From Halorubrum persicum (GTDB lineage: Archaea; Halobacteriota; Halobacteria; Halobacteriales; Haloferacaceae), in assembly GCF_002727125.1 (NCBI RefSeq), contig NZ_NHOA01000139.1:531-64530 (forward strand): a DNA stretch of 64,000 bases, given 5' to 3'. Of the stretch, positions 1-64,000 are shown one piece after another; the stretch's first letter is position 1, and each line of letters opens with the position of its first letter. The notes below the pieces were generated by a model that worked only from the letters and a program-made list of their open reading frames with translations, searched no databases and was not told the DNA's origin. A program made the translations under genes and the position numbers.

Positions 1-2
1 CG

Positions 3-611
3 GTTCGGGCGTTGGCCCCGGAGCCGAACGGCGAGGGACTCACGCTCGGGGTCGTGGGTGCGGGCGAACAGGCGCGCTGGCAGAGCCGGGCGATCGCGAC
101 CGTCGCGACGCTCTCGGACGTGCGGATCCACTCGCCGAGCGACTCGCGGGAGGCGTGCGCGGCGGACCTGACCGAAGCGGGGCTCCCAGCGCGCGCGGTC
201 GACACGCCACGGAAGGCCGTCGAGGGGGCCGACGTGGTCGTGACGGCGACGACCGCGAGCGACCCCGTCTTCCCGCCCGACGCGCTCGGCGCGGGGACCC
301 TCGTCGTCGCCGTCGGGGCGTTCACGGCGGACATGCAGGAACTCGACCCTCGCGTCTTCGAACGCGCAGAGCAGACGTTCGCCGACGTGCCCGAGGAGGT
401 CGCCGAGACCGGCGACCTCCTCGCGAGCGACCTCGACGCCGACGATCTGGTCGAGCTCGGTGTCCCGCTCGCCGACGGGTACGTCCGGGAATCGGACGAC
501 GGGATACTGGTCGTCGCGAGCGTCGGGTCCGCGACGCTGGACGCCGCGGCGGGCGAAACGGTCTACCGGCGGGCGGTCGAGGCGGGCGACGGCACCGAGG
601 TGTCGCTGTAG
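3..611 (+). CDS. Ornithine cyclodeaminase family protein (EutC-like), C-terminal part
   Basis: The gene enters from the left edge and only about 200 C-terminal residues are visible. They start at the Rossmann half with the dinucleotide-binding stretch GVVGAGEQARWQSRA, continue through VVVTATTASDPVF and end at a TAG stop. This is the ornithine cyclodeaminase / mu-crystallin / alanine dehydrogenase family, which uses NAD(P) to reduce imines or cyclise amino acids. In bacterial ectoine clusters the family member is EutC. That role is attractive here because an ectoine hydrolase gene lies 17 kb downstream, but family alone does not separate EutC from alanine dehydrogenase or true cyclodeaminase. 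The missing N-terminal half carries the substrate-binding residues. The family call is firm; the substrate is inference. Confidence 0.85.
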   Translation, partial: VRALAPEPNGEGLTLGVVGAGEQARWQSRAIATVATLSDVRIHSPSDSREACAADLTEAGLPARAVDTPRKAVEGADVVVTATTASDPVFPPDALGAGTLVVAVGAFTADMQELDPRVFERAEQTFADVPEEVAETGDLLASDLDADDLVELGVPLADGYVRESDDGILVVASVGSATLDAAAGETVYRRAVEAGDGTEVSL

Positions 612-833
612 CCCGACCGACGCCAGCGCCGCGGCGCCAGGCGGCCGACGCGACGAGGAGATCGCGTCCGACGGCCGTTTGAATTCCGCCGAACCGGCGC
701 GAAACGACGAGCCGGATCGTAGTGCCCAATTGCAGAGTTGTTGTTCTAAAAACATACTTAATCATACAATTTGCGGCCGTTTCGTGGCCATTCAGCCGCT
801 TCCTCGCGGCCATCCGACCATGGTCACCCCACC

Positions 834-840
834 GTTTATT
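834..840 (+). promoter_or_regulatory. TATA-like box of the substrate-binding protein gene
   Basis: TTTATTA lies about 30 bases before the ATG at 868, the usual haloarchaeal spacing for a leaderless or short-leader transcript. It is followed at 842-851 by TGTACTGTAC, which weakly resembles the GTGTAC-type motif at other promoters in this block. A second AT-rich stretch, with TACTTAAT, lies at 735-772 and could be an alternative promoter. I see nothing else in the 256 bases between this gene and the preceding one. Confidence 0.5.
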
Positions 841-867
841 ATGTACTGTACGGGATCCGGAATCGGA

Positions 868-2235
868 ATGTCATCCGATATTACTGACCGTGTGAATCGT
901 CGTGCATTTTTGGCTGCCGCCGGTGGCGGCGGCGTTGTCGGACTGTCTGGCTGTGTGGGTTTCGGCGGCGGCGGAGATGGCGGTGACGGCGGAGACGGAA
1001 GCGGGGGCGATAGCGGCACCGACGACGGGAGCGACGGCGGCGACGGCGGGAGCCAGGACACGATCGTGTTCGGACAGCCGGGAGCGTTGACCGGCTCGTT
1101 CGACTTCCTGCAGCCCGGCGTCTCGCAGGCGGCCGACGCCGCGGTCAGCCACATCAACGACGCGGGCGGCGTGCTCGGCGCGGAGCTGGAACTGGTTCGC
1201 CGGGACACCGGCGTCGACCCGCAAGAGGCGCGGACCGTCGCGACGCAGCTGGTCGAAAACGACGACGCCGCGGCGATCGTCGGCCTCTTCTCGAGTGAGA
1301 TCAACCCGCTATGGGATTTCCTCCAAGACCTCCAGACCCCGGTCGTCACGCCCTGGCCGGGCTCGACGTTTCTCGACACCCGGGGCGGCGACAAGGGAAC
1401 TGCCGACGACGTGAGCGACGACGAGTGGGTGTGGCGGACCGTCGTCGGCGACACCGTTCACACCGCCGGGAGCGCCGTGTACGCGCTCGAAGAGGGGTAC
1501 GACACGCTCGGGGTCATCAACGGGAACACCGAGGGTGAGCGGAGCTACGTCGAGGGGTTCCTCTCCGTCTACGAGGAGAACGGGGGGACCGTCGCCGAGC
1601 GCGTGGAAGTCGAACTGGGGAGCTCGAGCTACCAGTCGGCGCTCAGCCGGCTCTTCGACGCCGACTTCGACGCCTTCCTCGTCAGCATGCCGCAGGAGTC
1701 GGCGATCACGGCTCTCAGCGACTGGTCCGACGGCGGCTACGGCCGTCAGCCGATCCTCTCGGACACCTTGGCACAGCAGGCGGTGATCGACCAGGTCGGG
1801 AGCGATCTCCACGGCGCGTGGGTCGCCTCGCCCGGTCGGTCGGGCCCCAGCTACGACGCGTTCGAGAGCGTCTACACGGAGCACGGCGACGCGGAGATCA
1901 ACGGCTGGACGCCCCCGTCGTGGGACGCCGTTCAGGTGACCGCGCTGGCGATCGAACGCGCCGGCGAGGCGAGCCCCGAGGCGATCCAACGCAACCTCGG
2001 TCCCGTGAGCCGCGGCGAAGGGACGGTCGTCAGCACCTTCGCGGAGGGGAAGGAGGCGCTCGCCAACGGCGAAGAGATCACCTACGAGGGCGCCGCGACG
2101 CCCGTCAACTTCACCGAGCACGGCAACGTCTTCGGGAGCGTCACGATTAGCACCGCCGAATCCGGCGGCTTCACCGAGACGACCGAAGTCCCGGCCGAAG
2201 ACGTCAGAGAGTACGTCGCGGAAGGCGACTACTGA
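868..2235 (+). CDS. ABC transporter substrate-binding lipoprotein, branched-chain amino acid/amide type
   Basis: This is the extracellular ligand-binding component of a LivK-like importer, 455 residues. The N-terminus has a Tat signal with twin arginine R11-R12 (RRAFLAAAG) and a lipobox ending in Cys29 (LSGC), then a Gly/Asp/Ser-rich linker typical of haloarchaeal lipoproteins. The mature part opens with IVFGQPGALTGSFDF and has the periplasmic-binding-protein type 1 fold. The ATG at 868 is chosen because it gives a clean Tat signal and lies about 30 bases after a TATA-like box; in-frame ATGs at 820 and 841 would lengthen the leader. It is followed after 5 bases by the permease genes, so the five genes form one operon. 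The ligand is unknown: amino acids, amides or, from context, an ectoine-related solute. Confidence 0.92.
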   Translation: MSSDITDRVNRRAFLAAAGGGGVVGLSGCVGFGGGGDGGDGGDGSGGDSGTDDGSDGGDGGSQDTIVFGQPGALTGSFDFLQPGVSQAADAAVSHINDAGGVLGAELELVRRDTGVDPQEARTVATQLVENDDAAAIVGLFSSEINPLWDFLQDLQTPVVTPWPGSTFLDTRGGDKGTADDVSDDEWVWRTVVGDTVHTAGSAVYALEEGYDTLGVINGNTEGERSYVEGFLSVYEENGGTVAERVEVELGSSSYQSALSRLFDADFDAFLVSMPQESAITALSDWSDGGYGRQPILSDTLAQQAVIDQVGSDLHGAWVASPGRSGPSYDAFESVYTEHGDAEINGWTPPSWDAVQVTALAIERAGEASPEAIQRNLGPVSRGEGTVVSTFAEGKEALANGEEITYEGAATPVNFTEHGNVFGSVTISTAESGGFTETTEVPAEDVREYVAEGDY

Positions 2236-2240
2236 ACGCG

Positions 2241-3155
2241 ATGGGGTTGCTTCAGGAACTCGTCTTCGGGCTGGTCACGGGGTCGTACATCGCGATCGCC
2301 GCGATCGGGTTCACGCTGATCTACGGGATCGTGAACATGATCAACTTCGCGTACGGGGAGTACATCTCGCTGGGTGCCTTCATCGGCTTCCTCGCCGCGA
2401 ACACTCTCCCCGGTCCGCTTCCGGTCGCGGTCGTCGCCGCGATGATCGGCGGCGGGGTCGTCAGTATCGTCCTCGCGAGGGGGTTCTTCACCCCGATCAA
2501 TCAGACCGGGCCGGTGCCGATGCTGTTGACGTCGATCGGGCTCGGGATCGCACTCCGGAACGGGATCCGCCTCGTCGGCGGCCGGAGCGCCCGCTACTTC
2601 GAGACGGACACGTCGACGTTCCGGTTCGACGCGCTCCCCGACATCCCGATCGGGCCCGTCGACCTCCTCGGCGGCTTCTTCGTCACCTCCGAACACCTGA
2701 TCGTCATCGGCTCCGCGGCGGCCGTGTTCGCCGCCGTTCACCTCTTGTTGACCCGAACTGACGTGGGGATCGCGATGCGCGCGATGGGTGACGACGAAAG
2801 CCTGGCGCGCGTTCGGGGCATCGACACCCAGCTGATCCGCGACAGCGTCTGGATACTCGCCGGCGTCCTCGCCGGACTCGCGGGCGTCCTGATGGCCGTT
2901 CAGACGAACGTCAGCGCCGACACGGGGTACAGCCACATCCTGCAGATACTCTCGGCCGCCATCCTCGGCGGGGCGGGAAGCCCCTACGGCGCGATTCTCG
3001 GGGCGTACGTCATCGGCCTCGTGTTGGCGGTCTCGACGGCGTTTCTCCCCTCGTCGATGACCGGGCTGTCGTCGGCGATGGCGTTCGTGATCCTGATCGC
3101 CGTGCTGCTCGTCAAGCCGAGCGGGATCGCCGGAACGGAGGTGCGCGAGGCGTGA
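2241..3155 (+). CDS. livH: Branched-chain amino acid ABC transporter permease, LivH type
   Basis: Membrane permease of 304 residues with about eight hydrophobic segments. It has the family signature NFAYGEYISLGAFIGF near residues 35-50 and the EAA-like loop GMRAMGDDESLARVRGID (written here as AMRAMGDDESLARVRGID) near residues 179-196. It forms the transmembrane channel with the LivM-type protein encoded next, with which it overlaps by four bases (GTGA). The length is normal for LivH. The substrate is set by the binding protein and is not known. Confidence 0.93.
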   Translation: MGLLQELVFGLVTGSYIAIAAIGFTLIYGIVNMINFAYGEYISLGAFIGFLAANTLPGPLPVAVVAAMIGGGVVSIVLARGFFTPINQTGPVPMLLTSIGLGIALRNGIRLVGGRSARYFETDTSTFRFDALPDIPIGPVDLLGGFFVTSEHLIVIGSAAAVFAAVHLLLTRTDVGIAMRAMGDDESLARVRGIDTQLIRDSVWILAGVLAGLAGVLMAVQTNVSADTGYSHILQILSAAILGGAGSPYGAILGAYVIGLVLAVSTAFLPSSMTGLSSAMAFVILIAVLLVKPSGIAGTEVREA

Positions 3156-4195
3156 GCGCTCTCGACCGCCTCCCGTCCGGACACGGCGACCGAGCCCTCA
3201 TCGCGGGGGTCGTCTGCCTGCTCGTCGGCGCGCTGTTCGCGCTGACGCCGCTTCGCGTACAGCTCCCGAGCGCGTTCTACGTCTTCGTCGAGGTCGGGAT
3301 CCTGTTCGTGATCTACGGGGTGCTCGTGCTCGGGCTCGACCTCCAGTACGGCCACACCGGCTTGGTCAACTTCGGCCACGTCGTCTTCTTCGCGGTCGGC
3401 GCGTACGCGACCGCGATGCTGTCGGCACAGGACACCTTCGCCGGGATCGGATTGGGGTACCCGTGGCCGCTGGGGCTCGCGGCCGGCGTGATCGCCGCTG
3501 CGATCCTCGGAGCGGCCGTGAGCCTCACCTCCATCCGGCTCCGCGGCGACTTCCTCGCGATCGTGACGCTCGCGACAGCCGAGATATTCCACTCGGTGTT
3601 CGTCAACTTCGACAACATCTTCGGCGGTAACGTGGGGATCCTCGGCGTGCCGCGACCGATCGCCGCGCTCGTCACCGACAGCGACACCCGACTGGTGGCC
3701 ACCCTGCTCGTGTTGGGCGGGGTCACCCTCCTGACGCTGGCGATCGTCACTCGGCTCACCGAGGCGCCGTACGGGCGCGTGCTCCGGGCCATCCGGGCCG
3801 ACGAGCTCGTGACGCGCTCGGTGGGGAAGTCGACGATCACCTACAAGACGCAGGCGTTCGTCTACGGCGCGGCGCTCGCCGGATTCGCCGGCGGGCTGTT
3901 CGCGCTGTACAACGGCGCCGTCGCACCCGGCTTCTTCACCATTCAGGTGACGGTCACCGTCTGGATCGGGATGCTGCTCGGCGGCGCGGCGAACCACCGG
4001 GCGGTGCTCGCGGGGCTCGCGATCATCATGGGGCTCCGGCTCGTCTCCCGGTTCGCGCTGGACGTGACGCCGGTCTCCGGCGACGTGTTCGCCTCGATCC
4101 GCCTCATCGTCGTCGGGCTGATCCTCGTCGCCGTGATCCGCTATCGTCCCGCCGGGATCTGGGGCGATCCGCAGGAGCTGGGGGTGGACCAATGA
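3152..4195 (+). CDS. livM: Branched-chain amino acid ABC transporter permease, LivM type
   Basis: Second permease of the importer, 347 residues, GTG start overlapping the preceding stop. It has about nine hydrophobic segments and the LivM signature GLVNFGHVVFFAVGAYATA near residues 67-85. A cytoplasmic loop RVLRAIRADELVTRSVGKST near residues 209-228 would contact the ATPases. Its 3' end overlaps the first ATPase gene by ATGA, indicating translational coupling. Confidence 0.93.
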   Translation: MSALDRLPSGHGDRALIAGVVCLLVGALFALTPLRVQLPSAFYVFVEVGILFVIYGVLVLGLDLQYGHTGLVNFGHVVFFAVGAYATAMLSAQDTFAGIGLGYPWPLGLAAGVIAAAILGAAVSLTSIRLRGDFLAIVTLATAEIFHSVFVNFDNIFGGNVGILGVPRPIAALVTDSDTRLVATLLVLGGVTLLTLAIVTRLTEAPYGRVLRAIRADELVTRSVGKSTITYKTQAFVYGAALAGFAGGLFALYNGAVAPGFFTIQVTVTVWIGMLLGGAANHRAVLAGLAIIMGLRLVSRFALDVTPVSGDVFASIRLIVVGLILVAVIRYRPAGIWGDPQELGVDQ

Positions 4196-4956
4196 GTCTG
4201 CTCTCCGCCGACGGACTCGTCAAGGAATTCGGCGGCCTGCGGGCGATAGACGGGCTCTCGGTCTCGATCGATGAGGGAGAGCTCGTCGGCGTGATGGGAC
4301 CGAACGGCGCGGGGAAGTCGACGTTCTTCAACTGCGTCAGCGGAGTGATCCAGCCCGACGACGGAACCGTCTCGCTCAACGGGACCGACGTGACGGGCGA
4401 CGCTCCCGAGTCGCTCGCGCACCGCGGACTGGTGCGGACCTTCCAGAACACCCGCGAGCTGGAGACGATGACGGTCCGCGACAACGTCCGACTCGCCGCC
4501 CCGGACCAGCCGGGCGAACGAACGCTTCCCGCGCTGCTCCGGAGCGGCTCGATGCAAGAGCGGGAGGAGGCCGTTCGGGAGCGCGCCGACGAGCTGATCG
4601 AGATGTTCGAGCTGGACCACCTCGCGGACGAGTACAGCAGCAACCTCTCCGGCGGCCAGCGGAAGCTGCTCGAGCTCGCACGGACGCTGATGCTCGACCC
4701 CGACATACTCCTCCTCGACGAGCCGTTCGCCGGCGTCAACCCGACGCTGACCGGCGAGATCGCCGACCACGTCCGGGACCTCAACAACGACGGGATGACC
4801 GTCGTGATCATCGAGCACGAGCTCGAGACGCTGACAGAACTCGTCGACCGGCTGGTCGTTCTCCAGCAGGGCCAGCTGCTCGTCGAGGGCGAGCCGGAGG
4901 CGGTGCTCGAAGACGAGCGCGTCATCGAGGCGTACCTCGGAGGTGACGCCGAATGA
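4192..4956 (+). CDS. livG: Branched-chain amino acid ABC transporter ATPase, LivG type
   Basis: First of two cytoplasmic ATPases, 254 residues. Walker A is GPNGAGKST near residues 35-43, the ABC signature is LSGGQRKLLELAR, Walker B is ILLLDEPFAGVNP and the switch histidine is in VIIEHELE. The order and length match LivG, including the family-typical PFAGVNP after Walker B. It overlaps the genes on both sides by ATGA, so the five transport genes are a single tightly coupled operon. Confidence 0.94.
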   Translation: MSLLSADGLVKEFGGLRAIDGLSVSIDEGELVGVMGPNGAGKSTFFNCVSGVIQPDDGTVSLNGTDVTGDAPESLAHRGLVRTFQNTRELETMTVRDNVRLAAPDQPGERTLPALLRSGSMQEREEAVRERADELIEMFELDHLADEYSSNLSGGQRKLLELARTLMLDPDILLLDEPFAGVNPTLTGEIADHVRDLNNDGMTVVIIEHELETLTELVDRLVVLQQGQLLVEGEPEAVLEDERVIEAYLGGDAE

Positions 4957-5657
4957 GCCTCCTCGACATCGTCGACCTCGACGCGGGGTACGGCGACCTG
5001 CAGGTGCTCTCCGGCGTCGACATCCACGTCGACGACGGCGAGTACGTCACGATCGTCGGCCCCAACGGTGCGGGGAAGTCGACGGTGATGAAGACGATCG
5101 TCGGGATCGCGACGTGTCTCGGCGGGTCGATCGAGTACCAGGGGACGGACATCTCCGGGTTGGACCCCGAAGAGGTCGTCCGCGAACGGGTCGGCTACGT
5201 CCCTCAGACGAACAACGTCTTCCCGACGCTGACCGTCGAGGAGAACCTGCGGCTCGGCGCGTACGTGCTCGACGAGATGCCGGACGACCGGAATCGCGAG
5301 GTGTACGACCGCTTCCCGGCGCTCGCCGACCGAACGGACGAGGACGCCGGCTCCCTCTCGGGGGGCCAACAGCAGATGCTCGCGATGGGGTGCGCGCTGA
5401 TGCTCGACCCCGACGTGCTCCTCCTCGACGAGCCCAGCGCGGGGCTCGCGCCCGACCTCGTCGACGACATGTTCGACCGGGTCGACGAGATCAACGACGC
5501 CGGCACCACGATCCTCATGGTCGAACAGAACGCGAAGGAAGCGTTGCGGCGCTGTGACCGGGGCTACGTGCTCGCGAACGGTCAAAACCGCTACGAGGAC
5601 GACGGCGACGCCCTCCTCGACGACGAGGAGGTTCGCCGGGAGTTCCTCGGCGGGTAG
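4953..5657 (+). CDS. livF: Branched-chain amino acid ABC transporter ATPase, LivF type
   Basis: Second ATPase, 234 residues. Walker A is GPNGAGKST, the signature LSGGQQQMLAMG, Walker B VLLLDEPSAGLAP, and the H-loop position is a glutamine (MVEQN), as is usual in LivF. It is the last gene of the transport operon. The 132 bases after it hold no gene or clear terminator before the convergent glyoxalase-like gene. Confidence 0.94.
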   Translation: MSLLDIVDLDAGYGDLQVLSGVDIHVDDGEYVTIVGPNGAGKSTVMKTIVGIATCLGGSIEYQGTDISGLDPEEVVRERVGYVPQTNNVFPTLTVEENLRLGAYVLDEMPDDRNREVYDRFPALADRTDEDAGSLSGGQQQMLAMGCALMLDPDVLLLDEPSAGLAPDLVDDMFDRVDEINDAGTTILMVEQNAKEALRRCDRGYVLANGQNRYEDDGDALLDDEEVRREFLGG

Positions 5658-5789
5658 CGGGTCGGTCGCGGAGCGCGGTCGCCGTTACGATTCTTCACCG
5701 CCGCGGTCGCCGTCGCGATCCGTCTCGGCCGCGGTTCGACATCGGCACGACGCTGCGGTCGCCACGCGGGCTCCCGGATGAGCGCCCGC

Positions 5790-6638
5790 TCAGGGCTCCG
5801 CGTCGACGACGCCGACGTACGGCCGACCGATGGGGTGCGTCACGGTCAGCCACTCGACCCGGCGGTCGCCGATCGAGCCGGCGGTGCGGTCGTCGGTCTC
5901 GACGGGCCGGTCGTCGCCGGATCCCTCGTCCCCGAGCAGATACGCGATCGGCCGCGGACCGAACGCCGCGAGCCTGTCGGCGAGCAGGCCGTCGCCGCGT
6001 GGCTCTGCGAGGACCACCGGGAGAGCGGGAAACGACGCGGTCACGGCGTCGATGTCGTCGCTCTCGCCCATCGTCGGGTCGCCGGAGTCGAAGGCGGTCT
6101 CGAACCGAGCGACCGCGGCGTCGAGGTCGGCGACTCCGAGCACGACCGTGTCGATCCCGACGATGGACGACGACGCCAGGTCGCCGGTCGGCTGGACGCG
6201 ACGCGTCCGGGGCGTCCGGTCGCTAATGAGGAACGGCAGCGTCGAACCCGGATCGCCCTCGCCGAGGTACGTGAGGTCCCACTCGACGAGCGCGCCGTCC
6301 TCTCGCGTCCGCTCGTACTGCGACGGCCCGTCGACGCGGACGCCGCGGTCGCGGAGGTCGTCGCTCGCGCCCTCGATGTCGTCGACGTCGACCGCCCACG
6401 CACACGGCCCGCCGCCCTCGCGGATGGGAACGTCCCACCACGGCGACTCGGCGTCCGGTTCCAGCGTCGAGATGAGTTCGATGTAACTTCCGTCCCGAAA
6501 CCCGACGATCGCCATGTGCGTGACGCCGTTCGAGTGTCGGCCGCCGTACTCGACGGGGAGCCCGGCGTCGTCGAACGCGTCGACGAGCCGGTCCAGGTCT
6601 CTCCCCGCGACGGTGACGTGGTCGATGCGAAGCTCCAT
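5790..6638 (-). CDS. Glyoxalase-like (VOC fold) protein
   Basis: Protein of 282 residues with a glyoxalase-like domain. It begins MELRIDHVTVAGRDLDRL, continues with GGRHSNGVTHMAIVGFRDGSYIELI, and has a second, more divergent half. The N-terminal segment resembles the long-chain glyoxalase_3 family rather than small dioxygenases. The ATG at 6638 is used because the upstream extension is an Arg-rich run that looks non-coding. It stands alone on the minus strand between the transporter operon and a divergent amidohydrolase. The enzymatic role is unknown. Confidence 0.82.
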   Translation of the reverse strand: MELRIDHVTVAGRDLDRLVDAFDDAGLPVEYGGRHSNGVTHMAIVGFRDGSYIELISTLEPDAESPWWDVPIREGGGPCAWAVDVDDIEGASDDLRDRGVRVDGPSQYERTREDGALVEWDLTYLGEGDPGSTLPFLISDRTPRTRRVQPTGDLASSSIVGIDTVVLGVADLDAAVARFETAFDSGDPTMGESDDIDAVTASFPALPVVLAEPRGDGLLADRLAAFGPRPIAYLLGDEGSGDDRPVETDDRTAGSIGDRRVEWLTVTHPIGRPYVGVVDAEP

Positions 6639-6728
6639 ACCGAGACGCCGGAGGCGACGGGCAAATACGTTCCGGCGAGATCGGTGACGCCGCCGCCGGC
6701 GCATCGCGACCGATTGACTCATCGGCTA

Positions 6729-6737
6729 CGGTTAAGT
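6729..6737 (+). promoter_or_regulatory. TATA-like box of the first AbgA-type amidohydrolase
   Basis: GGTTAAGTA is centred about 31 bases before the ATG at 6764, which suits a leaderless transcript. The GTGTAC motif found at other promoters of the block is absent here. Confidence 0.4.
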
Positions 6738-6763
6738 AGCCTGACCGCTTTTCCTCCGGAAAG

Positions 6764-8044
6764 ATGTCCCACGACGCGCGAGCCAGACTGAGCGACCTCC
6801 GCCGGGCGTTCCACCGCTCCCCGGAGCCCGGATGGCGCGAGTTTCGGACGACTGCCCGCGTCGTCGAGGAGCTCGAGCGTATCGGCGTCGACGAGATCGC
6901 GGTCGGTCGCGAGGCGCTCGCGACCGACGCGCGGATGGCCGTTCCCGACGGCGACGAGATCCAGCCGTGGATCGACCGGGCCCGCCGTGCCGGGGTCAGC
7001 GACGACCTCCTCGAGCGCACCGCGGGCGGTCACACCGGCGTCGTCGCGACGCTCTCGCAGGGCGACGGGCCGTGTATCGGGCTGCGCGTCGATCTCGACG
7101 GGATCTCGATCCGGGAGTCGGATGAGCCGGACCACCGACCGGCGGCGGAAGGGTTTCGGTCGGAACACGACGGCTACATGCACGCCTGCGGTCACGACGC
7201 GCACCTCGCGATCGCGCTCGGCACGCTGGAGGCCGTCAAAGAGAGCGCCTTCGAGGGGACGGTCAAGGTGTTCTTCCAGCCGGCCGAGGAGATCTCCGGC
7301 GGCGGCAAGGCGATGGCCGAGAGCGGCCACCTCGACGGCGTCGACTACCTGTTCGCGCTCCACGTCGGGCTCGGCCACCCCACCGGCGAGATCGTCGCCG
7401 GGGTCGAGAGCCCGCTGGCGATGGCGCACCTGACCGCCACCTTCGAAGGCGCGAGCGCACACGCCGGGAAGGCGCCGAACGAGGGGGCAAACGCCATGCA
7501 GGCCGCCGCGGTCGCGATCCAGAACGCGTACGGCATCGCCCGCCACCGCGACGGGGCGACGCGGGTGAACGTCGGTCGGATCGAGGGCGGCTCGGCGAGC
7601 AACGTCATCGCGGAAGAGGTGACGATCGAGGCCGAGGTCCGCGGCGAGACGACCGCGCTGATGACGTACGCGCGCACCGAGCTCGAGCGGGTGTTGTACG
7701 CCGCCGCCGAGCTCCACGACTGCGATGTCACCCCGCGCGTGATCAGCGAGTCGCCGTGCGTCGACAGCCACCCGGCGCTCAGAGAGCTCGTCGGGAACGT
7801 GGCGTGGGACGTCGACGGCGTCGAGCGCGTGATCCCGACCGAGGAGTTCGGCGTGAGCGAAGACGGCACGTATCTGATGCAGCAGGTGCAGGACGCCGGC
7901 GGGCTGGCCTCGTACGTCCTCGTCGGCACGGATCACCCGACGAGCCATCACACGCCCACCTTCGACGTCGACGAGGAGAGCCTCGAGATCGGCGTCACGC
8001 TGCTCTCCGACGCGTTCGTCGAGCTGTCCCGGCGGCGCCCCTGA
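6764..8044 (+). CDS. M20D amidohydrolase, AbgA-like (first copy)
   Basis: Zinc-dependent amidohydrolase of 426 residues in the M20 family. The metal-site motif HACGHDAH is at residues 140-147, the general-base region FQPAEE at 171-176, a further histidine in FALHVG at about 200, and SHHTPTF near the C-terminus. The N-terminal FHRSPEPGWREFRTTARVVEEL and the insert around residues 50-90 (SRM-like ARMAVPD, then an acidic helix) recall E. coli AbgA, the p-aminobenzoyl-glutamate hydrolase subunit, more than HipO-type hippuricases. A close paralogue lies at 13703-15025. In this neighbourhood an N-acyl-amino-acid deacylase is likely. I suggest deacetylation of N-acetyl-diaminobutyrate from ectoine, but that is inference; folate-type or indole-acyl amides remain possible. 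Confidence 0.9.
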   Translation: MSHDARARLSDLRRAFHRSPEPGWREFRTTARVVEELERIGVDEIAVGREALATDARMAVPDGDEIQPWIDRARRAGVSDDLLERTAGGHTGVVATLSQGDGPCIGLRVDLDGISIRESDEPDHRPAAEGFRSEHDGYMHACGHDAHLAIALGTLEAVKESAFEGTVKVFFQPAEEISGGGKAMAESGHLDGVDYLFALHVGLGHPTGEIVAGVESPLAMAHLTATFEGASAHAGKAPNEGANAMQAAAVAIQNAYGIARHRDGATRVNVGRIEGGSASNVIAEEVTIEAEVRGETTALMTYARTELERVLYAAAELHDCDVTPRVISESPCVDSHPALRELVGNVAWDVDGVERVIPTEEFGVSEDGTYLMQQVQDAGGLASYVLVGTDHPTSHHTPTFDVDEESLEIGVTLLSDAFVELSRRRP

Positions 8045-8136
8045 CGGGGACGCAGCGCGGTGACAGCCGGTTTCGACGCGGTGCGCTCGTTGGACCGATC
8101 AGTACTGTTAATCCGGTGGCACCCGGTGTATCGGCC

Positions 8137-8784
8137 ATGAGCCAGAACGACGTGCCGGAGTCGCTGGAGGCGGCCGCCGAGTCCGACCGGCCTCGCGGGA
8201 TCCTCACGCCCTCCGATCGCGACTTTCTGCTCGGACGCAAAACCGACTACACGGACCACTCCCGGAAGCAGAAGCGGAACCGGATCCGACGCCGCGTCCG
8301 GAACGCGATCCTCGATTTCAGCATCCTCTTTGAGTGTTTGGAGGAGCGCGACCGGAAGACGGTGTTCGACCCGAACGACGAGGACCGCGAGGCGTACACG
8401 CAGGGGATCACCGACATGCTCGCGTTCCTGCACCTCGGGACGATGGGGTACCACACGCCGTTCAAAGATATGCTCTCCGAGGGCGTCGGGAAGGCGGAAC
8501 AGCAGCTCGCCGGGTCGAACTACCGGATGGTCAACGTGGAGTTCAACGTCGAACCGGTCGGCCAGATCGACGTCGACGAGGTGGTCGCGAAGCTCGAAAA
8601 CGACGAGTTCGCGGAGCTCACCGACGAGGAGCTCCGCGCGTTCGTCCGTCTGCTGACCATGTCGGAGTCGTTCTCGCCGGAGGAGGCCGGCGAGGAGATC
8701 AAAGACCGCGTCGACGAGTTCGCCGAGAAGCTGACGGAGAGCGCCACCTCTCACGAGCGCACGCTCGAAGAGTTGACGAACTGA
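8137..8784 (+). CDS. Conserved haloarchaeal protein of unknown function
   Basis: Soluble protein of 215 residues. It opens with a short acidic tail and then RGILTPSDRDFLLGRKTDY, a basic stretch SRKQKRNRIRRRVRN (about 47-61) and DFSILFECLEERD. I recognise this opening from other uncharacterised haloarchaeal proteins but know no function. The C-terminal third is a highly charged helical region. The ATG at 8137 lies about 29 bases after GTTAAT, a plausible core promoter. It sits between two genes of the catabolic block but nothing ties it to that pathway. Its last bases are duplicated just downstream. Confidence 0.8.
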   Translation: MSQNDVPESLEAAAESDRPRGILTPSDRDFLLGRKTDYTDHSRKQKRNRIRRRVRNAILDFSILFECLEERDRKTVFDPNDEDREAYTQGITDMLAFLHLGTMGYHTPFKDMLSEGVGKAEQQLAGSNYRMVNVEFNVEPVGQIDVDEVVAKLENDEFAELTDEELRAFVRLLTMSESFSPEEAGEEIKDRVDEFAEKLTESATSHERTLEELTN

Positions 8785-8811
8785 TCGTCGGACAGGAGTT
8801 GACGAACTGAT
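8770..8811 (+). repeat. Duplicated 3' end of the preceding gene, followed by a short hairpin
   Basis: The 16-base sequence GAGTTGACGAACTGAT, which contains the stop codon of the preceding gene, occurs at 8770-8785 and again at 8796-8811. A degenerate third echo (GAACTGATCG then CAGAGTTGG) follows to 8839. At 8826-8846 a 7-base-pair inverted repeat CGGACCA/TGGTCCG with a 7-base loop could act in transcript ending, but no T-run follows. Confidence 0.7.
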
Positions 8812-9237
8812 TGCGAACTGATCGGCGGACCAGAGTTGGTGGTCCGGAGCGACGGAGAGAAACAGTAGGCGGTAACAGATATCGCTCACGCGCTGCTGCC
8901 CAGTGACCCGGGAGTCGCGGTGCGGCGGTCGATCGGTCTGGGCGGTGCCGTTCGATCTTCGATCGAATTTGAGTCCGATGCCGCGCTTTTTCGGATTGTT
9001 CCTCACGGGTTGTCCGCATATCGCGTCGATCGCTGTCGAGATCGCCGCTCGAACTGCTTGATTCGAATTGTGTTGAACGTAGATACGGAATACATAATTC
9101 GAATAGATGCCGCCGGTTTGAGAAACACTTATTGTGTACGATTTCAATGCATCCTGCATGCCAGCACGTGGCATGGTACTCAACCGGCGGAGGCAACGTG
9201 GACCAAGTAGTCATCGCCGTCGCGGGGGGACCTTCTG
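8785..9237. other. 453-base intergenic region before the BCCT gene
   Basis: No convincing gene is visible. The first 60 bases hold the 3'-end duplication and a hairpin. The middle is ordinary GC-rich sequence. From about 9055 composition becomes AT-rich (ATACGGAATACATAATTCG), and the likely BCCT promoter is CACTTATTG at about 9126-9134 with GTGTAC directly after it. That would leave a leader of roughly 80 bases before the ATG at 9238. Confidence 0.5.
9126..9139 (+). promoter_or_regulatory. Probable BCCT promoter with a GTGTAC half-site
   Basis: CTTATT is followed at once by GTGTAC (9134-9139). The GTGTAC matches half of the palindrome found upstream of the ectoine hydrolase, amidohydrolase and aminotransferase genes. 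It is only a half-site, so this is the weaker member of the set. Confidence 0.35.
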
Positions 9238-10932
9238 ATGAGTGGCTCGGAGAAGGGAATGGTCGAGGAGTTCCGCGACGAGATCGACCCGATCGTCTTC
9301 GCGTTCGGCGCGCTCATCACGCTGGGCGTCATCGTCGCGTTCTTCATCAGCCCGTCGGCCGTCGAGAGCGGCATCTCGTCGCTGAACGACCAGCTGCTCG
9401 GCGCATTCAACTGGGCGATGCTGTTGATCGTGTTCCTGATCGTGCTGTTCCTCCTCTTCCTGATCGTGGGGCCGTGGGGCGGTGTCAAGCTCGGCGACGA
9501 GCCACCGGAGTACAGCTTCCTCTCCTTCTTCGCGATGCTGTACTCCGCGGGCTTCGCGGCCGGCGTCGTGTTCTGGGGACCGACCGAGGCGCTGTTCTAC
9601 TACGACAGCCCCTCACCGCTGTTCAACGGCGTCGAGGGGGGGACGGCCGAGGCGATGACGATCGCCGTCCAGCAGACGCTGTTCCACTGGGCGCTGCCGC
9701 AGCTCGCCGTGTTCACCATCATGGGCATCGCGATCGGCTACTTCGCGTACAACTACGACAACGTGCCGCTCCGCGTCTCCTCGGCGCTCACGCCGATCCT
9801 CGGCGCCGACAACCTCGACGGCCCGGCCGCGAAGGTCGTCGACATCCTCGCCGTCTTCGCGACGATCGGCGGGGTCGCCACCTCGCTCGGCTTCATCGGG
9901 AGCCAGTTCGTCACCGGGCTCGACTACCAGTGGGGGATCAACATGGGCGATCTCGGTATTCTGCTCGTCGTCACCATGATGACGCTGCTGTTCACGACCT
10001 CGATGGTGCTCGGGGTCGACAAGGGGATCCGCCGGCTCTCGAACTTCAACATGATCCTCTTCGTCGTGCTGATGTTCGTGACGTTCATCGTGGGTCCGAC
10101 GCTGTTCCTCGTGCTGCTCGGCACGCAGGCGTTCGGCGGCATGGTCACGGACTTCGTCTCGATGAGCCTCTTTACCGGCGCCGGACCGATGGGTAACGGC
10201 AACATGGGCGCGACCGGGTGGATGAACGCGTGGACCGTCTTCTACTGGGCGTGGGCGCTCTCGTGGTCGCCGTTCGCGGGGCTGTTCATCGCGCGGATCT
10301 CCAAGGGGCGGACCGTCCGCGAGGTCGCGTTCACGGGGATCGTCGCGACCTCCGGCGCAACCATCCCGTGGTTCACCTTCGTCGGCGGCACCGCGGTGTG
10401 GGCGCAGCACAACGGCATCGCCGACTTCAGCGCGGTGATGTCCGGTGAGGCGGGGGCGGAGGTCTCCGGCTTCATCCTCTTCGAGGCGCTGAACTTCACG
10501 CTGAATCTCGGTGGGGCGTCGATGACGGTCCCGATCGGCTCCGCGCTGATCTACGCGTTCATGATCCTCGTGACGACGTTCTTCGTCACGTCGGCGGACT
10601 CCTCGACGCTGGCCGTCTCGATGATGACGACCGGTGGCAAGGCGAAACCGTCGAACATCAACCGCATCTTCTGGGGCGTCGTCCTCGGGATGACCGCGGC
10701 GATCCTGATGATCCTCGGCGGCACCGGCAGCGCGAACACGCTCCAGCAGGCGGCGATCATCACCGGGACGCCGTTCGCCTTCGTCTGCTTCCTCGCGATG
10801 CTGTCGCTGATCAGGGACTTCAGCAAGCATTACGACCAAGTGCTCCTGCAGGACGAGACGGTGCTGTGGGGCTCCAGCAGTGAGTCCGACCGGTCAAGTT
10901 CGATCGACTCGGCCGGCGCGGACGACGACTGA
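9238..10932 (+). CDS. BCCT family osmolyte transporter
   Basis: Sodium- or proton-coupled symporter of 564 residues for betaine, choline, carnitine or ectoine-type solutes, with about twelve membrane segments. The family's Trp-rich signature is complete: WTVFYWAWALSWSPFAGLF (near residues 328-346) followed by IARISKGRTVREV. The early motif FWGPTEALFYY and the later FVTSADSSTLAVSMM are also typical. The charged C-terminal tail is short. The ATG at 9238 starts before the first hydrophobic segment. It lies directly upstream of an aminotransferase gene and within reach of the ectoine hydrolase, so ectoine or betaine uptake for catabolism is a reasonable inference. BCCT specificity cannot be read from sequence alone. 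Confidence 0.93.
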   Translation: MSGSEKGMVEEFRDEIDPIVFAFGALITLGVIVAFFISPSAVESGISSLNDQLLGAFNWAMLLIVFLIVLFLLFLIVGPWGGVKLGDEPPEYSFLSFFAMLYSAGFAAGVVFWGPTEALFYYDSPSPLFNGVEGGTAEAMTIAVQQTLFHWALPQLAVFTIMGIAIGYFAYNYDNVPLRVSSALTPILGADNLDGPAAKVVDILAVFATIGGVATSLGFIGSQFVTGLDYQWGINMGDLGILLVVTMMTLLFTTSMVLGVDKGIRRLSNFNMILFVVLMFVTFIVGPTLFLVLLGTQAFGGMVTDFVSMSLFTGAGPMGNGNMGATGWMNAWTVFYWAWALSWSPFAGLFIARISKGRTVREVAFTGIVATSGATIPWFTFVGGTAVWAQHNGIADFSAVMSGEAGAEVSGFILFEALNFTLNLGGASMTVPIGSALIYAFMILVTTFFVTSADSSTLAVSMMTTGGKAKPSNINRIFWGVVLGMTAAILMILGGTGSANTLQQAAIITGTPFAFVCFLAMLSLIRDFSKHYDQVLLQDETVLWGSSSESDRSSSIDSAGADDD

Positions 10933-10958
10933 CGCTCGTCGAGGCCGACTCGCACCGT

Positions 10959-10993
10959 ATTTATAACAAGTTTTAATGTATAACGTATACATT
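10959..10993 (+). promoter_or_regulatory. TATA box and palindromic operator of the aminotransferase gene
   Basis: ATTTATAA at 10959-10966 is followed by an 8-base perfect inverted repeat, AATGTATA-acg-TATACATT, at 10975-10993. The palindrome covers the expected transcription start, 10-30 bases after the TATA box and just before the ATG at 11002, a position where a bound protein would block initiation. Its TGTATA halves resemble the TGTACA halves of the other operators in the block. Confidence 0.65.
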
Positions 10994-11001
10994 AACTGTG
11001 T

Positions 11002-12363
11002 ATGAATAGGGATACGGCGGAACCCGCTACGGGCGCGCTCCCCGGCCCGAACGCGCAGCGTTGGGTCGACTTCCACCAGTCGCACTCCGCGCCCAGCGAG
11101 TACTCGCACGAGTTCGTCTGGGACGTGACCCGCGAGGCCGACGGACCGTTCGTCACCGACGTCGACGGCAACGTCCTCCTCGATTTCACCTGCCACATCG
11201 GCGCGGCCCCGCTCGGCTACAACAGCGAGAAGGTGCTCTCGAAGCTCCGGGAGTTCGACCTCGTCGAACCGATGAAGATCGCCGGCCAGGACATGTACTT
11301 CGGGTCGGGGCCGACGCCCGAGGAGGCCGACTTCCCCGGGTCGAGTCATCTCATGGACCGACTGACCGACATCTCCAGTCACTACGGGATGGACACGGTG
11401 TTCCTCTCGAACTCCGGGGCCGAGGCGATGGAGAACGCCATGAAGATCACCCACGACCACCGCGCCCCCGCGAAGTACGGCGTGGCGTTCAGCGGGAGCT
11501 TCCACGGCCGCACGCTCGGGACCCTCTCGCTGACGAAGTCGAAGGACGTGTACACTCGTCAGTACCCCGAGATCAGCGGCATCGAGACGGTGCCGTTCTG
11601 CGCCGACCGCGGCTGTGACCCCGCGAGCTGCGACTGCGGCTTCTTCGCCGGCGGCGGCTCGCGGCTCCGGAACATGCTCGCGCCCGAGGGCGGCCACGTC
11701 GACCCCGCGGAGGTCGCCTTCCTGACGCTCGAGCCGATCCAGGGCGTCGGCGGCTACCGCTTCCCCAGCGAGGCGTTCATGGACGAGGTCGCGGCCGTCA
11801 CCGAGGAGTACGACATCCCGCTCGTCGTCGACGAGATCCAGTCGGGCGTCGGCCGGACGGGCGAGATGTGGGCGGCCGACCACTACGCCATCGAGCCGGA
11901 CGTGATCGCGAGCGCGAAGGCGCTGCGCGTCGGGGCGACGATCTCCCGGTCGGAGGTGTTCCCGTCGGAGAAGAACCGCCTCGGCTCGACGTTCGGCGGC
12001 GGCGACATCCTCGGCTCGATGATGGGGACGTTCACGCTGGAGGCGATTCGGGAACACGACCTCTTGGCCAACGCGACGCGACGCGGGCGTCAGGCGAGAG
12101 AGCTCCTCAGCGACGACGCGCCGGAGACGGTCGTGGACGTTCGCGGGAAGGGGTTGATGCTCGCGGTGGAGTTCGACACCGCCGAGCGTCGCTCCGCCGT
12201 CGTCGAGGCCTGCCTCGACCGCGGGCTGTTGACGCTGGGCTGCGGCAAAAAGACGATCCGGCTGCTCCCGCCGCTCGACGCGACCGAGCGCGAGATCGCG
12301 CTCGGGACCGGGATCTTCCTCGACGCGATCGAGGCCGTCAGCGCGAGCGCGCCCGCGAACTGA
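11002..12363 (+). CDS. Class III aminotransferase with a cysteine cluster
   Basis: PLP-dependent aminotransferase of 453 residues, fold type I. The phosphate and cofactor region is SNSGAEAMENAMK (136-148), the substrate loop SFHGRTLGTLSL (166-177), the PLP-ring aspartate D277 in VVDEIQSGVGRTGE and the Schiff-base lysine K306 in SAKALRVG. It belongs with 4-aminobutyrate, ornithine and diaminobutyrate transaminases. An unusual feature is four cysteines at residues 200, 205, 210 and 212 (C-x4-C-x4-C-x-C), a spacing that suggests a bound metal. Regulation by the palindrome directly upstream is likely. It may serve the amine-removal steps of the pathway; the exact substrate is not known. Confidence 0.9.
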   Translation: MNRDTAEPATGALPGPNAQRWVDFHQSHSAPSEYSHEFVWDVTREADGPFVTDVDGNVLLDFTCHIGAAPLGYNSEKVLSKLREFDLVEPMKIAGQDMYFGSGPTPEEADFPGSSHLMDRLTDISSHYGMDTVFLSNSGAEAMENAMKITHDHRAPAKYGVAFSGSFHGRTLGTLSLTKSKDVYTRQYPEISGIETVPFCADRGCDPASCDCGFFAGGGSRLRNMLAPEGGHVDPAEVAFLTLEPIQGVGGYRFPSEAFMDEVAAVTEEYDIPLVVDEIQSGVGRTGEMWAADHYAIEPDVIASAKALRVGATISRSEVFPSEKNRLGSTFGGGDILGSMMGTFTLEAIREHDLLANATRRGRQARELLSDDAPETVVDVRGKGLMLAVEFDTAERRSAVVEACLDRGLLTLGCGKKTIRLLPPLDATEREIALGTGIFLDAIEAVSASAPAN

Positions 12364-12401
12364 CGGGCCGAACCGGCGGTCCGATCCCGCCGACCGTCTG
12401 C

Positions 12402-13706
12402 TCACCCCTCGTCGTCGACCGAGCGCGGGACGGTCGGCTGCTCGACGACCGAGCGCTCGACGACCGAGACCCCGTCGATCTCGGAGACCGCGGCCAACAC
12501 CGCATCGAGGTGGTCGGCCCCGCGCCCCTCGATCCCGATCGTCACGGGGGTGCGGTTCGGATGGTCGGTCGCGGCGCGGCTCGCGCGCTCTAAGGTGTCG
12601 AGCTCGGCGCCCTCGGCCGTCACCGTCTCGACCACGTCGCCCACCTGCCTCGGCCACGCCGCGAGCGCGAGCCGCGCCTCGGCGTACCGACCCAGTTCGA
12701 CGAGGCCGGTGCGCGCGAGCGCGGCGTGGTCGGTGAGGTTCACGTTCCCGCCCGAGACGACGACGGCGGGATTGGCGTCGGCGAGGTCCAACTCCGCCGA
12801 GAGCGCGGCGGCGAGCGGGGCGGCGCCGGCGCCCTCCGCGATCAGCTTCGCTCGCTCGGCGAGGAGCGCCACGGCGGCGGCGATCTCGCGGTCGGAGACG
12901 GTGACGACCTCGTCGATGACCTCGCGGGCGATCGCGAAGGTGGTCTCCAGCATGCGCGTGTCGGCGATCCCCTCGGCGACGGTGTCGACGTCCGAGAGCG
13001 GGCGGATCTCGCCGGCCTCCAGCGACGGCTTCGCGTGTGCCGCGCCCTCCGGCTGGACGCCGACGACGCGAACGTCCCGGTCCGCGGCCGTCACGGCCGT
13101 CCCGATCCCGGAGATGAGCCCCCCGCCGCCGACGGAGACGAGCACGGTGTCCATCGCGGGATACTGCGCCAGCAGTTCGAGCCCGACCGTTCCCTGTCCG
13201 GCCACGACCGCCTCGTCGTCGAAGGGGTGGACGAACGTCTCACCGGTCTCCGCGGCGCGCTCCACGGCGAACTCGTACGAGCGCTCGTAGATGTCGCCCT
13301 CCACGAGCACGGTCGCGCCGTACCCCCTGGTCGCCGCGATCTTCGCCGCCGGCGTCACCTCGGGCACGACGATCGTCGTGTCGATCCCGAGGAGATCGCC
13401 GGCGAGCGCCACGCCCTGCGCGTGGTTGCCCGCGCTGGCGGCGATCACGCCGGTCTCGCGCTCGGCCGCGGTCAGCTGTGCCATCGCGTTGTACGCGCCG
13501 CGGATCTTGAACGATCCGGTCCGCTGGAGCGTCTCGAGCTTGAGCCCCAGCGACGCGGCCCCGCTCATGTCGGCGAAGGTGCGCGAGGTGTCGAGCGGCG
13601 TCCGGTGCGCGACGTCGGCGAGCCGGTCGCGCGCGGCCTCGATGTCGCCGAGCGTGACGGTCGGCGACGCGTCCCCGCCGCTCCCGGCAGCGGAGCCGTC
13701 GGTCAT
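12402..13706 (-). CDS. Threonine dehydratase-like PLP enzyme with C-terminal ACT-like domain (EutB-like)
   Basis: Fold type II PLP enzyme of 434 residues. The cofactor lysine is in TGSFKIRGAYNA, the asparagine loop is ASAGNHAQGVA and the glycine loop VSVGGGGLISG. The last 90 or so residues (PVTIGIEGRGADHLDAVLAAV) form an ACT-like regulatory domain, so a plain threonine ammonia-lyase producing 2-oxobutyrate is the default reading. However, the stop codon of the preceding amidohydrolase overlaps this start codon by ATGA, and bacterial ectoine clusters carry a threonine-dehydratase relative, EutB, acting in hydroxyectoine use. EutB proteins as I recall them are shorter and lack the ACT part. The start at 13706 is fixed by the overlap; the much longer open frame upstream is antisense noise. 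Confidence 0.9.
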   Translation of the reverse strand: MTDGSAAGSGGDASPTVTLGDIEAARDRLADVAHRTPLDTSRTFADMSGAASLGLKLETLQRTGSFKIRGAYNAMAQLTAAERETGVIAASAGNHAQGVALAGDLLGIDTTIVVPEVTPAAKIAATRGYGATVLVEGDIYERSYEFAVERAAETGETFVHPFDDEAVVAGQGTVGLELLAQYPAMDTVLVSVGGGGLISGIGTAVTAADRDVRVVGVQPEGAAHAKPSLEAGEIRPLSDVDTVAEGIADTRMLETTFAIAREVIDEVVTVSDREIAAAVALLAERAKLIAEGAGAAPLAAALSAELDLADANPAVVVSGGNVNLTDHAALARTGLVELGRYAEARLALAAWPRQVGDVVETVTAEGAELDTLERASRAATDHPNRTPVTIGIEGRGADHLDAVLAAVSEIDGVSVVERSVVEQPTVPRSVDDEG

Positions 13707-15025
13707 TCGCCGTTCTGGCGGACGGTCGCCGGGTCGTCGACCTGCGGGACGGGGTGGCGCCGTTCGAGGTCGCGGACCGCGCCGACGAGCACGTCCACGC
13801 CGTGCCGGAGGCTCCGCTCGTCCACGTCGAAGGTGGGCGTGTGGTGGCTCGTCGGGTGGGCCGTCCCGACGATGAGGTACGTCGCCAGCCCGCCCTCCTC
13901 CTGGACGCGCTCCATGAGGAACGTCGCGTCCTCGCTCGCGCCGAAGTCCGCCGCCGGGAGCACGGTGTCGATCCCGTCGACGCCCTCGGCCACTCCGGCG
14001 ACCAGCGCCTGCAGCTCCGGGTCGCTGTCCGCGCGCGGCGACTTGCTGACCACGTCGACGGTCGCCCGGCAGCCGTGCATCGTCGCGGCGGCGCGGACGG
14101 TGCGCTCGAACCGGCGCTTCATGAACTCCATCAGCGCGGTCGTCTCGCCGCGCGCCTCGGCCTCCATCTGCGCGCGCTCGGCGATGACGTTGCTCGCGGT
14201 GCCCGCCTCGGCCGTCCCGATGTTCACCCGCGTCATCCCGTCGGCGTGGCGGGGGATCCCGTACGCGTTCACGATCGCCGTCCCCATCGCGTGCATCGCG
14301 TTGTCCCCCTCGTTGGGGGCCTTCCCGGCGTGGGCCGACGTGCCCTCGATCGTCGCGTCGAGGTGCGCCATCGCCAGCGGCTTCTCGATGCCGGCGACCA
14401 CCTCGCCGGTCGGGTGGTCGAGGCCGACGTGGACCGCGAGCAGGTAGTCGAGGTCGTCCGCGAACCGGCTCTCGGCCATCGGGCGACCGCCGCCGCCGGT
14501 CTCCTCGGCCGGCTGGAAGAACACGACCAAGCGCCCGGCGAAGTCGCTCTCGGCGATCGCTTCGAGGGCCGCGAGCCCCCACGTGATGTGGGCGTCGTGG
14601 CCGCAGGCGTGCATCGTCCCGTCGATTTCCGAGCGGAACCCCTCGTCGACGGGGCCGTGGTCGGGGTCGGTCGACTCCTCGATGAACAGCCCGTCGATGT
14701 CGACGCGCAGCCCGATCGCGGGTCCGTCGCCGCGGTCGAGCACGGCGACGGCGCCGGTGTTCCCGCCGGCCATGCGTTCGAGTAGCTCGTCGTCGACGCC
14801 GCGGTCGCGGGCGCGCTCGACCCACGGGCCCAGGTCCGCCTCCGGAACGGCCATGCGGTCGGCCGGGTCGTACGCGTCCGGCCCGATCGCGAGCTCGTCG
14901 ACGCCGATCGAGCGGATCTCTTCGACGAGCGTCGCCGTCGTGAGGAACTCGCGCCACGCCGGCTCCGGATGCCGGTGGAACCGTCTGCGGACGCTGGCGA
15001 GCCGATCCCGTATTGGTTCGTTCAT
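13703..15025 (-). CDS. M20D amidohydrolase, AbgA-like (second copy)
   Basis: Paralogue of the protein at 6764, 440 residues. The metal-site motif HACGHDAH is at residues 139-146, followed by FFQPAEETGGGG, LLAVHVGLDHPTGEV and the C-terminal SHHTPTF. All expected zinc ligands and the catalytic glutamate appear present. It is the first gene of a two-gene operon with the dehydratase (ATGA overlap) and is transcribed divergently from a hydroxyacid dehydrogenase, across an intergenic region carrying two nested GTGTAC palindromes. In E. coli AbgA and AbgB form a heterodimer; here both copies look AbgA-like and might pair or act on different acyl groups. Deacetylation of an ectoine-derived intermediate is inference. 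Confidence 0.9.
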   Translation of the reverse strand: MNEPIRDRLASVRRRFHRHPEPAWREFLTTATLVEEIRSIGVDELAIGPDAYDPADRMAVPEADLGPWVERARDRGVDDELLERMAGGNTGAVAVLDRGDGPAIGLRVDIDGLFIEESTDPDHGPVDEGFRSEIDGTMHACGHDAHITWGLAALEAIAESDFAGRLVVFFQPAEETGGGGRPMAESRFADDLDYLLAVHVGLDHPTGEVVAGIEKPLAMAHLDATIEGTSAHAGKAPNEGDNAMHAMGTAIVNAYGIPRHADGMTRVNIGTAEAGTASNVIAERAQMEAEARGETTALMEFMKRRFERTVRAAATMHGCRATVDVVSKSPRADSDPELQALVAGVAEGVDGIDTVLPAADFGASEDATFLMERVQEEGGLATYLIVGTAHPTSHHTPTFDVDERSLRHGVDVLVGAVRDLERRHPVPQVDDPATVRQNGE

Positions 15026-15051
15026 GCGTGTCACGATCTCGCTCAACCGCC

Positions 15052-15087
15052 TTAACTGTACACAATTGTCGTGTACACGAAGTACAC
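15052..15087. promoter_or_regulatory. Divergent promoter region with nested GTGTAC palindromes
   Basis: A perfect 7-base inverted repeat TGTACAC-(aattgtc)-GTGTACA lies at 15057-15077. A second, GTGTAC-(acgaa)-GTACAC, at 15071-15087 shares its right half. For the minus-strand amidohydrolase, a GTTAAG-like core element sits at about 15051-15056, some 28 bases before its start at 15025, so the first palindrome overlaps or abuts the upstream promoter element. Confidence 0.65.
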
Positions 15088-15150
15088 AAAAGGCTAAGAG
15101 CCATCCTCGTAATGATCCGGCAACGCGTCGTCCCGACGCGCACACAGCTC

Positions 15151-16137
15151 ATGAGCGCACAACAGACCGCAGACCCCGATATCGTCGTGTTGCGGGAGGG
15201 AACGGAAGGATTACCGATGTCGTCGTACGCGGAGCGCCTCCGCGAGCGTCTCCCAGACCAGACGGTCGCGCTCGCGCGGACGCCGGCCGAGGAGCGCGAT
15301 CTCGTGCCGAACGCCCGCGTGGTAACTGGGATCACGATCGATCCAGACCCCCTCGAGCGCGCCGAGCGACTGGAGCTGTTCGCGTGTACCTTCGCCGGCA
15401 CCGACCACGTGCCGACCGAGGCGCTCCGGGAGCACGGCGTCGCCGTGACGAACGCGGGCGGGATCCACGCGCCGGGCATCGCCGAGCAGACGATCGCCAA
15501 CATGCTCGTCTTCGCGCGCAACCTCCACGAGGGGTGGCGCCGGAAGCGGAACGGAGAGTGGCGCCACTTCGGGTCGCACGAGTTCACCGACAGCACCGTC
15601 ACCGTCGTGGGGCTCGGATCGATCGGACAGGCGGTCGTCCAGCGGCTCGCCGGGTTCGAGGTGGAGACGATCGGGATCCGCTACACCCCGGAGAAGGGCG
15701 GCCCCACCGACGAGGTGCTCGGCTTCGACGACGAGGACGTCCACGAGGCGTTCGCCCGGAGCGACTACGTCGTGCTCGCGTGCCCCCTCAACGACCTGAC
15801 TCGCGGCCTGATCGGCGAGGCGGAGCTGGCGACGCTCCCCCCGGACGCGGTCGTCGTGAACGCGGCCCGCGGCGGGCTCGTCGACACCGACGCGCTCGTC
15901 TCCGCCCTCCAGACCGAGGGGATCCGCGGCGCCGCCCTCGACGTCACCGACCCCGAGCCGCTCCCGTCGGACCACGTGCTCTGGGAGCTGGAGAACTGCC
16001 TCATCACGCCGCACACCGGCGGCCACACCCCCAAACACTGGGACCGGCTGGCCGACATCGTCGCCGACAACGTCGCGGCGCTCGACGCGGGCGAAGAGTT
16101 GGAGAACGCGGTCGTCACGCCGGACGCGGACGGCTGA
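15151..16137 (+). CDS. D-isomer-specific 2-hydroxyacid dehydrogenase
   Basis: NAD(P)-dependent dehydrogenase of 328 residues that interconverts 2-oxo acids and D-2-hydroxy acids. The nucleotide-binding motif is GLGSIGQAVVQRL, the substrate arginine lies in NAARGGLVDTDAL, the glutamate in TDPEPLPSDH and the catalytic histidine in ITPHTGGHTPKHW. The N-terminal catalytic domain includes TNAGGIHAPGIAEQ. The ATG at 15151 is preferred; an in-frame ATG at 15112 would add 13 basic residues. It faces the amidohydrolase across the operator region, so it is probably co-regulated. Its substrate in the pathway is unknown; phosphoglycerate dehydrogenase is less likely because no regulatory domain is present. 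Confidence 0.88.
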   Translation: MSAQQTADPDIVVLREGTEGLPMSSYAERLRERLPDQTVALARTPAEERDLVPNARVVTGITIDPDPLERAERLELFACTFAGTDHVPTEALREHGVAVTNAGGIHAPGIAEQTIANMLVFARNLHEGWRRKRNGEWRHFGSHEFTDSTVTVVGLGSIGQAVVQRLAGFEVETIGIRYTPEKGGPTDEVLGFDDEDVHEAFARSDYVVLACPLNDLTRGLIGEAELATLPPDAVVVNAARGGLVDTDALVSALQTEGIRGAALDVTDPEPLPSDHVLWELENCLITPHTGGHTPKHWDRLADIVADNVAALDAGEELENAVVTPDADG

Positions 16138-16192
16138 TCGGACGCGCCGAGACCATGCCGTGCCGGGATAGCTACAGCCCGTATGCGGCCGG

Positions 16193-17476
16193 CTACGGCC
16201 AGAGCCCGCGCGCGCCCTTCGCCTCCGCGATCCGAGACAGCGCGACGACGTAGGCGGCGTCGCGCCACGGCAGGTCCCGCTCGTCGACGACGGCGCGCAC
16301 GTCGCTCCACGCCGACAGCATCTGTTCTTCCAGCTCCTCGTTGACGCGCTCCAACGACCACGTCCGCCGGTTGATGTCCTGGAGCCACTCGAAGTACGAG
16401 ACGGTGACGCCGCCGGCGTTCGCGAGGATGTCCGGGATCACCGCCACGCCGTTCCCCTCGAGGATCTCGTCCGCGGCGAACGTCGTCGGGCCGTTCGCGC
16501 CCTCGACGACGACGTCCGCGGCGACCGCGTCGGCGTTGCTCGCGGTGATCACGTTGCCGACGGCCGCGGGGATCAGCACGTCCACGTCGAGTTCCAGGAC
16601 CGCGTCGTTCGACAGCGTCTGCGGCGCCTCGTGGGAGAGCACCGCCTCGGGCTCCTCCTCGTGGGTGGGGACCGCGTGCGTGTCGAGGCCGTCGGGGGCG
16701 TAGATCGCCCCGTTCACGTCGCTGACGGCGACGACGGTCGTGCCCCAGTCGTCGAGCAGCCGGGCCGCGTTGGCGCCGACGGACCCGAACCCCTGGACCG
16801 CGACGGTCGTCTCCGCGAGGTCGCGGCCGTAGTAGTCGACGGCCTCGCGCGCGGCGATGGCCGTCGACCGCCCCGGCGCCGCCTCGCGGCCGTACGACCC
16901 GCCGATGACCGGCGGCTTCCCGGTGACGACGCCGGGGATCGTCTCGCCCTGCTGCATCGAGTAGGCGTCCATGAACCACGCCATCGTCTGGGCGTCCGTC
17001 CCCATGTCCGGCGCGGGCACGTCCTTCGTCGGCCCGACGACGTCGCGGATCTCCTCCGCGAAGCGCCGGGTGAGGCGCTCGCGCTCGTCGTCGGTCAGCG
17101 ACTTGGGGTCGACGGCGATCCCGCCCTTGCCGCCGCCGAAGGGAAGGTCCATCACGGCGCACTTCCAGGTCATCCACATCGAGAGGCCGGTACACTCGGC
17201 GGCGGTCACCTCCGGGTGGTACCGGAGTCCGCCCTTGTACGGGCCCCGAACGTCGTCGTGCTGGGCGCGGTAGCCGGTGAACACCTCGACGGTCCCGTCA
17301 TCGCGTTCGAGGGGCACGGAGACCTGTTGGACCCGCGTCGGGTGTTTCAGGCGCTCGACGATGGCGGGGTCGACGTCGGTGTTGGTCGCCGCGCGTTCGA
17401 GCTGTTTGCGCGCGGTCGCGAGCGTCGATTCGGGCTCCGTCTCGGCTGCGTCGTCTGTGGTGGGTGTCGTGCTCAT
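16193..17476 (-). CDS. gdhB: Glutamate dehydrogenase
   Basis: Enzyme of 427 residues converting glutamate to 2-oxoglutarate and ammonia or the reverse. The substrate region is [11 protein letters not shown], the catalytic lysine region [19 protein letters not shown], then [18 protein letters not shown] and the cofactor-binding fold [17 protein letters not shown]. Length and motifs match the hexameric haloarchaeal enzymes. It follows the ectoine hydrolase gene on the same strand with an 81-base gap. In context it could regenerate 2-oxoglutarate for the two aminotransferases and release the nitrogen of the degraded amine. Coenzyme preference cannot be read with confidence. Confidence 0.95.
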
Positions 17477-17557
17477 GGGTGTCGGCCGTAGCGTAGGTGG
17501 CTTGGTCAGCGTCGCGTGGTTCGTACGGTCGGTGCGGCGGCGATCGATGCCCCCCGA

Positions 17558-18739
17558 TCAGGTCGTGAACAGTTCGCGGGGGAAGTCGGCCAGCGTCTCC
17601 GCGCCGGTCGAGGTGACGCGGAACGTCTCGCTGATCTCCATCCCCACGTCGGAGGTCCAGATCCCGGGGATCATGTGGAACGTCATGTTCTCTTCGAGCA
17701 CGGTCTCGTCGCCGGGGCGGATGCTCGCGGTGTGCTCGCCCCAGTCCGGGGGGTAGCCGAGCCCCATCGAGTAGCCGATGCGGTCCTCCTTCTCGATCCC
17801 GTACCGCTCGATGGTGGTGCGCCACGCCTTCTCGACGGTCTCGCAGGTGACGCCGGGCTCCGCGGCGTCCAGCGCCGCCTCGATCCCCTCGACGACGATG
17901 TCGGCGGTCTCCTGCAGTTCGGCGGGAGGGTCCCCGACGAAGGTCGTCCGGGCCAGCGGCGAGTGGTAGCGGTGGCGACAGCCGGAGAGCTCGATGATGA
18001 CGGGGTCGCCGTCCTCGTAGCGTCGGTCGGTCCACGTGAGGTGCGGGGTTCCGGTGTGATCGCCCGACGGCATCAGCGGGACGATCGCCGGGTAGTCGCC
18101 GCCGTACGCATCGGTCCCGTCGATCAGCTGCTGATAGACGGCGGAGGCGACCTCGTACTCCGGGACGCCTTCTCCGACCGCGTCGAGGCCCGCCTGCATC
18201 GCGTTCTCGGAGATCCGCGCGGCCTGCCGCATGTACTCCAGCTCCTGGTCGGACTTCTTGATCCGGATCCAGCCGACGAGCAGCGTCGCGTCCTCGAACG
18301 CGGCGTCCGGGAGGTTCTGTTGGAGCCGCGTGTACGACTTCGCGGTGAAGTAGGCGGCGTCCATCTCCAGCCCGACGCGTCCGTCCGCGACGCCCAGCTC
18401 TTCGAGCACGCCGGCGACGTAGTCCATCGGATGGAGGTCGCGGGGCGACTGGACGTGGTCGTCGCTGTACGCGCGGATGCTCTCCTCGGCGAGGTGCGTC
18501 GTCGCCCGCGCGCCGTCGCCGTCCATGTCGCGGCCGATCCAGATCGGCTCGTCGCGGTCGGGCGTGACCACGACCGCCTGATGGACGTAGAACGACCAGC
18601 CGTCGTAGCCGGTCAGATAGTTCATGTTCGCCGGATCGCTGACCACGATCGCGTCGAGGTCCCGCTCGCGCAACCGTTCTTTCGTCCGCGCCACTCGGCG
18701 CTCGTACTCGGCCTCGTCGAAGATGTGTTCCCGTGGCAT
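17558..18739 (-). CDS. doeA: Ectoine hydrolase DoeA/EutD (M24 family, metal-site residues lost)
   Basis: Protein of 393 residues in the creatinase / Xaa-Pro peptidase fold. It closely follows the ectoine hydrolase pattern as I remember it from Halomonas DoeA: DPANMNYLTGYDGWSFYVHQ (about 37-56), GGDYPAIVPLMPSG, PHLTWTDRRY, YGIEKEDRIGYSMGLGYPPD plus WGE, then RPGDETVLEENMTFH. The metal ligands of true aminopeptidase P are replaced: YHSPLART stands where Y-x-S-D-x-T-R-T is expected, and YPPDWGE where the GHG-type histidine belongs. DoeA opens the ring of ectoine (and hydroxyectoine) to N-acetyl-diaminobutyrate. The ATG at 18739 fits the family start. The upstream region holds two GTGTA(C/T)A elements shared with other genes of the block. 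A different cyclic amidine substrate cannot be excluded. Confidence 0.93.
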   Translation of the reverse strand: MPREHIFDEAEYERRVARTKERLRERDLDAIVVSDPANMNYLTGYDGWSFYVHQAVVVTPDRDEPIWIGRDMDGDGARATTHLAEESIRAYSDDHVQSPRDLHPMDYVAGVLEELGVADGRVGLEMDAAYFTAKSYTRLQQNLPDAAFEDATLLVGWIRIKKSDQELEYMRQAARISENAMQAGLDAVGEGVPEYEVASAVYQQLIDGTDAYGGDYPAIVPLMPSGDHTGTPHLTWTDRRYEDGDPVIIELSGCRHRYHSPLARTTFVGDPPAELQETADIVVEGIEAALDAAEPGVTCETVEKAWRTTIERYGIEKEDRIGYSMGLGYPPDWGEHTASIRPGDETVLEENMTFHMIPGIWTSDVGMEISETFRVTSTGAETLADFPRELFTT

Positions 18740-18776
18740 GGTAACAGTGCGTCTACGGAGAGGATCAGCCAGCAGG

Positions 18777-18820
18777 TGTATAAATTTATCGTGTACAATA
18801 AAAACGGATACTGTGTACAC
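18777..18820. promoter_or_regulatory. Divergent ectoine hydrolase / oxidoreductase promoter with GTGTACAC sites
   Basis: The region between the hydrolase and oxidoreductase genes contains TGTATA at 18777-18782, TGTACA at 18792-18797 and the perfect palindrome GTGTACAC at 18813-18820. An AT-rich TATAAATTTAT (18779-18788) between the first two elements could be the minus-strand TATA box of the hydrolase gene. The spacing of the first two half-sites, 15 bases start to start, is close to the 14-base spacing of the TGTACA halves at 15057. Confidence 0.6.
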
Positions 18821-18967
18821 TTCGGGCCACAGATCCGTCAGATTCGCGCGGTAGCGCTCCGTTATCGAGGGAAGAGATACCGCGCATGTGGCTCCGAGAG
18901 GGCTCGAAACCCACAATCTGTTCCTCTTGGATCGGGGTTTTTGTACCGCGTCCGCGGATACGCAGAC

Positions 18968-20635
18968 ATGCTACACAGTATCGGACCGCTGCTGTCGATC
19001 GACGTTGGCGAGCAGACGACCGCAGAGACCGATATCACGGGGGTTCAGGAGCGCTACATCGGCGGGCGCGGCGTGGGGACGCGACTCGCTCACGAGCGGA
19101 TCCCGTTCGACGCGGATCCGCTCGGCCCGGAGAACCGCGCCGTGTTCACCACCGGGCCGATGCAGGCGTCACAGATGAGCTTCACGGGCCGGACGAACTG
19201 CACCGCGCTCTCGCCGCTGACCGACGGGTTGCTGTCGTCGAACGCGGGCGGGTTCGTGTCGCGACACCTCGCGGCGACGGGGTACGGGGCGATCGAACTG
19301 GCCGGCGCCAGCGACGAACTGGTCATCGTACACGTGCGCGACGACGGCGTCGAGTTCGAGGCCGTGCCGGAGCTCGCCGGAGCGACGGTCCCGGAGACGA
19401 CCGGCTACCTGGAGGCGGAGCACGACATCTCCAGCGACCGGACGGCGGTGATCGGACCCGCCGGCGAGAACGAAGTCCGGTTCGCGTCGGTCATGACGAC
19501 CGAGGAGCGCGCGTTCGGTCGCGGTGGGCTCGGCGCGGTCCTCGGCTCGAAGAACGTGAAGGGGATCACGTTCGGCGGCGACTCGGCGCCCGAGGTCTCG
19601 ATCGACGCGACCGCGACCGATATCCACCGGGAGGCCGCCACCGAGGACCACATCATGAAAGAGCAGGGGACGGTGGCGGTGATGGACCTCGCCAACGAGA
19701 TGGACGGGCTGCCGTCGTACTACTTCTCCGAGCGCTCCTTCGAGGGGGTCGAGGGGATCAACGGCGCCGCCGTCGCCGAGAAGAAGTATAAGAAGGGGAC
19801 GTGCTCGTCGTGTGCGTTCGCCTGCAAGCTCCCGACCCGCGACGAGGCGCGCGGCGTCGAGACCGAGGGCCCCGAGTTCGAGGTGGCGATGGCGTTCGGC
19901 TCGAACTCGGGGATCGACGACATCGTCGACGTGATGAAGTCGAACCAGCTCTGCGACGAGTACGGGCTCGACGCCATCTCCGCGGGCAACACGATCGCCG
20001 CGTACCTCGCCGCCGAAGACGAGTTCGGCAACCGCGAGCTCGTCTGGGACCTCGTCGAGAAGATCGCCGAGCGCGACGGGGTTGGCGACCGGCTCGCGGA
20101 GGGGATCGGCCGGATCCACGAGGAGCTCGGCGTGGGGAACTGGTCGGTGAAGAACATGGACTTCGCGGCCCACGAGGGACGGCTGCTCCACGGGCAGGCG
20201 CTCTCGTACGCGGTCGCGAACCGCGGCGCCGACCACATGTACGCGACGTTCTACTCGGTGGAGTACCCCTTAGTCGAGGAGGAGGACGCGATGGAGCCCG
20301 CGGGATTCGGGGGGAAGGCCGAGCGGCTCGTGCAGCGCGAGAACCTGATGGCGCTCAACGACAGCGGCATCGTCTGTAAGTTCTCTCGGGACTTCATGAC
20401 GCCGGAGCGCTACGAGCTGCTCTTCGGCGCCGACTTCGAGGAGCTGCTCGCGGCGGGCGCCCGGACCGTCACGCTGGAGCGCCACTTCAACAACCGGCGC
20501 GGTATCGACGGCGACGACGACCGGCTCCCGTACGCGGACGAGCTCCCCGGACTCGACGACGCCATCGACGCGTACTACGATCTCCGCGGCTGGAACGACG
20601 ACGGGACGGTGCCCGACGCGGCGCTGCCGGCGTAG
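18968..20635 (+). CDS. Aldehyde:ferredoxin oxidoreductase family protein (tungstopterin enzyme)
   Basis: Protein of 555 residues in the AOR family, which oxidises aldehydes to acids with ferredoxin as acceptor, using a tungsten-bispterin and a [4Fe-4S] cluster. The cluster ligands are visible: C279-x2-C282-x3-C286 (CSSCAFACK) and C470 in DSGIVCKF. The pterin region GRGGLGAVLGSKNVKGI (about 184-200) and the N-terminal YIGGRGVGTRL fit. It is somewhat shorter than the roughly 600-residue classical enzymes. The start at 18968 gives the family's N-terminus; the longer open frame upstream is antisense to the hydrolase gene. Divergent transcription from the ectoine hydrolase suggests a joint role, perhaps oxidation of aspartate semialdehyde, which is inference. 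Confidence 0.9.
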   Translation: MLHSIGPLLSIDVGEQTTAETDITGVQERYIGGRGVGTRLAHERIPFDADPLGPENRAVFTTGPMQASQMSFTGRTNCTALSPLTDGLLSSNAGGFVSRHLAATGYGAIELAGASDELVIVHVRDDGVEFEAVPELAGATVPETTGYLEAEHDISSDRTAVIGPAGENEVRFASVMTTEERAFGRGGLGAVLGSKNVKGITFGGDSAPEVSIDATATDIHREAATEDHIMKEQGTVAVMDLANEMDGLPSYYFSERSFEGVEGINGAAVAEKKYKKGTCSSCAFACKLPTRDEARGVETEGPEFEVAMAFGSNSGIDDIVDVMKSNQLCDEYGLDAISAGNTIAAYLAAEDEFGNRELVWDLVEKIAERDGVGDRLAEGIGRIHEELGVGNWSVKNMDFAAHEGRLLHGQALSYAVANRGADHMYATFYSVEYPLVEEEDAMEPAGFGGKAERLVQRENLMALNDSGIVCKFSRDFMTPERYELLFGADFEELLAAGARTVTLERHFNNRRGIDGDDDRLPYADELPGLDDAIDAYYDLRGWNDDGTVPDAALPA

Positions 20636-20994
20636 GCGTCCGGGGTGGCTCTCGGGCTCCCGACACCCTCTCAGAGTGCGGACCGTCCCCGGGCGTTCGA
20701 TCTGAAACGAACGTAATGGAGTATCCCATACATAATGGTCTTTTTTGGAAATTATGTTAACAGTTCGAGTCTCTTTTCTACATACAGCCACAATTTTCGG
20801 TCGTAATGGCTACTAATACGACGAATATCGAACGCGGCCCCGACCGACTGAAAGACACTCCGCGACCCGAGGACCTCGAGGCGACGACCAGCCCGGCCGC
20901 CCGCCTGCTGGCGTGGCTGCGTTCCTGATACTCGCGTCCCAATCGCGGTCGGAGGACGACGGAGCGCCGAGCGCGTCGACGGTGTCGCGCGCCG
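20636..20994. other. Intergenic region after the oxidoreductase gene
   Basis: Between the AOR stop and the convergent aminotransferase lie an AT-rich stretch with a six-T run at 20741-20746, which could end the AOR transcript, and one small open frame at 20806-20928 described separately. I see no RNA gene or repeat. Confidence 0.4.
20806..20928 (+). CDS. Possible small protein, 40 residues
   Basis: ATG-initiated frame MATNTTNIERGPDRLKDTPR followed by 20 more residues (PEDLEATTSPAARLLAWLRS), ending at TGA. The composition is haloarchaeal-like, mixed charge, and the C-terminus could form a short amphipathic helix. An AT-rich stretch lies upstream but no crisp TATA box at the right spacing. Too short to assign; it could also be chance. 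Confidence 0.35.
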   Translation: MATNTTNIERGPDRLKDTPRPEDLEATTSPAARLLAWLRS

Positions 20995-22356
20995 CTACGG
21001 TGCGGTCGCCGCGATCGCGTCCGCGATGACCTCGGTGCCGACCTCGGCCTGTCGCTGTGTCAGGACGAGCGGCGGGAGTAACCGCATGACGTTGCCGTAC
21101 TGGCCCGCGGTCCAGACTAAGACGCCGTGCTCGTAGCAGTACTCTTGGATCGCATCGACGCGATCGCCGTCCGGATCGCCGTTCGCGTCGACGAACTCGG
21201 CGCCGACGAACAACCCTTTCCCGCGGACCTGTCCCAGCCCCGGATCGCCCTCGCCCGCGTCGCGGAGACGGTCGCGGATCCACGCGCCGACCTCCGTCGC
21301 GTGGTCGAGCAGGTCGTGAGACTGGATGTACTCGATCGCGCGCAGGCCGCCGACCATGGCGGGGACGTGTCCTCGGTAGGTGCCCGCGTGATCGCCCGAT
21401 CCCCACGTGTCGAGGTCCTCGTGGTACATGGTTCCGGACAGCGGCTGGCCGTTCCCGCCGAGCGCCTTCGCGGTCGTCATCACGTCCGGCGTCACGTCGT
21501 AATGCTCGGACGCCCACCACTCGCCGGTGCGACCCATCCCGACCTGGATCTCGTCGAACACCAGCGGGAGGTCGTTCTCGTCGGCGATCTCACGCAGCCC
21601 CGAGAGGAACCCTTCGGGCGGGACGACGACGCCCCCCTCGCCCTGGATGGGCTCGACGAAGATGCCCGCCGGGTCCGTGAGGCCGCCGTACGGCTCCTCG
21701 ACGATCGCTCTGACCTCTTCGAGCGCGCGGTCGACCGACTCCTCGGGGCTCCGCCCCTCGCGGAACGGGTACGGGAACGGCGCGTGCACCACGTCCGGCA
21801 GCAGCGGCGCGTACGGCTTCTTGAACTTCTTGTTGGACGTGATGCTCATCGCGCCGGCCGTCGCCCCGTGGTAGGAGTTCCGGAACGCGAGGAGCCCGTT
21901 CCCGCCCGTGTTGTACTTCGCGAGCTTGATCGACGCCTCGACGGCGTCGCTGCCGGTGGGGCCGCCGAAGACGAATCGGCTGTTGCCGGCGAGGCTCCCG
22001 GGCGCGATCTCGTCGAGCTTGTCGATGAGGTCGAGGCGCGGTTCCGTCGGGAAGTCGACGGTGTGCGTGAGCTTGTCGATCTGCGCGTGGACCCCCTCGT
22101 TGACGTAGGGGTTCGCGTGGCCGACGTTGTACACGCCGATGCCGGCGAAGAAGTCGAGGAACACGTTGCCGTCCGCGTCCTTCAGGGTCGCGCCCTTCCC
22201 CTCCTCGAACGCGAGCGGGATGTCGTTCGGGTAGGCGACCGCGCTGCTGTCGATCGCCTCCTGCCTGTCGAGGAGGCGCCGAGAGTTCGGACCGGGGACT
22301 TGGTCAACGCTCGGTTCCTCGGCGAAGTGCAAGTCGTGGATCGGCGGTCCCGCCAT
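20995..22356 (-). CDS. Class III aminotransferase, diaminobutyrate-aminotransferase-like (DoeD candidate)
   Basis: PLP enzyme of 453 residues. GGPTGSDAVEASIKLA (131-146) is the type of phosphate-loop signature seen in diaminobutyrate-2-oxoglutarate aminotransferases (EctB/Dat/DoeD) rather than in GABA or ornithine enzymes. RNSYHGATAGAMSIT (159-173), D268 in VFDEIQVGMGRTGEW and the Schiff-base lysine K297 in TTAKALGGNGQPLSG are intact. In the ectoine route DoeD converts diaminobutyrate to aspartate semialdehyde, and the neighbouring ectoine hydrolase would supply the precursor. As the same family makes diaminobutyrate in ectoine synthesis, direction is judged by context: no ectA, ectC or ectD is visible here. 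A GTGTATAC element lies 57 bases upstream of the start. Confidence 0.9.
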   Translation of the reverse strand: MAGPPIHDLHFAEEPSVDQVPGPNSRRLLDRQEAIDSSAVAYPNDIPLAFEEGKGATLKDADGNVFLDFFAGIGVYNVGHANPYVNEGVHAQIDKLTHTVDFPTEPRLDLIDKLDEIAPGSLAGNSRFVFGGPTGSDAVEASIKLAKYNTGGNGLLAFRNSYHGATAGAMSITSNKKFKKPYAPLLPDVVHAPFPYPFREGRSPEESVDRALEEVRAIVEEPYGGLTDPAGIFVEPIQGEGGVVVPPEGFLSGLREIADENDLPLVFDEIQVGMGRTGEWWASEHYDVTPDVMTTAKALGGNGQPLSGTMYHEDLDTWGSGDHAGTYRGHVPAMVGGLRAIEYIQSHDLLDHATEVGAWIRDRLRDAGEGDPGLGQVRGKGLFVGAEFVDANGDPDGDRVDAIQEYCYEHGVLVWTAGQYGNVMRLLPPLVLTQRQAEVGTEVIADAIAATAP

Positions 22357-22384
22357 AACCCAACCGATACAGCACGCCTACAAA

Positions 22385-22420
22385 TGGTTGGTGCAACCAG
22401 CAATCACTGACAGTGTATAC
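22385..22420 (-). promoter_or_regulatory. Upstream region of the DoeD-like gene with GTGTATAC and two inverted repeats
   Basis: GTGTATAC at 22413-22420 is the palindromic motif shared by the block. It overlaps CACTG-a-CAGTG at 22405-22415, and a separate TGGTTG-gtg-CAACCA lies at 22385-22399, nearer the start codon at 22356. I cannot place a convincing TATA box, so the promoter itself is uncertain. Confidence 0.5.
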
Positions 22421-22549
22421 AGAATTCGTTTTCGATCGCGCTCCACCGGGGCGGGCGTCTCTCTCGATGGGGGCGTGACGACGGGGCGTACGCCGCGGCT
22501 CACGGATTCTTCGCGCAGACATGCCTCTCACAGTCGTTCGGGACAGTAG

Positions 22550-22576
22550 GCGCGGGACCAAATTCGAACCGGAGGA
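22550..22576 (-). repeat. Partial duplicate of the tRNA-Leu 3' end (att-like relic)
   Basis: The 27 bases here differ at only three positions from 22671-22697, the acceptor and T-arm half of the adjacent tRNA-Leu. Direct copies of a tRNA 3' end are the usual mark left by integrases that use the tRNA as attachment site. The copies are only about 120 bases apart and no integrase is present, so any element has been lost, or the copy arose by local duplication. Confidence 0.6.
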
Positions 22577-22669
22577 AGACGTGCTCGCTCGCATCGCTCG
22601 CTGCGCGCGACTTCCGGGATTCAGAACCGCTCCTACTCCCTCGCTCAGTCGCGACGCTTCTTCGCTCAG

Positions 22670-22754
22670 TGCGCGGGACCGGATTCGAACCGGCGGACCC
22701 CTACGGGATAGCGTCCTAAGCGCTACGCCTTTGGCCTGGCTCGGCAACCCGCGC
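22670..22754 (-). tRNA. tRNA-Leu (anticodon UAG)
   Basis: The minus strand folds as a tRNA of 85 nucleotides. The acceptor stem is GCGCGGG with CCCGCGC and discriminator A, the anticodon stem TAGCG/CGCTA encloses the loop CTTAGGA (anticodon TAG), a long variable arm typical of leucine follows, and the T-arm is CCGGTTCGAATCCGG. No CCA is encoded. The anticodon reads CUA and possibly other CUN codons. Confidence 0.95.
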
Positions 22755-22814
22755 TTGCCGCTTGCGGTCGAGCGTAGGCGGAACCGACTCAAGAACCTAA
22801 CGAACCGGGGGCGG

Positions 22815-23516
22815 CTACGGGCAGTGTTCGCAGTCGCAGTACGCCTCACACACCCGGTTGTCGCAGTCGGCGGCGCGGGCCGAGCAGTGCTCTCGACCGT
22901 GCCGGATCAGCAGTACGTGGAGCGGATAGATCAGGTCGTCGGGCACCAGCTCGTCGAGCGCGTCGTGCGCCGCCTGGTTCGACGCCGACGCCGGTACCAG
23001 CCCGAACCGCTTGGAGACGCGCTCGACGTGGGTGTCGACCGCCATCGTCGGCTTCCCGAAGTGGAAGTTCAACACGACGCTCGCCGTCTTCGGTCCCACC
23101 CCCTTGATCTCGGTGAGCCAGTCTTTCGCGTCATCGGTCGCCATCGCGTCGAGGAACGCCAGCGAGTACGCCCCGCCGGTCTCCTCCCGGATCGCGGCCA
23201 ACGCGCGCTGAATCCGAGCGGCCTTCTGGTCGGCGAGCCCCGCCACGCGGATCGTCTCCGCCAGCTCCCCGTGGTCCGCGGCCTCGATCGCCGCGAAGTC
23301 GTCGTACCGGTCGAACAGCGCCGACGCGGCCCGACTCGTGTTCGCGTCGGCGACGTTCTGTGAGAGGATCGTCGTCACGAGCTGTCGAACCCCCTCGCCG
23401 GGCTCAGCGGTCGGATCGGCGCCGTGTTCGGCGACGCGGTCCACCGGCTCGTACAGCGACACCAGATCGTCGTGAAGCTCGCGGACCCGCGGCTCGGTCC
23501 ACGCGTGCGTCGACAT
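22815..23516 (-). CDS. nth: Endonuclease III (DNA glycosylase/AP lyase)
   Basis: Base-excision repair enzyme of 233 residues. The helix-hairpin-helix and catalytic lysine are in LTEIKGVGPKTASVVLNF and the catalytic aspartate in MAVDTHVERVSKRFGL. A C-terminal cysteine cluster runs C-x6-C-x4-C-x3-C-x-C-x2-C, which departs from the usual C-x6-C-x2-C-x5-C of the [4Fe-4S] cluster, although a C-x6-C-x4-C-x5-C reading is possible. The ATG at 23516 is preferred over the GTG two codons earlier. It stands alone after tRNA-Leu. Confidence 0.93.
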   Translation of the reverse strand: MSTHAWTEPRVRELHDDLVSLYEPVDRVAEHGADPTAEPGEGVRQLVTTILSQNVADANTSRAASALFDRYDDFAAIEAADHGELAETIRVAGLADQKAARIQRALAAIREETGGAYSLAFLDAMATDDAKDWLTEIKGVGPKTASVVLNFHFGKPTMAVDTHVERVSKRFGLVPASASNQAAHDALDELVPDDLIYPLHVLLIRHGREHCSARAADCDNRVCEAYCDCEHCP

Positions 23517-23666
23517 ACCCACCCTACGGGCGCCGGCGACTTCAGGGCGACGACCGGGGGAAGCGCGCGGCGCTCGCTCGCTCCTCGCCGCCTCCGCGCT
23601 CTTCTTCGCCCGACGCGCGCCCGACCAACACCCCCGACGCGCGTCCGGCTCACATCCCGCGCGACC

Positions 23667-23673
23667 TTTTTAA
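23667..23673 (+). promoter_or_regulatory. TATA box of the TFIIB-like gene
   Basis: TTTTTAA centred 27 bases before the ATG at 23697, consistent with a leaderless transcript. Confidence 0.55.
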
Positions 23674-23696
23674 CCCGGTGCGCCCAACTGCGGGGC

Positions 23697-24005
23697 ATGT
23701 ACCGTGCGAGCGATCGCGTCGACAACGCGGCGTGGATCGACCGGCTCGACGACGCGTGCGCGACGCTCGACCTCGACGACGAGACGCTGTCGACGGCGAC
23801 GGACCTGTTCCTGTCGCGTGCTCCCGACGACGAGCGAGGAAAACGCGTCGCCGCGGCCGCCAGCCTCTACGCCGCCGCGCTGATCCGCGGTCAGGAGCGG
23901 TCGCAGTCCGCGGTCGCCGACGCGATGGACGTCTCCCGGCTCTCCGTCCAGAAGCGCTGGAAGCCGATCTTGGAGGACGCCGGCTTCTCGCCGCCGAGGT
24001 GGTGA
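23697..24005 (+). CDS. Small TFIIB-like protein (single cyclin fold)
   Basis: Protein of 102 residues matching the second cyclin repeat of archaeal TFB: SLYAAALIRGQERSQSAVADAMDVSRLSVQKRWKPIL, which includes the DNA-contacting helix-turn-helix. The zinc ribbon, B-reader and first cyclin repeat are absent, so it cannot replace TFB in recruiting polymerase. It could bind DNA or the TATA-binding protein as a modulator. The start lies 27 bases after a TATA box. The protein is complete by itself, with no TFB remnants upstream, so it looks like a real short family rather than a truncated gene. Confidence 0.85.
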   Translation: MYRASDRVDNAAWIDRLDDACATLDLDDETLSTATDLFLSRAPDDERGKRVAAAASLYAAALIRGQERSQSAVADAMDVSRLSVQKRWKPILEDAGFSPPRW

Positions 24006-24058
24006 CCCGGGCGCCTCGAGCGTCGCGCTCGCGCCGCCGTCGCTGACACCGGCGCCGA

Positions 24059-24697
24059 TCACCGCGGCGTCGCCACGACGCCGAGGTGGTCCTCGTGGAA
24101 CCGGTCGAGCCGTCCCGTCTCCAGAATCTCGTACGCCTCCCGGAGCCGGTCGAGCGCCCCCTCGAAGACGGTCTCCGGCGCCGCGGTCACGTCCTCGCTG
24201 CGCGCCTTGATCGCGAGCAGCAGCCGCCCGTCGTCCGCGAGGAACCGCGCGTTGCGCACGGCGACCGCGGCCTGTCCGCGCGTCGCCACGTCCTGAACGA
24301 TCGCGTCCACGTCGCTCTCGACGACGTGCGCGTAGCGTTCGGGCGTGCGCGCGTCCTTCAACAGCGGGAACAGCCGGTCGCGGGGGTCGGCGGCCTCCAC
24401 GAGATCGCGCGCTGGCCGCGGGGCGAACTCCACCGCGTACGTCGGCCCCGCGAAGTCCGCGACGTGGCTGACCGTCGTCCCGCTGGCCGCCCCGAGGTAC
24501 AGCACCGTCTCCCCGCCGGAGAGCCCCGTCTCGAACCCGAGTTCGAACATCCCGCCGAGCTTCGAGCGACCGGGGTCCCACGCGCGCCACCCGTCCGCGG
24601 TCGGCTCGCCGTACACCGGCGGGCCGCGGGTCGCCAGACGGGTCTCCCCGTCGATCTCGCGGCGCTCGACGCCCGCGGGCAGCTCGGCGTCGGTCAC
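24059..24697 (-). CDS. flpA: Fibrillarin-like rRNA/tRNA 2'-O-methyltransferase
   Basis: Catalytic subunit of the archaeal C/D-box RNP, 212 residues. Family hallmarks are RAWDPGRSKLGGMFELG near residues 38-54, the SAM motif VLYLGAASGTTVSHVAD, VYAVEF (here TYAVEFAPR), a central VVESDVDAIVQDVATRGQA, and the catalytic lysine in LLLAIKARSEDV. The GTG start overlaps the stop of the nop5 gene (GTGA), giving the standard coupled nop5-flpA pair. It is guided by C/D sRNAs to rRNA and tRNA targets. Confidence 0.96.
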   Translation of the reverse strand: MTDAELPAGVERREIDGETRLATRGPPVYGEPTADGWRAWDPGRSKLGGMFELGFETGLSGGETVLYLGAASGTTVSHVADFAGPTYAVEFAPRPARDLVEAADPRDRLFPLLKDARTPERYAHVVESDVDAIVQDVATRGQAAVAVRNARFLADDGRLLLAIKARSEDVTAAPETVFEGALDRLREAYEILETGRLDRFHEDHLGVVATPR

Positions 24698-25602
24698 GCG
24701 TCGCCCTCCGTGTCGTCGGCGGCGCCCGCGTTCCCACTCTCTGCGCGCGCCCGGATCGTCGCCATCCGCTCGCGGAGCTCCTCGTGGAGCGTCTCGCGGC
24801 GCTCGCCCGAGTAGTGGTCGACGCGGGCCGCCAGCGTCAGCTTGCCGGCGAGCGCCCGCGCGGCCGACCCGCGGTCCTCGGGGCGGGTGTTCCGGACGTA
24901 CTCGTGCGTGTAGATGATCCCGTGTTTCGGCGAGGGGGCGCGCCCGGAGAGGTGCGCGAACAGGGCGTCCTCCGCGCCGAGCACCTGGACGGTTCCCGAC
25001 GGCTTCTTCGCGAGCGTCTCCAGCCCGCCCGCCAAGGCGATCAGCCGGGCCGCGAGCTCCGGGCCGGCCATCTCGGCGAGGTTCGGCGCCACCGCCGGCG
25101 CGGTCCGCTCGATCGTCTCGGCGAGCGCGTCGCGCTCCGCGGCGAGGTCGACGACGCGCGCCGCGAGCGAGACGGCGCGCCGCTCCAGTTCGCCGTCCGG
25201 GTCGCGCTCCGCCACGGCGCGGGCGCCCTCGATCCCCGGCTCGGCGCCGTCGAAGAGGCTCCCGGCCCACTCCGCGGCGCGCTCGGCCAGCTCGTTGGCG
25301 GTGCGTTCGCAGTCGTCCATCGCCCGCACCGCGTGGACGAGCTGTTTGTCGTCGGCGCGCTCGCGCTCGCGCACGGCCTCGCGGGTCGCCGTCACGGACG
25401 CCTCGTGGAGGCGGTCGTAGTAGTCGTCGCGCGACTCGGCGAATCCGGAGTCGACAGCGAGACCGGGCCAATCGCGGGGCTCGTCGGCCTCGCCGGCGGC
25501 GATTCGGGCGCGGAGCGCCCCGTCGCCGCCCGCCGCCTCGGTGCCGGCCGGCGAACCGCTCGCGAACCAGCCCTCGGCCGCGTCGTCGTCGGTGTCACTC
25601 AT
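24694..25602 (-). CDS. Nop5/Nop56-58 family C/D-box RNP protein
   Basis: Scaffold of the C/D-box RNP, 302 residues. The Nop domain is recognisable from AEMAGPELAARLIALAGGLE (205-224) through ALFAHLSGRAPSPKHGIIYT and RALAGKLTLAARVDHYSGE, which bind the L7Ae-sRNA complex. The N-terminal fibrillarin-binding part is acidic and the middle is a predicted coiled coil (about 100-190). A TATA-like CCTATACG lies about 31 bases before the ATG. It is the first gene of the operon with fibrillarin. Confidence 0.95.
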   Translation of the reverse strand: MSDTDDDAAEGWFASGSPAGTEAAGGDGALRARIAAGEADEPRDWPGLAVDSGFAESRDDYYDRLHEASVTATREAVRERERADDKQLVHAVRAMDDCERTANELAERAAEWAGSLFDGAEPGIEGARAVAERDPDGELERRAVSLAARVVDLAAERDALAETIERTAPAVAPNLAEMAGPELAARLIALAGGLETLAKKPSGTVQVLGAEDALFAHLSGRAPSPKHGIIYTHEYVRNTRPEDRGSAARALAGKLTLAARVDHYSGERRETLHEELRERMATIRARAESGNAGAADDTEGDA

Positions 25603-25722
25603 TGCCCGTGGCTACTCCGTCCGGTCGTATAGGCGTTCCCGAACGGTCGGCGGGAAGCCGGGCGGTGAAGTTGGTTGCAAAAAGCTGAGACCTGGCTGCA
25701 AAAAGCCGAGACCGCCGCGGGA

Positions 25723-25977
25723 CTACTCGTCGGCCAGTTCGATCGTCTCGCCCGCGTCCGCCGACTCGTCGGCCTCGTCCGACGACGACCGGAACTCCGC
25801 GAAGACGCCGTCGGGGTTGCTCCGCACGTCGGCGACGGTCGCGCCCGCGAGGCCGCCGAGCGCGCCGCCGGTGCTCGCCGCGTTCCGACTGACCACACCG
25901 CCGACCGCGGCGCCGACCGCGGCGCCGACCGCCGCGTACTTCGCTCGGGACAGCGCGCCCTTAATTTTGGATCTCAT
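25723..25977 (-). CDS. Small glycine-zipper protein of unknown function
   Basis: Protein of 84 residues. A basic start MRSKIKGALSRAKYAA is followed by AAVGAAVGAAVGGVVSRNAA and GGALGGLAGATVA, Gly/Ala patterns typical of glycine-zipper membrane or envelope proteins, then a strongly acidic tail. The ATG at 25977 is preferred over one nine codons upstream because the sequence turns helical and basic there. No partner is evident and the function is unknown. Confidence 0.65.
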   Translation of the reverse strand: MRSKIKGALSRAKYAAVGAAVGAAVGGVVSRNAASTGGALGGLAGATVADVRSNPDGVFAEFRSSSDEADESADAGETIELADE

Positions 25978-26043
25978 ACACGTCACTTCGCTGCGAGCTC
26001 TCAAAAACCTGTCGTCCGTGTGAGGACGAAAGCGGAATCGCCG

Positions 26044-26826
26044 TCACTGCAGCCGCTTGGTGGTCTCAACGAGGGGATGGCGCGCGTAGTCGACGATTTC
26101 GATGTCGGTGATGTCGTCGAGGCCCTCCTTCTCGGCGGTCTTGGCCATCCCGAGATCGACCGGGTGGTCGGGGACGATCACGTAGGCGTCCATCTCGTCG
26201 ATCCCGGCCTCGTGGGCCGCCATCACGCGGTGGTGACCGTCGGCGAGATGGAGGGTGCCGCCGTTGTCGATGACGACGAGCGGCTCGGCCAGTCCCCGCT
26301 CGAGCTCGTACTGCCGCCCTTCCAGCTCGTCGGCGTACACGCGGGCCTGCGTCGGCGTGAGGGCCGTGAGCTCCACCTCCCGACGCTCCTCCGTGAGCGC
26401 GACGCCGTGGATCTGTTCGAGGGTGCGCATCAGCTTCCCGACCTTGCTCGGCGTGGCGCGCTCGATCTGCGAGCGGACCACGTCCGTGTTCGAGATGATC
26501 CCCACGAGGTTGTCAGCGTCGTCGACGACCGGGAGGCGCTGGATGCCGGACCGGAGAATGACGCGGGCGGCGTCGGTCACTTTCATCTTCGGGTGCGCCA
26601 CGATCAGGTCGTCGGACATCACGGTGAACACCGGGGCCTCGTCGGCGGCGAGCAGGAGGTCGGCCGCGGAGACGAACCCCTCGACCGTCCGGCCCTGCGT
26701 GACGGGGAACCCGTTGTGGCCGTCGCTTTCCGCCATGCGACGGGCGACTTCTCCCACCGTCTCGTCGGGACTGACGGTCTCGACGTCGCGGGTCATGTAC
26801 TCGCCGACGGTCGGTTTCCCGCTCAT
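26044..26826 (-). CDS. CBS-pair protein fused to a ParB/Srx-type (SerK-like) domain
   Basis: Protein of 260 residues. Two CBS motifs occupy about 1-125 (MTRDVETVSPDETVGEVARR; LRSGIQRLPVVDDADNLVGI). The C-terminal 130 residues form a ParB/sulfiredoxin-like domain with the motif TLHLADGHHRVMAAHEAGID and an upstream Glu-rich strand EVELTALTPTQA. The same fold houses archaeal ADP-dependent serine kinase SerK as well as ParB nucleases. The DGHHR motif fits nucleotide chemistry more than chromosome partition. CBS pairs usually sense adenine nucleotides, so an energy-sensing serine kinase is possible but unproven. Confidence 0.82.
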   Translation of the reverse strand: MSGKPTVGEYMTRDVETVSPDETVGEVARRMAESDGHNGFPVTQGRTVEGFVSAADLLLAADEAPVFTVMSDDLIVAHPKMKVTDAARVILRSGIQRLPVVDDADNLVGIISNTDVVRSQIERATPSKVGKLMRTLEQIHGVALTEERREVELTALTPTQARVYADELEGRQYELERGLAEPLVVIDNGGTLHLADGHHRVMAAHEAGIDEMDAYVIVPDHPVDLGMAKTAEKEGLDDITDIEIVDYARHPLVETTKRLQ

Positions 26827-26881
26827 CGTCCCACGTTGACGCCGCCGGAACAAAAAGAAGTGGGGGCGGAAGGCGCCGCGG

Positions 26882-27754
26882 TCACCCGCGTTCGCTCCCG
26901 ACCGAGACGCCTCCCGGTCGCTCGTGTGCGACGAACTCGACGGCGTTGACGACGTAGTGGGCGACGACGACCGCGGGGAGGCTCCCGGTGGCGACGAACA
27001 GCCCCCCGAGCGCGAGGCCGAGCCCGCCGGCGACGGCGATCCCGAGCGGCCCCTGCGCGCCGTGACCGAGCCCGAACGCGATCGATGAGGCGACGACCAG
27101 GAGCCACGGGTCGACCGCGAAGCCGACCGACAGCGCCCCGGTCAGTGCGCCGCGGAACAGCGCCTCCTCGAAGCCCGCGACGACCGGAAGCGCAACGCCG
27201 AGGAGCAGGACCCACTCGCCGCGATCGGTCGGGGCCATCGCCTCGCGGAGCCGCGTCGAGGGGGCGACGCCGACCCGGGCGCCGAGCCGCGCGCTCGCCT
27301 GGTTGCCCGCGGCGAGGACGACCCCCGCGACGACGCCGAGAGCGACGTGTCCGCGGGGCTCGAGAGAGGCGACCGCCGGCGCGCCGAGCGTCGGGTGCGT
27401 CCCGCCGACCCCGAGCGCCGACGCCGGCACCCCGGTCCACCACGCGATCGCAGCGAGGAGCGCAAGCGCGAACCCCTGCGAGACGGCTGCGTTGGCCAAG
27501 AGCAGTCGCGTCGTGAGGACCGGGCGGTCCCGGTGGTCTGTGTCCCGGGGGCGATCGACTCCCTGGGTCAGGTCGGCGTCTGCGGTGCGGTGACCCTCGC
27601 CGGCGGCGCCGCCGGCGCGATCGCCCCCGGGAGCGTCACCCCGCGAATCGACGAATCGCGCGCGCTCGAGGATGCGTTGCGAGCGACGGGTGAAAAACAG
27701 GAGCAGCAGCGTCAGGGCGACGGTCGCGACCGCGAACGTCGCCCAGTCGGGCAT
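26882..27754 (-). CDS. CPBP family intramembrane metalloprotease
   Basis: Membrane protein of 290 residues with about seven hydrophobic segments. The family's conserved residues are present: EEALFRGALTGAL (E-E-x3-R), FGLGHGAQGPLG (histidine in the second motif) and VVAHYVVNAVEF (H-x3-N). The first hydrophobic segment begins at residue 5 and is followed by a charged, Gly/Asp-rich loop of about 50 residues. The family (CaaX protease / bacteriocin-processing) cleaves proteins within the membrane. It lies immediately downstream of LonB on the same strand with a 23-base gap, so the two may be cotranscribed. Confidence 0.9.
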   Translation of the reverse strand: MPDWATFAVATVALTLLLLFFTRRSQRILERARFVDSRGDAPGGDRAGGAAGEGHRTADADLTQGVDRPRDTDHRDRPVLTTRLLLANAAVSQGFALALLAAIAWWTGVPASALGVGGTHPTLGAPAVASLEPRGHVALGVVAGVVLAAGNQASARLGARVGVAPSTRLREAMAPTDRGEWVLLLGVALPVVAGFEEALFRGALTGALSVGFAVDPWLLVVASSIAFGLGHGAQGPLGIAVAGGLGLALGGLFVATGSLPAVVVAHYVVNAVEFVAHERPGGVSVGSERG

Positions 27755-27777
27755 CGGAGTGGTCGACGGGGGTTACC

Positions 27778-30063
27778 CTACTGCGGGCTCGGACTGGAGG
27801 GACCGGAGACGCTCCCCTCCTTCAGCGCCGAGCCGGTGATCGACTTGAGCCGGGAGACGAGCGAGTCCTTCTCGGCTTCGCCCTCCAGGGCGATGTCGAG
27901 GACCTCGCTGATGTGCGAGACCGGGATGACCTCGATCATGTCCTCGTACTCGTCTTCGATCATCACGTCCTGCTCGTTCGCCTGCGGGATGATGACCCGG
28001 GTGCAGCCGGCCTTCGCGGCCGCCTCGATCTTGTGGGTGACGCCGCCGACGGGGAGCACGTCGCCCCGCACCGACAGCGAGCCGGTCATCGCCAGGCTCT
28101 GGTCGACGCCCACGTCCTCCAACGCGGAGATGACGGCGGTCGCGACCGTGATGGACGCGGAGTCGCCGTCGACGCCCTGCTGGCCCGCCTGCACGAACTG
28201 GATGTGGATGTCCATCTCCGAGATGTTCTCGTCGGAGAACTTCTTGATGATCGCGGAGACGTTCGACACCGACTCCTGAGCCATCTCCTTCAGCTGGCCC
28301 GTGGCGATCACTTCGCCGGGGCCCTGCGAGGGAGCGACCTCGGCCATCACCGGGAGCATGATCCCGGAGTCCTCGCCCATCACGGCGAGCCCGTTGACGC
28401 GGCCGACGACGTACCCCTCGGAGACCTGAAGTTCGTAGTCCTTCCGGCGCTCGATGAAGTCGTCCGCGAGCTGCTGTTCGATGGAGCGCGAGCGCCCCTT
28501 CGCCTGCAGCACGTGGTCGCGGGTGGTCATCTCGGCGTCCTCGCCGCGGGCGATGTCGCCGGCGACGCGGACCATCCCGCCGAGGTTCCGCATCTTCAGC
28601 GTGAGGTGGCCCTTGCGGCCGGAGCGGCGCTTGGCCTCGAGGATGATCTCCTCGACCGCCTCCGCCGAGAACTCGGGCAGGCGACCGTCCTTCGCGACCT
28701 CCTGCGCGATGAACCGGACGTACTTCCGGCGCATCTCCGGAGTGTCCTCGATGGTGTCCTCCATGTACACCTCGTAGCCGTACCCCTTGATACGGCTCCG
28801 CAGCGCCGGGTGCATGTTCTCCATCGCGTCGAGGTTCCCGGCCGCGATCATGACGAAGTCGGTCGGGACGGGCTCGGTCTGGACCATCGCGCCCGAGGAG
28901 CGCTCGGACTGGCCCGTGATCGAGAACTCGCCCTCCTGGATCGCCGTCATGAGGTGCTGCTGGCTGCGGATGTCGAGCGTGTTGATCTCGTCGATGAACA
29001 GCACGCCCTTGTTCGCCTTGTGGATGGCCCCGGCCTCGACGCGGTCGTGGCTGGGCGTCTCCATCCCGCCGGACTGGAACGGGTCGTGCCGCACGTCGCC
29101 GAGCAGCGCGCCGGCGTGCGCGCCGGTGGCGTCGCGGAACGGCGCGGTCTTCGTGTCGCCGTTGTTCACCAGCAGGTTCGGGATCATCGCGTCCGACCCG
29201 CGGTTCAGGTAGCGGAAGACGAGGTAGACGACCCCGGCGGCGATGATGCCGACGAGGATCTGGCCGACGATGATGAGCGCGTAGCCCAACACGACGGCGA
29301 TGATGATCCACATCAACAGCGACCGCATCTGGTTGCGCTTGCGCGCCTCCTCGCGGTGCGCGTCGACGATCTGGTCGCCCTTGCCGGCGGGGACCGTCCG
29401 GACCTTCGGCTTGTTGCCGTCGTCCGGGTTGTGGTAGACCAGCACGTCCTGAAGCTCCTCTTTCGGGAGGAGCTCGGACATCGCCTTCGCCAGCATCGAC
29501 TTCCCGGTCCCGGGCGAGCCGATCATCATCACGTGGCGGCGCTGCTTGGCCGCCTTGATGATCACGTCGCGGGCGTGCTCCTGCCCGATGACCTGATCGA
29601 CGAGCCGGTCGGGGATCTCGAGCTCGGCGGTCGTGTCGATCTTGAGGCCGCCGAGGAGGTCGTCCTCGTCGGGGTCCTCGTCGATCTCGGCACCCTCGAC
29701 CTCGACCGTGCTGCCGAGCTCGTCGATGCTGCCGTCGTCGTTCGCTTCGGTGACACCCTCGGGGGTGGCGCCGTTCGCTTCCTCGCGGCCCGTCTCGGCG
29801 CCGTCCGGTCCGGGTCCGTCGACGACGACCCCGTCGTCCCAGACCTCGTCGGGCTCGGCCGGATCGTCGGCGACGGTCTCCTCCTCGGAGGCCGAATCGC
29901 CGGCGCCGTCGGGCTCGTCGACGCCGTCGTCCGCCGGCGCGCGGGCGCCGTCGTCTCGGGCGTCCTCGCCGTTCCCCGTCGAGTCCGGGGTCCCGACACC
30001 GGATTCCTCCGGCTCGTCGGGGTCCTCGGTCGGCGGGTCGTTCGCGTCCTTTTCGTTGCTCAT
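27778..30063 (-). CDS. lonB: Membrane-bound ATP-dependent protease LonB
   Basis: Archaeal Lon of 761 residues. It has an acidic, Pro/Gly/Asp-rich N-terminus of about 110 residues, Walker A GSPGTGKSML, and between Walker A and B two adjacent membrane segments (LLMWIIIAVVLGYALIIVGQ and ILVGIIAAGVVYLVFRYL) that anchor it in the membrane. Walker B GVLFIDEINTLD, then the C-terminal protease domain with catalytic serine in VDGDSASITVA and lysine in VLPVGGVTHKIEAA follow. The start at 30063 is chosen because SNEKDAND begins the usual acidic tail; a TATA-like AGTATATC lies about 40 bases upstream. The N-terminal extension looks longer than in many archaeal LonB. Confidence 0.96.
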   Translation of the reverse strand: MSNEKDANDPPTEDPDEPEESGVGTPDSTGNGEDARDDGARAPADDGVDEPDGAGDSASEEETVADDPAEPDEVWDDGVVVDGPGPDGAETGREEANGATPEGVTEANDDGSIDELGSTVEVEGAEIDEDPDEDDLLGGLKIDTTAELEIPDRLVDQVIGQEHARDVIIKAAKQRRHVMMIGSPGTGKSMLAKAMSELLPKEELQDVLVYHNPDDGNKPKVRTVPAGKGDQIVDAHREEARKRNQMRSLLMWIIIAVVLGYALIIVGQILVGIIAAGVVYLVFRYLNRGSDAMIPNLLVNNGDTKTAPFRDATGAHAGALLGDVRHDPFQSGGMETPSHDRVEAGAIHKANKGVLFIDEINTLDIRSQQHLMTAIQEGEFSITGQSERSSGAMVQTEPVPTDFVMIAAGNLDAMENMHPALRSRIKGYGYEVYMEDTIEDTPEMRRKYVRFIAQEVAKDGRLPEFSAEAVEEIILEAKRRSGRKGHLTLKMRNLGGMVRVAGDIARGEDAEMTTRDHVLQAKGRSRSIEQQLADDFIERRKDYELQVSEGYVVGRVNGLAVMGEDSGIMLPVMAEVAPSQGPGEVIATGQLKEMAQESVSNVSAIIKKFSDENISEMDIHIQFVQAGQQGVDGDSASITVATAVISALEDVGVDQSLAMTGSLSVRGDVLPVGGVTHKIEAAAKAGCTRVIIPQANEQDVMIEDEYEDMIEVIPVSHISEVLDIALEGEAEKDSLVSRLKSITGSALKEGSVSGPSSPSPQ

Positions 30064-30202
30064 AGAATCGGGTTTCGCTACGAAAAACGAAGGGTCGGCT
30101 ACTGATATACTTTCTCCCCGCGAACGCTCCGTGAAGAATTCCAAAAACACGCACGATACGGCTCACACCCCACGATATCGGCCGTCGACGGGTCCCACGA
30201 GG

Positions 30203-30210
30203 TTTATAAA
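30203..30210 (+). promoter_or_regulatory. TATA box of nadM
   Basis: TTTATAAA centred 28 bases before the ATG at 30234, a near-consensus haloarchaeal promoter for a leaderless transcript. Confidence 0.7.
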
Positions 30211-30233
30211 TGAGGCTCCCGCTACGTGTATCT

Positions 30234-30764
30234 ATGCGCGGGTTCTACATCGGGCGGTATCAGCCGTTTCACGACGGCCACCGACACATGGTCGAGGAGA
30301 TCGCGGCCGACGTCGACGAGCTCGTGTTGGGGATCGGCTCGGCCGGCGACTCCCACACCACCCGCAACCCGTTCACGGCCGGCGAGCGCGTCATGATGGT
30401 GACGAAGGCCGTCGAGGACCTCGACGTGACCACCTACGTCGTCCCCATCGAGGACCTCGACCGCAACTCCGTCTGGGTGGGCCACGTGCAGAGCATGACC
30501 CCGCGGTTCGACGTGGCGTACTCGAACAACCCGCTCGTCGTCCGGCTGTTCGAGGAGGCCGGCGTCGAGGTCCGTGGGTCCCCCATGTTCCGCCGCGACG
30601 TGTTGGAGGGGACGGAGCTCCGCGAGCGCATGATCCACGGCCGCGACTGGGAGGCGCTGGTCCCCGAGACCGTCGTGGACGTGATCGAGGAGATCGACGG
30701 CGTCGAGCGGATCCGGCGGATCGCGGAGACCGACGCGAACAGCGAGACGCCGTTCGACGCCTGA
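30234..30764 (+). CDS. nadM: Nicotinamide-mononucleotide adenylyltransferase (archaeal NadM)
   Basis: NAD biosynthesis enzyme of 176 residues joining NMN and ATP. The nucleotidyltransferase motif GRYQPFHDGH is at the N-terminus, with the supporting GIGSAGDSHTTRNPFTAGER and the family-specific WVGHVQSMTPRFDVAYSNNP. The ATG at 30234 follows a strong TATA box at leaderless spacing and starts directly at the MRGFYIGRYQPFH fold; the in-frame ATG at 30210 lies on the promoter itself. Confidence 0.96.
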   Translation: MRGFYIGRYQPFHDGHRHMVEEIAADVDELVLGIGSAGDSHTTRNPFTAGERVMMVTKAVEDLDVTTYVVPIEDLDRNSVWVGHVQSMTPRFDVAYSNNPLVVRLFEEAGVEVRGSPMFRRDVLEGTELRERMIHGRDWEALVPETVVDVIEEIDGVERIRRIAETDANSETPFDA

Positions 30765-30858
30765 CACGCTCGCGCCGCCGGCTCGACGCGCCCCACCCGC
30801 CTCCGAAGCGCGAGCCGCCCACCTGCCTTTTAACAACGAGCCGGACCGCGGATCGCGT

Positions 30859-31704
30859 ATGATCACGCTCGCCTCCGACTTCGGCTCGCCGTACCCCGCC
30901 GCGATGAAGGGAGTGATCCGCCGTCACACCGACGCCGAACTGGTCGATATCGCCCACGACCTGCCGCGTGGCGACCCCCGGGCGGCCGCCTTCTGGCTCC
31001 GGTTCGTCCTCCCGGAGTTCCCGCCGGCCGTCCACTGCGCGGTGATCGACCCCGGCGTCGGCACCGACCGAGACGCCCTCGTCGTCCGCGCCGGCTCGCA
31101 CGTCATCGTCGCCCCCGACAACGGGCTCGCGATGCCGCCGGCTCGGGCGCTCGCTGGCGGAGCAGGCGGTGAGGGAACGGGAGAGGAACGCATCGAAGCG
31201 TTCGTCGTCGACGTCGACGACCCCGCGAGCGAGACGTTCCACGGCCGCGACGTGTTCGCGCCGACCGCGGCCCGGATCCGGACCGCCCTCGACGCCGATC
31301 CGGCGGCGACGCCCGAGGAGGTCTCGGACGCGCTCGCCGCCATGGACGACCTCTCGCCGGCGACCGACCCGGTCGACATCGTGCTTCCGGAGCCGCGCGT
31401 CGAGCGCGACGACGCGGGCGACCCGGCCGCCGTCGAGGGCGAGGTGCTCGCGATCGACCGATTCGGCAACGTCGTCACCAACGTCCCGGGCGACCTGATC
31501 CGCGGCCGCGACTGGGTCCGGATCAACGAGGAGCTCACCCCGGTCGCCGAGACGTTCGGCGCGGTCGACCCGGGTGACCGGCTCGTCACGGTGGGGAGCC
31601 ACGGCTACGTCGAATGCGACGTGAACGACGGGCGCGGCGACGGCGCGTTCGACCTCCGGCCCGGGGACTCGGTGCGGATCGTCGCCGACAACGTCAGCGT
31701 CTAA
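30859..31704 (+). CDS. SAM hydrolase/adenosyltransferase (DUF62 family)
   Basis: Protein of 281 residues that cleaves S-adenosylmethionine with water (or hydroxide) to adenosine and methionine. Family signatures are the N-terminal ITLASDFG, DLPRGDPRAAAFWL, HCAVIDPGVGT, IVAPDNGLAMP, and the C-terminal IDRFGNVVTNVPGDL. The length is normal. The short insert GGAGGEGTGEE near residues 99-109 is low-complexity. It follows nadM on the same strand with a 94-base gap. Confidence 0.92.
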   Translation: MITLASDFGSPYPAAMKGVIRRHTDAELVDIAHDLPRGDPRAAAFWLRFVLPEFPPAVHCAVIDPGVGTDRDALVVRAGSHVIVAPDNGLAMPPARALAGGAGGEGTGEERIEAFVVDVDDPASETFHGRDVFAPTAARIRTALDADPAATPEEVSDALAAMDDLSPATDPVDIVLPEPRVERDDAGDPAAVEGEVLAIDRFGNVVTNVPGDLIRGRDWVRINEELTPVAETFGAVDPGDRLVTVGSHGYVECDVNDGRGDGAFDLRPGDSVRIVADNVSV

Positions 31705-31742
31705 AGAAGGCGCGGACCGGTCTCACAGAGAGCGACCCGGGG

Positions 31743-32201
31743 TCACAGCTCGACGCCCGACGGGATCAGGCTCTCGTTGCGCAGGAGGTTCCCCTCGTGG
31801 TCGTACACGAGGAACGTGTGTTTGTCGTAGCTAACGAGCCGCTCGCCGTCGACGTCGATCTCGACTCGGTAGTGGGCGTCCTCGTCGCCCGCCGAGTCGC
31901 GCGCGGCGTGGATGAACGGGAGCACGTCCGTTGCGGTCTCGTTGAGTTCGAGGACGAAGTCCCCGGTGTAGCGGTTCGTCACGCCGACGACGCCTTCCGG
32001 GTCGTCCGGGGTCGAGAGAGGCTCCCGGAGCCGGAACGCCACGTCGACATCGTCGGCGGCGAGGAGGTCGCCGTCCGTCCCGGAGAGCCGGTCGCGGAGG
32101 AGCCCGTCCGGTCCGTGGAAGTCGATGCGAACCAGCGGCGTCGCCTGCCGGTCGTCATCGTCGACGCCCTCGACGGTCAGCTCGAAGTAGTCACGCCGCA
32201 T
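31743..32201 (-). CDS. Conserved haloarchaeal protein of unknown function
   Basis: Acidic protein of 152 residues beginning MRRDYFELTVEGVDDDDRQ, predicted mostly beta strands, with NRYTGDFVLELN and YDHEGNLLRNESLIPSGVEL at the end. No enzymatic motif or membrane segment is visible. It looks like one of the small conserved proteins of Halobacteria with no assigned role. It is convergent with the SAM hydrolase gene. Confidence 0.75.
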   Translation of the reverse strand: MRRDYFELTVEGVDDDDRQATPLVRIDFHGPDGLLRDRLSGTDGDLLAADDVDVAFRLREPLSTPDDPEGVVGVTNRYTGDFVLELNETATDVLPFIHAARDSAGDEDAHYRVEIDVDGERLVSYDKHTFLVYDHEGNLLRNESLIPSGVEL

Positions 32202-32330
32202 TGCCTAATAGGCTCTTTGCGGTCGTCCCGTATGAACGTAACGGGCGAGAACCCCCGTCGAGCCGCCGGCGTCGCGGCGCCGGTGCCCGCAGCGCCCGCC
32301 CGGTGTCGTCGGTGATAATCGCCGGGGGGA

Positions 32331-32337
32331 TTTTAAA
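32331..32337 (+). promoter_or_regulatory. TATA box of the pilus ATPase operon
   Basis: TTTTAAA centred 35 bases before the ATG at 32369, giving a leader of about 10 bases. Confidence 0.5.
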
Positions 32338-32368
32338 CCGCCACGGCGCATACGGCTCCGTAACGACG

Positions 32369-34045
32369 ATGGCGAGTGACGCGCGCGAGGGAGCGGTCGG
32401 CGATCGCATCGAGGCCCTCCGGCGGCGGCTCTCGCGAACGTGGGAGGTGCTTCGAGGAGCGAACCTCGACATCCGGCCGTTCAGGCCGGAGACGGACGGT
32501 CCGATCGCCCCCTTCGCGGTTCCCGACGGCGAGCGCGAGGTCGACCGCTACTGGGTGAACGCCCCGTACGCGTACGTCGTGATCACGTACGACGACGCGG
32601 AGAGCGAACACCGGTACTACGCGGTCGAGCCGGAGCTCGACCGGTTCGAGGCCGACCTCCTCGACCGCGTGGTCGACGACATCCGCGACCCGCTCCTCTA
32701 CCGGGAGGGCACCGGTCGGACCGACGAGGAGACCCTCCGAACCGAGCTGGAAGAGCTGTTAGAGGGGTACGGCGTCGACATCGGCATGGACACGTTCCAC
32801 GCGATCGCGTACTACCTCTACCGCGACTTCCGCGGCTACGGGAAGGTCGATCCCCTCCTCAACGACCGCCACATCGAGGACATCTCCTGTGACGGCTACG
32901 ACCTCCCGATCTTCGTGTACCACGACGACTACACCGACATCGAGACCAACGTCTCCTTCGCTGAGTCGGAGCTCGACAACTACGTAATTCGCCTCGCCCA
33001 ACAGTCCGGGCGCCACGTCTCCGTCGGCGACCCCATGGTGGAGACGACGCTGCCGGACGGGTCGCGCGCGGAGCTCGCGCTGGGCGAAGAGGTGACCCCG
33101 CGCGGCTCCGCGTTCACGATCCGCCAGTACGCCGAGGACCCGTTCACCCCGATCGATCTGGTGGAGTACGGCACGTTCTCGGTCGCCCAGATGGCGTACT
33201 TCTGGCTCTGTATCGAGCACAACAAGAGCCTCATCTTCGCGGGCGGCACCGCCTCGGGGAAGACCACCTCGATGAACGCGGTGTCGATGTTCGTCCCGCC
33301 GCGCGCGAAGATCCTTTCTATCGAGGACACCCGCGAGCTCTCGCTGTACCACGACAACTGGCTCTCCTCGATCACCCGCGAACGCCGGTACGAGGGCGCC
33401 GACATCGACATGTACGACCTGCTCCGGTCCGCGCTGCGCCACCGGCCCGAGTACATCGTGGTGGGGGAGGTCCGCGGGGAGGAGGCGATCACCCTGTTCC
33501 AGGCGATGAACACCGGCCACACGACCTTCTCGACGATGCACGCCGACTCGATCGAGACGGTGATAAACCGGCTGGAGAACGAGCCGATCAACGTCCCGCG
33601 GGCGATGGTCCAGTCGCTCGACATGCTCTCGATCCAGACGCTGACGCGCTCCGGCGACCAGCGGGTCAGGCGCGCGAAGACGATCGGCGAGATCGGCGGG
33701 ATCGACCAGCGCACCGGGGAGCTCGACTACTCCTCGGCGTTCGAGTGGAACGCCGAGACGGACGAGTTCCGTCGGAACGACTCGTCGCTCATGGAGGAGA
33801 TCGCCGACGAGCGCGGGTGGTCCCGGTCGGAGCTCCTCCGGGAGATCCGCCGGCGCGAGCGGTTCCTCGAACTGCTCCGCGAGCTCGGGGTCACCGACTA
33901 CCGGGCGTTCACCGCCCTCGTCAACGAGTACTACGCCGACTCGGAGCGCGTAATGGAGCGGCTCGAAGCGCGGAGCGACGGCGAGGCTGACGACGAGACC
34001 GAAGCGCGGAGCGACGAGAAGCGCGCCGGCCAGAGCGACGGATGA
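32369..34045 (+). CDS. Type II/IV secretion-type ATPase (PilB/TadA-like)
   Basis: Cytoplasmic motor ATPase of 558 residues for a type IV pilus-like system. Walker A is FAGGTASGKTTSMNAV, the Asp box KILSIEDTRELSLYHDNW, Walker B HRPEYIVVGEVRGEEA and the His box NTGHTTFSTMHADSIE. The N-terminal 200 residues are the haloarchaeal-specific part and the C-terminus is acidic and low-complexity. It overlaps the membrane platform gene by ATGA. No prepilin or prepilin peptidase is seen nearby, so pilins must be encoded elsewhere. Adhesion pilus rather than archaellum is favoured because no archaellin or Fla/Arl accessory genes are present. Confidence 0.93.
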   Translation: MASDAREGAVGDRIEALRRRLSRTWEVLRGANLDIRPFRPETDGPIAPFAVPDGEREVDRYWVNAPYAYVVITYDDAESEHRYYAVEPELDRFEADLLDRVVDDIRDPLLYREGTGRTDEETLRTELEELLEGYGVDIGMDTFHAIAYYLYRDFRGYGKVDPLLNDRHIEDISCDGYDLPIFVYHDDYTDIETNVSFAESELDNYVIRLAQQSGRHVSVGDPMVETTLPDGSRAELALGEEVTPRGSAFTIRQYAEDPFTPIDLVEYGTFSVAQMAYFWLCIEHNKSLIFAGGTASGKTTSMNAVSMFVPPRAKILSIEDTRELSLYHDNWLSSITRERRYEGADIDMYDLLRSALRHRPEYIVVGEVRGEEAITLFQAMNTGHTTFSTMHADSIETVINRLENEPINVPRAMVQSLDMLSIQTLTRSGDQRVRRAKTIGEIGGIDQRTGELDYSSAFEWNAETDEFRRNDSSLMEEIADERGWSRSELLREIRRRERFLELLRELGVTDYRAFTALVNEYYADSERVMERLEARSDGEADDETEARSDEKRAGQSDG

Positions 34046-36186
34046 TCGCGTACCTCCCCCTGCTCGCGGCGCTCGGATGCTGTCTGGCGCTGGTGTTGCC
34101 CGCGGTCGACGACGGGACCGACCTGGCCGTCACCCGGATCGCGCTGCTGCTCTTCGGCGACTACGTGGGGGAGGACAGGCCGCGGCGCCAGCGACAGCGC
34201 GACCTGATGCGCGCCGCCCACGTGGCGGGCACCCACCGGGCGTACGCCGCCAAGACGCTCCTGTACGCCGGCGTGCTCGGCGTCGCCGGCAGCGTCATCG
34301 GCGTGTACGCCGCGGCCGGGCTCCTCTCGGCGCTCGACGTGAGCGAGGCAACCCTGCGCGAGACGCTCCCCGCGTCCCTCGGCTTCGTTTCGGTGGTCAC
34401 CCGGCTCACGGAGCTCGGGCTCCCACAGCTGTTCCTCCTGTTGACGCTGGCGTCGGCGACGCTCGGCGCCGCGCTCGCCGTGGGAATGTACTACGGTCGA
34501 TGGGAGCTGCTCGATCAGCGGGCCCACACCCGAGGGGCCGAGATCGACGCCACCCTCCCGCGCACCGTCGCGTTCATGTACGCGCTCTCGCGGTCGGGAA
34601 TGCCGTTCCCCCGCGTGATGGACACGCTCGCCAAGAACGAGGCGGTGTACGGCGAGGCGGCGACGGAGCTGTCGGTCGCGGTCCGCGACATGAACGCCTT
34701 CGGGACCGACGCGCTCACCGCGCTCCAGCGCACGTCGCGGCGCACGCCCAGCGAGGACCTCGCCGACTTCGCGGAGAACCTCGCGTCCGTGCTCGGCACC
34801 GGCCAGCCCATCTCGGCGTTCCTCAGCGACCAGTACGAGCTGTACCAGGAGGAGGCGGAGTCGAAACAGCAGCAGTACCTCGAGCTGCTCTCCACGTTCG
34901 CGGAGGCGTACGTCACCGCGCTGGTCGCGGGACCGCTGTTCTTCATCACGATTCTCGTCGTGATCGGGCTCGTGTTGGAGGACACGCTCCCCCTGTTGCG
35001 CGTCGTGGTCTATCTGGGCGTCCCGCTGGCGACGTTCGGGTTCGTCGTCTACGTCGACAGCGTGACGCAGGGGATCGGCGGCACCGAGACCGTCGACCTC
35101 TCGGAGGCGATCGAAGACGGGTCAAACGCGGGGCGCAGCGGCGTCGGGGCCTCCGGGGGCGACGCGATGCAGGCCGACGGCGGCGTGGCCCGGGGTGCGC
35201 CCGCCGAGGACAGGTGGGCGACGAGCCGCGAGCGCCTCCGCGCGTACGACGAGATACGAACGCTGCGTGGGTGGGTCGCGTCGCCGATCGAGAGCGCGCT
35301 CGAGGCGCCGCACACGGTGTTCCTGATCTCCGTCCCGCTCGCGATCGTGGGGCTCCTCGCGACCGTCTTCCCGATCACCCTCGGCCCGCCGACCGAGATG
35401 GTCGCACAGATCGAGACGCCGGTCGTCGTCGCGACCGCGCTCGTGCTCGCGAGCTACGCCGTCGTCTACGAGGCGCGCAAGCGGCAGGTCAGACAGATCG
35501 AGGCGTCGGTCCCCGACTTCCTCGACCGACTCGCCAGCGTCAACGAGGCCGGCACCTCGGTGGTCGGGAGCGTTCGGCGCGTCGCGGACTCGAACCTGGA
35601 GGCGCTGAGCGACGACCTGCGGCGCACCCGGCGCGACATCGACTGGGGCGCCGACGTGAGCACCGCCCTCCGGCGGCTGGAGCGGCGGGTCCGGTCGCCG
35701 ATGACCTCACGGGGGGTCGCGCTCATCACGAACGCGATGCGCGCCAGCGGCGACATCGCTCCCGTGCTCCGGATCGCGGCCGACGAGGCGCGCGCGACGT
35801 GGTCGCTCCGCCGAGAGCGTAGACAAGTAATGTTAACGTACCTCATTGTGATCTACATCTCCTTCCTCGTGTTCCTCGGGATCATCGCCTCGCTGTCGGT
35901 GTCGTTCATCCCCGCGATCGAGGAGGCGGCGATCCCCGCCGGGGGCGGCGGGGCGGGCGGCCTCCCGGGCGCGCCGAGCGGCCCCGGAGGTATCACCGAG
36001 GGGCTCGGAGACATCGAGGCGGGCGCCTACGAGCAGCTGTTCTTCCACGCCGCCGCCATCCAAGCGGTCTGCTCCGGGCTCGTCGCCGGTCAGCTCGGCG
36101 AGGGGGCGATCAACGACGGCGTGAAACACGTCGTCGTCCTGCTGCTGTTGACGCTGGCCACGTTCCTCGTCATCGGGACGCTGTGA
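34042..36186 (+). CDS. Type IV pilus platform protein, T2SSF family (PilC/TadC-like)
   Basis: Membrane protein of 714 residues with two T2SSF cytoplasmic domains, the first near 160-280 (ATLPRTVAFMYALSRSGMPF) and the second near 490-600 (VPDFLDRLASVNEAGTSVVG), with hydrophobic segments around and between them. A Gly-rich loop GGGGAGGLPGAPSGPGG lies near the C-terminus. The duplicated T2SSF arrangement is usual for haloarchaeal pilus platforms. It is translationally coupled to the ATPase gene and together they would form the motor core. Confidence 0.92.
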   Translation: MIAYLPLLAALGCCLALVLPAVDDGTDLAVTRIALLLFGDYVGEDRPRRQRQRDLMRAAHVAGTHRAYAAKTLLYAGVLGVAGSVIGVYAAAGLLSALDVSEATLRETLPASLGFVSVVTRLTELGLPQLFLLLTLASATLGAALAVGMYYGRWELLDQRAHTRGAEIDATLPRTVAFMYALSRSGMPFPRVMDTLAKNEAVYGEAATELSVAVRDMNAFGTDALTALQRTSRRTPSEDLADFAENLASVLGTGQPISAFLSDQYELYQEEAESKQQQYLELLSTFAEAYVTALVAGPLFFITILVVIGLVLEDTLPLLRVVVYLGVPLATFGFVVYVDSVTQGIGGTETVDLSEAIEDGSNAGRSGVGASGGDAMQADGGVARGAPAEDRWATSRERLRAYDEIRTLRGWVASPIESALEAPHTVFLISVPLAIVGLLATVFPITLGPPTEMVAQIETPVVVATALVLASYAVVYEARKRQVRQIEASVPDFLDRLASVNEAGTSVVGSVRRVADSNLEALSDDLRRTRRDIDWGADVSTALRRLERRVRSPMTSRGVALITNAMRASGDIAPVLRIAADEARATWSLRRERRQVMLTYLIVIYISFLVFLGIIASLSVSFIPAIEEAAIPAGGGGAGGLPGAPSGPGGITEGLGDIEAGAYEQLFFHAAAIQAVCSGLVAGQLGEGAINDGVKHVVVLLLLTLATFLVIGTL

Positions 36187-36269
36187 GTCGGCGTCGGACG
36201 AGCGGCGGCGTCGCCGTCGGCGACGATCGCGGCCACCGGAGCTAAATCGGTCCGGGCCGACCGCCCGGT

Positions 36270-36902
36270 ATGGACCCCCAGTCGACGTACGACCGCATCG
36301 CCGCGCACTTCTCGAAGACGAGGGAGTACGCGTGGCCGGAGGTCGAGTCGTTTCTCGACGGGCGCGCCGCGACGCGCGCACTCGATCTCGGCTGTGGCAA
36401 CGGGCGGCACACGGAACTGCTCGCCGAGCGCGCGGACGCGGTCGTCGGCGTCGATCTCAGCCGCGAACTGCTGCGCGAAGCCGGCGAGCGGGCACGCGAA
36501 CGCGGATTCGACGACGCCGCGTCGTTCGTCCACGGCGACGCGGCGGCCCCGCCGATCGCGACCGATACGATCGGACTCGCCGTGTACGTCGCCACCCTGC
36601 ATCACCTCCCGTCGCGCGAGGCTCGGGTCCGGAGCCTCGACGAACTCGCTCGGTCCCTCGCCCCGGGTGGGACCGCACTGGTGAGCGTCTGGAGCACGGC
36701 TCACGACCGGTTCGACCGGGAGGAGGGGTTCGACACGACGGTCGACTGGACCCTCCCGGGCGGCGAAACGGTGCCGCGGTACTATCACATCTACTCGCCC
36801 GAGGAGTTCGAGAGCGACATCGCCGATAGCGCCCTCGAACCCGTCGAGACGACCGTTTCGAGCGGGAACTGCTACGCGGTCGTTGCGGGCCCAGATCCGT
36901 AA
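36270..36902 (+). CDS. Class I SAM methyltransferase, Trm9-like
   Basis: Protein of 210 residues. The opening YDRIAAHFSKTREYAWPEVE closely resembles the Trm9/ALKBH8 tRNA methyltransferases (Y-D-x-I-A-x-H-F-S-x-T-R then W-P), followed by the SAM motif ALDLGCGNGRHTELLAE, VVGVDLS and the late RYYHIYSPEEFESD, also reminiscent of Trm9. Trm9 methylates a carboxymethyl group on wobble uridine in eukaryotes. Whether haloarchaea make that base is uncertain, so a tRNA role is inference. A GCTAAAT element lies about 30 bases before the ATG. Confidence 0.85.
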   Translation: MDPQSTYDRIAAHFSKTREYAWPEVESFLDGRAATRALDLGCGNGRHTELLAERADAVVGVDLSRELLREAGERARERGFDDAASFVHGDAAAPPIATDTIGLAVYVATLHHLPSREARVRSLDELARSLAPGGTALVSVWSTAHDRFDREEGFDTTVDWTLPGGETVPRYYHIYSPEEFESDIADSALEPVETTVSSGNCYAVVAGPDP

Positions 36903-36930
36903 TTATCAGCGCCGATACCGTCGTGAGAGG

Positions 36931-36937
36931 ATTAAAG
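36931..36937 (+). promoter_or_regulatory. TATA-like box of the transducer gene
   Basis: ATTAAAG centred 29 bases before the ATG at 36963, leaderless spacing. Confidence 0.45.
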
Positions 36938-36962
36938 AGACAGTGACGACCGCGTCGATGTA

Positions 36963-39407
36963 ATGAGTTCTACCCGTTTGGATCGCTTCCTCCGCCGGAT
37001 CAGTCCTGACGTGATCGCTCGCAGCTATCTCGCGAAGTTCGCGGTCGTCGTGTTGGTGGTCGTCGCCGCCATCGGCGGGGTGGGCGCGGTCACCTACGCG
37101 GAGACCACCGAGCAGCTCGAAGCCAACGCACAGGCGGATTACACCGCCGTCGCCGAGCTGAGCGGCATCGAGCTCGACGGCTGGTCGAGCGCCCGCCGAT
37201 CGACGGCGCGGGACGTCGCGGACAACGCGGCGTTCTCCAACGATCCGGAGGTGACGAGCCGCTACCTCAGCTCGCACGAATCGCGGACGACCGAGGAGGT
37301 GCTCGCGCTGCACCACGTCGACCGCAAGGAGGGAACCGTGCTCGCGTCGAGCCGAGACGACCCCGACGCCGGCGCCGCGGTCACCGGCCAGGAGTGGTTC
37401 GACGACAACCTGCTGTACGGCGATCAGGTGTACACCACGCCCACCTACGAGGTCGACGGGAGACAGCGGGTCGCGTACGTCGCACTGACGCCGATGCGCG
37501 ACTACCTCGTCGTGGAAGTCGACCTCGCGCCGGTCGTCGCGGACCTCCGGCAGCCGACCGACGGCGCGTTCACGACGCTCGTGCAGGCCGACGGGACGAT
37601 CGCCGCCAGTGACCGCGAGGGCGTCGCCGGGGAGCGGTACAACGGCGGCGTCCGGAGCGCCCTCTTCGCCGGGGAGCGTCCGGTGGGCCACATCGCATCC
37701 GCGACGTTCGGCTTCGCCGACGGGGCCGAGTGCTTCGTCGCGTACGCCCCCGTGCCGACGGAGGACTGGGTGGTCGCGGTCCACGTCCCCCTCTCGGAGG
37801 CGTACGCGCTCTCCGGGATGATCGGCCGGAATCTCCTCCTGATCGTCGGGGTCGCTGTCGTCGGGCTCGGGCTGCTCGGCGCGACGCTCGGCCGGGGGAC
37901 CGTCGTCGAGCTGAAGCGCCTCGGCAACCGGGCGCGCGAGCTGGAGGCCGGCAACCTCGACGTGGACCTCCGGTCGAGCCGGCAGGACGAGTTCGGCGAC
38001 CTCTACGGCTCGTTCTCGACGATGCGCGACTCGCTGCGCGAGGAGATCGAGTCGGCGGAGACCCAACGGGAGCGCGCGGAGGCCGCGAAGGCGGAGAGCG
38101 AGGCGTTCGCGCGGACGCTCGAGGAACGCGCCGCCGCCTTCGGGGCGACGATGGAAGAGTGCGCGGACGGCGACCTCACGGCCCGGATCGCCACCGAGCC
38201 CGACGACCCGGAGGCGCTCCACGAGATCGCCGACGGGTTCAACGGCGCGATGGACGCGCTGGAGGCGACGATCGCCGAGGTGGACGCGTTCGCGGACGCG
38301 GTGGCCGAGAAGAGCGAGGCGGTGACGGACGGCACCGACGAGGTCGCCGCGGCCGGTCGCGAGACGAGCGACGCGGTCGACGAGATCTCGGCGGGGGCGG
38401 AGCGGCAGAGCCGTCAGCTCGCCGACGTCGCCGGCGAGATGGAGGACATGTCCGCGACCGTGGAGGAGGTGGCCGCCTCGGCCGAGCAGGTGGCGACCAC
38501 CTCACGGCAGGCGAGCGACCTCACCGAGCGGGGCCGCGAGGCGACCGGCGACGCGGTCGACGAGCTCCACGCGATCGAAGAGCGGTCGGAGTCGGCCGCG
38601 GAGACCGTCGAGCGGCTGGAGGCCGAGATGGAGGAGGTCGACGAGATCGTCGAGACGATCTCGGAGATCGCCGACCAGACGAACCTGCTCGCGCTCAACG
38701 CCTCCATCGAGGCCGCCCGCGCGGGCGAGGCCGGCTCCGGCTTCGCGGTCGTCGCCGAGGAGGTGAAGTCGCTCGCGGAGGAGACGCAGGAATCGGCCGC
38801 CGAGGTCGAGACGCTGATCGCGGGGCTCCGCGAGCGCACCGACGAGAGCGTCGCCGAGATGGCCGCGATCCGCGAGGGAGTCGGCGACGGGGTCGACACC
38901 GTCGAGGAGGCCGAGGACGCACTCGAGGCGGTCGCCGAGCGCGTGAGCGAGGCGGACGACGGGGTTCAGGAGATCTCCGGCGCGATGGACGCGCAGGCCT
39001 CGTCGGTCAGCGAGGTCACCGGCGCCGTGGACGACCTGGCCGGCGTGAGCCAGCAGACGACTGCCGAGGCGGCGACCGTCGCGTCGACCGCGGAGGAGCA
39101 GGCCACGACGCTCGGAGAGGTCTCCGAGCAGGCGCACGACCTGACGGAGCGGGCGCACGACCTCCGCCGCATGACCGACGCCTTCGAGGTCGGCGGCGAG
39201 GGGGCGGAGCCCGGAGGCGCCACAGACGACGGCGGCTCCGGAGCGGAGCCCGAACCGGACCCGGAGTCCGGATCTGAGGACACCGCGTTCACGTTCGGCA
39301 CGGAGGAGACGGGCGACGCCGGCTCGTCGGTGAGCGCCGACGGTGGCGTCGATAGCACGGCGGACGCGACGCTCGACGGAGCGTCCGACGGGAACGCAGA
39401 AAGGTAG
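36963..39407 (+). CDS. Methyl-accepting chemotaxis transducer (Htr type)
   Basis: Receptor of 814 residues. The first membrane segment is about residues 24-45, an extracellular Cache-like sensor spans about 48-280, and the second membrane segment lies about 283-305 ([20 protein letters not shown]). A HAMP linker follows, then a second HAMP-like region near 385-440, and a long coiled-coil signalling domain with the hairpin tip [20 protein letters not shown] and [20 protein letters not shown]. The tail is acidic with a TFGTEETGD stretch. It would report a small-molecule signal to CheA/CheW encoded elsewhere. The ligand cannot be deduced. Confidence 0.95.
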
Positions 39408-39444
39408 CCGCACCGCCTCCCGCGGCGGTCGAATCGCGATCGCC

Positions 39445-39729
39445 TCAGTCGGCGACTGTCTCGTGGCCGGTCCGGGTGCTGTCAGCGAGCGGCGTCACGA
39501 TCTTGTACACCGCGTACACCCCGAGCACCGCGATGCCGGCCAGCACGACCCCGGTCCGGAGCTGCGGCGAGAACAGCGGGGTCGCGATCACGTCGCCCGC
39601 CTCGTTCGTGAGCGGGACCGGGCTGTACGGGGCGCCGACGAGGATCTCCAGGAGCCCCATGCCGACGATCCCGAGCAGCATCAGTCCCGCGCTCAGCGCC
39701 ATCGCCGCTTTGTCGATGATGTCTGTCAT
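39445..39729 (-). CDS. Small two-helix membrane protein beside DoxX
   Basis: Protein of 94 residues with two hydrophobic segments (about 9-30 and 57-78) separated by an extracytoplasmic loop. It starts 13 bases after the DoxX stop and has a good Shine-Dalgarno, AGGTGA, about 6 bases before the ATG, which is unusual for this organism and marks it as the second gene of an operon. Function is unknown; a partner subunit for the DoxX protein is plausible. Confidence 0.75.
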   Translation of the reverse strand: MTDIIDKAAMALSAGLMLLGIVGMGLLEILVGAPYSPVPLTNEAGDVIATPLFSPQLRTGVVLAGIAVLGVYAVYKIVTPLADSTRTGHETVAD

Positions 39730-39742
39730 TGGATGTCACCTC

Positions 39743-40267
39743 TTAACCGAGCAGGTAGCGGAGTTTCGGGTGCTGTTCGACCACGTCGAGCTTCTCGATG
39801 AGCGCGTCGAGGCCGTAGTGCCGGCCGGCCGCGAACACGATCACCGTCATGAACAACAGCAGTCCCATGAGGTCGCTGTTGACGAGCCCGTGTCCGAACT
39901 CGGCGTTGCCGACCCAGAACAGGGTCATGAAGATGACCCCGCCAAAGGCGGCGAGCCGAGTGAACGCGCCCGCGATCAGCGCCAGCCCGATCAGCGTCTC
40001 GAACAGCGGGACGCCCGGCTCGATGAGCCATCCGAGGTTGTGGCCCATCCAGACCGGGATCCCGCCGAGGGCCGTCTCCGACATGCCCTGCATGTACGTC
40101 GTCCCGTAGGTGTACGAGAACCCGCTCTCGATCACCTTCGTGATCCCGGAGTGGAAGAACCACCATCCGGTGACGACGCGTAGGAACGCGATCCAGTACG
40201 TCGCCCATGGGCCGTCCAGTGCGAACTCGACCTCACCGACCAGTGGGTTGCTTGATTGGTATGACAT
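39743..40267 (-). CDS. DoxX family membrane protein
   Basis: Membrane protein of 174 residues with four main hydrophobic segments. Features include LRVVTGWWFFHSGITKVIES near the N-terminus and ETLIGLALIAGAFTRLAAFG in the middle, as in DoxX / DoxD proteins, some of which are subunits of thiosulfate:quinone oxidoreductase. The ATG at 40267 has GAGGTGA just upstream. The family call is clear; the redox role is not demonstrated by sequence. Confidence 0.88.
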   Translation of the reverse strand: MSYQSSNPLVGEVEFALDGPWATYWIAFLRVVTGWWFFHSGITKVIESGFSYTYGTTYMQGMSETALGGIPVWMGHNLGWLIEPGVPLFETLIGLALIAGAFTRLAAFGGVIFMTLFWVGNAEFGHGLVNSDLMGLLLFMTVIVFAAGRHYGLDALIEKLDVVEQHPKLRYLLG

Positions 40268-40504
40268 CGTCGTCACCTCACAGATGTACGTTGGACGAGT
40301 GCACACATATGTACCCAGAACGCTTCTAAATGCCTGAAAATGGTTCTAATTTCGCGGGAACGGCCCGTTATACTGTGGCTTTTTAAGTAGTGGTGGTACC
40401 GTTCGTTGGCGTCGCCGCGCTCCCGCCGTCGTCGAGAACACGGAACGTTTATCAGAACTGTTCGGCCTACGTGTAGACGCGTTCAGCGACGGACGCACCC
40501 ACGC

Positions 40505-40575
40505 GCGCCGGTGGTCTAGTGGTAGGACCTGAGCCTTCCAAGCTCATGGCCCGGGTTCAAATCCCGGCCGGCGCA
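40505..40575 (+). tRNA. tRNA-Gly (anticodon UCC)
   Basis: Folds as a 71-nucleotide tRNA: acceptor GCGCCGG with CCGGCGC and discriminator A, D-arm with TCTAGTGGTAGGA, anticodon stem TGAGC/GCTCA with loop CTTCCAA (anticodon TCC), T-arm CCGGGTTCAAATCCCGG. No CCA is encoded. It reads GGA and probably GGG codons. Confidence 0.96.
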
Positions 40576-40600
40576 CTCCCTTCGGTCGTGCGCCGCCCGT

Positions 40601-40626
40601 ACCCTCGCTCGCAAGCTCGCGAGGGT
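40601..40626 (+). terminator. Hairpin after tRNA-Gly
   Basis: Perfect 8-base-pair inverted repeat ACCCTCGC/GCGAGGGT with a 10-base loop, 25 bases after the tRNA. It could help end the tRNA transcript, but no T-run follows, so it may only be a by-product of the duplication around it. Confidence 0.35.
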
Positions 40627-40639
40627 CCCGGCCGGCGCA
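40626..40639 (+). repeat. Duplicate of the tRNA-Gly 3' end (att-like relic)
   Basis: TCCCGGCCGGCGCA is identical to the last 14 bases of the tRNA (40562-40575), 64 bases downstream in direct orientation. It has the same layout as the copy next to tRNA-Leu. No integrase lies nearby. Confidence 0.6.
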
Positions 40640-40661
40640 TTTCTCGAACGAAGTGAGAGGA

Positions 40662-40670
40662 ATATTTAAA
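40662..40670 (+). promoter_or_regulatory. TATA box of the GrpB gene
   Basis: ATATTTAAA centred about 36 bases before the ATG at 40702, giving a leader of roughly 10 bases. Confidence 0.55.
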
Positions 40671-40701
40671 CAAGTTTGTACCTCGAGCCAGAGTTCCGAA
40701 C

Positions 40702-41214
40702 ATGCTCGGGCTGCCCCGCGGCACCGTCGCGTTGGAGCCTCACCAAGAGTCGTGGAGCGACGCGTACGACGCGGAAGTCGCCCGGCTGACGGATGCCGTC
40801 GGCGGCCGAGTCGAGCGCTTCGAACACGTCGGTAGCACCGCAGTCGAGGGGATGCCTGCCAAGCCGATCCTCGACGTGCTCGCCTTGGTCGACGAGTCGA
40901 CCCCCGCGAGCGACCTCGTCCCACCGCTCGAGACGCGTGGCTACGAGCGCCGCCCCGACGAGGTGGAGGGACGGGTGTTCCTCGCGAAGGGGCCGCCGGA
41001 GAACCGCACGTGCTACCTGTCGGTCGCCGAAGTCGGGAGCGCGTTCCACGACGAGACGACCGCGTTCAGGGACGCGCTTCGAACCGACCCGGAGCTCGCC
41101 GAGCGGTACGCCTCGTTGAAGCGGCGGCTCGCGGCGCGGTATCCCGAGAGCCGGGACCGGTACACTGCCGAGAAGGGTGCGTTCGTTCGGGACGTTCTCG
41201 ACCGACGGGAGTGA
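40702..41214 (+). CDS. GrpB family (UPF0157) nucleotidyltransferase-fold protein
   Basis: Protein of 170 residues. GrpB hallmarks are the early VALEPHQESWSDAYDAEV, then VERFEHVGSTAVEGMPAKPILDV (46-68), whose GST and the following aspartate form the nucleotidyltransferase active-site pattern, and the later FHDETTAFRDALRTDPELAERY. The length is usual for the family. The biochemical role is not established. It sits after tRNA-Gly and its duplicated 3' end, a place where acquired genes often insert, but codon use looks native. Confidence 0.9.
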   Translation: MLGLPRGTVALEPHQESWSDAYDAEVARLTDAVGGRVERFEHVGSTAVEGMPAKPILDVLALVDESTPASDLVPPLETRGYERRPDEVEGRVFLAKGPPENRTCYLSVAEVGSAFHDETTAFRDALRTDPELAERYASLKRRLAARYPESRDRYTAEKGAFVRDVLDRRE

Positions 41215-41240
41215 CGCGTCGGTCGGCCCGCGGTCGAGAC

Positions 41241-42011
41241 CTACAGGCTCGCGCCGCCGTCGACCCACACCGTCTCGCCGGTCACGTAGTTCGCCCCCTC
41301 GGAGGCGAGGTAGAGGTACGCGTCGCGCAGGTCAGCAGGAGTCCCGGCCCGGGACGGGAGGCCGTCGGAGCCGTCGATCGCGTCCGCCTCCTCGGCCCAC
41401 CCCTCTCGGATCTCGGTGGCGATCGGTCCCGGAGCGACCGCGTTCACCCTGATCCCGTGCCCGTCGAGTTCGAGGGCGGCGCTTCGGGTGAGCATCTGTA
41501 CGCCGCCCTTCGTCGCCGCGTAGTGGGAGTGGTCCCACTCGGCGCGCTCGGCCGTCGTCGACGACGTGTTCACGATCGATCCCTCGACGCCGCGGTCGAT
41601 CATGTCCTTGGCGGCCAGTTGGGTGCCGAAGAACGCGCCCCTGAGGTTGACGCCGTGAACCGAGTCGAACTCCTCGGGAGTAACGTCGAGGAACTCGGCG
41701 CTGCGGTGGACGCCCGCGTTGTTCACCATCACGTCGATCCCGCCGAACTCGCGGGCCGCCTCGATCACCGATTCGATCTGGTCCGGGTCGGAGACGTCGG
41801 TCTCGACGAACGCTGCGGTGCCGCCGCGGCTTTCGATCGCCTCGTGCGTGGGCGTCTCGGCGTCGACGTCTTTCGGCGCCGCCCTCACGTCGGCGTTGAT
41901 CACGGTCGCTCCCGCGTCGCCGAACCCGTTCGCAACCGCGCGGCCGATACCGCTCGATCCGCCCGTGACCACGACCGTCTCACCGGCGAAGTCCGCGTCG
42001 AGAGTTCCCAT
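41241..42011 (-). CDS. Short-chain dehydrogenase/reductase
   Basis: Classical SDR of 256 residues. The cofactor motif is TGGSSGIGRA (16-25), the structural motif NNAG (98-101 region, VNNAGVH), the catalytic serine in IVNTSSTTAE and the Y-x3-K pair in HYAATKGG. The C-terminal YVTGETVWVDGGASL is typical of the glucose dehydrogenase / 3-oxoacyl-ACP-reductase-like group. An aspartate after beta-strand 2 (INADV) suggests NAD preference. The substrate is unknown and no pathway neighbour helps. Confidence 0.9.
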   Translation of the reverse strand: MGTLDADFAGETVVVTGGSSGIGRAVANGFGDAGATVINADVRAAPKDVDAETPTHEAIESRGGTAAFVETDVSDPDQIESVIEAAREFGGIDVMVNNAGVHRSAEFLDVTPEEFDSVHGVNLRGAFFGTQLAAKDMIDRGVEGSIVNTSSTTAERAEWDHSHYAATKGGVQMLTRSAALELDGHGIRVNAVAPGPIATEIREGWAEEADAIDGSDGLPSRAGTPADLRDAYLYLASEGANYVTGETVWVDGGASL

Positions 42012-42115
42012 ACGACTCGTCGGAGACAGCGGATCAAAAAGGGTCGGTATCGCGGCTGCACAGTCGAGCTACCGCCCCGTTTCGGAGGCTACCGGAGATG
42101 CGCAGTCGGGTCGGC

Positions 42116-43192
42116 TCAGTCGTCGTCGGCCGCCCGCGTTTCCGCGTCCGGCTCGGCGCCCGCCGCGCGCGGTCCGCCCGCGTGTCCCTCGTGAGCGAGC
42201 GCAGTCGCCATGAGCGACGGCGAGATCGCGGGCACCTCGTCGGCGTCGACCGGCCCGTCCGACTCGATCGCCTCCTGCGAGCGCGGGAACTCGCGGATCT
42301 CCTTGTGGATGGCGAGCCCGGCCTTCGCGCCCTGCCCCATCGCGACGGGCACCTGATTGTGGCCGGGGGTGACGTCGCCGACCGCGAACACGCCGTCCTC
42401 GCTGGTGCGGCCGTGGTCATCGACGTCCACCTCGCCGCTGTCGGTCAGGTCGCAGCCGAGCCCCTCAGCGAGCGCGGTGTTGTAGTTGGAGCCGTACATC
42501 GGGAAGCCGCCCCGGTACTCGCGGCGGGTGCCGTCGGCGAACTCCAGCGCTTCGAGCCAGCCCGAGTCGGGGTCGTTCTCGACGCCCGTCACGTCCTCGT
42601 GGACGACCTCGACGGGGTGGGCCTCCAGCCGCGCGGCGGTCTCGTCGCTCCACGTCGGCTCCGCGCCGCGGGTCAACAGGTCCACGTCGTCGGTCATGTT
42701 GAGCATAATCATCGCGACGTGGGCGGCGGCCTCGCCGTGACCCATCACGTACACCGGCTCGTCGACGAACATGTAGGCGTCGCAGTGGAGACAGTAGTGG
42801 AGCCCCTTGCCCGTCCGCGGGAGCGGGGGGTCCGGGCGCTCGTCGGAGAAGCCGGTCGCGAGGACGACGCGGTCGGCGAGAAGCTCGGCGTCGTTCGTCG
42901 TCAGTCGGAACCGGTCGTCGTCGGTGCGCTCGACGTCGCTGACGAAGCCACGTACGAAGGCGCCGCCGTACGACTGCACCTGCTCGCGGCCGGTGGCGAG
43001 GAACTCGTTGCCGGAGACATCCTCGGTGATGCCGATCACGTTGTGCGTGTCCGCCATCATCGCCGCGCGTCCGCCACCGCGGTCGATCAGCACCGTTTCG
43101 TGTCCCAGTCGGGCGCCGTACAACGCGGTCGTCAGGCCGGCCGGACCGCCGCCTACGACCGCGACTTCGTACTCGTCGTCGGACGAACTCAT
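42116..43192 (-). CDS. Thioredoxin-reductase-like flavoprotein (NAD(P)/FAD oxidoreductase)
   Basis: Protein of 358 residues. The FAD motif is VGGGPAGLTTALYGARLG, the redox cysteine pair YCLHCDAYM lies near residue 140, the pyridine-nucleotide fold is VYVMGHGEAAAHVAMI and the second FAD motif EDGVFAVGDVTPGHNQVPVA. The C-terminus carries about 50 extra residues ending in an acidic tail. The start at 43192 follows a TTTAAAT box at 29 bases. It resembles thioredoxin reductase but a partner thioredoxin is not encoded nearby. Confidence 0.9.
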   Translation of the reverse strand: MSSSDDEYEVAVVGGGPAGLTTALYGARLGHETVLIDRGGGRAAMMADTHNVIGITEDVSGNEFLATGREQVQSYGGAFVRGFVSDVERTDDDRFRLTTNDAELLADRVVLATGFSDERPDPPLPRTGKGLHYCLHCDAYMFVDEPVYVMGHGEAAAHVAMIMLNMTDDVDLLTRGAEPTWSDETAARLEAHPVEVVHEDVTGVENDPDSGWLEALEFADGTRREYRGGFPMYGSNYNTALAEGLGCDLTDSGEVDVDDHGRTSEDGVFAVGDVTPGHNQVPVAMGQGAKAGLAIHKEIREFPRSQEAIESDGPVDADEVPAISPSLMATALAHEGHAGGPRAAGAEPDAETRAADDD

Positions 43193-43217
43193 TGCCGGAT
43201 CGTACGCGACGCGGCGG

Positions 43218-43224
43218 TTTAAAT
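43218..43224 (-). promoter_or_regulatory. TATA box of the thioredoxin-reductase-like gene
   Basis: TTTAAAT on the plus strand, read as ATTTAAA on the minus strand, centred 29 bases from the start codon at 43192. Confidence 0.5.
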
Positions 43225-43339
43225 CAAGTCGTGCTGTGCGCGCGGCGCGGCCAGCCCGGTAGCCGGTCTCCGTCCGATCGGCGTCGCCGAAGTTCACACC
43301 TCCGGAGGTTTATGTCGATCCGTCGCGTTCGATGGGGCA

Positions 43340-43657
43340 GTGCCATCGCGACTCGCCGCCGCCGTCGCACTCCTCCTCGTCGGCGCCGGCGCCGATATCG
43401 CCTCGACCTACGTCGCCGTCTCGGGCGGACAGTACGTCGAGGGGTCGCCGGTCGGCGCGGCGCTCATCGCGACGTTCGGGCTCGTCCCCGGCATGCTGTT
43501 CACCAAGGCCGCCGGGATGGTCCTCATCGGGATCCCCGTCGCCGTCGCGGGGGGGACCCGCCGGCTCGTCGCGACGCTGATGTGCGCCGGCGTCGGCGCC
43601 CTCTCGCTCGCGACCGCGATGCGGAACCTCCTCCTCGTGACGGGCGTCTGGGGGTGA
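43340..43657 (+). CDS. Small membrane protein of unknown function
   Basis: Protein of 105 residues with three to four hydrophobic segments, GTG start, and a TTTATG box about 30 bases before it. The opening LLLVGAGADIASTYVAVSGG resembles the small DUF5658-type haloarchaeal membrane proteins, but that name is a tentative memory. No catalytic motif is visible. Confidence 0.65.
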   Translation: MPSRLAAAVALLLVGAGADIASTYVAVSGGQYVEGSPVGAALIATFGLVPGMLFTKAAGMVLIGIPVAVAGGTRRLVATLMCAGVGALSLATAMRNLLLVTGVWG

Positions 43658-43705
43658 CAGGCGTCTGGCCGTGACGCACTCGCTCCCCGGCGACCCCGCG
43701 GTTCC

Positions 43706-44377
43706 TCACTCTCCCGAATACAGCCGATCGGCGGTTCGTTCGGGGAGGCCGGCGTCGGCGACCGCCTCGCTGACGCGATCGAGGTCGTAGGCGACGCGCC
43801 GCAGGTCGACCTCGTCGGCCTGCGTGTCGAGCACCGCGTACCCCGCCTCCGGGTCGCCGTCGCGGGGCTGCCCGACGCTGCCGGGGTTGACGACGACGCC
43901 GCCCGCGACCGAGCGCTTCCCCTGGACGTGGGTGTGGCCGAGCACGATCCCGTCGCGATCGCCCATGTGGCGGTCGAGGTCGGGGAACTCGTTCGGGTAG
44001 ACGTAGGCGTCCTCGCGCTCTGCCGCGGGGTGCGAGTGGACGAGGAGATACCGGTCGCCGGCGAACGTCTCAGCGCGCGGGAGGCCGTCGAGCCACGCGC
44101 GCTGGTCGTCCGAGAGCGACGCCTTCGCGTGTTCGAGGCCGGCCTCGGCCATCCGGTTGGCCCGGTAGCGCTCGGGCGTCCCGACGGTGCGGTCGTGGTT
44201 GCCACGGACCGTTTTCGCGGCGACCTCGCGCACGCGCTCGACGCACTCGGCCGGCCACGGGTTGTACCCGATCACGTCCCCGGCGCAGAGGATCCGGTCG
44301 ACCGTCGGCATGTCGTCGAGGACGGCTTCGAGCGCGGGGAGGTTCGCGTGTACGTCCGAGATGAGGCCCACTTTCAT
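43706..44377 (-). CDS. Calcineurin-type metallophosphoesterase (YfcE-like)
   Basis: Protein of 223 residues. The dinuclear metal site is intact: [36 protein letters not shown] and [10 protein letters not shown] with [13 protein letters not shown]. This is the YfcE/MJ0936-type phosphodiesterase family. The physiological substrate is unknown. It stands alone, convergent with the small membrane protein. Confidence 0.92.
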
Positions 44378-44497
44378 CAGGTGGCGGTTCGGGAGCGACG
44401 CCCGAATAGGTTCGGTCCGGGCGTGGCGCCGGGAGTGAACGCCGCCGACGGTCCATCTCTGACCCGCCTCCGCCGACCCGCCCCCGACGACGGGCGC

Positions 44498-45163
44498 CTA
44501 CGCTACCTTCGTCGACACCGCGATGCCGGAGCCGACGGGGAGGATCGCGGTCTCGACGGCGTCGTCGGAGCGCACCGTCCCGACGTACTCGCCGATCCCC
44601 CGCGTCTCGCCGTCGACCTCGGGGTCGGGGAGCGGCGCGCCGTCCTCGAAGTGCGCGACGAGGTCCCCGAAGTCGATCGGGCCTCTGGTGATGTTGTCGG
44701 CGACGATCACGCCGCCCGTCCGGACCTTCGGGAGGACCGTGCGGTAGGCCTCGGCGTACCGGCCCTTCTGGTGGTCGATGAGGACGATATCGAAGGGGCC
44801 GTCGTAGCGCTCGATCGTCTCCATCGCGTCGCCCACCTCGAAGGTGACGCTGTCGGCGTACCCCCCGTCGGCGGCGAACTTGACCCCCCGTTTCGCCTCC
44901 TCCTCGTCGAACTCGGTGCAGATCACGGCGTCGGCGCCGCCGCGCAGGAACCACGTCGCGGAGTAGCCGAAGCCGGAGCCGAACTCGAAGACGCGCTCGG
45001 CGCCGGTCAGGCGAGCGATCAGCCGGAGGACCGACCCCGCTTCCGGCCCGATGATGGGGAACCCCCAGTCGTCGGCGAGGGCGGCCATCTCCGCCTGCGT
45101 CGCGGTGTGCTCGGGCGCCGTCGCGGCGAGGAAGCGCTCGGCCGAGTCGGAGAGGATGTCCAT
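44498..45163 (-). CDS. O-methyltransferase (SAM-dependent, family 3)
   Basis: Protein of 221 residues of the catechol/caffeoyl-CoA O-methyltransferase type. The SAM region is [20 protein letters not shown], the acidic residue follows in VICTEFDEE, and the metal/substrate region contains [13 protein letters not shown] and [13 protein letters not shown]. The ATG at 45163 is preferred over one eight codons upstream. The substrate is unknown. Confidence 0.9.
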
Positions 45164-45298
45164 GGCTCGCGTTCGACCGCACGTCACTTGAAACCGCCCG
45201 TCGGCGGGCGCCCGAGGCGTTCGGGAAGGCGGGGAGACCGTCGTCGCGGACGCCGCCGCCGAAAAGTGTTAAGTCCCGCTCGCGCGACCCAGTTACTA

Positions 45299-46975
45299 AT
45301 GTACGATCCTGAGGAACTGGACGCGATCCGGGAGGCCAAGGAGTCGTGGGAGTCGGGGACCTACGGCGAGACGGTCGACCGATTCGGGGAGCGGAAGGAG
45401 TCGTTCACCACCGACACAGGCGGACAAGAGGTCGACCCGCTGTACACGCCCGCCGATATCGCCGACCACGACTACCGCGGGGATCTGGGGAACCCGGGCG
45501 AGGAGCCGTACACCCGCGGCGTCTACTCGACGATGCACCGCGGGCGGCTCTGGACGATGCGCCAGTACGCGGGGATGGGCACCGCCGCGGAGACCAACGA
45601 GCGGTTCAACTACCTCATCGATCAGGGCTCGTCCGGGCTCTCGATGGCGTTCGACCTCCCGACCCAGATGGGGTACGACTCCGACGCCGCGATGGCCGAG
45701 GGGGAGGTGGGGCGCTCGGGCGTCGCCATCGACACCCTCGACGACTTCGAGACCGTCTTCGACGGGATCCCCCTCGACGAGGTGTCCACGTCGATGACGA
45801 TCAACGCCCCCGCCGCCGTCCTCCTCGCGATGTACGTCGCGATGGGCGACAAGCAGGGCGTCCCCAGAGCGCAGCTCCGCGGGACGATCCAGAACGACAT
45901 CATGAAGGAATACATCGCGCGGAACCTCTACATCTACCCGCCAGAGCCCTCGATGCGGCTCATCACGGACATCTTCGAGTTCTGCGCCGCCGAGACCCCC
46001 AGCTTCAACACCATCTCCATCTCGGGATACCACATCCGGGAGGCCGGCTCGACCGCCGCCCAAGAGGTCGCGTTCACCCTCGGAAACGGGATCCAGTACG
46101 TCCAGGCCGCGATCGACGCCGGACTCGACGTCGACGAGTTCGCGCCGCAGCTCTCCTTCTTCTTCAACGCCCACAACAACATCTTCGAGGAGGCCGCGAA
46201 GTTCCGCGCCGCCCGCCGGATGTGGGCCACGATCATGGAGGAGCGGTTCGACGCGCAGAACCCGAAATCGAAACAGCTCAAGTTCCACACCCAGACCGGC
46301 GGCTCCACGCTCACCGCCCAGCAGATCGAGAACAACGTCGTCCGGGTGGCGTACCAGGCGCTCGCGGCGGTGCTCGGCGGCACCCAGAGCCTCCACACGA
46401 ACGGCAAAGACGAGGCGCTGGCGCTCCCGACCGAGAAGTCCGTCCGCACCGCGCTCCGCACCCAGCAGATCCTCGCGCACGAGTCGGGCGCCGCCGACAC
46501 GATCGACCCGCTCGCGGGGTCGTACTACGTCGAGAACCTCACGGACGGGATCGAGGAGGACGCCTTCGAGATTCTGGAGGAGGTCGACCGACGCGGGGGG
46601 ATGCTGGAGGCCGTCAAGAGCCAGTGGGTCCAGCGACAGATCCAAGACGTCGCCTTCGAGCGCCAGCAGGAGATCGAGGACGGCGAGCGCGTCATCGTCG
46701 GCGTCAACGAGTTCGAGGTGGACGAGGAGCCGGAGATGGACCTCGAAGAGGTCGACCCGGAGCAGGAGCAGAACCAGCGGGAGCGCCTGGAGGAGGTCAA
46801 AGCCGAGCGCGACAGCGACGCCGTCGACGACGCGCTCACGTCGCTCCGCGAGGCCGCGCAGGGCTCCGAGAACGTGATGCCGCACATCGTCGACGCGGTG
46901 AAGGCGTACGCGACGGTTCAGGAGGTCTCGGACGTGCTCCGCGACGAGTTCGGGGAGTACAAGCCGGGGCGGTAG
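45299..46975 (+). CDS. mcmA: Methylmalonyl-CoA mutase large (catalytic) subunit
   Basis: Protein of 558 residues that is the substrate-binding barrel of the B12-dependent mutase converting methylmalonyl-CoA to succinyl-CoA. Diagnostic segments are [50 protein letters not shown] (here [16 protein letters not shown]) and [18 protein letters not shown]. The cobalamin-binding domain is absent, as expected for archaea where it is a separate gene, which is not in this window. The epimerase acting one step earlier is encoded 1.3 kb downstream. The C-terminal acidic coiled coil (about 480-525) is usual. Confidence 0.96.
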
Positions 46976-46981
46976 GGCGGC

Positions 46982-47038
46982 CGATCTATCGCGGCCGCAC
47001 CGATCTACCGCAGCCGAACCGATCTACCGCAGCCGCAC
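46982..47038 (+). repeat. Three tandem copies of a 19-base unit at a gene end
   Basis: The unit CGATCTACCGCAGCCGCAC occurs at 46982-47000, 47001-47019 and 47020-47038 with one to three differences between copies. The copy at 47020 contains the stop codon and last codons (VRLR) of the YbjQ-type gene, so two extra, untranslated copies trail the gene. This resembles the gene-end duplication at 8770-8811. Confidence 0.85.
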
Positions 47039-47338
47039 CGCGGTCCCGTACGCGAGGATCTTCGCGCCGCTGTCAGCGATCGAAGAGGTGGTGAACCGGA
47101 CGTTGATCACGCCGTCGGCACCGAGCGACTCCGCCTCCTCGATCATGCGGTCCTGCGCCTGATCGCGGGCGTCGGTCATCAGTTCGGTGTATCCCTTCAG
47201 CTCGCCGCCCGCGAGGTTGCGGAGGCCCTGGGTGATGTCGCGGCCGACGTTGCGGGCGCGGACCGTGTTCCCGCGGACGAGCCCGAGCGTCTCGGTCACT
47301 TCCTTCCCGGCGATCGACTCGGTGTTGGAGAGCTCCAT
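47024..47338 (-). CDS. YbjQ/UPF0145 family protein
   Basis: Protein of 104 residues with the family pattern TETLGLVRGNTVRARNVGRD near the N-terminus, a helical middle and GADGVINVRFTTSSI, AKILAYGTAVRLR at the end. UPF0145 proteins form pentamers; the annotation as heavy-metal binding is weakly supported in general. No partner gene is obvious. Its stop codon lies in a tandem repeat. Confidence 0.9.
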   Translation of the reverse strand: MELSNTESIAGKEVTETLGLVRGNTVRARNVGRDITQGLRNLAGGELKGYTELMTDARDQAQDRMIEEAESLGADGVINVRFTTSSIADSGAKILAYGTAVRLR

Positions 47339-47404
47339 ATCGGCACCGTTCGGCGGGTGAGCAGTTAAATGTCGACCGGGATCAACCCGCCGCGGCGCAG
47401 ACCT

Positions 47405-48208
47405 TCAGTCCGCGCCGCGGACGACGTGACCGTACTTCAGCAGCGCGACGAACACCGCGCCGCCGAAGGCGTTGCCGATCGTCGCCAGCACGAGGAACCC
47501 GGCGTAGTCGGACAGCGAGATGGCGTCCGAGACGATGAGCCCGAACAGCACCTCGACGTTGCCCGCGATCGAGTGCGGGAGGTGGAGGAGCCCGATCGTG
47601 CCGGTGACGATCAACACGAGGAGGATCCGAGAGGTCGTGTCCCGCGCCGCCGCCACGAGCCACGCCAGGAGCCCCATCAGCCACCCGGCGAAGACGCCGC
47701 CGACGAACAGCCACGGGAGGTCGTGGTCGACGAGCTTCAGGGCGATGGTCTCGAACGACTGGGGGTCGACGACGCCGAGCTCCGGCATCAACAGGGTCAC
47801 GAGCAGGGTGAACAGCAGCCCGCCGACGATGTTACCGGCGTACACGAGCCCCCAGAGCCGCCCCAGTTGGCCGAGCGACGCCTGCCGGTCGAGCACCGGG
47901 ATCACGGCCAGCGTCGTGTGCTCGGTGAACAGCTCGGAGCGACCCAATATTACGAACATGAACCCGATGGAGTAGACGCTCGCTAACAGGAGTTCGGTCG
48001 TGAGGTCACCGAAGGTCCCCGGAGAGAGCGTCAACACCACCGCCATCATCAGCGGGCCGAACCCGATGTCGAGCCCCGCCGACAGGCCCGAAAGCAGGAG
48101 CCCGTACCGCTCCCGGTTCATCTCGTGGAGCGCGCTCTCGAGCAGCGATCCGAGGATGTTCCGCGATGTCATCTGCTCTGTCGCGCCGTCGGTCTGTGAG
48201 TCGCTCAC
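47405..48208 (-). CDS. Formate/nitrite transporter (FNT) family channel
   Basis: Membrane protein of 267 residues with six main hydrophobic segments. FNT features are SGLSAGLDIGFGPLMMAVVL in the first helix, GFMFVILGRSELFTEHT after the third, YAGNIVGGLLFTLLV and GLLHLPHSIAGNVEVLFG near the fifth. The substrate could be formate, nitrite, hydrosulfide or another small anion. The GTG at 48208 gives the MSDSQTD-like start common in this group; ATG starts at 48280 and 48172 are alternatives. No enzyme for a likely substrate is adjacent. Confidence 0.88.
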   Translation of the reverse strand: MSDSQTDGATEQMTSRNILGSLLESALHEMNRERYGLLLSGLSAGLDIGFGPLMMAVVLTLSPGTFGDLTTELLLASVYSIGFMFVILGRSELFTEHTTLAVIPVLDRQASLGQLGRLWGLVYAGNIVGGLLFTLLVTLLMPELGVVDPQSFETIALKLVDHDLPWLFVGGVFAGWLMGLLAWLVAAARDTTSRILLVLIVTGTIGLLHLPHSIAGNVEVLFGLIVSDAISLSDYAGFLVLATIGNAFGGAVFVALLKYGHVVRGAD

Positions 48209-48309
48209 TGGTGCAGTTGCGGTCGGATCGCACCCAAATCTTTGGATACCGGCGGGGAGCAGGCGTCCCCCTCGGGCCATATAAGTCGGCGGGGCTCGAT
48301 CCGAGGGAT

Positions 48310-48696
48310 ATGCACTTCGACCACGTCGGCGTCGCGACGCGCGATGCCGCCGACCTCGCCGAGCTGTTCGACGGCCTGCTCCAGGCGCCGATCGCCCACG
48401 AAGAGACGTTCGACGGGATGGATGTCGCCTTCCTCGAGCTCGACGACGGCGGCTACTTCGAGCTGCTCGAGCCGACCGCGGGCGGCGCGATCGCCGACTA
48501 CCTCGACCGGGAGGGGCCGGGGATCCACCACGTCGCGCTCGCCACCGACGACATCGTGGAGGCGCTGGACCGCGCCCGCGACCTCGGCGTCGACATCATC
48601 GACGAGACGCCGCGCCCCGGCGCGTGGGGCCACGAGGTGGCGTTTCTCCACCCCCGATCGACGGGCGGGGTGCTCGTGGAGTTCGTCGAGCACTGA
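48310..48696 (+). CDS. mce: Methylmalonyl-CoA epimerase
   Basis: VOC-fold protein of 128 residues that interconverts (S)- and (R)-methylmalonyl-CoA. Metal ligands are visible in MHFDHVGVATRD, GYFELLEP and GIHHVALATDDI, with FLHPRSTGGVLVEFVEH at the end as in other epimerases. It lies 1.3 kb after the mutase, with two unrelated minus-strand genes between. A complete propionyl-CoA route would also need the carboxylase and mutase small subunit, not present here. Confidence 0.92.
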   Translation: MHFDHVGVATRDAADLAELFDGLLQAPIAHEETFDGMDVAFLELDDGGYFELLEPTAGGAIADYLDREGPGIHHVALATDDIVEALDRARDLGVDIIDETPRPGAWGHEVAFLHPRSTGGVLVEFVEH

Positions 48697-48754
48697 GGGG
48701 GCGGCGTCAGGCGCCGGCGACTGATTTAACCGCGCGGCGGGCGGACCGCCGGGC

Positions 48755-49453
48755 GTGTTCCGCGACCTCTCGCGACCGATCGAGACGGGGATGCCGACGT
48801 ACCCGGGCGATCCGGACGTGACGCTCGCGCCCGACGCGACCCACGAGGCCGACGGCTACGCGACGGGCGAGCTCCGCGCCGGGACGCACGCAGGGACCCA
48901 CGTGGACGCGCCGCGCCACACGCTCCCGGACGGCGAGACGCTCGACGAGGTCGGCGTCGGATCCTTCGCCTTCGACGCCTGGCTCGTTGACTGCCGCCCG
49001 CTGCAGCCGCGGGAGCCGATCGCACCCGGGGCGCTGCCCGAGCCGAGCCGCCTCGACGCCGAGGTGGACCTCCTCGTCCTCCGGACCGGCTGGGCGACCC
49101 GCTGGGGCACCGACCGGTACCGCGACCACCCGTACCTGACGGCGGCGGCCGCGGAGCGGTGTCGCGAACTGGGCGTCGGCGTCGGCCTGGACGCGTTCGG
49201 CCCGGACCCGACCCCGACCGGATCGACGGGGCAGGGCGAATCGATGGGGACGGGGGAAGCCGAACCGGCGGGGACGGACGAGCCCGACGGCACGCCCGCC
49301 CACGACGCCCTCCTGGGCGACTCGCTGCCGATCGTCGAGAACCTGCGCGGGCTCGACGGCTTACCGCCGCGGTTCCGGCTGTACGCCTTTCCCCTCCGGC
49401 TCCGCGGCGGGGACGGGTCGCCGGTGCGAGCGGTCGCGGAGTGGGAGGGGTGA
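48755..49453 (+). CDS. Cyclase family protein (kynurenine-formamidase-like metal hydrolase)
   Basis: Protein of 232 residues with the family's metal motif HAGTHVDAPRH (44-54), the opening DLSRPIETGMPTYPGDP and a later LRTGWATRWGTDRY. The middle carries a low-complexity insert GTGEAEPAGTDEPDGTP not expected in the enzyme core. The GTG at 48755 is used because it starts directly at the conserved FRDLS segment. The family includes kynurenine formamidase and other cyclases; the substrate is unknown. Confidence 0.88.
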   Translation: MFRDLSRPIETGMPTYPGDPDVTLAPDATHEADGYATGELRAGTHAGTHVDAPRHTLPDGETLDEVGVGSFAFDAWLVDCRPLQPREPIAPGALPEPSRLDAEVDLLVLRTGWATRWGTDRYRDHPYLTAAAAERCRELGVGVGLDAFGPDPTPTGSTGQGESMGTGEAEPAGTDEPDGTPAHDALLGDSLPIVENLRGLDGLPPRFRLYAFPLRLRGGDGSPVRAVAEWEG

Positions 49454-49493
49454 GAGCCGGTCGCACCGCCGGTGGCGAACCAGACCAAACCCG

Positions 49494-49499
49494 TTTTAA
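49494..49499 (+). promoter_or_regulatory. TATA-like box of the ribosomal protein operon
   Basis: TTTTAA centred about 40 bases before the ATG of L44e, implying a leader of about 15 bases. Confidence 0.45.
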
Positions 49500-49535
49500 G
49501 CGTCGGCGACGAACCGCGATTCAAGGTCGATATCC

Positions 49536-49817
49536 ATGGAGATGCCACGTCGTTTCAACACGTACTGTCCACACTGTGACTCCCACCAGGAGCACGAAGT
49601 GGAGAAGGTTCGATCGGGTCGGGCAACCGGAATGAAGCGCGACGCGCGCCAGCGACGCCGCGCGCTCGCGACAATCGGCAACGCCGGCGGGTACTCGAAG
49701 GTGCCCGGTGGCGACAAGCCGACCAAGAAGACCCACCTGAAGTACCGCTGCGGCGACTGCGGCAAGGCTCACATGCGTGAGGGCTGGCGCGCCGGCCGGC
49801 TCACGTTCCAGGAGTAA
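49536..49817 (+). CDS. rpl44e: 50S ribosomal protein L44e (eL42)
   Basis: Protein of 93 residues. Two zinc-binding CxxC pairs are visible, CPHC near residue 11 and CGDC near residue 72, with the basic [10 protein letters not shown] start and [14 protein letters not shown]. It is the first gene of the conserved archaeal cluster that continues with S27e and aIF2-alpha. The next gene starts 2 bases after its stop. Confidence 0.97.
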
Positions 49818-49819
49818 GC

Positions 49820-49993
49820 ATGGCAGGAAGCTTCCACCGCGTCGCCTGCGGCGACTGCGAGAACGAACAGGTCGTCTTCGGCAAAGCCTCCTCGACGGTG
49901 TCGTGTGCGGTCTGCGGCACGACCCTCGCGACCCCGACCGGCGGGGAGGCCGAGCTCCACGGCGAGATCGTCGAAACCGTTGAGGCGCGGTAA
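49820..49993 (+). CDS. rps27e: 30S ribosomal protein S27e (eS27)
   Basis: Protein of 57 residues, MAGSFHRVACGDCENEQVVF and onward, with the two CxxC pairs of the zinc ribbon (CGDC and CAVC). A GGAG ribosome-binding site formed by the end of L44e (GGAGTAAGC) precedes the ATG. It lies between L44e and aIF2-alpha, as in other archaea. Confidence 0.96.
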   Translation: MAGSFHRVACGDCENEQVVFGKASSTVSCAVCGTTLATPTGGEAELHGEIVETVEAR

Positions 49994-50011
49994 CCGCCTC
50001 ACCACCCCCGT

Positions 50012-50812
50012 ATGAAGTACAGCGGCTGGCCCGAACCCGGCGAGCTGGTGGTCGGCGACGTCGACGAGATCGCCGACTTCGGCGTGTTCGTCGACCTCGA
50101 CGAGTACGAGGACAAGCGCGGCCTCTGTCACATCAGCGAGGTCGCCTCCGGCTGGATCAAGAACGTCCGCGACCACGTCCGCGAGGGACAGACGGTCGTC
50201 GCGAAGGTGCTCGATGTCGACGAGTCGTCGAACCAGATCGACCTCTCGATCAAAGACGTCAACGAACACCAGCGCAAGGACAAGATACAGGCCTGGAAGA
50301 ACTCGCAGAAGGCCGACAACTGGATGCTGATCGCGCTCGGCGAGGACGTCGACGACGACCGCTACACCGCGGTCGCCAACGCGCTCCTCGCCGAGTACGA
50401 CTCGCTGTACGACGCCTTCGAGGCGGCCGCGATCAGCGGCGACGAGGCGCTCGAGGACGTCGACATCGACGACGACGCCCTCGACGCCATCGTCGCGGCG
50501 GCCCGCGACAACGTCTCAGTCCCGTACGTCGACGTGACCGGCTACGTCGATCTGGAGTCCGCGGCCCCCGACGGCGTCGACGACGTGAAGGCGGCCCTCG
50601 AAGCGGCCGAGGGGAACGGCGAGATCCCGGACGGCGTCGACCTCGAAGTCGGCTACGTCGGCTCGCCCGAGTACCGGATCAAGGTCCGCGCGCCCGACTA
50701 CAAGACGGCCGAGGACCAGCTTGAGGCCGCCGCGGCCCGCGCCCGCGAGGCCATCGAGGCCGCCGGCGGCGACGGCGAGTTCCACCGCGAGCGCCGCGAG
50801 GACGACGAGTAG
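50012..50812 (+). CDS. eif2a: Translation initiation factor aIF2 subunit alpha
   Basis: Protein of 266 residues. An N-terminal S1/OB domain ([37 protein letters not shown]), a central helical domain with [13 protein letters not shown] and a C-terminal alpha-beta domain ([20 protein letters not shown]) are in the expected order. With the beta and gamma subunits encoded elsewhere it brings initiator tRNA to the ribosome. An 18-base gap follows S27e, so cotranscription is likely. Confidence 0.97.
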
Positions 50813-50850
50813 TCGCCCGCGGTTTCGCCTCTCACCTCTCCTCTCAACCC

Positions 50851-51033
50851 GTGAAATCCGACATCCGCGTCTGCGCGAACTGGGAGACCGCCCACGACCG
50901 ACCGGTGTACGCGCTCGGCGAGCGCTGCCCGGCGTGTGACGGTCCGACCGAGAACAGCGCCCCGGCGCCGTTCAGCCCCGAAGACCCCTACGGCGAGTAC
51001 CGACGCCGGGCGCGGCGGCGGGCGTCTGAGTAG
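50851..51033 (+). CDS. nop10: H/ACA RNP protein Nop10
   Basis: Protein of 60 residues, GTG start. The zinc ribbon is VCANWE (first cysteine) followed by ERCPACDGPT, and the conserved tail FSPEDPYGEYRRRARRR matches archaeal Nop10. It works with Cbf5, Gar1 and L7Ae in pseudouridine formation guided by H/ACA RNAs. It follows aIF2-alpha by 38 bases, the standard archaeal order. Confidence 0.95.
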   Translation: MKSDIRVCANWETAHDRPVYALGERCPACDGPTENSAPAPFSPEDPYGEYRRRARRRASE

Positions 51034-51132
51034 CGCGGCATCCGCCAGCGCCGACGCCGCTGTCGCGACGCCGAGCCGCGCGCAGCACCGGAATAGCCAC
51101 CCTCTTGTGAGCCCCGCCCGGAGTACCCCGGT

Positions 51133-51885
51133 ATGGACGACATCGAGATCGACGAGGTCGCGACGCCGGAGCTCGACGACCCGGTGCTCATCGAGGGACT
51201 GCCGGGCGTCGGCCACGTGGGGAAGCTCGCGGCCGAACACCTGTTAGAGGAGTTCGACGGGGAGCTCGTGCGCCGCGTGTACACCACCGAGTTCCCCCCG
51301 CAGGTGAACGTCGACGGCGACGGCGTCGCGGAGCTGACCTGCGCGGAGTTCCACGCGATCGAGACCGACGGCGCCGACCTGCTCGTGTTGACCGGCGACC
51401 ACCAGGCCGGCTCGAACAAGGGCCACTACACGCTCACCACGACGTTCCTCGACATCGCCGAGGAGTTCGGCGCGACTCGGGCGTTCGCGCTCGGCGGCGT
51501 GCCGACCGGCGAGCTCGTCGAGGAGTACACCGTGCTCGGCGCGGTCTCCGAGGGCGGCCTCGTCGACGAGCTGGAGGCGGTCGGCGTCGAGTTCCGACCG
51601 GACGAGCCAGCCGGCGGCATCGTCGGCGTCTCCGGGCTCGTGCTCGGGCTCGGCGGCCGACGCGGGTTCGGCGCCGCCTGCCTGATGGGCGAGACGAGCG
51701 GCTACCTCGTCGACCCGAAGAGCGCCCGCGCGGTGCTCGAGGTGCTCGCGGACCACCTCGACTTCCCCATCGACTACGAGAGCCTGGAGGATCGCGCCGA
51801 GGAGATGGAGGAAGTCGTGGGTAAGATCCAAGAGATGCAGGACGGCCCGGCGGTGCCGGACGACGACCTGCGGTACATCGGCTGA
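51133..51885 (+). CDS. PAC2 family protein (proteasome assembly chaperone-like)
   Basis: Protein of 250 residues with PAC2 family features: LIEGLPGVGHVGKLAAEHL, LLVLTGDHQAGSNKGHYTL, FALGGVPTGELVEEYTVLGA and GVSGLVLGLGGRRGFGAACL. The C-terminal 40 residues are an acidic coiled coil (EDRAEEMEEVVGKIQEMQ). It ends the translation cluster, as often seen in archaea. Chaperoning of proteasome assembly is by analogy with eukaryotic PAC2 and not shown for the archaeal proteins. Confidence 0.9.
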   Translation: MDDIEIDEVATPELDDPVLIEGLPGVGHVGKLAAEHLLEEFDGELVRRVYTTEFPPQVNVDGDGVAELTCAEFHAIETDGADLLVLTGDHQAGSNKGHYTLTTTFLDIAEEFGATRAFALGGVPTGELVEEYTVLGAVSEGGLVDELEAVGVEFRPDEPAGGIVGVSGLVLGLGGRRGFGAACLMGETSGYLVDPKSARAVLEVLADHLDFPIDYESLEDRAEEMEEVVGKIQEMQDGPAVPDDDLRYIG

Positions 51886-51960
51886 GTACGACGCGCCCGA
51901 GAGTGGCGACTCGCCACCGCTTCCGGCAGGGATAAACCGGACCCCGATTATCGTTCGTGT

Positions 51961-53127
51961 ATGACCGACGTACGCGTCGCCGGGGTCGGGCTCACGCACT
52001 TCGGAAGCCACCCGGAGCGAACGGGTCGAGACCTCTTCGCGACGGCCGCGCTGCGGGCGTTCGAGGACGCCGGCGTCCCCCGCGGGGACGTCGAGGAACT
52101 GAACTACGGCAACTTCATGGGCGCGCTCGCCGAGCACCAGGGCCATCAGGCGCCGCTCATGGCGGAGGCGGCCGGCGTGAACTGCCCGGCGACCCGCTAC
52201 GAGGAGGCGTGCGCCTCGGCCGGCGTCGCCGTCCGCGAGGCGGTTCGGACCGTCCGCGCGGGCGAGGCCGACGTGGTGGTGGCCGGCGGGATGGAGCGCA
52301 TGACCAACCTCCCGACGGACGAGGTGACGGAGGGGCTCGCCATCGCCGCCGACGACCTCTTCGAGGTGCGAGCCGGGGTGACGTTCCCCGGGGCGTACGC
52401 GCTGATGGCGAAGGCGTACTTCGACGCGTACGGCGGGGAGCGCCGCGATCTAGCCCACGTCGCCGCGAAGAACCACGCGAACGCGGTCCCGAACGAGTAC
52501 GCGCAGTACCGCCAGGAGGTGTCCGTCGAGGAGGCGCTCGACGCCCCGCCCGTCGCGGAGCCGCTCCATCTCTACGACGCCTGCCCGATCACCGACGGCG
52601 CGAGCGCGCTCGTGATCGTCTCCGAGGAGTACGCGGCCGAGCACGACGTCGACGCGCCGGTCGCGGTGACCGGTACCGGTCAGGGGACGGACCGGATGGC
52701 GCTCGCGGACCGCGAGCACCTCGCTCGCACCCCCGCCGCCGACGACGCGGCCGACACGGCCTACGCCGACGCCGGGGTCGGTCCCGACGACGTCGACGTG
52801 GCGGAGGTCCACGACTGCTTCACCATCGCGGAGGTGTTCGCGCTGGAGTCGCTCGAAATCGCCGATCCCGGCGAGGGGATCAGCGCCGCACGCGATGGGG
52901 TCACGACCGCCGACGGCGACACCCCCGTGAACCTCTCCGGCGGGCTGAAGGCGAAGGGGCACCCGGTCGGCGCGACCGGCGGCTCGCAGATCGCGGAGCT
53001 CACCCGCTTGCTGCGCGGCGACCACCCGAACAGCGACCACGTCGCCGACGCCGAGGTCGGCGTCGCGCACAACGCGGGCGGGACGGTGGCCAGCGCGGTC
53101 GTCCACGTGCTGGAGGTGGCGGAATGA
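51961..53127 (+). CDS. Thiolase family protein (SCP-2/acetyl-CoA acetyltransferase-like)
   Basis: Thiolase-fold protein of 388 residues. The nucleophile cysteine is in YEEACASAGVAVREAV, followed by GGMERMTNLPTD, the central AEVHDCFTIAEVFALE and the C-terminal GGLKAKGHPVGATGGSQIAE with its catalytic histidine. The type matches SCP-2-like thiolases rather than classical beta-ketothiolases. It overlaps the DUF35 gene by ATGA. Such pairs act in archaeal acetoacetyl-CoA formation for isoprenoids (with HMG-CoA synthase) or in acyl-CoA breakdown; no HMG-CoA synthase is next to it here. Confidence 0.93.
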   Translation: MTDVRVAGVGLTHFGSHPERTGRDLFATAALRAFEDAGVPRGDVEELNYGNFMGALAEHQGHQAPLMAEAAGVNCPATRYEEACASAGVAVREAVRTVRAGEADVVVAGGMERMTNLPTDEVTEGLAIAADDLFEVRAGVTFPGAYALMAKAYFDAYGGERRDLAHVAAKNHANAVPNEYAQYRQEVSVEEALDAPPVAEPLHLYDACPITDGASALVIVSEEYAAEHDVDAPVAVTGTGQGTDRMALADREHLARTPAADDAADTAYADAGVGPDDVDVAEVHDCFTIAEVFALESLEIADPGEGISAARDGVTTADGDTPVNLSGGLKAKGHPVGATGGSQIAELTRLLRGDHPNSDHVADAEVGVAHNAGGTVASAVVHVLEVAE

Positions 53128-53525
53128 GCGCGCCGACGAGCAACGCGGGCCACGACGAGTGGCTCGACGCCCTCGCGGACGGCGATGGGTACGCTCTCGT
53201 CTGCCCGGACGGACACGGCTCGCTTCCGCCGCGGCGGGTGTGTCCCGAGTGCGGGGCCACAGCGCTCGCCGAGGAACCGCTCGCCGAGACCGGGCGCGTC
53301 GAGACGTACAACGTCGTCCACGTCGCCGGGCCGCAGTTCGCCGACGACGTCCCGTACGTGAACGCGGTCGCCGACTTCGGACCGGTCAGGCTCGCGGGCG
53401 TCCTGCGCGGGGTCGAGCCCGCGCTCGACGCGGTCTCGGTCGGCGACCGGGTCGCTGCCGGCGTCGAGGAGCGCGCCACCGACGGCGAACGGCTCGTCGC
53501 CTTCCGACCGGCGGGCGGCGAGTAG
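53124..53525 (+). CDS. DUF35 (zinc-ribbon/OB-fold) partner of the thiolase
   Basis: Protein of 133 residues. One CPxCG knuckle, CPECGATAL, follows an earlier CPDGHGSLPPRRV, and the OB part includes RVETYNVVHVAGPQFADDVP. DUF35 proteins bridge thiolase and HMG-CoA synthase so that acetoacetyl-CoA is passed along. The ATGA overlap with the thiolase makes a complex likely. The first zinc pair is degenerate, with one cysteine and a histidine. Confidence 0.92.
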   Translation: MSAPTSNAGHDEWLDALADGDGYALVCPDGHGSLPPRRVCPECGATALAEEPLAETGRVETYNVVHVAGPQFADDVPYVNAVADFGPVRLAGVLRGVEPALDAVSVGDRVAAGVEERATDGERLVAFRPAGGE

Positions 53526-53609
53526 GGAACCGGCGCTCTCGCTGCGTCCTCCCCGCGTTTCGTCACCCGGTCCAAACGATTATGCCGGCGTCACGAGTAG
53601 TTCGACTCC

Positions 53610-56396
53610 ATGGGTGACCGCATCCGCGTGCTCCACGTCGACGACGACCCGGATCTCGCGGAGATCACGGCGTCGTTCCTCGAACGCGAGGATCCACGGA
53701 TTGCGGTCGAGACCGCCTCGAACGCCGACGAGGGGCTCGAACGACTCGACGACGCCGAGGCCGAGTTCGACTGTATCGTCTCCGACCACGACATGCCCGG
53801 GCCGGACGGGATCGAGTTCCTGGAGGCGGTTCGCGAACGCGACCCGGACCTCCCCTTCATCCTGTACACCGGGAAGGGGTCGGAGTCGGTCGCCAGCGAG
53901 GCGATCTCGGCTGGCGTGACCGATTACCTCCAGAAGGGCGGCGGTACGGAACAGTACGAGATCCTGGCGAACCGCGTCGTCGGCGCGGCCGAGAAGCGCC
54001 GGATCGAGCGCGAGGCCGACCGAACGCGGTCCCACCTGCAGGCGATCACCGACCACTCGATGGACGCCATCATCACCATCGACGCCGACAACCGGATCCG
54101 GTTCGCGAACCCGGCGGTCGAGCGGCTGTTCGGCTACGGGCCCGGGGAACTGGAAGGCGAATCGTTGGTGATGCTGATTCCGGAGCGGAAACGTGAGGCG
54201 CACCGCGAGGCCCTCGAGCGATACTGTGAGACCGGCGAGCGCTCGATGGATTGGTCGGCGGTCGAGTTCCCGGGGCAACACCGGGACGGCCACGAGATCC
54301 CCCTGTCGATCTCGTTCGGCGAGTTCGAGGAGAGCGGCGATCGGCGGTTCGTCGGGATCATCCGAGACGTGACGGAGCGCGAGCGACACCGGGCGTTCGT
54401 CGAGCAGTCCGGCGACATCGTCACCGCGCTCGACGCGGACGGCACGTTCCAGTACGCGAGCCCCTCGGTCGAGGGGATCCTCGGCCACGACCCGGCGGAC
54501 CTGGTCGGCGAGTACGCGTTCTCGTACGTCCACCCGGAGGACCGCGAGCGGGTCGTCGAGACGTTCATGCGGTCGATCACTGGCGACGAATCCAACCCGA
54601 CGGTCGAATACCGGCTCGAACGGGCCGACGGGGAGTACGCGTGGGTGGAGTCGGTCGGGAACAACCGGCTCGACGACTACGGGATCAACGGGTTCGTGAT
54701 CAACACCCGCGACATTTCGGACCGCAAGCGGCGCGAGGAGAAACTGTCGCGACTCCGCGAGTGGACCCGCGATCTCAACTGCACGCGGACGGTCGACGAG
54801 ACGACGCAGCTGGCGGTCGACGCCGCCGACGAGATCGTGGGGGCGGGGCTGAGCGGGGTCCACCTCGTGAGCGAGGCGGGCGACGCGCTCGAACCCGCCG
54901 CGCTCGCCGAGTCGGTGCCGTCGTTCTTCGACGAGCAACCCTCCTACGATCGGGGGGAGCCCCCCGGAACGCGCGCGGCCCTCGCGTGGGAGGCGTATCG
55001 CGGCGACGAGCCGCTCGCCGTCGGCGACCTGTCGGCGTTCGACCCCCTCGACGAGGAGACTCCCGCGGAGAGCATCGTCCTCCATCCGATCGGCAGCCAC
55101 GGGCTGTTCGTCATCTCCTCGGCGGAGCCGGACGCGTTCACCGAGACCGACGTGCTCATCGCGGAGATCCTTACGAACCACCTCGAAGCCGCGTTAGACC
55201 GCGTGGCGCGCGAGTCCAGCCTGGAGCGGCTCCACGACGCGACCCGAAGCCTGATCCGAGCCGACTCCCGGGAGGAGATCGCCGAGCGCGTCGTCGAGGC
55301 CGCCGACGAGGTGCTCGGATTCTCCGTGGTCACCGTCCGGCTGTACGACGAGGACGCCGGGGGGTTGGTCCCCGTCGCGGTCTCGAAGGCGGTCGAGGAG
55401 CAGCTCCCGCCTCGCGAGGTGTTCACCCCCGGGGGCGGGAGCCTCAACTGGGAGGCGTACGAGACGGGCAAGGGGCGGATGTACGACGACATCGAGACGG
55501 TGAACGCCATCGACACCGGAACGGGGCTCCGAAGCCTGATGATCCTCCCCCTCGGCGAACACGGGACCATCTCGATCGGCGAGACCGAGCCCGGCGTCTT
55601 CGACGGGACCGACGAGCATCTCGCGCGGATCCTCTCGACGGCGGCGGAAACGGCACTCAACGCCGCGGCGCGAACCAGTCGCCTCCACGACCGGAGCGTG
55701 GAGTTGGAGCGGCAGAACGACCGGCTGGCGGAGTTCGCCAGCGTCGTCTCCCACGATCTCCGCAATCCGCTGAACGTGGCGCAGGGACGGGTGGACCTGG
55801 CCCGCGACGAGTGTGACAGCGACCACCTCGACGCGGTCGCCGGCGCCCACGAACGGATGGACACGCTGATCGCCGACCTGCTCACGCTCGCTCGCCAGGG
55901 AGAGCGAGTGAGCGAGACGGAGCCGGTCCGGCTCGCGGCCGTCGTCGAATCCTGCTGGCAGACCGTCGAGACCGCGGACGCGACGCTGTCCGTCGAGGGC
56001 GACCTGTGGCTCCGCGCCGACGAGAGCCGGCTCAGACAGCTCGTCGAGAACCTCGTGCGGAACGCGGTCGAGCACGGCGGCGACGACGTGGCGATCACCG
56101 TCGGCGCGCTGGGCGGGGAGGCGGAAGCCGATGGCGCGGGCGACGGCGACGGGGCGGGAGCGGAGGCGAGCGACGAGGTCGGGTTCTTCGTCGAAGACGA
56201 CGGGCCGGGGATCCCGGCGGCGGACCGCGGCGAGGTGTTCGACGCCGGGTTCTCGACAACGCAGGAGGGGACCGGCTTCGGCCTGCGGATCGTCGAGCAG
56301 GTGGCGGCGGCTCACGGCTGGTCGGTTCGGATCACGGAGGGGCGAGAGGGCGGCGCCCGGTTCGAAGTGACGGGCGTGGAGCTGGCGAGCGAGTGA
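53610..56396 (+). CDS. Hybrid sensor kinase: receiver-PAS-PAS-GAF-GAF-histidine kinase
   Basis: Soluble protein of 928 residues. It opens with a receiver domain (VLHVDDDPDL; phospho-acceptor aspartate in CIVSDHDMPGPDG; lysine in YLQKGGG), followed by PAS domains near 140-255 and 260-375, GAF-like domains near 385-530 and 535-690, a HisKA helix with the phosphorylated histidine in VVSHDLRNPLNVAQGRVD and a HATPase with NLVRNAVEHGG, DDGPGIP and GTGFGLRIVEQV. No membrane segment or DNA-binding output is present. Receiver-first bat/HTR-like kinases are common in haloarchaea; the signal is unknown. Confidence 0.95.
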   Translation: MGDRIRVLHVDDDPDLAEITASFLEREDPRIAVETASNADEGLERLDDAEAEFDCIVSDHDMPGPDGIEFLEAVRERDPDLPFILYTGKGSESVASEAISAGVTDYLQKGGGTEQYEILANRVVGAAEKRRIEREADRTRSHLQAITDHSMDAIITIDADNRIRFANPAVERLFGYGPGELEGESLVMLIPERKREAHREALERYCETGERSMDWSAVEFPGQHRDGHEIPLSISFGEFEESGDRRFVGIIRDVTERERHRAFVEQSGDIVTALDADGTFQYASPSVEGILGHDPADLVGEYAFSYVHPEDRERVVETFMRSITGDESNPTVEYRLERADGEYAWVESVGNNRLDDYGINGFVINTRDISDRKRREEKLSRLREWTRDLNCTRTVDETTQLAVDAADEIVGAGLSGVHLVSEAGDALEPAALAESVPSFFDEQPSYDRGEPPGTRAALAWEAYRGDEPLAVGDLSAFDPLDEETPAESIVLHPIGSHGLFVISSAEPDAFTETDVLIAEILTNHLEAALDRVARESSLERLHDATRSLIRADSREEIAERVVEAADEVLGFSVVTVRLYDEDAGGLVPVAVSKAVEEQLPPREVFTPGGGSLNWEAYETGKGRMYDDIETVNAIDTGTGLRSLMILPLGEHGTISIGETEPGVFDGTDEHLARILSTAAETALNAAARTSRLHDRSVELERQNDRLAEFASVVSHDLRNPLNVAQGRVDLARDECDSDHLDAVAGAHERMDTLIADLLTLARQGERVSETEPVRLAAVVESCWQTVETADATLSVEGDLWLRADESRLRQLVENLVRNAVEHGGDDVAITVGALGGEAEADGAGDGDGAGAEASDEVGFFVEDDGPGIPAADRGEVFDAGFSTTQEGTGFGLRIVEQVAAAHGWSVRITEGREGGARFEVTGVELASE

Positions 56397-56436
56397 CGGC
56401 TCGAATGAACGCCGAACGCCGAATCGGCGCGACCGA

Positions 56437-57201
56437 CTAGGGGACGAGCAGTTCGATCTCGTGGCCGTCCTGGTCCTTCGTGAACGCGTAGCTGTGGTCG
56501 CAGGACTCGGGGTCGCGGTAGTCCGGCGCCTCGCGGGTCATCAGCTGGTCCCACGCCTCGTCGAGGTCGTCGACGCGGACGCAGAGGTGGCCCCAGCCGT
56601 CGCCCATCGTGTACTCGCGGCCGTCGTAGTTGTAGGTGAGCTCCAGCTTCATCGCCTCCTCCGCGGCGTCTTCGGGGGCCATGAAGTAGTTCGAGAAGCT
56701 GTCGGCCTCCCAGCGTCCGGGTTTCTCGGTGTACTCGAACTTGCGGGTCCAGTAGCCGAGCGCCTCGTCCGCGTCCTCGACGCGGATCATCGTGTGATCG
56801 ATGCTCCACTTCGCGCCGTAGTCGCGCTTGACGATCTCGATCTCGTGGCCGTCCGGATCCTTGACGAACGCGTATCGGTTCCCGCAGGACTCGGGGTCGC
56901 GGTAGTCCTCGACGCCCTCCTCCATCAGTTGGTCGTACGACTCCTGAAGGGCGTCCTCCGGGACGCGCACGGCGATGTGGCCCCACGCGTCACCGTTCTC
57001 GTAGGTGTGGTCGCCGTGGTTGTAGGTGAGTTCGAGGGTCGCGCCGTCCTCGTGCATCTCCTCGGGGCCGAGGTAGACGTTGGTGAACGTGTCCGCCTCC
57101 CAGCGACCCTTCTCCTCGTAGTTCAGGTGCGTCTGATACCAGTCGAGGCTCTCCTCTAACTCCTCGACGCGGATCATCACGTGATCGAAGGTTCCGTCCA
57201 T
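56437..57201 (-). CDS. Tandem glyoxalase-fold (VOC) protein
   Basis: Protein of 254 residues made of two similar glyoxalase-I-like units, about 1-125 and 130-254. Each has the ordered pattern HVMIRVEE / HTMIRVED, ELTYNHG / ELTYNYD, WGHIAVRV / WGHLCVRV and GHEIEIV / GHEIELL, which supply His and Glu metal ligands. The two halves are clear duplicates, each carrying DYRDPESC. Lactoylglutathione lyase is the nearest named activity, although haloarchaea lack glutathione and use gamma-glutamylcysteine, so the thiol or substrate is likely different. Confidence 0.92.
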   Translation of the reverse strand: MDGTFDHVMIRVEELEESLDWYQTHLNYEEKGRWEADTFTNVYLGPEEMHEDGATLELTYNHGDHTYENGDAWGHIAVRVPEDALQESYDQLMEEGVEDYRDPESCGNRYAFVKDPDGHEIEIVKRDYGAKWSIDHTMIRVEDADEALGYWTRKFEYTEKPGRWEADSFSNYFMAPEDAAEEAMKLELTYNYDGREYTMGDGWGHLCVRVDDLDEAWDQLMTREAPDYRDPESCDHSYAFTKDQDGHEIELLVP

Positions 57202-57330
57202 ACCCGTTCCAACGGTTGCTCGCCCCAAAAGCGTACTGAAGGGGGGGGCGCGGTTGGCCGGGACCCGACGCTTCGGGGTGGCCGTCGCGACAAACGGTCT
57301 TCACGTTTTCTGCAGTTATTTTGAGATTAA

Positions 57331-57337
57331 TTTATAG
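57331..57337 (+). promoter_or_regulatory. TATA box of the UbiA gene
   Basis: TTTATAG within an AT-rich stretch (57310-57350). It would start transcription near 57360, about 40 bases before the ATG at 57398. Confidence 0.5.
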
Positions 57338-57397
57338 TTATTGATATTTGATACGTACGCGGCGGGGGGCGTCACGAACGGCGCCGCCCGTCGATCG

Positions 57398-58675
57398 ATG
57401 CGAAACACACGAGATCCGCCGTCGACCACGATCGACGGCACAGACGAGTCGTATCGCGCTGAACCACCTCTCGACGCGGAATCGACGGGCGGGACAGCGA
57501 TCGACGGGGGAGCGGCGGCAGGCTCCGCCCCGACCGACGGGGCGGCGGTAGGATCTGTACCGGACGACGCGCCGAGCGAGACAGATCCGGCACGGCCAGC
57601 CGGCTCGATCGCCACCGCGGATCCGACGCCGGCCCCTGACGCGGTCGCAACCCGAACCGCCGAATCGACCGCGATCGGAGCGACCGAATCCCCCGCCCCG
57701 ACCGAGACTGAGTCGGTCGAGGCCGGGGCGACCGGCGCCGGATTCGACCTCCTTCAGTCGCTCGTCGCGCTCGCGTCCGGCTCTCCGTTCGTTGCGGCCA
57801 TCGCCGCGGTCGAGACGGTCATCGCGACCGTCCTGCTCGGCGTGCCGCACTCGCCCGCGCCGATCGTCGTCGGACTCGTCACGTTCGCGGTGTACACCGT
57901 CGACCACGTCACCGACGCGGCGGCGGACGCCCGGTCGACGCCCGAGCGCGCGCGGATCGCACGGCGGTACGGCGATCAACTGATGATCGTCGCCGCGGTC
58001 ACCTACGGACTCGCGGTGGCGCTCGCGACACTCGGCGGGCCGCTCGCGCTCGGCGTCGCGTTGCTTCCGGGGGCGTTCTGGATCGCGTACGCCTCCGACT
58101 GGCTCCCGAACGTCGGGCGGACGGTCCGCTCGATCGCGTCGGAGGGAGGCATCACGACCGGGGTGCGGCTCCCGCGGCTGAAGGAGGTGCCCGTGGTCGG
58201 CTCCGCCGTCGTCGCCGCGGGGTGGGCGATCGCGGTCACGCTGTTGCCGCTGGCGTTCGCCGGGTCCGCGGTTCCCGGCTCCGGCCCGCTCGGCGCCGCG
58301 CCGCTGGAACCGGTCGTCGCGGTCGCGTTCGCGTACTTCTTCCTGCGGTCGTTCGTCGACGCCGAGCTTCCGAACGTCCGGGACGTGGAGGCCGACGCCG
58401 CGGCGGGGGTCTCGACGCTCCCCATCGCCCTCGGTGTCCCCTGGACTCGCCGCGTGTTGTACGGGATCGACCTCCTCACGGCGGCGACGCTGGCGACGGC
58501 GACGGCCGCCGGCGTGCTCGCGGCGGGAGTCGCCGCGGCGCTCGGCGTCGGAGTCGCGGTGTCGCTCGGCGTCACCGCGCTCGCCGGACGCGTCGACGAC
58601 GCCGCGGTGCTGGGCGTCGCCCCCGACTGCAGCTACCTCGTCGTCGGGGGCGCGCTCGTGGTCGCCGCGGCGTAA
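57398..58675 (+). CDS. UbiA family prenyltransferase with long disordered N-terminus
   Basis: Protein of 425 residues. The first 110 or so are acidic, Ala/Thr/Pro-rich and lack predicted structure. The rest has eight to nine hydrophobic segments with two aspartate-rich motifs: DHVTDAAADARSTPERARIA and NVRDVEADAAAGVSTLPIAL, which bind the diphosphate and magnesium in UbiA enzymes. In haloarchaea family members elongate lycopene to C50 carotenoids, make menaquinone or digeranylgeranyl lipids; I cannot tell which. The ATG at 57398 is used; a TTG at 57341 would be an alternative. The N-terminal tail is not part of the usual fold. Confidence 0.85.
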   Translation: MRNTRDPPSTTIDGTDESYRAEPPLDAESTGGTAIDGGAAAGSAPTDGAAVGSVPDDAPSETDPARPAGSIATADPTPAPDAVATRTAESTAIGATESPAPTETESVEAGATGAGFDLLQSLVALASGSPFVAAIAAVETVIATVLLGVPHSPAPIVVGLVTFAVYTVDHVTDAAADARSTPERARIARRYGDQLMIVAAVTYGLAVALATLGGPLALGVALLPGAFWIAYASDWLPNVGRTVRSIASEGGITTGVRLPRLKEVPVVGSAVVAAGWAIAVTLLPLAFAGSAVPGSGPLGAAPLEPVVAVAFAYFFLRSFVDAELPNVRDVEADAAAGVSTLPIALGVPWTRRVLYGIDLLTAATLATATAAGVLAAGVAAALGVGVAVSLGVTALAGRVDDAAVLGVAPDCSYLVVGGALVVAAA

Positions 58676-58832
58676 CGGCCGAGGCCGCCGGAGTGACACA
58701 TCGGGGGTGACCCGGAGGAACACGGGTCCGGGGCCCCCGTTCGGCGCCGCGTTTTCGTCCCTCATCGCCCGTCTTCCGAACCGATCATCTCCGCACACGG
58801 ATGGGGAAATGACTGGGTTCCGGAGCAAATGA

Positions 58833-58840
58833 TTTATATT
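58833..58840 (+). promoter_or_regulatory. TATA box of the 7TM kinase gene
   Basis: TTTATATT; 25 bases after its centre the sequence reaches the GTG at 58861, which supports that start over the GTG at 58849. Confidence 0.55.
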
Positions 58841-58860
58841 ATGGCTGAGTGCAAATAACC

Positions 58861-60552
58861 GTGATAGGGCTCAGTCCGCTGTCGGTCGCCCTCCTCACCG
58901 CCGTGGTCACCGGGACGTCCGCGGCGATCCTCGCGTGGCGTGAGCGGCCGGAGGCGGGCGCGACGTGGCTGGCGGTGTTGCTCGTCGGGCAGGTTTGGTG
59001 GACGACGTTCCTCGTCTTCGAACTGGAGGCGTCGACGCTCGCGGCGAAGTCGCTCTGGTACGACGTGCAGTGGCTCGGGGTCGTGATCATCCCGGTGGGG
59101 TGGCTGCTGTTCGCGCTGGAGTATACGGGGCGAGAGCGGTACGTGCGGCCGGGGGTCGTGGCGGCGCTTCTCGTCGCGCCCGCCGCGACGGTCGCCGTCG
59201 TGGCCGCCGGCGACCCGTGGGGGCTCGTCGTCGTCGACCGAGCGGTCGCGTCGACGCCGGTCGGCTCGTTCCTCCGCGTCGACACGGGCCCGTGGTACTA
59301 CGTCATCGCCGCGTACACGTACCTGCTCGGGCTGTTCGGATCGCTCCCGATCCTCCAGCTCGTCCGCGACGACGCTCGCCCCTTCCGGGGGCAAAGCGCC
59401 GCGCTGCTCGTGGGGACGGCGGCGCCGTGGGCCAGCAGCGTCTTCCACCTCACCGGGGCGTTCCCGGTCGCCGGACTCGACCCGACCCCGCTCGCCTTCG
59501 CGGTGTCGGGCGTGGCGTACCTCTTCGCGCTCACCCGGTTTCGGCTGCTCACGCTCGCGCCGGCGCCGCGTCGGCGCGCGCGACAGCTGGTGTTCGAGCA
59601 CCTCCACGACCCGGCGTTCGTGATCGGAACCGAAGGGTACGTGATCGACTTGAACCAGAGCGCCGCGGACACGTTCGGGGTCGACCGTCGGGACGCGATC
59701 GGAGAGCCCGCCGACGCGGTCGTCCCGCGACACGGGGACATCGCGGGCGAAGCGGCGGACCAGTCGCCCCTCTCGATCACGGGGCCGCACGGTCAACACC
59801 CGTACGAGGTCACCGTTCGACGCATCGCCGACGGCCACGATCGGCCGACCGGCGAGGTGGTGGTGTTCCACGACGTGGGCGAGTACCTCGGCCAGCAGCA
59901 GCGACTGGACGTGCTCAACCGGGTGTTCAGACACGACGTGCGGACGGAGACGAACCTGATCCACGGGTACGCCGACCAGCTGCGCGCGGACCCGACCGAC
60001 GAACGGGCCCTCGCGGTGGTCAAGGAGAGCGCCTCGCGCATCCTCGATCTCAGCGAGCGCACCCGCACCGCGAGCGAGCTGTTCAACCCGACGACGGAGG
60101 CGCCGCCGCCGGTCGCGCTCGAGGCGCTCGTCGACGAGGCGGCCGCGACGCTCCGGGCCGAGTTTCCCGACGTGACCGTCATCGTCGAGGACGATATCCC
60201 GGCGGTCCGCGTGCCGGCGGTGTTGCGGGTGGTCACGGAGAGCCTGTGTTCGAACGCGGCCCGCCACAACGACGGTGCGTCTCCCTCCGTGTGGCTCGGC
60301 GCCACCGTCGACGGCGGGTGGATCGATCTCTCCGTGGCGGACGACGGTCCCGGGATCGCCGACGCCGAGCGCGACGTGTTGCGGCGCGGCACGGAGACGC
60401 CGCTGGAACACGGCAGCGGACTGGGGCTGTGGATCGTGAAGTGGGGGGTCGATCAGGTCGGCGGAAGCGTGTCGTTCGCGGAGCGGGAGCCGCGCGGCAC
60501 CGTGGTCACCGTGTCGGTGCCGATCAGGGACGACGGAGAGGCGGGTCGGTAG
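58861..60552 (+). CDS. Membrane histidine kinase with 7TM sensor and PAS domain
   Basis: Protein of 563 residues. The first 215 residues have seven hydrophobic segments (GLSPLSVALLTAVVTGTSAA onward) in the histidine-kinase 7TM pattern, with TGRERYVRPGVV after the third. A PAS domain follows at about 230-330, then a HisKA-type helix RVFRHDVRTETNLIHGYADQ with the phosphorylated histidine, and HATPase motifs SLCSNAARHND, DDGPGIAD and GSGLGLWIVKWG. No receiver domain is attached and no response regulator is adjacent. GTG at 58861 is preferred from promoter spacing; 58849 is possible. Confidence 0.93.
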   Translation: MIGLSPLSVALLTAVVTGTSAAILAWRERPEAGATWLAVLLVGQVWWTTFLVFELEASTLAAKSLWYDVQWLGVVIIPVGWLLFALEYTGRERYVRPGVVAALLVAPAATVAVVAAGDPWGLVVVDRAVASTPVGSFLRVDTGPWYYVIAAYTYLLGLFGSLPILQLVRDDARPFRGQSAALLVGTAAPWASSVFHLTGAFPVAGLDPTPLAFAVSGVAYLFALTRFRLLTLAPAPRRRARQLVFEHLHDPAFVIGTEGYVIDLNQSAADTFGVDRRDAIGEPADAVVPRHGDIAGEAADQSPLSITGPHGQHPYEVTVRRIADGHDRPTGEVVVFHDVGEYLGQQQRLDVLNRVFRHDVRTETNLIHGYADQLRADPTDERALAVVKESASRILDLSERTRTASELFNPTTEAPPPVALEALVDEAAATLRAEFPDVTVIVEDDIPAVRVPAVLRVVTESLCSNAARHNDGASPSVWLGATVDGGWIDLSVADDGPGIADAERDVLRRGTETPLEHGSGLGLWIVKWGVDQVGGSVSFAEREPRGTVVTVSVPIRDDGEAGR

Positions 60553-60582
60553 GCACTTGTGCCGCGCCGGCCACCCCGAACC

Positions 60583-61011
60583 ATGGACACGTATCTCCCG
60601 TACGCCCTGCTCGCGATGGGCGCGTACGCGTTGGTCTCGCCGCTGATGCGCATCGCGACGACCGGTCCCGACGCGATCCCGAGCGACGTGGCCGTCGTCG
60701 TCTCGAACGCCCTCCTCATCCTCATGGCCGTCGGGGTGCTCGCGTACACCGGACAGGGGTTCACCGAACACCTCGCCTCGCCGAAACTGATCCACGTGCT
60801 CGCGGCCGGCGTCTTCCTCGGGATCGGCATCCTGGCGCTGTACCGCTCGCTCGCGCTCGGCCCGGTGAGCGTCGTGACACCCATCTTCGCGATGTTCCTC
60901 GTCTTCTCCTCCGTGATCGGCTTCCTCGTTTTGGGCGAGTCGTTCACCGCGCGGAAGGCGCTGGGCATCGCCTTCGCCGCGGCGTCGGTGTACCTCGTCT
61001 CGGGGGCGTGA
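60583..61011 (+). CDS. EamA (DMT) family small membrane protein
   Basis: Protein of 142 residues with five hydrophobic segments, equal to a single EamA repeat: it begins MDTYLPYALLAMGAYALVSP and contains IGILALYRSLALGPVSVVTP and the family's C-terminal FTARKALGIAFAAASVYLVS. Single-repeat members work as dimers. The transported compound is unknown. The start at ATG 60583 is preferred over an in-frame GTG eight codons earlier, which gives an Arg/Pro-rich leader. Confidence 0.85.
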   Translation: MDTYLPYALLAMGAYALVSPLMRIATTGPDAIPSDVAVVVSNALLILMAVGVLAYTGQGFTEHLASPKLIHVLAAGVFLGIGILALYRSLALGPVSVVTPIFAMFLVFSSVIGFLVLGESFTARKALGIAFAAASVYLVSGA

Positions 61012-61110
61012 GATCGGGGCCCTCGACACGCGTTTCGGTCCCCCGATCCGGAAACGCCCGCCGCGTGACGAAATCCCTTTACTACCCACGGGGAAAGTGG
61101 CCTACTCGCA

Positions 61111-62613
61111 GTGGCCCGCTTCCCGAACCCCTTCCGTGCGCTGATCCTCTACATCGGCTTCGCCCTCGCCAAGGCGGGGGTGATCGACCGGCACCGCGTC
61201 GTCCGGACCACGGACCTCGCGTGGCCGCGGATCGTCACGGGGATCGCTCGCATGTCGAAGAACGCGGTCGACGTGGCGATGGTCGGCGTCGCCGTCGGCA
61301 CCAGCGCGGTCGCCGGCGTCGGCTTCGCCGGCCCCTACTGGGGGCTCGCGTTCGCGCTCGGCGGCGGGGTCGCCGGGGGGACGATCGCCCTCGTCTCCCA
61401 GCGCTTCGGCGCGGAGGCGTACGGCGAACTGGGCGACGCCATACGGGCGAGCGTCCTCCTCTCGATCGCGATCACGATCCCCGTGTCGGCCGTCTTCTGG
61501 ACGTTCCCGACGCGTTTCATCGACGTGCTCAGCAGCAACGAGGCCGCGATCGCGTTCGGCGCCGACTACCTCCGCATCGTCGGACTCGGCGTCCCCTTCG
61601 CCGCGCTCAACCTCGTCGGCAGCCGGGTGCTTGTCGGCTGCGACGACGCGTACACCGCGATGCAGGTCCGGGCGGGCGGGGCGCTCGCGAACATCGTCTT
61701 GAGCGCCGCGTTCATCTTCGGGCTCGGGTGGGGCGTCGAGGGGGCCGCGTTCGGCACGGTCCTCTCGAACGTGTTCGCCGTCGCCGCGTTCACGGTCGGG
61801 CTCGTGCGAGGTCGGGTCCCCGGAATCGGCGAGTTCCCGATCTCGATCAGCCCGTTCGGCTCGTACGTGAACCCGGACATGCTCCGCGACCTCGTCGAGA
61901 TCGGGCTCCCGGTCGGGGCGCGCAACCTCGTGTGGACCGTCGCGGAGTTCCCGATGCTGGCCATCCTCGACGTGTTCGGCGAGAACACCGTCGCCGCGTT
62001 CGTCATCGCCCGCCGGATCTGGGGGATCATGAACGCCCCCGGCTGGGGGTTCGGGCTCGCCTCCTCCAGTCTGGTCGGCCAGGAGCTCGGCGGCGAGGAC
62101 TCCGCGGAGGCGGAGGCGTACGCCACCGACATCATCCGCTTCTCCGTGGCGACGTACCTCGTCTTTGCGGCGCTGACGGCCGTCTTCGCGACCGACATCG
62201 TAACGCTGTTCGCTGAGTCGCCGGAGAGCCCCGAGATCCCGATCGCCGTGAACCTCGTGTACGCGGCCTGCGTCGCCGTCGTCTTCCAAGGGATCTCCGG
62301 CGGCGCGGCGGGGCCGCTCGACGCGGCCGGCGACACGAAGATCCCCTTCGCGAGCCAGTTCCTCGGGATGTTCTGCGTGTCGATCCCGCTGGCGTACGTC
62401 GGGGCCCGCGAGGCGACGCCCGCGATCGACGTGCCGGGGCTCGCCGTGACGGTCCCGGAGGTCGCGCTCCCCGCGATCGGGTTATGGGGCGTGTACCTCG
62501 CGTTCGTCGCCGAGACGACGATCCCCGCCGCGATCAACTACTGGCGGTTCCGGTCCGGGAAGTGGAAGGCGATAAGCGAGGCGTATCGCCCGGACGCGCC
62601 CGCCGACGACTGA
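61111..62613 (+). CDS. MATE family multidrug/cation antiporter
   Basis: Protein of 500 residues with twelve hydrophobic segments in two bundles. MATE features include NAVDVAMVGVAVGTSAVAGV, GGGVAGGTIALVSQRFGA, and the repeat-like NAPGWGFGLASSSLVGQELG in the second half. GTG start at 61111 before the first hydrophobic segment. It would expel organic cations or toxins with sodium or proton import. It stands alone, after the EamA gene by 99 bases. Confidence 0.93.
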   Translation: MARFPNPFRALILYIGFALAKAGVIDRHRVVRTTDLAWPRIVTGIARMSKNAVDVAMVGVAVGTSAVAGVGFAGPYWGLAFALGGGVAGGTIALVSQRFGAEAYGELGDAIRASVLLSIAITIPVSAVFWTFPTRFIDVLSSNEAAIAFGADYLRIVGLGVPFAALNLVGSRVLVGCDDAYTAMQVRAGGALANIVLSAAFIFGLGWGVEGAAFGTVLSNVFAVAAFTVGLVRGRVPGIGEFPISISPFGSYVNPDMLRDLVEIGLPVGARNLVWTVAEFPMLAILDVFGENTVAAFVIARRIWGIMNAPGWGFGLASSSLVGQELGGEDSAEAEAYATDIIRFSVATYLVFAALTAVFATDIVTLFAESPESPEIPIAVNLVYAACVAVVFQGISGGAAGPLDAAGDTKIPFASQFLGMFCVSIPLAYVGAREATPAIDVPGLAVTVPEVALPAIGLWGVYLAFVAETTIPAAINYWRFRSGKWKAISEAYRPDAPADD

Positions 62614-62731
62614 GGGTCCGCGAAGTCGGGACCCTGCGAAGTCGAGACACCGACGATCGGACGCGTCAGTCCGCGACGAACCGGACCGTGTACTCATAGT
62701 AATACGTCTGGCGCCGAATACTGTCGTATTC

Positions 62732-62800
62732 ATGAAATTTGAGCGCCTCACAGCGGTCGGCGTCGTCGTCGGGGTCGCGGCGCTACTCGGGGCGGCCTGA
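62732..62800 (+). CDS. Possible very small hydrophobic peptide
   Basis: ATG-initiated frame of 22 residues, MKFERLTAVGVVVGVAALLG plus AA, ending at TGA. It looks like the start of a membrane or exported protein that ends at once: a basic tip then a hydrophobic run. It may be a real small membrane peptide, the stub of a lost gene or chance. The stop is 11 bases before the end of the convergent dehydrogenase gene. Confidence 0.25.
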   Translation: MKFERLTAVGVVVGVAALLGAA

Positions 62801-62811
62801 GGGGAGGTTTC

Positions 62812-64000
62812 TCACCACGCCTCGCGCAACACGCCCGCGATCGCCTCGGGCGTCGCGTCGAGCGCCTCGGGGGCGCGGTCCATCGACCAGTCGTCGGCGA
62901 TGTACTCGGCGATCGCGGGGAAGTCGTCCTCCTCGACCGGGTCCAGATCCCGGAGCCGCGAGGGGACCCGGAGCGAGTCGCGGACGGCGGCGACCTCGCT
63001 GACCACGTCCTCGGCGATCGCGGCGTCGTCGCGGCCCGCGGTCGCGACGCCGAGCCCGTTCGCGAGCGCCCGGCGGCTCGCGTCGATCTCGTCGAAGAGG
63101 TAGGCGAGAACGTGCGGCGCGACCACGGCGTGGACGGCGCCCTGCTGTACGTCGTACCGCCGCGCGAACCCGTGTCCGAACGCGTGGATCACCGAAATCT
63201 TCCGTCCGAGCTGGACGAGCAGCGCGCCGATCACGGCGCGGTCCGTCGCCGCCGGGTCGGCGGGTCGATCGCCGGCGACGTGCGGGAGCGCGTCTCGGAG
63301 CAGCCGCGTCCCGTGGAGCGCGGTCGCGTCGCTCACGGGCGAGGCGTCGGCCGCGTACGGCGTCTCGATCCCCTTGTTGAACCCGTTCATCGCCGACCCC
63401 GCCAGCGCCGACCGCGGGGTCGTCTCGAACAGCGCCGGGTCCGCGAGGTCGATGGCGGGCATCGCACCCCCGCCGCTGACGGTCAGCGGCTGGCCGGTCG
63501 GCGAGGCGTCCGCGGCGAGCACCTCCAGCGATCCGCCCGTGGAGAGATCCGCGCCCGCGAACGTCGTCGGGATCGCGACGAAGGGGATCTCGGGGTCGAC
63601 TCCGGGCGCGAGGTCGCCGAGCGCGTCACCTCCGGCCTCCGCGTCCGCGCGGAGGTCGGCGAGGTCTCGGCCGTCGACATCGAGCAGGGTCGCCTGCCGG
63701 GCCACGTCGAGGCTGCTCCCGCCGCCGACCGCGACGAGGCAGTCCGCGCCGGCCTCGGCGCGCGCCGCGAGCAGATCGAACGCCTCCTCGACGCGCTTGT
63801 CCGGGGTCGTCCCGTCGAAGACCCCCGCGAACCGGTCGCCGAGCCCCTCGCGTATCGGGTCCATCAGGTCGTCGTTGGCGCCGACGTTCGAACCGCAGAC
63901 GACGAGCGCGTCGCCGATGTCTCGCTCGGCGAGGGCGTCGCCGAGGTCGGCGACGCGCCCGCGGCCGTACCGGATCTCACAGCCCTGGTAGTCGTGCTCG
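62812..64000 (-). CDS. Iron-containing alcohol dehydrogenase family protein, C-terminal part
   Basis: The gene runs off the right edge; 396 residues are visible and only a few N-terminal residues are missing. The nucleotide region is VAVGGGSSLDVARQ and VAIPTTFAGADLS. The metal ligands of classical members sit in D-A-x2-H-x2-E, SHxxxH and HG motifs. Here the first motif reads NGFNKGIETPYA, with Asn for Asp and Lys for His, while the later HAFGHGF and GAVHAVVAPHVL histidines remain. The sequence is nearer to maleylacetate reductase types, which also carry Asn at the first position. The substrate is unknown. Confidence 0.85.
   Translation of the reverse strand, partial: EHDYQGCEIRYGRGRVADLGDALAERDIGDALVVCGSNVGANDDLMDPIREGLGDRFAGVFDGTTPDKRVEEAFDLLAARAEAGADCLVAVGGGSSLDVARQATLLDVDGRDLADLRADAEAGGDALGDLAPGVDPEIPFVAIPTTFAGADLSTGGSLEVLAADASPTGQPLTVSGGGAMPAIDLADPALFETTPRSALAGSAMNGFNKGIETPYAADASPVSDATALHGTRLLRDALPHVAGDRPADPAATDRAVIGALLVQLGRKISVIHAFGHGFARRYDVQQGAVHAVVAPHVLAYLFDEIDASRRALANGLGVATAGRDDAAIAEDVVSEVAAVRDSLRVPSRLRDLDPVEEDDFPAIAEYIADDWSMDRAPEALDATPEAIAGVLREAW

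Follow-up and report, generated by a model that had tools for sequence, protein, structure and literature searches.

Gene cluster and its surroundings

The window, i.e. the whole 64,000-nucleotide stretch of Halorubrum persicum DNA that was analysed, carries an ectoine cluster with the gene order branched-chain-type ABC transporter, glyoxalase-like protein, DoeBa, orf8119, BCCT transporter, AT1, IlvA/EutB-like lyase, DoeBb, D-2-hydroxyacid dehydrogenase, GdhB, DoeA, AOR, AT2 and tRNA-Leu (Table 1). The gene of interest, encoding a protein of the aldehyde:ferredoxin oxidoreductase family (AOR), is divergent from that of the DoeA-like ectoine hydrolase, with 231 bp between them. DoeA is 48% identical to bacterial DoeA and, among solved structures, matches ectoine hydrolase 6twk with 384 bits, the runner-up being a prolidase with 111 bits; its NCBIfam TIGR02993 score of 463 bits lies below the equivalog cut-off of 613. 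Both M20 amidohydrolases and both class-III aminotransferases of the cluster are likewise under their specific equivalog cut-offs, and in similarity to Burkholderia DoeD AT2 (149 bits) exceeds AT1 (74 bits). Since DoeA is nearest to the solved ectoine hydrolase and AT2 is the nearer to DoeD, the AOR is flanked by the pathway's first enzyme on one side and by the leading candidate for the aldehyde-forming aminotransferase on the other. The arrangement of AOR and AT2 has a parallel in Burkholderia, where ssd (DoeC) lies next to an aminotransferase gene.

Table 1. Coordinates of the cluster genes and operator motifs in the window.
Feature	Position	Strand	Basis
DoeBa, second M20 deacetylase (DoeB2-like)	6764..8044	+	
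Operator motif upstream of BCCT	9123..9139	+	
BCCT transporter, probable uptake of ectoines	9238..10932	+	
Operator motif at AT1 start, overlapping the first ATG by 2 bases	10987..11003	+	
AT1, second class-III aminotransferase	11002..12363	+	
PLP ammonia-lyase (IlvA/EutB-like)	12402..13610	-	
DoeBb, M20 deacetylase (DoeB2-like)	13703..15028	-	
Operator motif between DoeBb and D-2-hydroxyacid dehydrogenase	15058..15074	-	
D-2-hydroxyacid dehydrogenase	15133..16137	+	
Glutamate dehydrogenase GdhB	16193..17476	-	above curated cut-off
DoeA-like ectoine hydrolase	17558..18736 (upper end approximate)	-	bacterial DoeA, 6twk, TIGR02993
Operator motif AAACGGATACTGTGTAC between doeA and aor, -165 from AOR ATG	18802..18818	+	
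AOR-family gene (tungsten-type aldehyde:ferredoxin oxidoreductase), 555 aa	18968..20635	+	ORF, Pfam, 1aor alignment
AT2, class-III aminotransferase, best local DoeD/DABA-aminotransferase candidate	20995..22356	-	Burkholderia DoeD similarity
Operator motif upstream of AT2	22415..22431	-	

Several other features of the cluster were recorded. The product of orf8119 (8119-8784, + strand) is a conserved protein of about 220 aa with no Pfam match, present in most of the haloarchaeal ectoine clusters seen. The IlvA/EutB-like lyase and the D-2-hydroxyacid dehydrogenase recur in many clusters and may form a hydroxyectoine branch that runs via 3-hydroxyaspartate. A RidA-family protein adjoins AT2 in many haloarchaeal ectoine clusters (L025, L163, L217, L245, L268 and others); in this window none was seen next to AT2. 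At the right border of the cluster the 3' end of the tRNA-Leu gene is repeated as a 27-nt, 89% copy 121 bp from the gene (22550-22576 / 22671-22697), a possible integration scar.

The AOR-family protein

An AOR-family gene divergent from the ectoine hydrolase gene, with intact iron-sulfur ligands and pterin region, had been described in the initial annotation, and this description holds: the reading frame has no internal stop over its 555 codons, DoeA lies on the opposite strand, and the ligands C279, C282, C286 and C470 are invariant across 18 haloarchaeal homologues. Equally invariant are R75, N92, E305 and H423, which in the alignment to Pyrococcus furiosus AOR (1aor) correspond to R76, N93, E313 and H448, as well as D330, D335 and D465, the aspartates of the two pterin motifs. 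Cysteines stand at positions 78, 279, 282, 286, 329 and 470. The protein scores 208 bits with AFOR_N (cut-off 29.8) and 262 bits with AFOR_C (cut-off 27), and these are its sole domain matches, the ALDH superfamily domain PF00171 not being among them. Changes relative to orthologues are most frequent at codon position 3 (e.g. 19/15/99 for the three positions), which indicates purifying selection on the gene.

The closest solved structures are all tungsten AORs, namely 1aor (248 bits), 9mqx, 9g7j and 9q1t. With the P. furiosus enzyme, a member of the WOR/AOR family, the window AOR shares both Pfam domains, the 4Fe-4S ligands, the catalytic Glu and His and the pterin-contact residues; it differs in length (555 against 605 aa), in its second pterin motif (DSGIVC instead of DSAGLC) and in being a haloarchaeal protein within an ectoine regulon. 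Haloferax volcanii WOR83 (9q1t), one of the clade-83 WORs, is like the window AOR a WOR-family protein of an aerobic halophile, but it scores lower than 1aor (200 bits). A separate AOR encoded elsewhere in the genome (C15) is divided from the window AOR by a very long branch. An AlphaFold2 model from a shallow alignment reached a mean pLDDT of 54.5 and is confident in the N-terminal domain only. The genome also encodes a WtpA-like binding protein (119 bits, below the cut-off) and, judged by sequence reading, a MoeA-like protein, both of which could serve the tungsten cofactor and are taken as supportive only.

Operator motif

That AOR shares an operator region with the ectoine hydrolase had also been proposed, and the conserved 17-mer between the two genes supports this. 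The intergenic element was conserved in all 11 of the Halorubrum and Haloparvum loci compared. A matrix built from the DoeA sites of other species, with the window left out of training, placed the BCCT, AT1, DoeBb/D-2-hydroxyacid dehydrogenase, DoeA/AOR and AT2 sites among the six best in the 64 kb. In the whole genome (3.58 Mb) the consensus AHACNNHWWYTGTRTAY is matched exactly at five places, every one of them in the ectoine cluster and two of them flanking AOR; as this consensus was written to fit the five sites, the informative part is that none occurs elsewhere in the genome. A simple GTGTACAC motif, enriched in comparison with shuffles but scattered through the window, was discarded in favor of the specific 17-mer.

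When the window sites alone were used to train the matrix, an operator site of at least 15 bits was found within 320 bp upstream of 21 of the 22 ectoine-linked AORs and of 2 of the 62 unlinked ones; among random 320-mers five of 480 reach 15 bits and none of 480 reaches 18. In six relatives (L032, L033, L038, L177, L256 and L270, belonging to two species of Halogranum, to Halorussus and to G083, G266 and G272) the site is placed at exactly -51 from the AOR ATG. The window site is immediately next to the DoeA promoter, whereas 165 bp separate it from the start of AOR, a position that counts against the proposed role, and therefore direct control of AOR is here likely, not certain. In L005, in the intergenic stretch upstream of 10001, a deletion of about 100 bp places the operator at -69 of the AOR start, which offers a natural test of operator control over AOR.

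Distribution and linkage in haloarchaea

Of the 170 genomes of the family, 57 have a DoeA homologue and 46 a close AOR (73% or more); both are present in 35 genomes, in 32 of which the two genes are within 20 kb (Fisher P ~2e-12, not corrected for phylogeny). Across the order, 78 deduplicated ectoine clusters that bear AT2 were surveyed. Thirty of these clusters have AOR at a distance of 5 kb or less from AT2, and seven have an SSADH-like ALDH there; the two were together in none of the 78, a mutual exclusion which is modest (no-overlap P ~0.03, not corrected for phylogeny). The remaining 41 clusters have neither of them within 5 kb, which counts against a role of AOR. Other ALDH types lie near three of the AOR clusters, and two more clusters (L242 and L278) have an SSADH-like ALDH within about 7 kb. 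ALDH clusters G039, G040 and G042 belong to the same genus as AOR cluster G041. The ALDH of the L278 cluster bears AAACGGATACTGTGTAC, the same 17-mer as the DoeA/AOR site of the window, and operators are also situated upstream of RidA-ALDH units in L163 and L276. Six Halorubrum genomes have another AOR paralogue (identity about 61%), which stands beside an AT2-DoeBa-orf8119 cassette. Also counted against a role of AOR are two Halorubrum species (L004 and L008) in which a 92% AOR has no ectoine genes in the fetched flanks, and the ectoine cluster of G106, which is devoid of AOR.

Evolution of the AOR subfamily

On a tree of 96 AOR rows the ectoine label requires 10 changes, and well-supported branches force at least six of these; linkage to ectoine genes was therefore gained or lost repeatedly. 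A single recruitment of AOR that stayed unaltered afterwards is rejected, as the ectoine-linked AORs do not form a single clade. The AORs interleaved with them adjoin class-III aminotransferases in polyamine-type settings, at L205 (with agmatinase and PotD-like genes), L026 and L031, suggesting that AOR-based oxidation of aminoaldehydes may also take place at the L205 and L026 loci. Members of this AOR subfamily were noted close to agmatinase, PotA/PotD-like and similar polyamine-type genes at L205 (8724-16343), L026 and L194-L196. The repeated label changes and the polyamine-type settings fit a subfamily that may have been recruited again and again for the oxidation of amino-aldehydes.

Proposed role and its alternatives

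We propose that a single-subunit tungsten-type aldehyde oxidoreductase was recruited into a haloarchaeal ectoine-catabolic regulon. DoeA would open the ectoine ring to give N-acetyl-diaminobutyrate, an M20 deacetylase would convert this to diaminobutyrate, AT2 would transaminate diaminobutyrate to aspartate 4-semialdehyde, and AOR would oxidise the semialdehyde to aspartate with transfer of electrons to ferredoxin, in place of the NAD(P)-dependent DoeC of bacteria and some other haloarchaea. In bacterial ectoine catabolism aspartate semialdehyde is oxidised by the dehydrogenase DoeC/Ssd (PMC5924519). The window AOR resembles DoeC in the proposed reaction and in its pathway position beside an aminotransferase, but DoeC is an ALDH (PF00171) and AOR belongs to the unrelated AFOR family, and a different electron acceptor is expected. 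The best reading is a non-orthologous replacement, an enzyme that would do the work of DoeC but falls outside the DoeC family. Such a role is biochemically reasonable, as BmWOR of Brevibacillus, an oxygen-resistant WOR of clade 83 from an aerobe, has a documented ferredoxin-linked activity (PMC9424855).

Judged from the sequences, AOR is probably the enzyme that oxidises the aldehyde when ectoine is broken down, at the place where relatives have an NAD(P)-type ALDH. The more specific claim, that AOR replaces a bacterial-type DoeC in the ectoine regulon and oxidises aspartate 4-semialdehyde with ferredoxin, we regard as likely. It is built upon the intact enzyme, its linkage, the motif-based co-regulation and the swap with ALDH; substrate, metal, electron acceptor and direction of the reaction are what we infer, with the tungsten, ferredoxin and aspartate-semialdehyde steps drawn from what is known of the family. 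The initial annotation had already put forward that AOR oxidises the pathway aldehyde, and this idea keeps the support of regulon membership, repeated linkage to DoeD-like aminotransferases and substitution by SSADH-like ALDH. What it loses is the argument from absence. The initial annotation had stated that no DoeC-like dehydrogenase is visible, which is correct for the contig of the window (C17), where there are no Aldedh matches, and incorrect for the genome. Seven ALDHs are encoded there, one of them, itself without the operator, orthologous to ALDHs of ectoine clusters elsewhere, so the absence argument fails genome-wide and the notion of a genome without ALDH is rejected.

This unlinked SSADH-like ALDH (G000:C31) leads to the strongest of the other explanations, according to which it performs the step with NAD(P) and AOR is a redundant or condition-specific backup, used for example at low oxygen or when tungsten is available. 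The enzyme is 55% identical to the ALDH type of the G039 and G040 ectoine clusters, its orthologues (68-69%) of the other type are located in ectoine clusters L245, L249 and L268, and by NCBIfam it is nearest to NADP-dependent succinic semialdehyde dehydrogenase. Its promoter, however, is devoid of the operator motif, all five exact genome-wide matches being in the ectoine cluster, and its neighbors are apparent formate dehydrogenase genes (named by sequence inspection only). We consider this explanation rather unlikely.

Membership in the regulon could also be explained by action on another aldehyde, e.g. 3-hydroxyaspartate semialdehyde derived from hydroxyectoine, in which case the IlvA-like lyase would act on 3-hydroxyaspartate. 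The cluster does have two deacetylases and two aminotransferases, its PLP ammonia-lyase scores 285 bits to threo-3-hydroxyaspartate ammonia-lyase, and RidA adjoins AT2 in relatives; but the occurrence of IlvA is not matched by that of AOR (in L150 there is IlvA and no AOR, in L010 and L011 AOR and no detected IlvA), and the chemistry is speculative. We consider this proposal improbable. Slightly less probable still is that AOR is a general aldehyde-detoxifying or polyamine-type enzyme which happens to lie beside the cluster and has no role in the pathway. Homologues of the subfamily are indeed widespread, being present in 142 of the 170 family genomes (E <= 1e-150), and most of them lie in varied surroundings away from ectoine clusters; against this reading stand a linkage gained or lost repeatedly, the operator sites in AOR promoters and the exchange with ALDH. 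AOR as the replacement of DoeC stays the preferred reading. Its widest form, a haloarchaeal ferredoxin-linked tungsten route for ectoine with AOR in the place of DoeC, a regulon with its own operator and an AOR subfamily that repeatedly partners class-III aminotransferases of ectoine and polyamine settings, we put at about even.

Significance

A review from 2018 described ectoine consumers as confined to Proteobacteria (PMC5924519), against which stand the doeA homologues found here in a single haloarchaeal family, where 57 of 170 genomes have one; no report of a haloarchaeal ectoine hydrolase was found in the open-access papers searched. In a classification from 2026 an enzyme with a defined role is present in only five of 92 clades of tungsten oxidoreductases (PMC13328260). 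If the pathway were assigned in Haloferax species, which are genetically tractable, the substrate of one haloarchaeal WOR would be defined, and the idea that aerobic archaea obtain reduced ferredoxin by oxidising amino-aldehydes would be put to the test.
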